Shown: positions 1 to 24,521 of the stretch, in pieces | How positions within the stretch are numbered: position 1 is the stretch's first letter | How the letters are laid out: each line of letters starts with the position of its first letter | From: a virus | DNA length: 24,521 nucleotides | Direction: 5' to 3' (one strand) | IMG/VR virus record: IMGVR_UViG_3300042923_000312 | Coordinates: 1 to 24,521 of that record | Notes under the pieces: generated by a model | What the model was told of the DNA's origin: nothing | The model's database searches: none | Seen by the model: the letters and a program-made list of their open reading frames with translations, nothing else | Program-made: the position numbers and the translations under genes

Positions 1-286
1 GCGAACTCCATACAGATAGCAGCCAAGCGTGAGTGAGGCCACCGAACGGGGTGGATAGGCGCAGCGGTTGTGAGGTTCCCCGGTATGTCCCGGGGGCGGA
101 TCGGATCGTGAGTCCGATTGCTTACTTCAGTTTCTCCGTCGAAGGGGAACACAACTTTAGAGCGCCGAGCGAGGCGCTTGATACATCCAGTTTCGAGGGA
201 CCGCTGAACGAACCGAAAGGTCGGGCGGTGAAGGCGCTGGGTGGCCCGGATGGTCGTTAGGTGGGGTTCGACTCCCCGCCCGGGCA
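1..286 (+). ncRNA. Structured RNA ending in a tRNA-like 3' end (possible tmRNA 3' portion, 5' end outside window)
   Basis: There is no convincing gene here, but hairpins follow one another: 39-43/50-54, 78-83/90-95, 100-105/113-118, 161-166/173-178 and 200-204/225-229, the last enclosing an ACC-GAAA-GGT tetraloop. A long-range 12-bp helix, 67-72 plus 76-81 with 144-155, competes with the second hairpin, as in a pseudoknot or switch. The region ends with a T-arm and a 7-nt acceptor-like strand. Short open frames at the extreme left end stop at 30-32 and 34-36, about 250 nt before the 3' end, which is the distance a tmRNA tag ORF would have. Against tmRNA, the acceptor strand would not give the usual G3:U70 pair and the tag end is not ALAA-like. 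An attP-type copy of a tRNA 3' end is the main alternative. Confidence 0.4.
244..286 (+). other. tRNA-like acceptor/T-arm minihelix
   Basis: A T-arm with stem 262-266/274-278 and the canonical loop TTCGACT (267-273) is followed by CCCGGGC (279-285) and A286 as a discriminator-like base. Within the window, GCCCGGA at 244-250 pairs with that acceptor strand over six base pairs, leaving A250 opposed to C279. The space between the halves is only 11 nt, so there is no room for D or anticodon arms. The GCCCGG/CCGGGC acceptor with A73 resembles tRNA-Leu ends. It may be a minihelix, a tRNA remnant, or the 3' end of a longer RNA that pairs with a 5' half upstream of the window. Confidence 0.45.
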
Positions 287-287
287 C

Positions 288-890
288 ATGGACTACGAAG
301 AGGAAATCTGGGTGCCGCTGCCCTCCCAACCAGACGTGTACCAGATATCTAACTTGGGGAGGGTGCGGCGGTCGGCACCAGCCGCGGGTACCCGCCCGGG
401 CCGCATACTCAAGCCCTTTCTGGACCGCAAGGGCTATGTGCGCGTGACCATCTGCGTAGCCAGGAAGACGAAGATACTGGGCGTCCACCGTGAGCTCGCC
501 CGGGCATTCCTCGGTGATGCCGGCCCGGAGATGTTGGTCCGGCATCTGAACGATGTCAAGGCGGACAACCGATTGGCCAATCTGGCTTGGGGTACCGCTG
601 AGGACAACTATGCCGACGCGGTGAGAAACGGTGTGGTGGCGCCACCAATTCCGCCGCCGCACGGATTGTCTAAGTTGGCGCGGGCAGGGATGTCCGACCC
701 TGCGATTGCTCGGCGCTTCGGCGTGTCTTCGACCACCGTCGCGATGTGGCGCAAGAAGCGGGGCATCCCGTCCCGAGAGGTCAAGCCATCCCCGCACGGC
801 TCGAGGACGCGCTACGCCTCCGGCTGCCGCTGTGAGCCCTGCACCGTAGCCAATCGGATACATCAACGCGAGTACCGCGCAAACCGATAA
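288..890 (+). CDS. NUMOD4/HNH homing endonuclease with HTH and CRCxxC tail
   Basis: This is a 200-aa homing-type nuclease of the I-HmuI-like family. A NUMOD4 motif sits at the N terminus (EEIWVPLP..., YQISNLGRVRR). An HNH core follows in mid-protein (VHRELARAFLG, HLNDVKADNRLANLAWGT). After that comes a helix-turn-helix (SDPAIARRFGVSSTTVAMWRKKRG) and an HG...CRCEPC zinc-type tail. Such enzymes cut a target site and spread by repair. ATG 288 lies 2 nt after the tRNA-like 3' end and has no clear ribosome site. GTG 261 inside the T-arm is an alternative start. The product is clear; the start is uncertain. Confidence 0.85.
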   Translation: MDYEEEIWVPLPSQPDVYQISNLGRVRRSAPAAGTRPGRILKPFLDRKGYVRVTICVARKTKILGVHRELARAFLGDAGPEMLVRHLNDVKADNRLANLAWGTAEDNYADAVRNGVVAPPIPPPHGLSKLARAGMSDPAIARRFGVSSTTVAMWRKKRGIPSREVKPSPHGSRTRYASGCRCEPCTVANRIHQREYRANR

Positions 891-894
891 CGAC

Positions 895-938
895 TTGTGG
901 GGTTCGGGTCGGCCATACGGGGGTACCGAACCCCACAA
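895..938 (+). promoter_or_regulatory. 13-bp perfect hairpin in the leader of the Mom-like gene
   Basis: TTGTGGGGTTCGG (895-907) is perfectly complementary to CCGAACCCCACAA (926-938), with an 18-nt loop. It ends 12 nt before the AAGGGG ribosome site (951-956) of the next gene. There is no T-run after the stem, so it does not look like an intrinsic terminator. It could control translation or mRNA stability of the Mom-like gene. Phage Mu mom is also controlled at a leader stem-loop, through the Com protein. Confidence 0.6.
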
Positions 939-961
939 CACACAAACGAAAAGGGGTGGCC

Positions 962-1534
962 ATGAGTTGGGAAGTTTCTAACCGGTTCGACAAGGACGTG
1001 GTTCCCATCGCTGATCGGCACTACAACCGGCAGAAGGTCGGCTCACCTCAGTTCGTTCCTCCCGGACGTTGCCACGTTCTCAAGATTGGGGAGCCGTGGC
1101 AGTTGCACCTACGTGATGCAGGAGCCGCGTTCTGGGTGACGTCGTGGCCTTTCGCTGAGTACACGAAGCACGCATGGGCGGGAGCTTGGGTTTGCTCAGC
1201 GTTCCGCAACGAGGGAGCTGGTCAAGCGTCTGACCTGATCCGTTCGGCTGTTCTTTCTACCCGCGCGAAGTGGCCTGATGTTCCTGACCTGGGGATGGTG
1301 TCGTTCATCGACCCGTCGAAGGTGGAGCCCCGACCGATCCGTGGCCGCAAGACGTGGGGTCACTCGTGGTTCGAGGCGGGCTTCCAGCACGTCGGATACA
1401 CGAAGGGCGGGCTGTGGGTCATGCAGATGTCCCGAGCTGACATCGAGAACCTGCCAGGGCATGACGGGTTCGACCATTGCGCCGGCTGTCAGGCCGCGTA
1501 CCAGTCCCGCGATGAGGAGGTATCAAGTGTCTGA
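962..1534 (+). CDS. Probable Mom-family (GNAT-like) DNA-modification protein
   Basis: This 190-aa protein matches my memory of Mom-type phage proteins. These are GNAT-fold enzymes that add a methylcarbamoyl-type group to adenine in DNA and block many restriction enzymes. Visible features are the early HYNRQKVGSPQFVPPGR segment, AWVCSAFRNEG, and a C-terminal GNAT-like half with LGMVSFIDPSKV and WFEAGFQHVGYTKGGLWVMQM. The tail HCAGCQAAY might bind metal. ATG 962 is chosen because AAGGGG lies about 5 nt upstream; GTG 956 is in frame. It heads a tightly overlapped operon. The family call is by motif recall only. A phage acyltransferase of unknown substrate is the alternative. Confidence 0.5.
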   Translation: MSWEVSNRFDKDVVPIADRHYNRQKVGSPQFVPPGRCHVLKIGEPWQLHLRDAGAAFWVTSWPFAEYTKHAWAGAWVCSAFRNEGAGQASDLIRSAVLSTRAKWPDVPDLGMVSFIDPSKVEPRPIRGRKTWGHSWFEAGFQHVGYTKGGLWVMQMSRADIENLPGHDGFDHCAGCQAAYQSRDEEVSSV

Positions 1535-1805
1535 CTACACCGACGACGAGCGCGATGCCCTGATCGCGGACCGCAAGGTGGTGCTCGACGTCTTGAACGC
1601 CACGCTCGATCTACCCCTCGATGCTGTCTCAGCGCAGGTGGTCATGGCGCTTACAGGTCGGCGCTTCCGCCGACAGGGGCCGATCACCGACGCACAGGTG
1701 GCCGCAGTTGCCCAGTATCTTCGCGATGCTGGGCTGATGCCTCTCGGCTGGACCGGCGAGACGTACGCCCTTGCCGCTCTCGAAGCCGCGAGGGAGGCGT
1801 CATGA
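1527..1805 (+). CDS. Small helical protein, unknown function
   Basis: The 92-aa product is not recognised. GTG 1527 is preceded by a strong GAGGAGG (1514-1520) and overlaps the end of the Mom-like gene by 8 nt, so the two are probably co-translated. The protein is mostly alpha-helical by composition. It has an acidic N terminus (SDYTDDERDAL), a central basic patch (TGRRFRRQGP) and a segment ITDAQVAAVAQYLRDAGL that could be a winged-helix-like element. No transmembrane or cysteine motif is seen. Its position suggests an accessory role to modification, but that is only inference. Confidence 0.7.
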   Translation: MSDYTDDERDALIADRKVVLDVLNATLDLPLDAVSAQVVMALTGRRFRRQGPITDAQVAAVAQYLRDAGLMPLGWTGETYALAALEAAREAS

Positions 1806-2053
1806 CTCAGGACTACAGGCGGACGGCGAAACGGTACCGCCACACATCAACCGCAGCCAGCATCCTCGCCGTCCTCACCACCGGACTCGGGTTCGTGGTC
1901 ATGTTCACGAACCTGTGGGCGGGACTGTTCATCCTCGGGTGCGCGACGGTCCTTGTTCTCGTCAGCTTGTGTGTCCGTTCGGAGGCTGTGCAGGTGGGGC
2001 GGTTGGCGGCGTCTCAGTCCCGCATGACCGCATGGAACCGGAGGGCGTCATGA
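1802..2053 (+). CDS. Small membrane protein with two transmembrane segments
   Basis: The 83-aa product starts at an ATGA overlap with the previous gene. It has a basic N terminus (DYRRTAKRYRH) followed by two hydrophobic stretches with only a short turn between them (ASILAVLTTGLGFVVMF and AGLFILGCATVLVLVSL). This predicts a hairpin in the inner membrane with both ends in the cytoplasm. The C-terminal part is polar and basic. It lies far from any lysis cassette, so I do not call it a holin. Function unknown. Confidence 0.7.
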   Translation: MTQDYRRTAKRYRHTSTAASILAVLTTGLGFVVMFTNLWAGLFILGCATVLVLVSLCVRSEAVQVGRLAASQSRMTAWNRRAS

Positions 2054-2307
2054 GCGCCGAGACCAGCGCCGACTACTGCGACGACCTCGGTGGTGTCGTC
2101 ATCTGCGGCACGCACCTAGAGGAAATCCACCGAACCTCTGAGGGGGAGCGGTGGTGCTTCACCTGCCGGAAGCGTCACGAGTTCTGGTGGGTCGTCATGG
2201 CACCGGCCGGGATCAGCTACTACGGCCCGTCCGCGCACATGGAAGGCGTGCACCGTGACTGCACCGACCTGTTCCCCGGCTGGTACCGAGGGCCGGTCGA
2301 GGAATGA
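2050..2307 (+). CDS. Small Cys/His-rich protein, unknown function
   Basis: The 85-aa protein begins at an ATGA overlap. It contains scattered cysteines and histidines (DYC, VICGTHLEEIH, CFTCRKRHEFW, HMEGVHRDC) with one compact CxxC. A single zinc site built from CFTC plus the later H and C residues is plausible. It is rich in aromatic residues near the end (YYGPSAH, LFPGWYRG). No catalytic family is recognised. It lies inside the overlapped early operon. Confidence 0.7.
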   Translation: MSAETSADYCDDLGGVVICGTHLEEIHRTSEGERWCFTCRKRHEFWWVVMAPAGISYYGPSAHMEGVHRDCTDLFPGWYRGPVEE

Positions 2308-2462
2308 GACGTGACCATCTGGCGTGGGTGAACGGTCGCCCCGGATGGATACGTCGTGAACGCAACCACACCGCCCGGAAAGCCATCCTCTACGGGCTCA
2401 CCGTAGCCCTCATAACCCACGCGGCCTTGACCGTGCTGTTCAGCCCCAGGAGGAACCGATGA
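2304..2462 (+). CDS. Very small single-pass membrane protein
   Basis: The 52-aa frame starts at an ATGA overlap (2304) with the preceding stop and ends at another ATGA overlap with the next gene, which supports it being real. The first half is strongly basic (WIRRERNHTARK). One hydrophobic segment follows (ILYGLTVALITHAALTVLF), and then a short basic tail (SPRRNR). The arrangement predicts a single membrane helix. The AGGAGG in its last codons is the ribosome site of the next gene. Function unknown. Confidence 0.6.
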   Translation: MRRDHLAWVNGRPGWIRRERNHTARKAILYGLTVALITHAALTVLFSPRRNR

Positions 2463-2728
2463 CACGCAGCGATGACTACTGGTGGGACCAGCGGTATGAC
2501 GCCATGCACTACGCGGTCACGGGGCTGATGCCCTGGGAATCGACCGATGGCATGAGTTACCCGATGCGGTGCCGCCACTGCTCCCACGTCCACGACGGAG
2601 CCAAGGTGACGGTCGTCGGCCGCTACTCCGACTGTTCCACGTGGCGATGCCCTGGCTGCAACGTCCTGATCGATGACCGCCCCGCCGCATGGGGCGGTTC
2701 TGCTTTTCCAGTGGGGAGGAACCGATGA
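2459..2728 (+). CDS. Zinc-ribbon protein
   Basis: The 89-aa protein has a tryptophan- and tyrosine-rich N terminus (DDYWWDQRYDAMHY) followed by a four-cysteine zinc ribbon. CRHC and CPGC are separated by about 26 residues, with an extra Cys-Ser-Thr before the second knuckle. Zinc ribbons of this shape bind nucleic acid or mediate protein contacts. The start is well supported: AGGAGG about 6 nt upstream and a 4-bp overlap. It lies about 1 kb after the Mom-like gene. Mu Com, the regulator of mom, is also a CxxC/CxxC zinc protein, but no direct similarity can be claimed. Confidence 0.7.
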   Translation: MTRSDDYWWDQRYDAMHYAVTGLMPWESTDGMSYPMRCRHCSHVHDGAKVTVVGRYSDCSTWRCPGCNVLIDDRPAAWGGSAFPVGRNR

Positions 2729-2964
2729 ACGCTGCTGATGCTGACGATGCAGTCACCGAAGCCCGGGAACACCGTGACGAAGCGTTTCGGCTCCTCGAAC
2801 GCGCCGACATCGAAGTGAACCGTGCCGAGTCCGCACTGTTCGTGGCCAACTCGAACTGGGACTCCGCACAACGCCACTACGACGCGATGGATGCGTGGGT
2901 TGCGCAGCGGGAACGGGTGTTGCGGGAGTTGACCATCGCAGACGACGGAGGCCACCGACCGTGA
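2725..2964 (+). CDS. Small coiled-coil protein, unknown function
   Basis: The 79-aa protein is almost wholly helical and highly charged (AREHRDEAFRLLERADIEVNRAES), with heptad-like spacing that suggests a coiled coil over most of its length. ATG 2725 follows GGGGAGG (2713-2719) and overlaps the upstream stop by 4 bp. There are no cysteines and no membrane segment. Function unknown. Dimerisation is a reasonable guess. Confidence 0.7.
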   Translation: MNAADADDAVTEAREHRDEAFRLLERADIEVNRAESALFVANSNWDSAQRHYDAMDAWVAQRERVLRELTIADDGGHRP

Positions 2965-3209
2965 GTGGGCTGCGCAACGTCGGCTTCGGCCCCATCCCCA
3001 TGCCGTGGGAGCGGAAGCGTCAGGAAAAGGCGACCGCAGAGGCGCGCAAACTGCTCGAGCTCGCCGCCCGTCCCACTGATCTTGGCCCTATGGGTGAAGC
3101 CGCCCCCGTGAAGGGTGTACGCCGACGCGGCCCGAATGTCCTTGTGGTCGTCGGCTGGCTGTTTGTCGCCGCCGTCATCATCCAAATCATCGTGGAGGTA
3201 ACCCTGTGA
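2961..3209 (+). CDS. Small tail-anchored membrane protein
   Basis: The 82-aa protein starts at GTG 2961 in a GTGA overlap. The N-terminal two thirds are basic and soluble (PWERKRQEKATAEARKLLELAAR). A single hydrophobic segment lies at the extreme C terminus (VLVVVGWLFVAAVIIQIIVEV), preceded by RRRG, so a tail-anchored inner-membrane topology is predicted. No family is recognised. Confidence 0.65.
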   Translation: MSGLRNVGFGPIPMPWERKRQEKATAEARKLLELAARPTDLGPMGEAAPVKGVRRRGPNVLVVVGWLFVAAVIIQIIVEVTL

Positions 3210-3781
3210 ACGAATACACCGCAAGCAACGGCGTCACCGTGTATCCACTCGAGAGAGGGCTGACGTTCCGGTTCCCCGACATCGGCCAGAGCAAGTGGGG
3301 CATCAATCAGGAGAAGGTCGAGGCGCTGCGTGAGTTCTTCCGTGCTGAGGAAGACGAACGCCTCGGACGGTGGCGCTGGCCCAAGAATGCGGGTTACATC
3401 GTCTACCCGGACGCGCGATACCCGCACCTCGTCTCGGTGATCGATGAGTCCACCGGCCTGCGCGAGGTTCGGAGCAAGTCGAAGGCTGGTCACAAGCGCG
3501 ACAACTTCGAGCGTGCCGCCGCCGCGTACTTCGATGCACACCCTGAACCGAAGCCCAAGCCTTGGGCCGACGCTGAGTACGGCGACGTGTGGCGTTTCCG
3601 CACCGGGGACGACCGCCGTCATGCGCTCGCGTGGAGGGCTCACGTCAGTTGGGATCTCATCGACCCGCGCGGGCGAGGGATCACCGACGTCAGCGACCCC
3701 ATCGAAGCGTTGATCGCGAACGGTGACGACGAGTTCGCAACAGCCATCGCGGAACGTCTCGTCCCCGAGGTGCAGTCATGA
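3206..3781 (+). CDS. Hypothetical protein with YTASNGVTV N terminus
   Basis: The 191-aa product is not recognised. GTG 3206 overlaps the upstream stop and follows a GGAGG. The N terminus NEYTASNGVTV and the later ALREFFRAEED recur in shortened form in the next gene, so the two are probably related by partial duplication. The middle contains alternating aromatic and basic residues (GRWRWPKNAGYIVYPDARYPH) and could be a small beta-rich fold. No cysteine cluster or membrane segment is present. Confidence 0.7.
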   Translation: MNEYTASNGVTVYPLERGLTFRFPDIGQSKWGINQEKVEALREFFRAEEDERLGRWRWPKNAGYIVYPDARYPHLVSVIDESTGLREVRSKSKAGHKRDNFERAAAAYFDAHPEPKPKPWADAEYGDVWRFRTGDDRRHALAWRAHVSWDLIDPRGRGITDVSDPIEALIANGDDEFATAIAERLVPEVQS

Positions 3782-3936
3782 CCCGCTACACCGCGTCGAA
3801 CGGGGTGACGGTCATCGAAACCCCCACATACATCACCTACCAGTACCCGGACGACCCGTACCCCACGATCCACCTGTCCCGGGAAACCACTGACGCACTC
3901 CGCGAATACTTCACCCACACCGAGGAACAGACATGA
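3778..3936 (+). CDS. Short partial paralogue of the preceding protein
   Basis: This is a 52-aa frame with ATGA overlaps at both ends. It begins TRYTASNGVTVIETP and ends with TDALREYFTHTEEQ. These match the N terminus (EYTASNGVTVYPLE) and an internal segment (EALREFFRAEEDE) of the previous protein, with nothing corresponding to the rest. It may be a minimal copy of the first domain. Function unknown. Confidence 0.65.
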   Translation: MTRYTASNGVTVIETPTYITYQYPDDPYPTIHLSRETTDALREYFTHTEEQT

Positions 3937-4283
3937 GTTGGAATGCGATGGTCACCGACGAGGTAGACCGCACCTTCAAACACCCCGACATTGCGTGGGC
4001 GTTCGAGGACTGGAAGACCACCAAGAGCTACGCGTTCTACGGTCCCGCCGTCCGTACAGCGTTCACAGCCGGCGCCGAATGGGTACTCAACCGGCTTGCC
4101 GAGTGGGACTCGTTGACGGAGTCGGAAGCTGTCGAAGAACTCCGCCGCGGTGACCGGTCCGTGTTCCACCCCCTGTTCTCCGCAGATCCGAAGATCACCG
4201 CCGACTGCCCCCGAGACGGGCGCGTTGTCGTGGACGCCACCGGTATCTGCGACCACTGCCTCTACGACTTCACGAAGGACTGA
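3933..4283 (+). CDS. Hypothetical protein with C-terminal Cys/Asp-rich motif
   Basis: The 116-aa protein starts at an ATGA overlap. Its N-terminal half is helical and aromatic (HPDIAWAFEDWKTTKSYAFY, AFTAGAEWVLNRLAEWDSL). The C terminus has three cysteines and a histidine (DCPRDGRVVVDATGICDHCLYDF), which could form a small zinc knuckle. No known family is recognised. Confidence 0.7.
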   Translation: MSWNAMVTDEVDRTFKHPDIAWAFEDWKTTKSYAFYGPAVRTAFTAGAEWVLNRLAEWDSLTESEAVEELRRGDRSVFHPLFSADPKITADCPRDGRVVVDATGICDHCLYDFTKD

Positions 4284-4284
4284 C

Positions 4285-4455
4285 ATGAACACGAACGTTC
4301 CGTTCCGCATCGTCATTGAGGGGACCGCCGACGCGCTGTTCCTCGAGTCCGTAGCAAAGGACTTCCTCGACCGCGCGAACCAGTACACATCCATCACGTT
4401 CGAGGCCGGCCAGTCGGCTCGCGTACCGCTGATCCGGGAGGCCAGCGATGAGTGA
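4285..4455 (+). CDS. Small hypothetical protein upstream of ERF
   Basis: The 56-aa frame begins one base after the previous stop and overlaps the start of the ERF gene by 8 nt, so co-translation is likely. It contains a run VPFRIVIEGTADALFLESVAKDFLDRA and ends with SARVPLIREASDE. The composition suggests one alpha/beta unit. Function unknown. Confidence 0.6.
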   Translation: MNTNVPFRIVIEGTADALFLESVAKDFLDRANQYTSITFEAGQSARVPLIREASDE

Positions 4456-5083
4456 CGAAAGCCAGCTTGCGAAAGCACTCACTCAGTTCCACACGGAACT
4501 GCCGAAGGTCGGGAAGGGATCAACCAACCCGGCCTTCAAATCTAAGTACGCGGATCTTGCGGACATCGTGTCCGTGGTCCTCCCGGCCCTCGCCAAGCAG
4601 GGCCTCGCATGGATCACCACACCCCGTGTCAGTGATGACGGGTTCGTGCTCGAGTACGAGCTGCGGCACACGTCGGGGGAGTCGATCACGGGTTCGTGGC
4701 CGCTGCCCGACCCGGAGAAAGCGAAGCCGCAGGAGATGGGTTCCGCCGTCACCTACGCGAAGCGGTACTGCCTGTCCGCGGTGACCGGTATCGCGCCGGA
4801 TGAGGACGACGACGGGAACGCCGCGTCGAAGGGGCCTGGTGCTGCACCTCGCCAAGCACGCGCCACACGGGTACAGGACTCGGCCGACAAGGTCGCAGCC
4901 GCCATCCAAGCCACCGCAGCCGCAACCACGGCGGAACGGTTGGACGAGATTGAGGCGAAGGCCAAGGGGTACGGCATCGACGGTATCGAACGGGTGAAGG
5001 CGGCTTTGGAAGCGAAGCGCGCCGAACTCGGGCGGTCCCTCACTGACCACTGGGCAACAACCGGAATCCCGGAGGAGTCGTGA
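4448..5083 (+). CDS. erf: ERF-family single-strand annealing protein
   Basis: The 211-aa protein carries the ERF signature: KSKYADLADIVSVVLPALAKQGLAW near the N terminus, then KPQEMGSAVTYAKRYCLSAVTGIAPDEDDDGNAA. ERF proteins, like P22 Erf, bind single-stranded DNA and anneal complementary strands during phage recombination and concatemer formation. The C terminus is an Ala/Glu-rich helical tail. The ATG has an upstream GGGAGG at the end of the preceding frame. RusA and SSB further downstream complete a recombination set. The usual exonuclease partner is not seen in this window. Confidence 0.92.
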   Translation: MSDESQLAKALTQFHTELPKVGKGSTNPAFKSKYADLADIVSVVLPALAKQGLAWITTPRVSDDGFVLEYELRHTSGESITGSWPLPDPEKAKPQEMGSAVTYAKRYCLSAVTGIAPDEDDDGNAASKGPGAAPRQARATRVQDSADKVAAAIQATAAATTAERLDEIEAKAKGYGIDGIERVKAALEAKRAELGRSLTDHWATTGIPEES

Positions 5084-5349
5084 TGAACAGACCATTCGTT
5101 CGCCTCTGCCCCTGCGGATGCCGCATGTACGGGGTATGGGCCAAGAAGTGGCCGGAAACGTGGGAAGGCTCCTACCCGCGGGAAGGACACATCCACTTCT
5201 ACGCGTTCCTGCGGGAAGCGATGGACCGCGCATTCGAGGAAGCATCCGCGGAGGGTGCACGCCGGCTCAAGGCGGCGCTCGAAGCGCACGCACCGAAGTC
5301 GGCGGCGACATTGCCGTCATCAACGTGGCGGAAGTGGGGGATCTCGTGA
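5083..5349 (+). CDS. Small Cys-rich N-terminal protein, unknown function
   Basis: The 88-aa protein starts at ATG 5083, which shares bases with the ERF stop and has GGAGGAG just upstream; GTG 5080 is an alternative. The N terminus has closely spaced cysteines (LCPCGCRMYG), possibly one half of a zinc site. A tryptophan-rich patch (WAKKWPETWEG) and a helical second half (AMDRAFEEASAEGARRLKAALEA) follow. No family is recognised. Confidence 0.65.
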   Translation: MNRPFVRLCPCGCRMYGVWAKKWPETWEGSYPREGHIHFYAFLREAMDRAFEEASAEGARRLKAALEAHAPKSAATLPSSTWRKWGIS

Positions 5350-5618
5350 CTGTTCTCGACACACCCCGGGTAGACACGGTCATCCTCGACGAGACCATCC
5401 TCGCCGGCGAGCCGAAGTGCGAGTCCACGCAGTGCCAGATTCACGGGCGCGGCGTTCACCCGGCCGCATTCACCGTTCGGCTGTCTTGCGGAAAGCAGAT
5501 GCTTGCGTGTGCGAGGCGCGTGCTCGAGTACCGGTCCGCCGAAAAGGCGATCAGGTGTACGAAGTGCGGGGGAAACCGGGTGCACTTCACCTCGGACTTC
5601 GGGTACACGCTGCTATGA
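5346..5618 (+). CDS. Small zinc-ribbon-like protein
   Basis: The 90-aa product starts at GTG 5346 in a GTGA overlap. Its cysteines are spread along the chain (KCESTQCQIHG, LSCGKQMLACARR, IRCTKCGGNRVHF). The pattern could support two metal sites, with CTKC as a clear knuckle. It is one of several small cysteine-rich proteins in this gene run. Function unknown. Confidence 0.7.
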   Translation: MTVLDTPRVDTVILDETILAGEPKCESTQCQIHGRGVHPAAFTVRLSCGKQMLACARRVLEYRSAEKAIRCTKCGGNRVHFTSDFGYTLL

Positions 5619-6190
5619 GTCGTGCGAAACCTATCCCGGCCCGCTGTCCCATCGATGGATGCAGCCGCGCCGCTCAGTGCAGTGTTGGCGACCTGCGCGT
5701 CTGCCTCATGCACTACAAGCGCCACACTCGCAACGGACACTTCGACGAGACGCGCAAGTACCACCCGAAGTCCGGGGAGCGGCGCGTGTGTGAAGCGGAA
5801 GGGTGCACGGTTCTCGAGGACGGGAACTGCGGCATGTGCAAGCTTCACGACACGCGCCGTCGCCGACACGGTGACCCACTGAAGTTCATCCACCAGCGTG
5901 ACCGGAACGTTCAACGCGGCTCGGACAATCACCACTGGACCGGCGACAAAGCGACCTACTACGCGGTCCATCAGCGGGTCAAGAAGGCCAGGGGCTCGGC
6001 GAGCACGTTTGTCTGCGGTTGCGGCAGTCCCGCAAAGCAGTGGGCGTATGACCACAGCGACCCCGAGCAAAAGTACGAGCTGATCGGAGCAACTATGACC
6101 GCATACAGCATCGACGTGGACCGTTACGAAGCCAAGTGCGTCCGCTGTCACAAGCGGGCCGACATGGAACGCATCAAGGCGAAACGTTGA
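5615..6190 (+). CDS. HNH-like protein with N-terminal zinc knuckles
   Basis: The 191-aa protein has two repeated Cys/His modules of the type CPIDGC...C-HYKRH and CEAEGC...CKLHDTRRRRHG. A C-terminal region with YDHSDPEQ...YEAKCVRCHKRAD resembles the last part of phage HNH/recombination-endonuclease folds. The modules resemble those of other phage HNH proteins and would bind zinc and DNA. It overlaps its neighbours by 4 bp on both sides. A nuclease role is inferred from the HNH-like tail. The full catalytic His-Asn-His order is not obvious. Confidence 0.65.
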   Translation: MSRAKPIPARCPIDGCSRAAQCSVGDLRVCLMHYKRHTRNGHFDETRKYHPKSGERRVCEAEGCTVLEDGNCGMCKLHDTRRRRHGDPLKFIHQRDRNVQRGSDNHHWTGDKATYYAVHQRVKKARGSASTFVCGCGSPAKQWAYDHSDPEQKYELIGATMTAYSIDVDRYEAKCVRCHKRADMERIKAKR

Positions 6191-6528
6191 CTGGCTTCAC
6201 GTCGAAAGTGCGCGCCCTCATCCTCGACCGGGACGGGGGCTGCATCGTTTGTGGGGACACCCGTGAGATCCAGATCCACCATCGCGCGCCGCGTCAGATG
6301 GGCGGATCTAAGACCGCATGGGTGAACCAGGCCCCGAACGGTGTGAGCCTCTGCGCTGAGCATCACCGCTGGGTTGAGTCGAACCGGTCCGACGCGGAGA
6401 GTCGCGGCCTGATCGTTCGCCGGGGAGTAACCCTGCCCGCACTCATCCCCGTCCTGTACCGGGGCGTCATGTCCTGGCTCACCCCGGACGGGCGAGTCGT
6501 AGACGTCAAACCCGACCCGATCTTCTAG
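6187..6528 (+). CDS. HNH endonuclease
   Basis: The 113-aa protein starts at TTG 6187, which overlaps the preceding stop (TTGA), with AAGGCG upstream. It has a classic compact HNH arrangement: RALILDRDGGCIVCG, then IQIHHRAPRQMGG, then NGVSLCAEHHRWVES. The CxxC and C..HH pairs would hold the structural zinc, and HH of the first motif is the catalytic pair. HNH proteins in phages act as homing enzymes or packaging nickases. The distance from the terminase favours a homing or recombination role here. Confidence 0.85.
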   Translation: MTGFTSKVRALILDRDGGCIVCGDTREIQIHHRAPRQMGGSKTAWVNQAPNGVSLCAEHHRWVESNRSDAESRGLIVRRGVTLPALIPVLYRGVMSWLTPDGRVVDVKPDPIF

Positions 6529-6538
6529 GAGCCCCACA

Positions 6539-7333
6539 ATGGAATGCACCCAGTGCACTGACCCCATCGTCCAAGACGGCCTGGCCATGTGGCGGCACTC
6601 TCGCACCGGGCGCACCTACTGCGGCGGTCGGGCGGGTGGTGTCGCAACTCCCCGCGGGCGGCAACTGAGAATCCTGGACCTGTACTCATGCGCCGGCGGC
6701 GCCGGCATGGGTTACCACCGGGCCGGGTTCGATGTCGTCGGCGTGGACATCGCACCTCAGCCGCGCTACCCGTTTGAGTTCCACCGTGCCGATGCGCTCG
6801 AGTTCGTCGCTGAGCACGGTCACGAGTTCGACGCTATCCACGCCTCGCCGCCGTGCCAGGGATACCTGAATCTGGGCAAGGTGAACAAGTCGATGGGTCG
6901 TGCGTACGACCATCCAGACTTGATCGGCGCCACCCGCGAAGCCCTGTCCCGCACAGGGCTTCCCTATGTGATCGAGAACGTCCAGGATGCCCGTTCCGAG
7001 CTCATCGATCCCGTGCGCATCTGTGGGACCGCGCTTGACTTGCCGTTGCGTCGGCATCGCTTGTTTGAGTCGAACGTTCCCATAGACGGCTTGGCGTGTG
7101 CGCACGAGAGGTACACCGAGGCGCGTTACTGGACCGGCTGGCGTCCGAACGGCGAGACACGCCTTTCCACTGTCGTGCAGGTCTACGGCAATGCAGGCGG
7201 GCGGGAAGAGTGGCCATCCGCCATGGGGATCGACTGGATGACCCCCAAGGAAATGACCGAGGCTATCCCTCCCGCGTATACGGAGCACATCGGTAGCCAG
7301 TTGATCGCGCATATTAAGGCGGTTCGCTCGTGA
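6539..7333 (+). CDS. DNA (cytosine-5)-methyltransferase 1 with N-terminal Cys motif
   Basis: The 264-aa enzyme carries motif I (LRILDLYSCAGGAGMGYHRAG), the catalytic PCQ motif (HASPPCQGYLN, Cys106), the ENV motif (VIENVQDARSE, Glu146) and late motifs YGNAGGREEWPSAMGIDWM and IPPAYTEHIG. It would transfer methyl from SAM to cytosine C5 in phage DNA, probably against host restriction. The target-recognition region is very short. About 40 extra N-terminal residues with CTQC and a later Cys-Gly-Gly may bind zinc. ATG 6539 follows AGGAG. A close paralogue lies at 11667-12341. Confidence 0.9.
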   Translation: MECTQCTDPIVQDGLAMWRHSRTGRTYCGGRAGGVATPRGRQLRILDLYSCAGGAGMGYHRAGFDVVGVDIAPQPRYPFEFHRADALEFVAEHGHEFDAIHASPPCQGYLNLGKVNKSMGRAYDHPDLIGATREALSRTGLPYVIENVQDARSELIDPVRICGTALDLPLRRHRLFESNVPIDGLACAHERYTEARYWTGWRPNGETRLSTVVQVYGNAGGREEWPSAMGIDWMTPKEMTEAIPPAYTEHIGSQLIAHIKAVRS

Positions 7334-7524
7334 AGATTTGGGAACGCGCGTTCATCGAGTCGCACCTGATGTCACCCCACGGCCCACAACGCATCGCCGC
7401 CTGCCGAACCGCCTACACGTACGGCTTCACGATCGACGAGATTGTGGAGACTTCCGGGCTCCCGAAGTGGCGGGTACTTCAAGCGGTGCTGGCTGACGGC
7501 ATCAACCGAACAACCGACGACTGA
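7330..7524 (+). CDS. Small HTH-like protein
   Basis: The 64-aa product starts at GTG 7330 in a GTGA overlap with the methyltransferase. It includes a segment RIAACRTAYTYGFTIDEIVETSGLPKWRVLQAVL that fits a helix-turn-helix of the resolvase/sigma-like kind, so DNA binding is plausible. No other domain fits in the length. It could regulate this cluster, but that is inference. Confidence 0.65.
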   Translation: MKIWERAFIESHLMSPHGPQRIAACRTAYTYGFTIDEIVETSGLPKWRVLQAVLADGINRTTDD

Positions 7525-7535
7525 AAGGTGCAGCG

Positions 7536-7652
7536 ATGGAAGTCACGGTCGCGCAGTACGAAGCCCTACAAACCTTGTTTCCCGGCTGTTCGGTGGACTG
7601 CATCAGTCAGCCCTCGTTCGTCACGATTCTCGTGTCCCGGCCGTCGTCTTGA
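7536..7652 (+). CDS. Tiny protein (38 aa), unknown
   Basis: This short frame has a GAAAGGTG ribosome site 6-8 nt before its ATG and ends 19 nt before the initiator gene. The product (MEVTVAQYEALQTLFPGCS...) has two cysteines and no recognisable motif. It fills a gap in an otherwise tightly packed operon, which is the main support. Confidence 0.5.
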   Translation: MEVTVAQYEALQTLFPGCSVDCISQPSFVTILVSRPSS

Positions 7653-7671
7653 CCCCGAAAGGAAGTGCGTA

Positions 7672-8454
7672 GTGGCCTGGTTCAAAGTAGATGACGGGCT
7701 GCACGCGTCCCGGAAACTCCTCAGCATCCCCCGCACCGTTCGGCTACCAGCGCTTGGCCTCTGGACTATGGCGGGTTCATGGTCCGCTCATGAAGAACTG
7801 GACGGGTTCATCCCCTCGTTCATGCTCAAGGAGTGGGGAGGCACACCGAGGCTTGTCCGCGCCCTGGTCGAAGCGGGCCTGTGGATTCCCGCTGACGACG
7901 GCGCGCAGTTCCGCAATTGGGCGGAATATCAGCCCACACGGGCCGAGCTCGAGGCGATCCGGGAGAAAGAGCGGGAGCGGAAGCGCGCCTACCGCGCGAA
8001 GCAAGGGGACGGCGGCGTCCCACCGGGACAACCTACGGGACACCACGAGGGACACCAGGTGGCGTCCGAAGACCCCGACCCGACCCGACCCGACCCGACC
8101 CTCTCTTCTTCTACGAAGAAGAGAGAACCCGCTTCGCGGGGGTCTCGACTTGACCCCAATTGGCTGCCCTCAAAGGACTCAGTGATCCAGATGGAAGCCG
8201 AGGCCCCCGACGTCGATGTCCGTGCTGAGCACCGGGTGTTCGTTGACTACTGGATCGCCCAGCCGGGCCAGAAGGGTGTCAAAACGAACTGGGAGTCGAC
8301 GTGGAAGAACTGGATGCGCCGGAAGCAGGGTGACGTGAAGTCGCCCACCCCGAAGTTGTCGAAAGCCGCTGTGAATGCGGCCGAGTACAGGAGGTTGTTC
8401 GGTAATGGATCTGAGGGAAGCGTTCCAGCTCTTGACGCTGGCATCAGCCCGTGA
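7672..8454 (+). CDS. Replication-initiator-like protein with winged-helix N terminus
   Basis: The 260-aa protein starts at GTG 7672 after a GGAAG. The N terminus (WFKVDDGLHASRKLLSIPR, LGLWTMAGSWSAHEELDGFIP, LVRALVEAGLW, FRNWAEYQPT) matches the winged-helix domain of phage replication-initiator proteins. A highly charged helix (EREREKRKRAYRAK-like) follows, then a low-complexity linker at DPDPTRPDPTLSSSTKKRE. The C-terminal domain with FVDYWIAQPGQKGVKTNWESTWKNWMRR resembles the end of DnaD-like or O-like initiators. The linker DNA carries repeats and hairpins, as in lambda O. The next gene overlaps its end by 50 nt. Confidence 0.75.
   Translation: MAWFKVDDGLHASRKLLSIPRTVRLPALGLWTMAGSWSAHEELDGFIPSFMLKEWGGTPRLVRALVEAGLWIPADDGAQFRNWAEYQPTRAELEAIREKERERKRAYRAKQGDGGVPPGQPTGHHEGHQVASEDPDPTRPDPTLSSSTKKREPASRGSRLDPNWLPSKDSVIQMEAEAPDVDVRAEHRVFVDYWIAQPGQKGVKTNWESTWKNWMRRKQGDVKSPTPKLSKAAVNAAEYRRLFGNGSEGSVPALDAGISP
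8074..8140. repeat. CCCGA tandem repeats plus two hairpins: candidate replication origin
   Basis: Five perfect CCCGA units run from 8074 to 8098. They are followed at once by an 11-bp perfect inverted repeat (CTCTCTTCTTC 8101-8111, GAAGAAGAGAG 8115-8125, 3-nt loop) and then by a 5-bp stem CCCGC/GCGGG (8128-8132/8136-8140). All lie inside the linker-coding part of the initiator gene. The first stem is A/T-richer than its surroundings. Origins inside the initiator gene are known in lambdoid phages. Coding constraint for a Pro/Asp/Thr linker is the alternative explanation. Confidence 0.45.
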
Positions 8455-8749
8455 CGGAAGAACCGTCGATCGGGAAGTGGCTGCGGTGTGGGCGAAGGAT
8501 CTCGAGCGGGTGGAGATCGGTGAGGCTGTCGAAGCCGCCACACTCCACTACCGCGAATCGACCGCATGGTTGATGCCGAACCACGTCATCGCGAATGTGC
8601 GCCGGGTCCGTGAGGCCCGGGACCGGGCTGCGAGGATTCGCCGGCAGCTTGAACCGGATAAGCGGGTGTTCTCCGACGAGGGGATCAAGGCGTACTGGGC
8701 TGAAGTCGAACGTCTGAAGTCGTTGAGGGCAAAGGGGGCGGAGTCGTGA
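8405..8749 (+). CDS. Possible replication accessory protein (helicase-loader position)
   Basis: The 114-aa protein starts at ATG 8405 inside the end of the initiator gene, with AGGAGG at 8388-8393. It is helical (MDLREAFQLLTLASARDGRTVD, AVWAKDLERVEIGEAVEAATLHY) with a conserved-looking STAWLMPNHVIANVRRVREARDR segment of the kind found in proteins encoded just after phage initiators. I infer a helicase-loading or replisome role from position and general shape only. No ATPase motif is present. Confidence 0.6.
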   Translation: MDLREAFQLLTLASARDGRTVDREVAAVWAKDLERVEIGEAVEAATLHYRESTAWLMPNHVIANVRRVREARDRAARIRRQLEPDKRVFSDEGIKAYWAEVERLKSLRAKGAES

Positions 8750-8880
8750 GCGGTTGTCGGCTCAAGTTTGGGTTCATCACGGGGGAGCCCTACTGCGCGA
8801 CGCATGGCAGGCACTCGGGGTGGCCCTGCTCCACCGTTGCTGAATCTGATCAGTTCGCCGAGAGGAGGGATGCGTCGTGA
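8746..8880 (+). CDS. Tiny Cys/His protein (44 aa)
   Basis: The frame has GTGA overlaps with both neighbours (8746 and 8877), which supports translation. The product contains GCRLKFGF, CATHGRHSG and WPCS, so a single zinc site from three cysteines and two histidines is possible. No family is recognised. Confidence 0.55.
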   Translation: MSGCRLKFGFITGEPYCATHGRHSGWPCSTVAESDQFAERRDAS

Positions 8881-9134
8881 GGCGTATATCTGATGCCGTG
8901 GCTACGGCCCGCGGTGACCTGTTGGAGAAGTACGGGCACCCACACACCTGGGTCCGATACGACGTGCCGGTGCGGATTGTTGATGCCCGCCCACGGAGGA
9001 ACACACCCAACTATTTGGGGTGGGCGCGTGTCGACGCACAACCGGGGCCGGGCGGTCGTGTCCCGGTCAGGTGGATCAACGAAACCAACTTCAACAGGTA
9101 CTACCGAAAGGTGCAGGGCAATGAACAGCGCTAA
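8877..9134 (+). CDS. Small basic protein, unknown
   Basis: The 85-aa product starts at GTG 8877 with an AGGAGGG just upstream inside the previous frame. It is basic and aromatic (HPHTWVRYDVPVRIVDARPRR, RWINETNFNRYYRKVQG) and has no cysteines. The composition suggests a small beta-rich domain that might contact nucleic acid. It overlaps the next gene by 14 nt. Confidence 0.65.
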   Translation: MRRISDAVATARGDLLEKYGHPHTWVRYDVPVRIVDARPRRNTPNYLGWARVDAQPGPGGRVPVRWINETNFNRYYRKVQGNEQR

Positions 9135-9333
9135 GAAGTGCCGAGCCGAGGGATGGGGGCCGGGTACGCGACTTGCCGGCGATGAAGGCTACGGCGTCAC
9201 GGTGATCGAGATAACCGCGGTAGGCGAACAAGCCATCCTCGCCAAGTCCATCTCGCACAAGGGCGTCGAGTATGAGCGGACGCGCGAGTCAATGTGGACG
9301 CTGGCGTGTCGCGATTGGCAGCCGGTCTCGTGA
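9121..9333 (+). CDS. Small hypothetical protein
   Basis: The 70-aa protein starts at ATG 9121, with GAAAGGTGCAGGG just before it. The sequence (GWGPGTRLAGDEGYGVTVIEITAVGEQAILAKSI, ESMWTLACRDWQPV) looks like a small beta barrel, for example an SH3-like or KOW-like fold. That is a shape-based guess, and no family can be named. Confidence 0.65.
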   Translation: MNSAKKCRAEGWGPGTRLAGDEGYGVTVIEITAVGEQAILAKSISHKGVEYERTRESMWTLACRDWQPVS

Positions 9334-9467
9334 ACACCCCTCGTGTTCGTGTCCCTATGACCATGTCCGGGTACTGCCAGCACCCGACCACACCCGAACA
9401 TTCAGGGTGCAGGCGGGTGTCGTGTACCTGCACCGACTGTGACCACAACGAACGGAACAAGACATGA
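9330..9467 (+). CDS. Tiny cysteine-rich protein (45 aa)
   Basis: The frame has GTGA and ATGA overlaps on both sides. The product has five cysteines and three histidines in a compact region (YCQHPTTPEHSGC, SCTCTDCDHN), consistent with one or two zinc sites in a very small domain. Function unknown. Confidence 0.6.
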   Translation: MNTPRVRVPMTMSGYCQHPTTPEHSGCRRVSCTCTDCDHNERNKT

Positions 9468-9652
9468 CACGGACGCACACGGCGAGGCCCGTCTGGACGT
9501 GGCGCTGTGACGAGTGCGGGCACGAGGAACGCATCGCCCGCACACAGACCGGTCTGCCTTCCCCGGATCAGATGCGGGCGGTGGGGTGGTTCATCGCCAA
9601 GAGGTACGGCGACAAGTGCCCCGAGTGCGTCATGCGCTCGAACATCACATAA
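9464..9652 (+). CDS. Zinc-ribbon protein (62 aa)
   Basis: A typical two-knuckle zinc ribbon: RCDECGHEER near the start and KCPECVMRS near the end, with about 35 residues between. Such proteins often bind nucleic acid or act as small regulators. The size and CxxC/CxxC layout recall phage regulators such as Com, but no sequence-level match is claimed. It is the last gene before a 74-nt gap with a hairpin. Confidence 0.7.
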   Translation: MTRTHTARPVWTWRCDECGHEERIARTQTGLPSPDQMRAVGWFIAKRYGDKCPECVMRSNIT

Positions 9653-9677
9653 CTCGACAGCTTCAACCATTTTTCGG

Positions 9678-9702
9678 GGGTCACACCGTAAGGGTGTGGC
9701 CC
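9678..9702 (+). promoter_or_regulatory. 10-bp stem-loop in the gap before the HTH gene
   Basis: 9678-9687 pairs with 9693-9702 over ten base pairs (one T-G wobble) around a GTAAG loop. The T-run lies before the stem (9670-9674) and not after it, so it is not a standard intrinsic terminator for + strand transcription. It sits 25 nt before ATG 9727, with CAGGAG between. A leader structure controlling the HTH gene, or an operator, is possible. Confidence 0.45.
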
Positions 9703-9726
9703 TCACTGCATACCAGGAGACCCCAC

Positions 9727-10647
9727 ATGGGCATCTGCGACCCCGACCACAAGCACGGCGCCACGGGCACCTGCTACCAGAAGCACCGTTGCCGTTGCGC
9801 CTCGTGCAGGGCGCACCGCGCGAAGCAGGAACGCGACCGTGAAGCACGAGCCCGCGCCGGCAAGACGCAGGAGTACGTCAACGCGATCATCACCGTCCCC
9901 CGCATCATGCAGCTCATGCGGGAGGACTGGACGTACGCCGACATCGAAGCGGTCTCCGGGGTGTCCGTCCCCACCATCTCCCGCATCATGCGTGGTGTCA
10001 CTCTCCGGGTGGAACGGGAAACCGCTGACGCACTCCTTGGCACCCACCCGAAGATGCGTCACCGCGCACCCGAACCCCGCAAAGTCGACGCCACCGGAAC
10101 CATCCGCCGCCTCCGCGCTCTTGTGGCTGTCGGTTGGACGTTCTGGGCCATCAGTGCACGCGCCGGGCATGCGAAAACGTGGGCGCTGAACATCACCCGC
10201 TCCACCACCGTCACCACAACCACCCGCGACCTCATCGCCCGCCTCTACGACGAAATGTGGAACACCACCCCACCCCTCAACACGGCGGTGGAGAAGCAGT
10301 CGTACACCCGGTCACGCGGCATCGCACAGAAGCACGGTTGGGCGTCACCCCTCGCATGGGATGACGACACCATCGACGACCCGGGCGCGGAACCCGAACT
10401 CCCCACCGTCGAAGAACTGTGGGCTTCCACTGTCGACTCCGCGATTGCAGGGGAACAGCCGGACCTCAACCCGGAACAACGCCGCGAAGTCATCAGCATC
10501 CTCAACGAACGCCGCTGGTCGGGCAAGAAGATCGCGGACCACATCGGCTGCAACGTGAAGACCGTTGAACGCATCCGTGCCGAGCTCGGGTTGCCGATCT
10601 ACCTCGCCAACTCCACCCACCACAGGAACGGGACCCTCGCAGCATGA
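9727..10647 (+). CDS. Multi-HTH DNA-binding protein with N-terminal Cys motif
   Basis: The 306-aa protein starts at ATG 9727 behind CAGGAG. An N-terminal Cys/His block (HGATGTCYQKHRCRCASCR) probably binds zinc and resembles the tail of the HNH protein at 288-890. A basic helix is followed by a clear helix-turn-helix (WTYADIEAVSGVSVPTISRIMRG), then two weaker ones (RLRALVAVGWTFWAISARAGHAKTW and WSGKKIADHIGCNVKTVERIRAELG). It is probably a sequence-specific regulator that recognises a multi-part site. It overlaps rusA by 4 bp and lies behind a hairpin, which would suit autoregulation. Confidence 0.75.
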   Translation: MGICDPDHKHGATGTCYQKHRCRCASCRAHRAKQERDREARARAGKTQEYVNAIITVPRIMQLMREDWTYADIEAVSGVSVPTISRIMRGVTLRVERETADALLGTHPKMRHRAPEPRKVDATGTIRRLRALVAVGWTFWAISARAGHAKTWALNITRSTTVTTTTRDLIARLYDEMWNTTPPLNTAVEKQSYTRSRGIAQKHGWASPLAWDDDTIDDPGAEPELPTVEELWASTVDSAIAGEQPDLNPEQRREVISILNERRWSGKKIADHIGCNVKTVERIRAELGLPIYLANSTHHRNGTLAA

Positions 10648-11051
10648 CTGACACAGTGTCGTTCTTCATCGAAGGCATCCCGGTTCCCCAAGGCAGCAAA
10701 ACGGTGTCGCAGGCAAGAGGCAAGGCGTGGTTGCGGGATGCGAACGCTGCCCGCCTGAAACCGTGGCGGCATGTGATCGCCACTCATGCGGACCTTGGGG
10801 TCACGTTCGACTGTCCAGTCATCGTGACCCTTTCGTTTGTCCTCCCACGCCCCCAGAAACCCCGTTGGGGTGCGCCCGCTGGGCGAGTCGGAGATATCGA
10901 CAAACTCTCGAGGGCCGTCCTCGACGGTCTCACCGATGGGGGACTCCTCGCTGACGATTCCCTCGTCGTGACCCTGACCGCTACGAAGCGTTACCCAAAC
11001 CCCGGAGACCCTACCGGCGTCGGAATCGACGTCACCGAATGGAGCAACTAA
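10644..11051 (+). CDS. rusA: RusA-like Holliday-junction resolvase
   Basis: The 135-aa enzyme shows the RusA signature: an N-terminal [14 protein letters not shown], a central [16 protein letters not shown], and the catalytic region [27 protein letters not shown] with the conserved Asp and Lys residues. RusA dimers resolve four-way junctions made during recombination and replication of phage DNA. It overlaps the HTH gene by 4 bp and abuts ssb in a TAATG junction, so the trio is co-expressed. Confidence 0.93.
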
Positions 11052-11509
11052 TGGCTGGCGAAACCATCATCACCGTCGTGGGCAACCTCACGGCTGACCC
11101 CGAAATCCGCTGGACGCAGAACGGGCTTGCCGTCGCGAACTTCACCATCGCCTCGACGCCCCGGAACTTCGACAAGGCAACGAACGAGTACAAGGACGGT
11201 GAGGCACTGTTCCTCCGCGCGTCCGTGTGGCGCGAGTACGCCGAGCATGTGGCCGGCTCACTGACGAAGGGTTCCCGTGTCGTCGCGACCGGGCGACTCA
11301 AGCAGCGGTCCTACCAGGACAACGAAGGCAACAACCGCACGGCGATCGAGCTCGAGGTTGACGAGATCGGCCCGTCACTGCGATACGCCACGGCACAGGT
11401 GACACGGGCGGCAGGCGGCGGCGGAGGCGCGCCGCGGGAAAGCGCACCTCCCGCGGCGGCGGGCGACTGGTCCGCTCCCGGTACCTACGGCGACGACACC
11501 CCGTTCTGA
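11051..11509 (+). CDS. ssb: Single-stranded DNA-binding protein
   Basis: The 152-aa protein has the bacterial-type OB fold: [70 protein letters not shown] Gly/Ala/Pro-rich linker follows, and the acidic tip DDTPF replaces the usual DDDIPF partner-binding tail. It coats single strands for replication and ERF-mediated annealing. The start ATG 11051 shares one base with the rusA stop. Confidence 0.95.
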
Positions 11510-11670
11510 TGGACCGGTTTGCGCATGACCGGGTGTCCCGCAAGGAGCGGGAGTGGTTGGAGACGGTTCTTCACCCTGCACCCGAACCCCCAGCCCACGT
11601 GTGCGGCAATTGTCGGAACCCGTTCACAGGGGGGCGACCCGACTGCCCAAACGCAAGGAGGACCACGTGA
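11509..11670 (+). CDS. Tiny Cys protein between ssb and methyltransferase 2
   Basis: The 53-aa frame begins at a TGATG junction with ssb and ends in a GTGA overlap with the next gene. The first half is charged (DRVSRKEREWLETVLHP) and the second has VCGNCRNPFTGGRPDCP, a likely three-cysteine metal knuckle. Methyltransferase 1 has a similar Cys motif fused to its N terminus. This protein could be the separate equivalent, but that is speculative. Confidence 0.55.
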   Translation: MDRFAHDRVSRKEREWLETVLHPAPEPPAHVCGNCRNPFTGGRPDCPNARRTT

Positions 11671-12341
11671 GGATATTGGACCTCTTCTGCTGTCAGGGCG
11701 GAGCCGGTACGGGTTATCACCGTGCCGGCTTCGACGTTGTAGGGGTCGACATCGACCCGCAACCGAACTACCCCTACGAGTTCCACCAGGGCGACGCCCT
11801 CGTGTTCCTCAAGGAGCACGGGCACGAGTTCGACGCCATCCACGCATCGCCCCCGTGCCAGTCGTTCCTGAACCTGGGCAAGGTCAACATCGCCCTCGGT
11901 CGGGATTACGACTATCCGAACCTCATCGGCCCTACCAGGGAGATGCTCGAGGAGATCGGGAAGCCGTACGTCATCGAGAACGTGCAGGACGCCCGATCGC
12001 ACATGGTCGACCCGGTACGGATCTGCGGAACCGGTCTCGGTAGACCACTGCGCCGCCACCGACTGTTCGAGTCCAACATTCCCCTCGAGGGTGTGCCGTG
12101 TGACCACGGTGCCTTCACGGAACCGAAGTATTGGACCGGTTGGCGCCCCAAGGGGGAGAAGCGTCTGTCAACGGTGGTGCAGGTGTACGGCAACGCCGGG
12201 GGCCAGCACGAGTGGCCCGACGCTATGGGCATCGACTGGATGGACCGTCACGGGTTCGTCGAGGCCGTGCCCCCGTCGTACACCGAACACATCGGCCGGC
12301 AACTGATCGACCACCTCACCCGCGAAGGAGCAGTCGCATGA
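11667..12341 (+). CDS. DNA (cytosine-5)-methyltransferase 2
   Basis: The 224-aa enzyme begins at GTG 11667 directly behind AAGGAGGA. Motif I is RILDLFCCQGGAGTGYHRAG, the catalytic PCQ motif is HASPPCQSFLN (Cys64), ENV is YVIENVQDARSH (Glu104), and the late motifs are YGNAGGQHEWPDAMGIDWM and VPPSYTEHIG. It is very close to methyltransferase 1 over its whole length but lacks the N-terminal extension. Differences sit mainly in the short region between ENV and the late motifs and after GIDWM, where specificity might differ. Confidence 0.9.
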   Translation: MRILDLFCCQGGAGTGYHRAGFDVVGVDIDPQPNYPYEFHQGDALVFLKEHGHEFDAIHASPPCQSFLNLGKVNIALGRDYDYPNLIGPTREMLEEIGKPYVIENVQDARSHMVDPVRICGTGLGRPLRRHRLFESNIPLEGVPCDHGAFTEPKYWTGWRPKGEKRLSTVVQVYGNAGGQHEWPDAMGIDWMDRHGFVEAVPPSYTEHIGRQLIDHLTREGAVA

Positions 12342-12508
12342 GTAAGAAGCCGAAGCCGTCACCGATCGGTGATGCTGTCCGCGATATGGCGTTTTCGACG
12401 TACACGTGTGCGTGGTGTGCCGTGCAGCCGATGCGGGGTACAGCGAGGGATGTTGACGGGTCCATTCTGCCGTCGTGTGGGTTGGAAGGACACGGGAAAC
12501 CACTATGA
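12338..12508 (+). CDS. Tiny CxxC protein (56 aa)
   Basis: Starts at an ATGA overlap with methyltransferase 2 and ends in one with the next gene. It has a basic N terminus (SKKPKPSP) and a CAWC knuckle with a later SCGLEGHG that could complete a zinc site. Function unknown. Confidence 0.6.
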   Translation: MSKKPKPSPIGDAVRDMAFSTYTCAWCAVQPMRGTARDVDGSILPSCGLEGHGKPL

Positions 12509-13107
12509 CCGACGCCCCGCGAACGCGTAGACGACGCGGCAAGCCCAAGGGGTCCGACGAGCTCTGGTGTTCGTGGGGCCGGCATCGGACTTACAGGCAA
12601 CCGAACCTGAAGGAGCAGTACGACCACGGCTCCATCTGTCTTACGTGCCAGGTGGAGATCATGTCGAACCTGGAGGCTGTCGTCCCGATGCCGGAACTGT
12701 CCATCGCGCAGCGCGTGGCGGAGCGGAAGCGGTGGGAGGACGAACGCGCCCAGCGTGAGGCAGTGGCGCCGCTGAAGAAGCGGGCGCCGGATGCGGAAGG
12801 TCTCGTCTACTACATCCGCATCAACGGTCAGGTGAAGATCGGGTACACGGCGAACCTGAAGCAACGGTCCCGGAACTATCCGCCCGGGTCGGAACTTCTC
12901 GCCGTCGAACCTGGCTCACGGGATCTCGAGGCGTCTCGCCACCGTCAGTTCGCCCGCGACCTCGCGAAAGGCCGGGAGTGGTTCTACGAGTCCGCCGCGC
13001 TCACCGAACACATCTGGGGCCTAGTGGGGGAGTTCGGGAAGCCTGACGGGCTCATGTACCAGTACAAGGCGCACGCCGCCGCACGGAAGGTGAACGCCGA
13101 TGGATGA
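12505..13107 (+). CDS. GIY-YIG/T5orf172-type nuclease-like protein
   Basis: The 200-aa protein has a C-terminal half typical of the T5orf172/MUG113 branch of the GIY-YIG superfamily: VYYIRINGQVKIGYTANLKQRSRNYPPGSELLAVEPGSRDLEASRHRQFA, then GREWFYESAAL. The Tyr pair, the KIGYT segment and the Arg and Glu positions expected for catalysis are present. The N terminus has WCSWG and CLTC, a probable zinc site. Relatives are found in phages as homing or recombination nucleases. Activity here is inferred from the family. Confidence 0.75.
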   Translation: MTDAPRTRRRRGKPKGSDELWCSWGRHRTYRQPNLKEQYDHGSICLTCQVEIMSNLEAVVPMPELSIAQRVAERKRWEDERAQREAVAPLKKRAPDAEGLVYYIRINGQVKIGYTANLKQRSRNYPPGSELLAVEPGSRDLEASRHRQFARDLAKGREWFYESAALTEHIWGLVGEFGKPDGLMYQYKAHAAARKVNADG

Positions 13108-13645
13108 CGAGAGTGTCGGGTATCTCACCGCGGAGCAGTTCAACCGGTTCGGTTGGGCGATGCACCACTCCCGCGACCTCGTGTCCTGGCTGCGAGTCGC
13201 CGGGTACATCAAGTCCGCGGATGCTGATGTGACCGTCGCCACCACGCGTGACGGTCACATCGGCCTCCCACCCACATGGTTGGCCGCTGACGCCATCAGC
13301 CGGCTCCTGTACGAGCTGAACGGGTTTCGAGAGCTCGAGGACGCCGCCAACGACATCCACGGCGCCGACCTCGCCAGTGTCTTCACCCGTGAGGTGGAGA
13401 CAGCCCGCGCACGGTGGCCCTACGAGGACCGCGCCCACTATGTGCAGTGGATTCGCTGCCCCGCATGCTCACACATGTCACTCCGATACCACCCGCCGAG
13501 ATTCGACGGGGACCGGATCACCGTGAAGTGCATGCTCTGCCAACACGTCGCGGAAGAGGACACATTCTCTGCTGCGGCCATGCTTCAGGAGAGAGAACTT
13601 GCGGGACGACTGGGTGACGATGAAGGAAGCGTCCAAGCGAGTTGA
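13100..13645 (+). CDS. Hypothetical protein with C-terminal zinc ribbon
   Basis: The 181-aa protein starts at ATG 13100 in an 8-nt overlap. The first 110 residues are helical with no known motif (YLTAEQFNRFGWAMHHSRDLVSWLRVAGY). The C-terminal part has a zinc ribbon, RCPACSHMSLRYHPP followed by CMLCQHVAEED. Similar ribbon tails occur in many small phage proteins. Its final 47 nt overlap the excisionase-like gene. Confidence 0.7.
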   Translation: MDDESVGYLTAEQFNRFGWAMHHSRDLVSWLRVAGYIKSADADVTVATTRDGHIGLPPTWLAADAISRLLYELNGFRELEDAANDIHGADLASVFTREVETARARWPYEDRAHYVQWIRCPACSHMSLRYHPPRFDGDRITVKCMLCQHVAEEDTFSAAAMLQERELAGRLGDDEGSVQAS

Positions 13646-13790
13646 CAGGTCTGCGGACACGCTCTGGCGGTGGGTGCGCGCAGGGAAGGTGAGGACCATG
13701 CGCCCGCTGCGGGTGCTTTGGCTCTACATGCCCGACGTGCTTACCGCCGAGGCGCAGTCCCAGCCGGGTAGGCCGAGAAAGGAATCTTGA
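13599..13790 (+). CDS. Excisionase/MerR-type HTH protein
   Basis: The 63-aa protein starts at TTG 13599 with AGGAGAG about 7 nt upstream. The sequence DDWVTMKEASKRVDRSADTLWRWVRAGKVRTMRPLRVLWLYMPDVL is the HTH_17/excisionase-family winged helix, including the W-R-W-V-R-A-G recognition helix. It could be a transcription regulator or a directionality factor. No integrase is in the window, so excision is not supported. It is the last gene before the promoter-bearing gap. Confidence 0.8.
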   Translation: MRDDWVTMKEASKRVDRSADTLWRWVRAGKVRTMRPLRVLWLYMPDVLTAEAQSQPGRPRKES

Positions 13791-13809
13791 AACTCGCCGT
13801 CAAATTAGG

Positions 13810-13838
13810 TTGACAAAACCTGCAATACGTGCAATGAT
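13810..13838 (+). promoter_or_regulatory. Sigma70-type promoter
   Basis: A perfect TTGACA -35 box (13810-13815) is followed after exactly 17 bp by AATGAT (13833-13838), a 4-of-6 match to TATAAT. It lies 20 nt after the stop of the excisionase-like gene, in the largest gap inside the window (13791-14126). Transcription would start near 13845 and run into the phosphoesterase and terminase genes. The rest of the gap shows one strong hairpin and no supported gene. Confidence 0.65.
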
Positions 13839-13875
13839 CCGTAGTGATGGTGGTGAACTGTGTTCATCCCGTCCC

Positions 13876-13908
13876 AACGCCACCAACCGATCCGGTTCCG
13901 GTGGCGTT
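13876..13908 (+). promoter_or_regulatory. Bipartite stem-loop in the leader (attenuator or small-RNA end)
   Basis: The outer stem AACGCCACC/GGTGGCGTT (13876-13884/13900-13908) is perfect over 9 bp and encloses an inner stem AACCG/CGGTT (13885-13889/13893-13897) with an ATC loop and a CC bulge. TTT overlaps its 3' edge (13907-13909), but the run is too short for a confident terminator. It sits about 30 nt after the predicted start of transcription. Confidence 0.55.
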
Positions 13909-14126
13909 TCGCATCTCCCCGCTGAGCGAGACCACCGCCGAAACGGGTTCGAGAAGGCCGACGTAGCAGCCGGCCGCATAACAAACAGGACCGCGCTATC
14001 GCTACCCGCGCTCCTCAAACGCCCGAGCCAGCGCTACTGCGGCTGCGGCGGGCACCCTCACTTTCCCTGTGCACGCGCCCCTGCGTAATCCGGGGGGAGT
14101 GTGCACCCAACCCATTGGGAGCGACC

Positions 14127-14360
14127 ATGGGACTCATCGATCGTCTCGCCGCACCGCCAGCGAAGTACCGCCCCGGCCGATCCGTCATGGATGTGTGGTT
14201 GGAGTCTCGCCCCGAGGGCGAGCAGGCAGTCATCCTGAACGCTGTCGCGAACCCTGAGTGGGGTCATGTGGCCCTGTTGAAGGAACTGGTGTCTGAGGGT
14301 GCACCGGACATGTCGGACACGGCGTTCCGTGCGTGGCGTGTGAAGCGGGGTCTCGCATGA
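14127..14360 (+). CDS. Small conserved phage protein paired with phosphoesterase
   Basis: The 77-aa protein starts at ATG 14127, with GGGAG 6 nt upstream. The sequence GLIDRLAAPPAKYRPG opens it. A compact helical domain follows (VMDVWLESRPEGEQAVILNAVANPEWGHVALLKELVSEG) and ends with SDTAFRAWRVKRG, which looks like a small HTH. The N-terminal DRL...KY peptide recurs at the start of the next protein, and the two genes overlap by 4 bp, so they probably act together. Confidence 0.7.
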   Translation: MGLIDRLAAPPAKYRPGRSVMDVWLESRPEGEQAVILNAVANPEWGHVALLKELVSEGAPDMSDTAFRAWRVKRGLA

Positions 14361-15508
14361 GCCTCACAGACCGCCTCAACGACGCACCGCTGCCGACACC
14401 GCCCACCAAGTACCAGAAGCATTCCGAGCTCGACTACGAGACCGGTAAGGGCGAAGCTGCAACGGGCGCAGTCCGCGGCATGGTGTCCGACGAGCGGACC
14501 CTCCTCCAACTCGCGGGCATCGATCCCGACGCGTTCAGGATCGTGGGCAAGACGTCACAGTGGACGAAGACCCATCATGACCGCGAAGACACCTACTCGT
14601 TCTTCTTCCAGTTCGAGCGGATCACGCCCGACGAGGAGTCGTCGCCCGGGGCCGCTTGGCTCGCGTCACTGATCCGGCCGGCGAAGCCGATCAAGCCTGC
14701 TAAGACCCCCGGCCTCCCGATGGTGGTGTGTCTCGCAGACGGTCAGCTCGGCAAGGACGGACCGGACTCGACCGGACCCGACGACCTCGACAACCGGTAC
14801 AAGCAGGCTCTTGCGAAGGTGGCTTGGAAGGTCAAGCAGCAGCGCCCGAGTGTGCTGGTCATCGCGGACAACGGTGACCCCGTGGAGGGCATCACGTCGT
14901 CGGCGCCAAACCAGATCGCAACGAACACGATGGAGTTCCCGGAACAGTTGCAGGCGTGGCAGCGTCGTCTCACTGAGGCGATCCTGACACTTGCCCCCTA
15001 CGCGGGCGAAACGCATGTGGCCGCGGTCCCGTCGAACCACGGCGAGGTGCGTAACGCGATGGGGAAGGTCGGCTACGCAGACCACGGCATCGGGATCGCC
15101 AAGACCGTCGAGGAGTCCTTCAACCTCCTCGCCCCGAACCGGTTCAACCTGACATTCCACTACCCGCCGACGAAGTATGACGTCATCACGTACGTCACAG
15201 TCGACGACACCGTGGTTGCGTTCACTCACGGACACCATGCAGGCACGTATGACCGCATCCCGCAGTGGGTGGCGAATCAGGCGGCGTCGACACGGTCTCC
15301 GATGGCTGACGCACGAATCGTGTGCCACGGTCACTTCCACCAGCCCGGCTACCGGGAATCACGTGGTCGGGCGATCGTGTCCTGTTCGATGTTCGACGCC
15401 GGCTCGGCATGGTTCGAGAACAAGACCGGCGAGCACTCGAAGCCGTCGATCACTACCTTCACGGTCAAGGACGCGGGCGTGTACGCGCTCGAGTTCGTCG
15501 AACCGTAA
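14357..15508 (+). CDS. Calcineurin-like metallophosphoesterase (SbcD/Mre11-like)
   Basis: The 383-aa protein carries the metallophosphoesterase motifs in order: ADGQLG (Asp128, with Gln130 in place of the usual His), NGDPVEG (Asp174), SNHGE (Asn228-His229), THGHH (291-294) and CHGHFH (324-328). These residues bind two metal ions. Relatives cleave DNA ends or phosphodiesters; a nuclease role in phage DNA processing is likely but not proven. The first 110 residues form an extra domain and begin SLTDRLNDAPLP, like the preceding small protein. No SbcC-type ATPase is nearby. Confidence 0.85.
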   Translation: MSLTDRLNDAPLPTPPTKYQKHSELDYETGKGEAATGAVRGMVSDERTLLQLAGIDPDAFRIVGKTSQWTKTHHDREDTYSFFFQFERITPDEESSPGAAWLASLIRPAKPIKPAKTPGLPMVVCLADGQLGKDGPDSTGPDDLDNRYKQALAKVAWKVKQQRPSVLVIADNGDPVEGITSSAPNQIATNTMEFPEQLQAWQRRLTEAILTLAPYAGETHVAAVPSNHGEVRNAMGKVGYADHGIGIAKTVEESFNLLAPNRFNLTFHYPPTKYDVITYVTVDDTVVAFTHGHHAGTYDRIPQWVANQAASTRSPMADARIVCHGHFHQPGYRESRGRAIVSCSMFDAGSAWFENKTGEHSKPSITTFTVKDAGVYALEFVEP

Positions 15509-15593
15509 CCAACTTCCACCTGTCAATCCCGCAACGAACGATTGAACGGGCTATCGAGCCTGATAAGTGCACTGTGCGGACGAGGGCGACAGG

Positions 15594-15608
15594 TCGGGAA
15601 CTTCCCGA
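15594..15608. repeat. 15-nt palindrome adjoining the large inverted repeat
   Basis: TCGGGAACTTCCCGA is a perfect 7-bp inverted repeat around a single central C. It overlaps the first two bases of the larger inverted repeat at 15607-15668. This size and symmetry suit the binding site of a dimeric repressor or nuclease. Confidence 0.5.
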
Positions 15609-15668
15609 GCGTGGGCGCGTATTAGAGAAAGCACGAAAGTCGCTAACTCTAATACGGCGCCCACGCTC
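15607..15668. repeat. 21/22-bp near-perfect inverted repeat
   Basis: The left arm 15607-15627 and right arm 15647-15668 are complementary along their whole length apart from one extra C in the right arm. A 19-nt spacer separates them. Each arm combines a GC-rich outer part (GAGCGTGGGCG) with an AT-richer inner part (TATTAGAG). No T-run follows on either strand, so it is not a typical intrinsic terminator. It occupies most of the 186-nt gap between the phosphoesterase and a small zinc protein. Confidence 0.7.
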
Positions 15669-15694
15669 ACTAACCGCGTGAAGGCGGTGTCGCC

Positions 15695-15877
15695 ATGCTT
15701 GATGCGACCAGACGGTGTGACGGGAAAGAGTGCGGCGCGCAAGCGTACGTGTTCGTCGAGATCGGTGAACACGAGTTGGGCTACTGCGGGCATCACGGCA
15801 CGAAGTACTGGAAACGGCTTCATGAGGTAGCTGACCGGGTGTTCGACTTCCGGTACCTCATCGCGGAGGACTCCTGA
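15695..15877 (+). CDS. DUF7455-like small zinc protein
   Basis: The 60-aa protein has the pattern CDGKECGAQAYVFVEIGEHELGYCGHHGTKY, which matches the actinobacterial and phage DUF7455-type domain (C-x-x-C-[GA]-A-x-A-x-V ... L-x-[FY]-C-x-H-H). Two cysteines, a third cysteine and two histidines would hold zinc. The biochemical role of the family is unknown. It ends in a TGATG junction with the next gene. Confidence 0.7.
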   Translation: MLDATRRCDGKECGAQAYVFVEIGEHELGYCGHHGTKYWKRLHEVADRVFDFRYLIAEDS

Positions 15878-15972
15878 TGTGCCGGTGTGACACGGACGAG
15901 TGTGGGGATGCTGTTGCGGAGTTCATTGATTCGCGGATCGGTGCACTGGTAGCCGAACAAGCCGACCCTTAA
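15877..15972 (+). CDS. Tiny protein (31 aa)
   Basis: The frame starts at a TGATG junction with CGGAGGA just upstream. The product MCRCDTDECGDAVAEFIDSRIG... has three cysteines at the N terminus, then a short helix. It is very short, but the ribosome site and coupling support translation. Confidence 0.45.
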   Translation: MCRCDTDECGDAVAEFIDSRIGALVAEQADP

Positions 15973-15977
15973 GTCGC

Positions 15978-15989
15978 GGCTTATAAGCC
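15978..15989. promoter_or_regulatory. 12-bp perfect palindrome
   Basis: GGCTTATAAGCC lies in a 37-nt gap between two tiny genes and is fully self-complementary. It includes a TATAAG that could be part of a -10 box, but no good -35 box sits 17 bp upstream. An operator or processing site is possible. Confidence 0.35.
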
Positions 15990-16009
15990 TGGGAACTAAC
16001 GGAGGCGAC

Positions 16010-16153
16010 ATGCCCGAGGAAACTTGCACGGTCACACTCGTCCTCAACGCTGACGCGCTCACCTGCGACCTGAACCAACCAGACGGTCACGCCGGCCCGC
16101 ACCGTGGAACCACCGCGGACGGGCAACGCTACTGGTGGGCATACGCAAGATGA
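16010..16153 (+). CDS. Small Cys/His protein (47 aa)
   Basis: ATG 16010 follows GGAGG with good spacing, and the frame ends in an ATGA overlap. The product contains CTVTLVLNADALTCDL and QPDGHAGPHRG, a C...C...H...H layout that recalls small phage zinc motifs of the form C-x-L-x-x-G-H-x-G-P-H. Function unknown. Confidence 0.6.
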   Translation: MPEETCTVTLVLNADALTCDLNQPDGHAGPHRGTTADGQRYWWAYAR

Positions 16154-16323
16154 ACGATCGCGTCTCACGCCTCCAAGACAAAGCCGAAGCCGCCGCGGAC
16201 CGCGGAGACCTAGAGAAGGCTGAGACGTTCCGAATCCTCGCATCCCAGGCCGCGTACTTCGCACGCAAGGAGGCACAAGCCCTGGACCGGATGTTCGCGC
16301 ACGTGAAGGAACAAGGCGAGTAG
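16150..16323 (+). CDS. Small coiled-coil protein (57 aa)
   Basis: Starts at an ATGA overlap. The whole protein is a charged amphipathic helix (RVSRLQDKAEAAADRGDLEKAETFRILASQAAYFARKEAQAL), predicted to be a coiled coil or helical hairpin of the kind seen in TPR-like pairs. Function unknown. Confidence 0.65.
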   Translation: MNDRVSRLQDKAEAAADRGDLEKAETFRILASQAAYFARKEAQALDRMFAHVKEQGE

Positions 16324-16332
16324 GGAGTGACG

Positions 16333-16545
16333 ATGGCCAGAACGATCCCCGCCGACATACGGGCGGAGCTCGACCAGACTCCCGAATGGTGGGACAGGAA
16401 GTACCGCGAACTCAAGCGCGCAGCGTTCCCGCCGAAACCGTTTGACCCCGCCGATCATGACGGCCACGACATCGTGGAGGTCATGACGTTCGGCGCCGGA
16501 GTGGTCGCCCGCTACTGCGCGCAATGCCGACCGGATGACGACTGA
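16333..16545 (+). CDS. Small hypothetical protein (70 aa)
   Basis: ATG 16333 is preferred because GGGAG lies about 6 nt upstream; GTG 16327 is in frame. The product has EWWDRKYRELKRAAFPPKPFDP, a DHDGHD acidic-His patch and a C-terminal YCAQC knuckle. No family is recognised. It is the last gene before a 160-nt non-coding stretch. Confidence 0.6.
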   Translation: MARTIPADIRAELDQTPEWWDRKYRELKRAAFPPKPFDPADHDGHDIVEVMTFGAGVVARYCAQCRPDDD

Positions 16546-16597
16546 TCTTAGGGGGTTCTCGTCTATCTCGTCGCGGTGACGACGCAAACCACACCAC

Positions 16598-16676
16598 GGG
16601 GCGAATGGAAAGGCCCGAGGAGTTCCTGCGATTCGTGGGGCCTCGGATACAGGGAGTTCGAATCTCCCACGCTCCA
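16598..16676 (+). ncRNA. tRNA-like element with Ala-type G3:U70 acceptor
   Basis: GGGGCGA (16598-16604) pairs with ACGCTCC (16669-16675) over six base pairs. The third pair is G:U, the alanine-tRNA and tmRNA identity pair, and A16676 is the discriminator. A perfect T-arm follows the rules (GGGAG/CTCCC, 16652-16656/16664-16668, loop TTCGAAT). A 6-bp stem CCGAGG/CCTCGG (16615-16620/16641-16646) is followed by a 5-nt variable loop. The central loop is 20 nt, and no standard 7-nt anticodon loop can be drawn. It lies in a gap (16546-16705) that otherwise shows only a small CGTCG hairpin. It may be a degenerate tRNA, a tRNA mimic or an attachment-type remnant. Confidence 0.4.
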
Positions 16677-16705
16677 CACAATTCCCTTCGACATCGAGGT
16701 ACACC

Positions 16706-17059
16706 ATGCGTGTGTGCTCACAGCCTTCGTGCCCAACGATCTACCCCTCCACAGAGGGGTCACGTTGCGCAGCTCACAGGCGTGAAGCGGACAGGGCTAG
16801 GGGTACAGCACTGGACCGGGGTTACAACACACGTGGACACCAAGCCTTCAGGGCTGCCGTGCTCACACGAGACCCCATCTGCGTCATACCCGGGTGCATC
16901 AACTTCTCCACTGTTGCTGACCACTACCCACTGTCACGCAAGGAACTACAAGAGCGTGACATGAACCCCAACGATCCTGACTACGGTCGCGGGCTGTGCA
17001 AACCACACCACGACAGTGAGACAGCACAGCATCAGCCAGGTGGATGGCGCCAGGCGTAA
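16706..17059 (+). CDS. HNH endonuclease upstream of terminase
   Basis: The 117-aa protein starts at ATG 16706 with GAGG upstream. An N-terminal zinc knuckle (VCSQPSCPTIYP...CAAH) precedes an HNH domain (CVIPGCINFSTVADHYPLSRKEL, NPNDPDYGRGLCKPHHDSETA, ending QPGG). The DHYP histidine and CKPHHD residues supply the metal-binding pair. HNH proteins encoded next to terminase genes in long-tailed phages often help TerL cut DNA at packaging; this gene is about 1 kb upstream of TerS. It follows the tRNA-like element by 30 nt. Confidence 0.88.
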   Translation: MRVCSQPSCPTIYPSTEGSRCAAHRREADRARGTALDRGYNTRGHQAFRAAVLTRDPICVIPGCINFSTVADHYPLSRKELQERDMNPNDPDYGRGLCKPHHDSETAQHQPGGWRQA

Positions 17060-17069
17060 GGAGGACGGC

Positions 17070-17231
17070 ATGTTCGCTCGCCGCAAGGTTGCCGCATCTC
17101 CCGGGGAACGCATCTTCTCTCGACGTGACCTGAGCAACCCCGCACTGGTCCGCGCCATCCTCGACCGGTTCCTGCTTGAGCGGGATGCCTGGGAGAAGGC
17201 GCACATCATCGTCATTCCGAAGAACGACTGA
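17070..17231 (+). CDS. Small basic protein between two HNH genes
   Basis: ATG 17070 follows GGAGGA. The 53-aa product begins FARRKVAASPGERIFSRRDLSNPALVRAILDRF and ends IIVIPKND. It is basic and helical with no cysteines. Function unknown. A hairpin follows its stop within 12 nt. Confidence 0.6.
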   Translation: MFARRKVAASPGERIFSRRDLSNPALVRAILDRFLLERDAWEKAHIIVIPKND

Positions 17232-17242
17232 CCAAGAGGAAA

Positions 17243-17297
17243 GCCCCGCGACTGCTGGTAACAGTCCGGGGCCGTGAACAACCCGTGAAGGGGGTTG
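17243..17297 (+). promoter_or_regulatory. Two tandem stem-loops in the leader of the second HNH gene
   Basis: The first stem-loop pairs GCCCCG with CGGGGC (17243-17248/17267-17272) and GACTG with CAGTC (17250-17254/17262-17266), with one bulged C and a 7-nt loop. The second, CAACCC/GGGTTG (17279-17284/17292-17297), has a GTGAAGG loop and hides the ribosome site of ATG 17300. There is no T-run. Occlusion of the start in the second hairpin suggests translational control of the nuclease. Confidence 0.5.
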
Positions 17298-17299
17298 CT

Positions 17300-17971
17300 A
17301 TGACTCATCGTACCTGCACGGTCGAAGATTGTGACAAGGCGCATCGAGCCCGAGGGCTCTGTGCCACCCACTACAACCAGCAGCATCAGCCCGAGCGTCA
17401 CCGCAAGGTTGAGATGGCGTGCGATATGTGCGGCGCTCCCATGCTGAAGGACGCCGGCCGCGAGAAGCGATACGCGCACATGTTCTGCGATGACCAGTGC
17501 AAGGGCCTCTGGTACATCGAGCACGGACATGCTGCCGCGATGATCGCACACAATCGCCTCAATCCGCCGAGGCTGGGGACAGGGAAGGCGAAGCCCGTCA
17601 CATTCCCGTCATCCCGCCTCTTTACGGTTCAGTGCCACTTATGTGGGGCGCCGACATGCGGCCAATCAGGCGCCACCCGATACTGCTCCAACACATGCCG
17701 GAACCGGGTGCGCAAGCTTGCGAGCAAGGGCCGCAAGTCGATACGTCGCCAGGCGATCTTCATCCGGGACGACTACATCTGCTGGATGTGCGAGACGCCA
17801 TGCGATCGTGACGCTCGAGTGCCTGACCACACTGCGCCCACCGTCGACCACATCATCCCCCGCTCATTGGGTGGAGGAGACGAGGCCGATAACCTCGCGA
17901 CCGCGTGCTTCATGTGCAACACGCTGCGCGGTGCGTCCTGGGAGATCCCGACCCGAACACACGTTCGATAG
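17300..17971 (+). CDS. HNH endonuclease with multiple zinc knuckles
   Basis: The 223-aa protein has an N-terminal C-x4-C...C-x2-HY module (CTVEDCDKAHRARGLCATHY) and two CxxC pairs with partners (CDMCGAP...FCDDQC and CHLCGAP...YCSNTC). A standard HNH domain follows at the end (RDDYICWMCETPC, PTVDHIIPRSLGGGDEADNLATACFMCNTLRG). It is a probable homing endonuclease. ATG 17300 is preferred over GTG 17285 because GGGGG lies just upstream. After its stop comes a 154-nt gap with a GGGTGG/CCACCC stem and no supported gene. Confidence 0.88.
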   Translation: MTHRTCTVEDCDKAHRARGLCATHYNQQHQPERHRKVEMACDMCGAPMLKDAGREKRYAHMFCDDQCKGLWYIEHGHAAAMIAHNRLNPPRLGTGKAKPVTFPSSRLFTVQCHLCGAPTCGQSGATRYCSNTCRNRVRKLASKGRKSIRRQAIFIRDDYICWMCETPCDRDARVPDHTAPTVDHIIPRSLGGGDEADNLATACFMCNTLRGASWEIPTRTHVR

Positions 17972-18125
17972 GGGTGGGGGACCACCCTTCGGATTCTTCC
18001 CGCGATGTACCGCCGGGGAGGTGAAAAAAACGTCAGACGGGTTCAAAACGTTCCCGCTCGTCCCTTTGTTCGACTGTTCCGATGTGGCGTGATGCCGCGC
18101 AGCGTGATGCTGAGGATGTGATGTC

Positions 18126-18578
18126 ATGCCTTCTGGTGGAGCCCGTGCCCGTAGTGGCCCTGCACCTGATCCGAACTCGTACCGGTCCCTGGATCGGGAC
18201 TGGGTCGACCTTCCCGCGGCTGGTTTCACGGGCACGATCCCTGCGTTCCCTCTGCCTGACGCGCTGTCGGTAGAGGTTGAGTTGTGGGATGAGTTGTGGC
18301 GGAAGCCGCAGGGTGCTGCGTGGGATGCTCTGGGCCTGAAGTTTCAGGTCGCGGCATATGTGCGCGCGTATCTGGAGTCTGTTGCGGAGAAGGCGTCGGC
18401 TGGTCTGAAGACGGCTGTGCTTCGCATGGAGGCTGAGCTCGGGTTGAACGTTCCGGGGATGCGGTCGAACGGCTGGCGGATCTCTGACGGTTCTGCGGCG
18501 CCGGCTGTTCCTGTTCCTGCTGCACGGCAGACTTCCTCCGGTGACTGGCTGAAGGCTGTCTCCGTTGAAGGGGCCTGA
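18126..18578 (+). CDS. terS: Terminase small subunit
   Basis: The 150-aa protein begins PSGGARARSGPAPDPN, a signature of P27-type small terminases in actinobacteriophages. WVDLPAAGFTGTIPAFPLPD, LWDELWRKPQGAAWDALGL, a long helical segment and the closing GLNVPGMRSNGWRI follow. TerS recognises the packaging site and recruits TerL. It overlaps TerL by 14 nt, so the two are coupled. Confidence 0.9.
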   Translation: MPSGGARARSGPAPDPNSYRSLDRDWVDLPAAGFTGTIPAFPLPDALSVEVELWDELWRKPQGAAWDALGLKFQVAAYVRAYLESVAEKASAGLKTAVLRMEAELGLNVPGMRSNGWRISDGSAAPAVPVPAARQTSSGDWLKAVSVEGA

Positions 18579-20211
18579 CTACAAGATCCCGCCCCGTACT
18601 CGTTCGCTTGGCTACCTCGGTATGTGGTGGATTGAGAACCACTGTGTGGTCCCGGAGGGTGACACTGCTGGTGACCCGTTCCAGCCGACGTTGGACCACC
18701 GTGTGTGGTTGGCGAATTGGTATGAGGTTCGGCCGACTGCTAAGCCTGGTGAGCGTAACGTCGCGTTCCGGTACCGCACGGGGCAGTGGATGGCGGCGCA
18801 GAAGGTGGGTAAGTCGCCTGGTGTTGCTGCGGAGACGTGCCTCGAGTTCGTTGGGCCGGCGCTGTTCGATGGTTGGGCGGCTGAGGGCGACTATTACGCG
18901 TGCGCCGATCATGGTTGCCCGTGTGGTGGCGTGTACTTCTACGAGGTTGGTGAGCCGAAGGGCCGTCACTGGCCTACCCCGCGAATCCAGCTTGCGGCTG
19001 TTGTCGAGGATCAGGTGGAAAACACCTGGGGTGCGCTTATCCCGATGATCGATTCGGGCCCGTTGTCGAACATGATCCGTACCGGTGAGGCGTTCATTCG
19101 TCATCCGAACGGGAACCGTGATTCGCGGGTGGAGATTGTGACGTCGAAGGCTGACGGCAAGCTTGGTGCCCGTATTTCGGCGGGGAAGTGTGATGAGACG
19201 GGTCTGTGGACTGACTCGAACAAGATGAAGAAGTTCATGCGTACTTTGCGGCGTGGTGCTGCGGGTATGGGTGGGCGGGTGTCGGAGACGACGAACCCGT
19301 ATGACCCTGCTGAGGCTTCTCAGGCGCAGGACACGCATGAGTCGAAGCGTAAGGACGTTCTCAAGCACTATTTCCCGCCGCCTGCGACTCTTCGGTGGGA
19401 TTTGAAGAAGGATCGGGCGCTGATTTTCGCGTTCAACTATGGCGGTTCGCCGTGGGTGGATCAGCGGTCGATTGAGGCGGAGGCGTCGGCGCTTGCGGAG
19501 GCGAATCCGGCTGAGGCGGAGCGGTTCTTCGGGAACCGGATTGTTGCTGGTTCGGGTTCGTGGTTTGAGATGACGAAGTGGGCTGACCGGAAGGTTGAGC
19601 CCATCACGGTCACACCGCGAACGAAGGTGTGTGCGGGGTTCGACGGGTCGAACAACGACGACCACACCGGCATCCGTCTTGAGACGCTGGATGGTTACCA
19701 GTTCACCCCGACGTATGGGGATGCGCGCCGCCGGACTCATTGGCGCCCGCAGGACTGGGATGGTCGTATCCCGCGCGCTGAGGTCATGGCTGCGTGGTCG
19801 GAGCTCGCGTCTGAGTTCGAGATTGTGCGCGCTTACCTGGACCCTGCGTTTTGGGAGTCAGAGGCAGACACTCTCGCGGCTGAGCACGGCGACAAGGTCT
19901 TCATCAAGTGGGCCACCAACCGGCTGAATCCGATGCATGCGGCGCTCGAGCGCTTCCGCACAGACGTCTACAACACCGAGTCCGATTTCCGGCACGACGG
20001 GGACGTGGACGTTGAGGCCCATCTGCGTAACGCGATCCTCCGCGCGCGGGGGGTGGACCCGGCGACGGGCATCAACCGGTACTTCATCGGCAAACCCACC
20101 GACCCGCAGAAGATCGACCTCGCGATGACGTCGGTCCTCGCGCATGAGGCACGCATGGACGCGATCGCGGACGGCGCTCTGGCGTCATCCGACAACTTCA
20201 TCTACTACTGA
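18565..20211 (+). CDS. terL: Terminase large subunit
   Basis: The 548-aa motor and nuclease protein starts at TTG 18565 inside the end of terS. The N-terminal ATPase region has WMAAQKVGKSPG (residues about 75-86) as a degenerate Walker A without the leading glycine, then RIQLAAVVEDQVENTW. The C-terminal RNase-H-like nuclease has Asp360 (AGFDGSNNDDHTG), Asp426 (YLDPAFW) and Asp518 (KIDLAM) as probable metal ligands. A short Cys/His insert (YYACADHGCPCGG, about 110-122) between Walker A and the next strand may bind zinc. It pumps concatemeric DNA into the prohead and cuts it. Confidence 0.95.
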   Translation: MKGPDYKIPPRTRSLGYLGMWWIENHCVVPEGDTAGDPFQPTLDHRVWLANWYEVRPTAKPGERNVAFRYRTGQWMAAQKVGKSPGVAAETCLEFVGPALFDGWAAEGDYYACADHGCPCGGVYFYEVGEPKGRHWPTPRIQLAAVVEDQVENTWGALIPMIDSGPLSNMIRTGEAFIRHPNGNRDSRVEIVTSKADGKLGARISAGKCDETGLWTDSNKMKKFMRTLRRGAAGMGGRVSETTNPYDPAEASQAQDTHESKRKDVLKHYFPPPATLRWDLKKDRALIFAFNYGGSPWVDQRSIEAEASALAEANPAEAERFFGNRIVAGSGSWFEMTKWADRKVEPITVTPRTKVCAGFDGSNNDDHTGIRLETLDGYQFTPTYGDARRRTHWRPQDWDGRIPRAEVMAAWSELASEFEIVRAYLDPAFWESEADTLAAEHGDKVFIKWATNRLNPMHAALERFRTDVYNTESDFRHDGDVDVEAHLRNAILRARGVDPATGINRYFIGKPTDPQKIDLAMTSVLAHEARMDAIADGALASSDNFIYY

Positions 20212-20226
20212 CCCCTTGGAGGGCGC

Positions 20227-21690
20227 ATGAACGCGGATGACGCCCGGAAACTTACCCAGCGGATCTACACGCGGTTGAACAACCGTCGTCCGGACATTCT
20301 CAAGGCGGAGTCGTACTACGAGGGCGATCAGCCTCTCAACTTCGCTACGGAGGAGTGGAAGACGGCGAACGCGGCCCGGTATGCGGATTTCTCCGATAAC
20401 TGGTGCGGGACGGTCGTCAATGCTGAGGCTGAGCGTCTCAAGCCGATCGGTGTGACGAACATGCCGAAGACTGCGGCGTCAAAGCTGTGGGACGCGTTGC
20501 AGATGAACGAGTTCGATGCGCAGTTCTCGCAGGGTGCGGTGACGGCGTTGACGGCGAAGCGTTGCTACGTGATCGTGTGGGGCGACTCTTCGGGGGAGCC
20601 GATCGTCACGTTTGAGCACCCCTCGAGCGTGGAGATCGAATACGACTGGGAGAACCCGCGTCTGCGGACGGCCGCGTTGAAGACGTGGGTTGACGAGAAG
20701 GACGAGTACGCGACTCTCTACACGCCTGAGTGGGTGTTCAAGTGGATTCGTCCGCGCGTGACGCCGGCTAACGAGCTTGAGTCGATGTCGGAGCAGCAGC
20801 GGGAAGAGTACGCCGCCTCTGGTGGGTGGGTTCAGCGTGACGGCTCCTCGGATGACGCGTGGCCTGTCCGGAACCCTCTTGGCGTGGTTCCGGTGGTGGA
20901 GATCCAGAACCGTCCGACGCTCAAGGGTGACCCGCTGTCGGAGATCCAGGGTGTCATGCCCATGCAGGATGCGATCAACCTTCTGTGGGCGTACCTGTTC
21001 CTCGCCGCGGACTATGCGTCGATGGATGCGCGCGTGATTCTCGGAGCTGAGCCGCCGTCGATCCCGATCCTGGACAAGGCGACGGGTGCGATTATCGGCA
21101 AGCGTCCGGTCGACGCGAAGGATCTCCGCGAGAAGCGAATCCTGACCGTCACGGGTGACAATGCCCGCATTGATGCGTGGGAGGCCGCTCGCCTCGATAT
21201 CTTCACGGACACGATTGAGATTGCGGTTGGGCATATCGCGGCTCAGACCCGCACGCCCCCGCATTACCTTGTGGCGAATAAGGGCATCTCGAACCTGTCG
21301 GGTGATGCTCTGAAGTCGGCTGAGATTGGTCTGAACAAGAAGGCTGGCGAGTTCATCACGTTCACTGACCCGCAACTGCGGGAGGTGCTGCGGCTTGTGG
21401 CTCTGGTGAAGGGTGATGCGAAGGCGGCTGAGGCTACTCGGCTGGCGAAGATCGTTTGGGAGTCGCCGGAGATCCGGTCTGAGGCTCAGCTTGCGGATGC
21501 TCTGCTGAAGAAGTCTCAGATGGGTTACCCGTTTGAGTACCTGCTTGAGCTGGATGGGCGTTCGCCGGCTGAGATCCGCCGCATTATGAAGATGCGTGAG
21601 AAGGAGCTCGACGACGCTCTGGGTGCTGGGGTTCAGGCTGCGGTGCAGGGCGAGATGGGTCAGGTTGATCCTGATGTCGACGCTGCGTGA
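20227..21690 (+). CDS. Portal protein (SPP1 gp6-like)
   Basis: The 487-aa protein is a typical siphovirus portal. It has an N-terminal YYEGDQPLNFATEEW motif, a DNWCGTVVNAEAERLKPIGV segment, the central YDWENPRLRTAALKTWVDE strand region, and the stem and crown region ending PQLREVLRLVALVKGD. A dodecamer would form the DNA gate for TerL and the base of the tail. ATG 20227 follows GGAGG. It overlaps the MuF-like gene by 17 nt. Confidence 0.93.
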   Translation: MNADDARKLTQRIYTRLNNRRPDILKAESYYEGDQPLNFATEEWKTANAARYADFSDNWCGTVVNAEAERLKPIGVTNMPKTAASKLWDALQMNEFDAQFSQGAVTALTAKRCYVIVWGDSSGEPIVTFEHPSSVEIEYDWENPRLRTAALKTWVDEKDEYATLYTPEWVFKWIRPRVTPANELESMSEQQREEYAASGGWVQRDGSSDDAWPVRNPLGVVPVVEIQNRPTLKGDPLSEIQGVMPMQDAINLLWAYLFLAADYASMDARVILGAEPPSIPILDKATGAIIGKRPVDAKDLREKRILTVTGDNARIDAWEAARLDIFTDTIEIAVGHIAAQTRTPPHYLVANKGISNLSGDALKSAEIGLNKKAGEFITFTDPQLREVLRLVALVKGDAKAAEATRLAKIVWESPEIRSEAQLADALLKKSQMGYPFEYLLELDGRSPAEIRRIMKMREKELDDALGAGVQAAVQGEMGQVDPDVDAA

Positions 21691-22708
21691 TGTTGCTGTT
21701 GAGCATCAGCGGCGCCGCGACGCACTAGCGGACAGGACTTCTCGGCAGGCACTCCGGTTGTGGCGGTCTCTCGACCCGGCCGCGTTGGATGCCGGGTGGG
21801 ATCGTATTGCGCCTGTGCTGGCGGGGGTTGTGACGGCGTCTCAGGTCACGGCGGCGCGTCAGGCGGTGCCGTACACGAATGCGGTGATGGATGCCACGGA
21901 TGTTGCTCGTGGCGGGCCTCTGTTGGTGCCGGAAGCGTTCGGCGGGGTGTCTCGTGAGGGGCGTTCTGTGGCCCCGGAAATGTTCGCGGCGGTCACGACA
22001 ACCAAGCGGCTGATATCGGCTGGCAGTGGGGTTCCTGCGGCGTTTCGCGCGGGCGCAACGGTCATGTCGATCATCGCGAAGACGCTGGTAACGGACGCTG
22101 GCCGGTCTGCCGACAAGACGCTCTCCACGGGGAAGGGTTACACCCTCTCCGTGCGGGTGGTTTCGGCGGGTGCGTGCTCGAGGTGCGCGATTCTCGCGGG
22201 GGTTACCGGGTATCGGACGGACTTCGACCGTCACCCGTCATGTCGGTGCACGTCTATGCCGATCGTGGACAACACTCCGCCTGAAGGCTTCTACGCGTCA
22301 CCCTCGGACTACTTCGAGTCGCTGACTGCCGCTGAGCAAGAGCGGGTGTTCACGAAGGCCGGCGCGGAGGCGATCAGGGCCGGCGCTGACCCCGTGAAGG
22401 TGGTCAACGCCCGTCGTGGTGCACTCACCTCCACGAAGCGTCCGGATGGCAGCTACTCACTGGCACGTCTGCGCCCCACGGTGATTGGCCGGAAGGCTGA
22501 CGGGTCACCGCTGACGGTCTATGCGACTCCCGAGGGAACGTCCGCGCGGTCGTCGTGGGCTCGTGCACAGAACGACCTCGTGAAGACCGGTGACCAGCGG
22601 TACCGGCGCACTCAAACGCTGCGATTGATGCCTGAGCAAATCATGTCGATGGCGTCGACGCCGGAGCGTGCTGTCGAACTGCTCGAACGGTACGGCTACC
22701 TGTACTGA
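21674..22708 (+). CDS. MuF-like minor capsid protein
   Basis: The 344-aa protein follows the portal gene in the usual order. ATG 21674 overlaps the end of the portal; its ribosome site is weak (AGG at 21662-21664). The N-terminal half is helical. The C-terminal domain has the MuF-type pair GACSRCAILAG and HPSCRCTSMP, which in relatives binds metal, followed by a region near PDGSYSLARLRPTVIGRKADGSPL. MuF-like proteins are injected or structural head components linked to the portal. No protease triad is obvious. Confidence 0.85.
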   Translation: MSTLRDVAVEHQRRRDALADRTSRQALRLWRSLDPAALDAGWDRIAPVLAGVVTASQVTAARQAVPYTNAVMDATDVARGGPLLVPEAFGGVSREGRSVAPEMFAAVTTTKRLISAGSGVPAAFRAGATVMSIIAKTLVTDAGRSADKTLSTGKGYTLSVRVVSAGACSRCAILAGVTGYRTDFDRHPSCRCTSMPIVDNTPPEGFYASPSDYFESLTAAEQERVFTKAGAEAIRAGADPVKVVNARRGALTSTKRPDGSYSLARLRPTVIGRKADGSPLTVYATPEGTSARSSWARAQNDLVKTGDQRYRRTQTLRLMPEQIMSMASTPERAVELLERYGYLY

Positions 22709-22713
22709 AGTTT

Positions 22714-22749
22714 CCCGCGTGAAGCGGGCGAATCACCCCGCATGGGGTG
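22714..22749 (+). repeat. Two tandem hairpins after the MuF-like gene
   Basis: CCCGC/GCGGG (22714-22718/22724-22728, loop GTGAA) is followed by CACCCC/GGGGTG (22734-22739/22744-22749, loop GCAT). Both lie directly upstream of the terminator. They could act in mRNA processing or protect the 3' end of the upstream transcript. Confidence 0.55.
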
Positions 22750-22751
22750 GC

Positions 22752-22779
22752 AAGGAGTCCCGTGAGGGGGCTCCTTTTT
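22752..22779 (+). terminator. Intrinsic terminator before the scaffold gene
   Basis: AAGGAGTCCC pairs with GGGGCTCCTT around a GTGAG loop (one T-G wobble), with a run of five T ending at 22779. It is the clearest intrinsic terminator in the window. It separates the packaging genes from the highly expressed scaffold and capsid genes. Partial read-through would set their ratio, or a new promoter may follow; none is obvious in the remaining 27 nt. Confidence 0.75.
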
Positions 22780-22806
22780 CTATCCCATCAATAGGAGTGA
22801 TTCCGC

Positions 22807-23436
22807 ATGTCAGAAAGCGAATCCGTTGAGACGACGGACACAGAACAGAACGCGGTCGACGAATCCGACGCCACCACCACCTCCGACACCTCCGGTGAAG
22901 AAGAGGGCACGGAGACGGAAGATCCCACCGCAGGACTGAAGAAGGCTCTCGCGGCCGAGCGAAAGGCGCACCGAGAAGCAGCGAGGAAGCTCTCTGCTCT
23001 TGAAGCGGCCCGTGCGGACGCAGACAAGGAACCTGCTGAACAGGCTCTCGAGCAGGCGCGACGGGAAGCACGGGAGGAAGCGCAGACCGCTTTCAACCAG
23101 CGACTCGTTCAGGCCGAACTCAAGGCCGCACTCGCGGGCAAGGTGAACAACCCTGCTCTCGCACTGAAGGTCATCGACCAGTCAGAGATTGACGTCGATG
23201 CGAACGGTGAGGTCGACGCGCAGTCCGTGACGGACGCGATCGAATCCGCCCTCTCCCAGTACCCGGAACTGAAGCCCGTCGACTCCAAGAAGTTCGGCGG
23301 GACCGCGGATCAGGGAACCAAGGGCAAGGCGACTCGGCCTCAGCAACTCACTCGTGAAGACATCAAGTCCCTAACCCCGGAACAGGTCGTAGCCGCTGAA
23401 GCAGCGGGCCAACTCGACAACCTCCTGGGCCGTTAG
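22807..23436 (+). CDS. Scaffolding protein
   Basis: The 209-aa protein has the classic scaffold composition. An acidic, Ser/Thr-rich disordered N terminus (SESESVETTDTEQNAVDESD) is followed by a long coiled coil (LKKALAAERKAHREAARKLSALEAARADADKEPAEQALEQ) and a C terminus rich in Lys, Gln and Leu that would bind coat protein. It assembles the prohead and is then lost or digested. It sits between MuF and coat, as expected. ATG 22807 follows AGGAG. Confidence 0.9.
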   Translation: MSESESVETTDTEQNAVDESDATTTSDTSGEEEGTETEDPTAGLKKALAAERKAHREAARKLSALEAARADADKEPAEQALEQARREAREEAQTAFNQRLVQAELKAALAGKVNNPALALKVIDQSEIDVDANGEVDAQSVTDAIESALSQYPELKPVDSKKFGGTADQGTKGKATRPQQLTREDIKSLTPEQVVAAEAAGQLDNLLGR

Positions 23437-23461
23437 GGCACCAACCTAGAAAGAGGCTGAA

Positions 23462-24322
23462 ATGGCTATCGCCAACTTCATCCCGGAGATTTGGACTCCG
23501 AAGATCCTCGTCGCGCTTCGCAAGAAGGCGGTCGCGGGTCAGCTCGTCAACCGTGACTACGAGGGCGAGATCAAGCGTGCCGGCGATCAGGTGAACATCA
23601 CCTCGATCAACGACGTGACGATCGGTACCTACACGAAGCACACCGACATCACGGTCGAGGACATCGACGACGCCACGCGCGCGCTGCTCATCGACCAGTC
23701 GAAGTACTTCGCGTTCGAGCTCGACGACATCGAGCGCGCCCAGTCGGTCAACGGTGGTGCGGTGCTGAACCAGGCACTCGACAACGCCACCTACCAGCTG
23801 CGTGACACCGCAGACGCGTTCCTGCTCGACGCGATGAACGACGCGATCCAGGGCACCGGCAACGACCTTGGAACCAAGGCGATCCACACGACCGCGCAGA
23901 ACCTGTACGACGCGTTCGTTGACCTCGCGGTCACGCTCGACGAGGACAACGTTCCCGAGGAGGGCCGTTGGGCTGTCGTGTCGCCGTCGCTCCACGGTCG
24001 CCTGCTGAAGCTGCCGACGTTCATCACCCCTGGTGACCAGGCTGCGCCGCTGGCGCGTGCGAACGGCTACATCGGTTCGATCGCCGGCCTCCAGCTGTAC
24101 AAGTCGAACAACCTCCCCGCCGTCACTGACGTGGCTGCGACGGGTGGTATCGCGATCGCCGGTCACAACATGGCGACCACGTTCGCGGAGCAGATCGTTT
24201 CCGTCGAGGCGTTCCGTCTCGAGAAGCGGTTCGCTGACGGCCTCAAGGGCCTGCACGTCTACGGCGCGAAGGTGGTCCGTCCGACCGCTCTTGCCGTGGT
24301 CGAGTTCGACGCCACCGCGTAA
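23462..24322 (+). CDS. Major capsid protein
   Basis: The 286-aa protein starts IANFIPEIWTPKILVALRKKAVAGQLVNRDYEGEI and has the features of P22-coat-like or HK97-fold actinophage coats: GDQVNITSINDVTIGTYTKHTDI, DQSKYFAFELDDIERAQS, VVSPSLHGRLLKLPTF and a C-terminal GLHVYGAKVVRPTALAVVEFDA. It forms the icosahedral shell. Codon use is strongly C/G-ending, as expected for a highly expressed gene. Ribosome site AAAGAGG. Confidence 0.93.
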   Translation: MAIANFIPEIWTPKILVALRKKAVAGQLVNRDYEGEIKRAGDQVNITSINDVTIGTYTKHTDITVEDIDDATRALLIDQSKYFAFELDDIERAQSVNGGAVLNQALDNATYQLRDTADAFLLDAMNDAIQGTGNDLGTKAIHTTAQNLYDAFVDLAVTLDEDNVPEEGRWAVVSPSLHGRLLKLPTFITPGDQAAPLARANGYIGSIAGLQLYKSNNLPAVTDVAATGGIAIAGHNMATTFAEQIVSVEAFRLEKRFADGLKGLHVYGAKVVRPTALAVVEFDATA

Positions 24323-24340
24323 GTCATCTAGGAGGTAATC

Positions 24341-24521
24341 GTGGTTGCGTTCACCAACTCTGACGCTGTCGCCGCCCGTCTCAACCGTACTTTCACGAGT
24401 GCGGAGGACGAGTGGGTCACCACACTGTTGGTGGACGCTTCCGCGTACCTTCGGTCGGTTATCGGGCAGGACGTTTACCCGACGACTCAGTCGACGTTCA
24501 CGGCATGGCCGGATGCTGGGC
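24341..24521 (+). CDS. Head-tail connector protein, N-terminal part (cut by window end)
   Basis: GTG 24341 follows AGGAGG (24330-24335). The visible 60 residues (VAFTNSDAVAARLNRTFTSAEDEWVTTLLVDASAYLRSVIGQDVYP) match the start of gp6/gp15-type connectors, which sit below the portal. The position directly after the coat gene fits. The C terminus lies outside the window. Confidence 0.75.
   Translation, partial: MVAFTNSDAVAARLNRTFTSAEDEWVTTLLVDASAYLRSVIGQDVYPTTQSTFTAWPDAG

Follow-up and report, generated by a model that had tools for sequence, protein, structure and literature searches.

A conserved structured RNA core followed by a long hairpin of exchangeable sequence between the replication and terminase modules of actinobacteriophages

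The window analyzed here, the whole 24.5-kb stretch of a virus contig (24,521 nt), carries replication genes on its left and terminase, portal and capsid genes on its right, and at the junction of these modules a 186-nt gap (15509-15694) between a metallophosphoesterase gene and a DUF7455 gene contains a conserved structured RNA core and a long hairpin. The core is a structured RNA kept by covariation, and for the long hairpin related phages preserve the structure but exchange the sequence. The pattern seen in this slot suggests that the element punctuates the RNA or directs its processing, rather than being DNA on which the neighboring nuclease acts, and the hairpin is tentatively best explained as an intercistronic RNA signal, most likely for RNase III-type processing or mRNA stability.

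Table 1 Features in and around the hairpin slot of the window
Feature	Position	Strand	Remarks
Mre11/SbcD-like metallophosphoesterase gene	14333..15508	+	PHROG 284 exonuclease, E 1.5e-36; Pfam Metallophos_2 below cut-off only; upstream of the gap
Conserved structured RNA core	15513..15598	+	Covariance model R1 at 19 loci; covariation; no Rfam match
Core stem P1	15518-15524/15588-15594		ACCTGTC/GACAGGT
Core stem P2	15529-15533/15575-15579		CCGCA/TGCGG
Core stem P3	15548-15551/15558-15561		GGGC/GCCT
Core internal loop segment ACGAGGGC	15580-15587
15-nt palindrome TCGGGAACTTCCCGA	15594..15608	+	Shares two bases with the long hairpin
Long hairpin, allele A	15607..15668	+	Left arm 15607-15627, GAGCGTGGGCGCGTATTAGAG; right arm 15647-15668, CTCTAATACGGCGCCCACGCTC; loop 15628-15646 with small inner stem
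Small hairpin ACCGC/GCGGT over Shine-Dalgarno-like AAGGCGGTG	15673..15688	+	Sequence reading and fold
DUF7455 small zinc-ribbon gene	15695..15877	+	Pfam PF24254, E 3.1e-14; 3′ of the hairpin
D-armless tRNA-like RNA	16598-16676	+	1 kb downstream; central stem differs from the L034 and L010 copies

The Microbacterium-group phages that have the core, and one prophage of that group, carry it between a nuclease gene and the small zinc-ribbon DUF7455 gene. Most relatives have ATCCGCC/GGCGGAT as P1, and their P2 is CCCCG/CGGGG, CTCCG/CGGAG or CGGCG/CGCCG; the AA and ACGAG-GC of the internal loop are nearly invariant, as is a G.U pair in P3, and more wobbles are found in P1 and P3. In an alignment of six sequences made without regard to structure, 6 of the 16 pairs are altered on both sides, a result equaled by 0 of 500 shuffles for a structure that had been named by eye from the same six sequences. 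In an enlarged alignment, which is fitted to the covariance model, 8 of the 16 pairs are altered on both sides, 99% of the cells are paired as against at most 52% with slid partners, and the covariation score is again matched by none of 500 shuffles. Model R1 also scores strongly in sequences that were not used for training (L087, L095, L097, L102, L104 and L039) and more weakly in L103 and L009. Rfam searches in strict and lax modes placed neither the core nor the hairpin above the gathering threshold and returned only chance-level miRNA matches, no convincing further core matches came from sampling Microbacteriaceae or the order, and literature searches found no published description of the element. 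Actinobacteriophages thus have a structured RNA motif that is missing from Rfam and for which a searchable, testable model is now available. It resembles the put RNA of phage HK022 (PMC9378689) in being a structured phage RNA of about 70-85 nt that would exert its effect in cis on an operon of the phage; however, put consists of two stem-loops near the early promoters, whereas the core forms a single long stem interrupted by an internal loop and lies between cistrons. In L020 and L106 the gap after the nuclease gene holds a second type of upstream fold (CCCACC/GGUGGG and ACGC/GCGU with a CGAG loop), followed by a long hairpin. It is possibly a distant form of the core, but membership in the same family is not claimed, as R1 missed it despite the common CGAG loop.

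The long hairpin of the window, which the earlier note had described as a 21/22-nt inverted repeat with one bulge and a 19-nt spacer lying far beyond chance, is confirmed on each of these points. Its arms of 21 and 22 nt form 21 bp with one bulged G around the 19-nt spacer, and its bulge-tolerant hairpin score of 18 was reached neither in 300 dinucleotide shuffles of the whole window, where the top score was 15, nor in 5,000 shuffles of the 186-nt gap, where it was 11. The predicted RNA fold of 15585-15680 has an energy of -51.6 kcal/mol (z = -6.8), with 0 of 200 shuffles equally stable. The 15-nt palindrome noted earlier as touching the repeat does overlap it by two bases and on its other side adjoins the conserved RNA fold, to which its first base belongs. 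To judge from the sequences of the relatives, GGGAA at 15596-15600 could pair either with a downstream TTCCC or with CTTCC at 15513-15517, the latter lengthening P1. By eye, most relatives show a similar pairing over the ribosome-binding site. A canonical intrinsic terminator was rejected: all 15 tails checked lack a T-tract (0-4 T in the first 8 bases, and 1 T within the next 8 bases after the window stem), and a scan of 13500-18600 yielded no terminator-like site, in agreement with the absence of terminator features reported before.

In the relatives, the slot hairpins span 12-23 bp and comprise at least 11 unrelated sequences, mostly located behind the core. Allele A is shared by the window, L005, L003 and L023, allele B by L003 and L024, allele C by L007, L010 and L102, and allele E by L087, L095, L097 and L099, all after the core, as are alleles F (L006), G (L098) and J (L004), the last of which came with an HNH gene. 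Allele D follows the core in L007 and occurs without it in L037, alleles H (L020) and I (L106) both follow the second upstream fold type, and allele K (L049) stands without a core. Two hairpins are present in tandem in L003 and L007. Most predicted stems have at least 15 bp, the shortest, J and K, having 12 bp, and the stems of F and K are AT-rich. Nine of the ten hairpins scoring at least 15 in a scan of 29 partly overlapping loci lie in this slot. The core is also found without a long hairpin (L039, L103, L104 and L009) or with a short one only (L026), and some phages have neither core nor hairpin; the hairpin is therefore dispensable.

The exchange is most evident in four close pairs of phages, in which the hairpin has been replaced between flanks that are about 80-99% identical. 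Between the window and L087, identity is 97% upstream, 98% in the core, and 96 and 91% downstream. The corresponding values are 93, 99 and 91% for L095 and L098 and 91, 99 and 90% for L023 and L024, in both cases with the downstream value taken past the first 25 nt, which differ more, and 95, 96 and then 91 and 81% for L006 and L010, where the downstream gene is more diverged. Lack of conservation of the arms, which the earlier note had named as speaking against the element, is literally what is seen, the arm sequences being replaced wholesale, whereas the long hairpin as such is retained. Such clean replacement between nearly identical flanks constitutes a natural experiment that sets the need for structure against the need for sequence in a phage RNA, and shows how small RNA modules travel between phages. 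The 18-bp inverted repeats of the Microbacterium cluster EG phages (PMC7302621) likewise precede start codons, but those are one sequence in 8-10 copies per genome, whereas here a single slot holds many unrelated sequences with longer arms.

The molecule under selection is indicated by the mismatches within the stems. An RNA read from the gene strand tolerates G.U but not A.C, whereas selection on DNA or on the other strand would give equal or reversed numbers. On the + strand, 13 G.U and 2 A.C appositions are found in the stems, or about 10 and 2 after merging of changes shared by descent, and both A.C cases lie next to the loop or within an internal loop. The bias corresponds to a one-sided binomial probability of about 0.02 by our own arithmetic, for about a dozen changes in related sequences. 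Read on the gene strand, the departures from Watson-Crick pairing in the stems are thus mainly G.U, and with the wobbles of the core they make the messenger RNA of that strand the probable target of selection.

A search with the phosphoesterase gave 18 viral loci, more were added via the terminase and a DnaQ-like exonuclease, and the RNA model search led to prophage L087 in a genome of the genus Microbacterium, a genus reached by way of Microbacterium sp. 69-10. This makes Microbacterium or a close relative the probable host group, and because L087 lies in a bacterial chromosome, an artefact of metagenome assembly is ruled out. The allele counts are small and most of the loci stem from a few metagenomes, apparently of one project, with L087, L039, L009, L049, L020 and L106 coming from other sources. 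The DNA of the gap has no match in 50,697 phage records. The hairpin arm likewise matches none of 84,980 species genomes, an outcome that argues against these genomes containing an exact antisense target; for allele E, the sole match in 367 genomes of the genus Microbacterium is the prophage itself. In five described phages with distant phosphoesterases, the next gene abuts without a real gap in three, the hairpin two genes beyond in Syra333 is terminator-like, and the gap in Phendrix has only a modest stem.

RNase III recognizes the duplex more than its sequence, and the RNase III sites of phages, as in the T7 early region and lambda, are duplexes one to two turns long whose sequence is free, placed between cistrons just before a ribosome-binding site. 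The slot hairpins, as candidate sites of this kind, are similar in having a long stem without a tail in an intercistronic gap closely upstream of the ribosome-binding site and in maintaining structure over sequence, and the predicted stems provide a duplex of about one to two helical turns. They differ from the T7 and lambda sites in that a conserved fold lies in front and that the sequences are swapped wholesale, and the 12-bp stems of J and K are short for RNase III, which, like the dispensability of the hairpin, counts against the processing explanation. In the proposed mechanism, a transcript would extend from the nuclease gene through the gap, presumably transcribed along with it, to the DUF7455 gene and further in the direction of the terminase genes, and would fold in order into the core (P1-P3), the long hairpin and the small hairpin over the ribosome-binding site. 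The duplex of the long hairpin would punctuate the RNA, with host RNase III as the enzyme most likely to cut or bind it; this would separate the nuclease message from the downstream message and let the two differ in stability or translation, and the core may regulate either the hairpin step or the masked ribosome-binding site. Of the options raised in the earlier note, an RNA stability element comes closest to this reading in view of the G.U tolerance and the structured intercistronic leader, whereas its link to the SbcD/Mre11-like enzyme is not supported.

Ranking second after RNase III-type processing or stabilization, and distinctly less probable, is a tail-less "I-shaped" terminator or attenuator, at which the polymerase would halt or pause while the core determines whether transcription ends or continues into DUF7455 and the terminase genes. 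The order of elements, a regulator fold, a strong hairpin and a gene, is the layout of an attenuator, and terminators without a tail, located no more than 50 bp from stop codons, have been reported in mycobacteria (review PMC12288462), although work listed in that review is given there as concluding that the mycobacterial polymerase needs a U-tract. The slot hairpins share with these I-shaped terminators a strong hairpin without a U-tract after a stop codon and an actinobacterial host (PMC12288462), but they leave no space for a downstream promoter and form part of a 5′ leader with the core and the hairpin over the ribosome-binding site. The window hairpin also lacks a U-tract but starts 99 nt past the stop codon, with another fold intervening. 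With the exception of L020, every allele read has about 20-32 nt separating the hairpin from the start codon (26 nt in the window), too short a distance for a promoter, and a plain terminator would consequently silence DUF7455. Further against attenuation, terminator-like hairpins with a T-tract do occur in these phages (L010:152-191), and some of the stems (F and K) are AT-rich.

It is rather unlikely that the hairpins are mobile or recombination-prone small palindromes, exchanged as modules among intergenic slots and having little function of their own. The swapping of unrelated hairpins with retention of the flanks, the occurrence of alleles beside differing upstream and downstream genes and the presence of hairpin J also ahead of an HNH gene in L005 would all fit such elements, but functionless drift should give A.C as often as G.U, which is not observed, and the high-scoring hairpins concentrate in this one slot. 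A connection with another RNA of these phages, in turn, favors the mobile reading. The tRNA-like RNA listed in Table 1 has the acceptor GGGGCG/CGCUCC, discriminator A, a T-arm with a UUCGAAU loop, a D-loop without a stem and, in place of the anticodon arm, a highly variable central stem. The whole looks like the tRNA-like end of a tmRNA that lacks the message part, and it was missed by ARAGORN and Rfam. Its third acceptor pair reads as G.U, an alanine identity signal, in the 13 aligned relatives. The central stems at L034:5239-5279 (100%) and L010:10813-10855 (95%) have in common with hairpin A a stretch of 22 nt, inverted and including non-palindromic loop bases, showing that hairpin segments pass between two structured RNAs in this phage group. 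A related and still more doubtful idea is that the slot holds a variable hairpin traded among phages and with the central stem of the tRNA-like RNA, new sequences being selected by an RNA-recognizing system of the host or of rival phages and the core anchoring and presenting the hairpin.

Least probable is a DNA element, be it a cruciform or hairpin substrate of the Mre11-like nuclease, a replication origin or a packaging site, which the adjoining nuclease gene and the length of the inverted repeat would favor but which the strand bias of the G.U pairs and the lack of hairpin sequence conservation speak against. The link to the SbcD/Mre11-like enzyme drawn in the earlier note is not supported by the distribution in either direction: phages with a DnaQ-like exonuclease have equally long slot hairpins, and no phosphoesterase relatives were found in contigs of this type, including L095 (36.9 kb, hairpin E) and L106 (40.2 kb, hairpin I), which may be incomplete records, whereas L015, L017, L019, L021, L031 and others have the phosphoesterase without a slot hairpin. 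The packaging role it had proposed to test is likewise unlikely, because the annotation of Brevibacterium phage AGM1, whose TerL is 57% identical, puts cos between the HNH and the terminase genes; the matching stretch of the window lies over 1.3 kb downstream of the hairpin, which itself is about 3 kb before TerL.

Some minor features of the surrounding genomes were also noted. Upstream of the terminase module, roughly at the position of the phosphoesterase in the window, an RtcB-like RNA ligase gene is found in L055 (1668-2852, from sequence reading) and AGM1 (31851-32444, annotated as RtcB). A further tail-less hairpin of 13 bp with an 18-nt loop lies in an intergenic gap of the window (895-938, + strand), and a hairpin with the same arms is present in a prophage region (L174:5939-5979). 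Finally, a hairpin with a two-part stem of the GCCCCG-GACTG type stands ahead of HNH endonuclease genes in this phage group, as at about 17236-17270 in the window and at L005:11600-11640, and likewise in hairpin J of L004.
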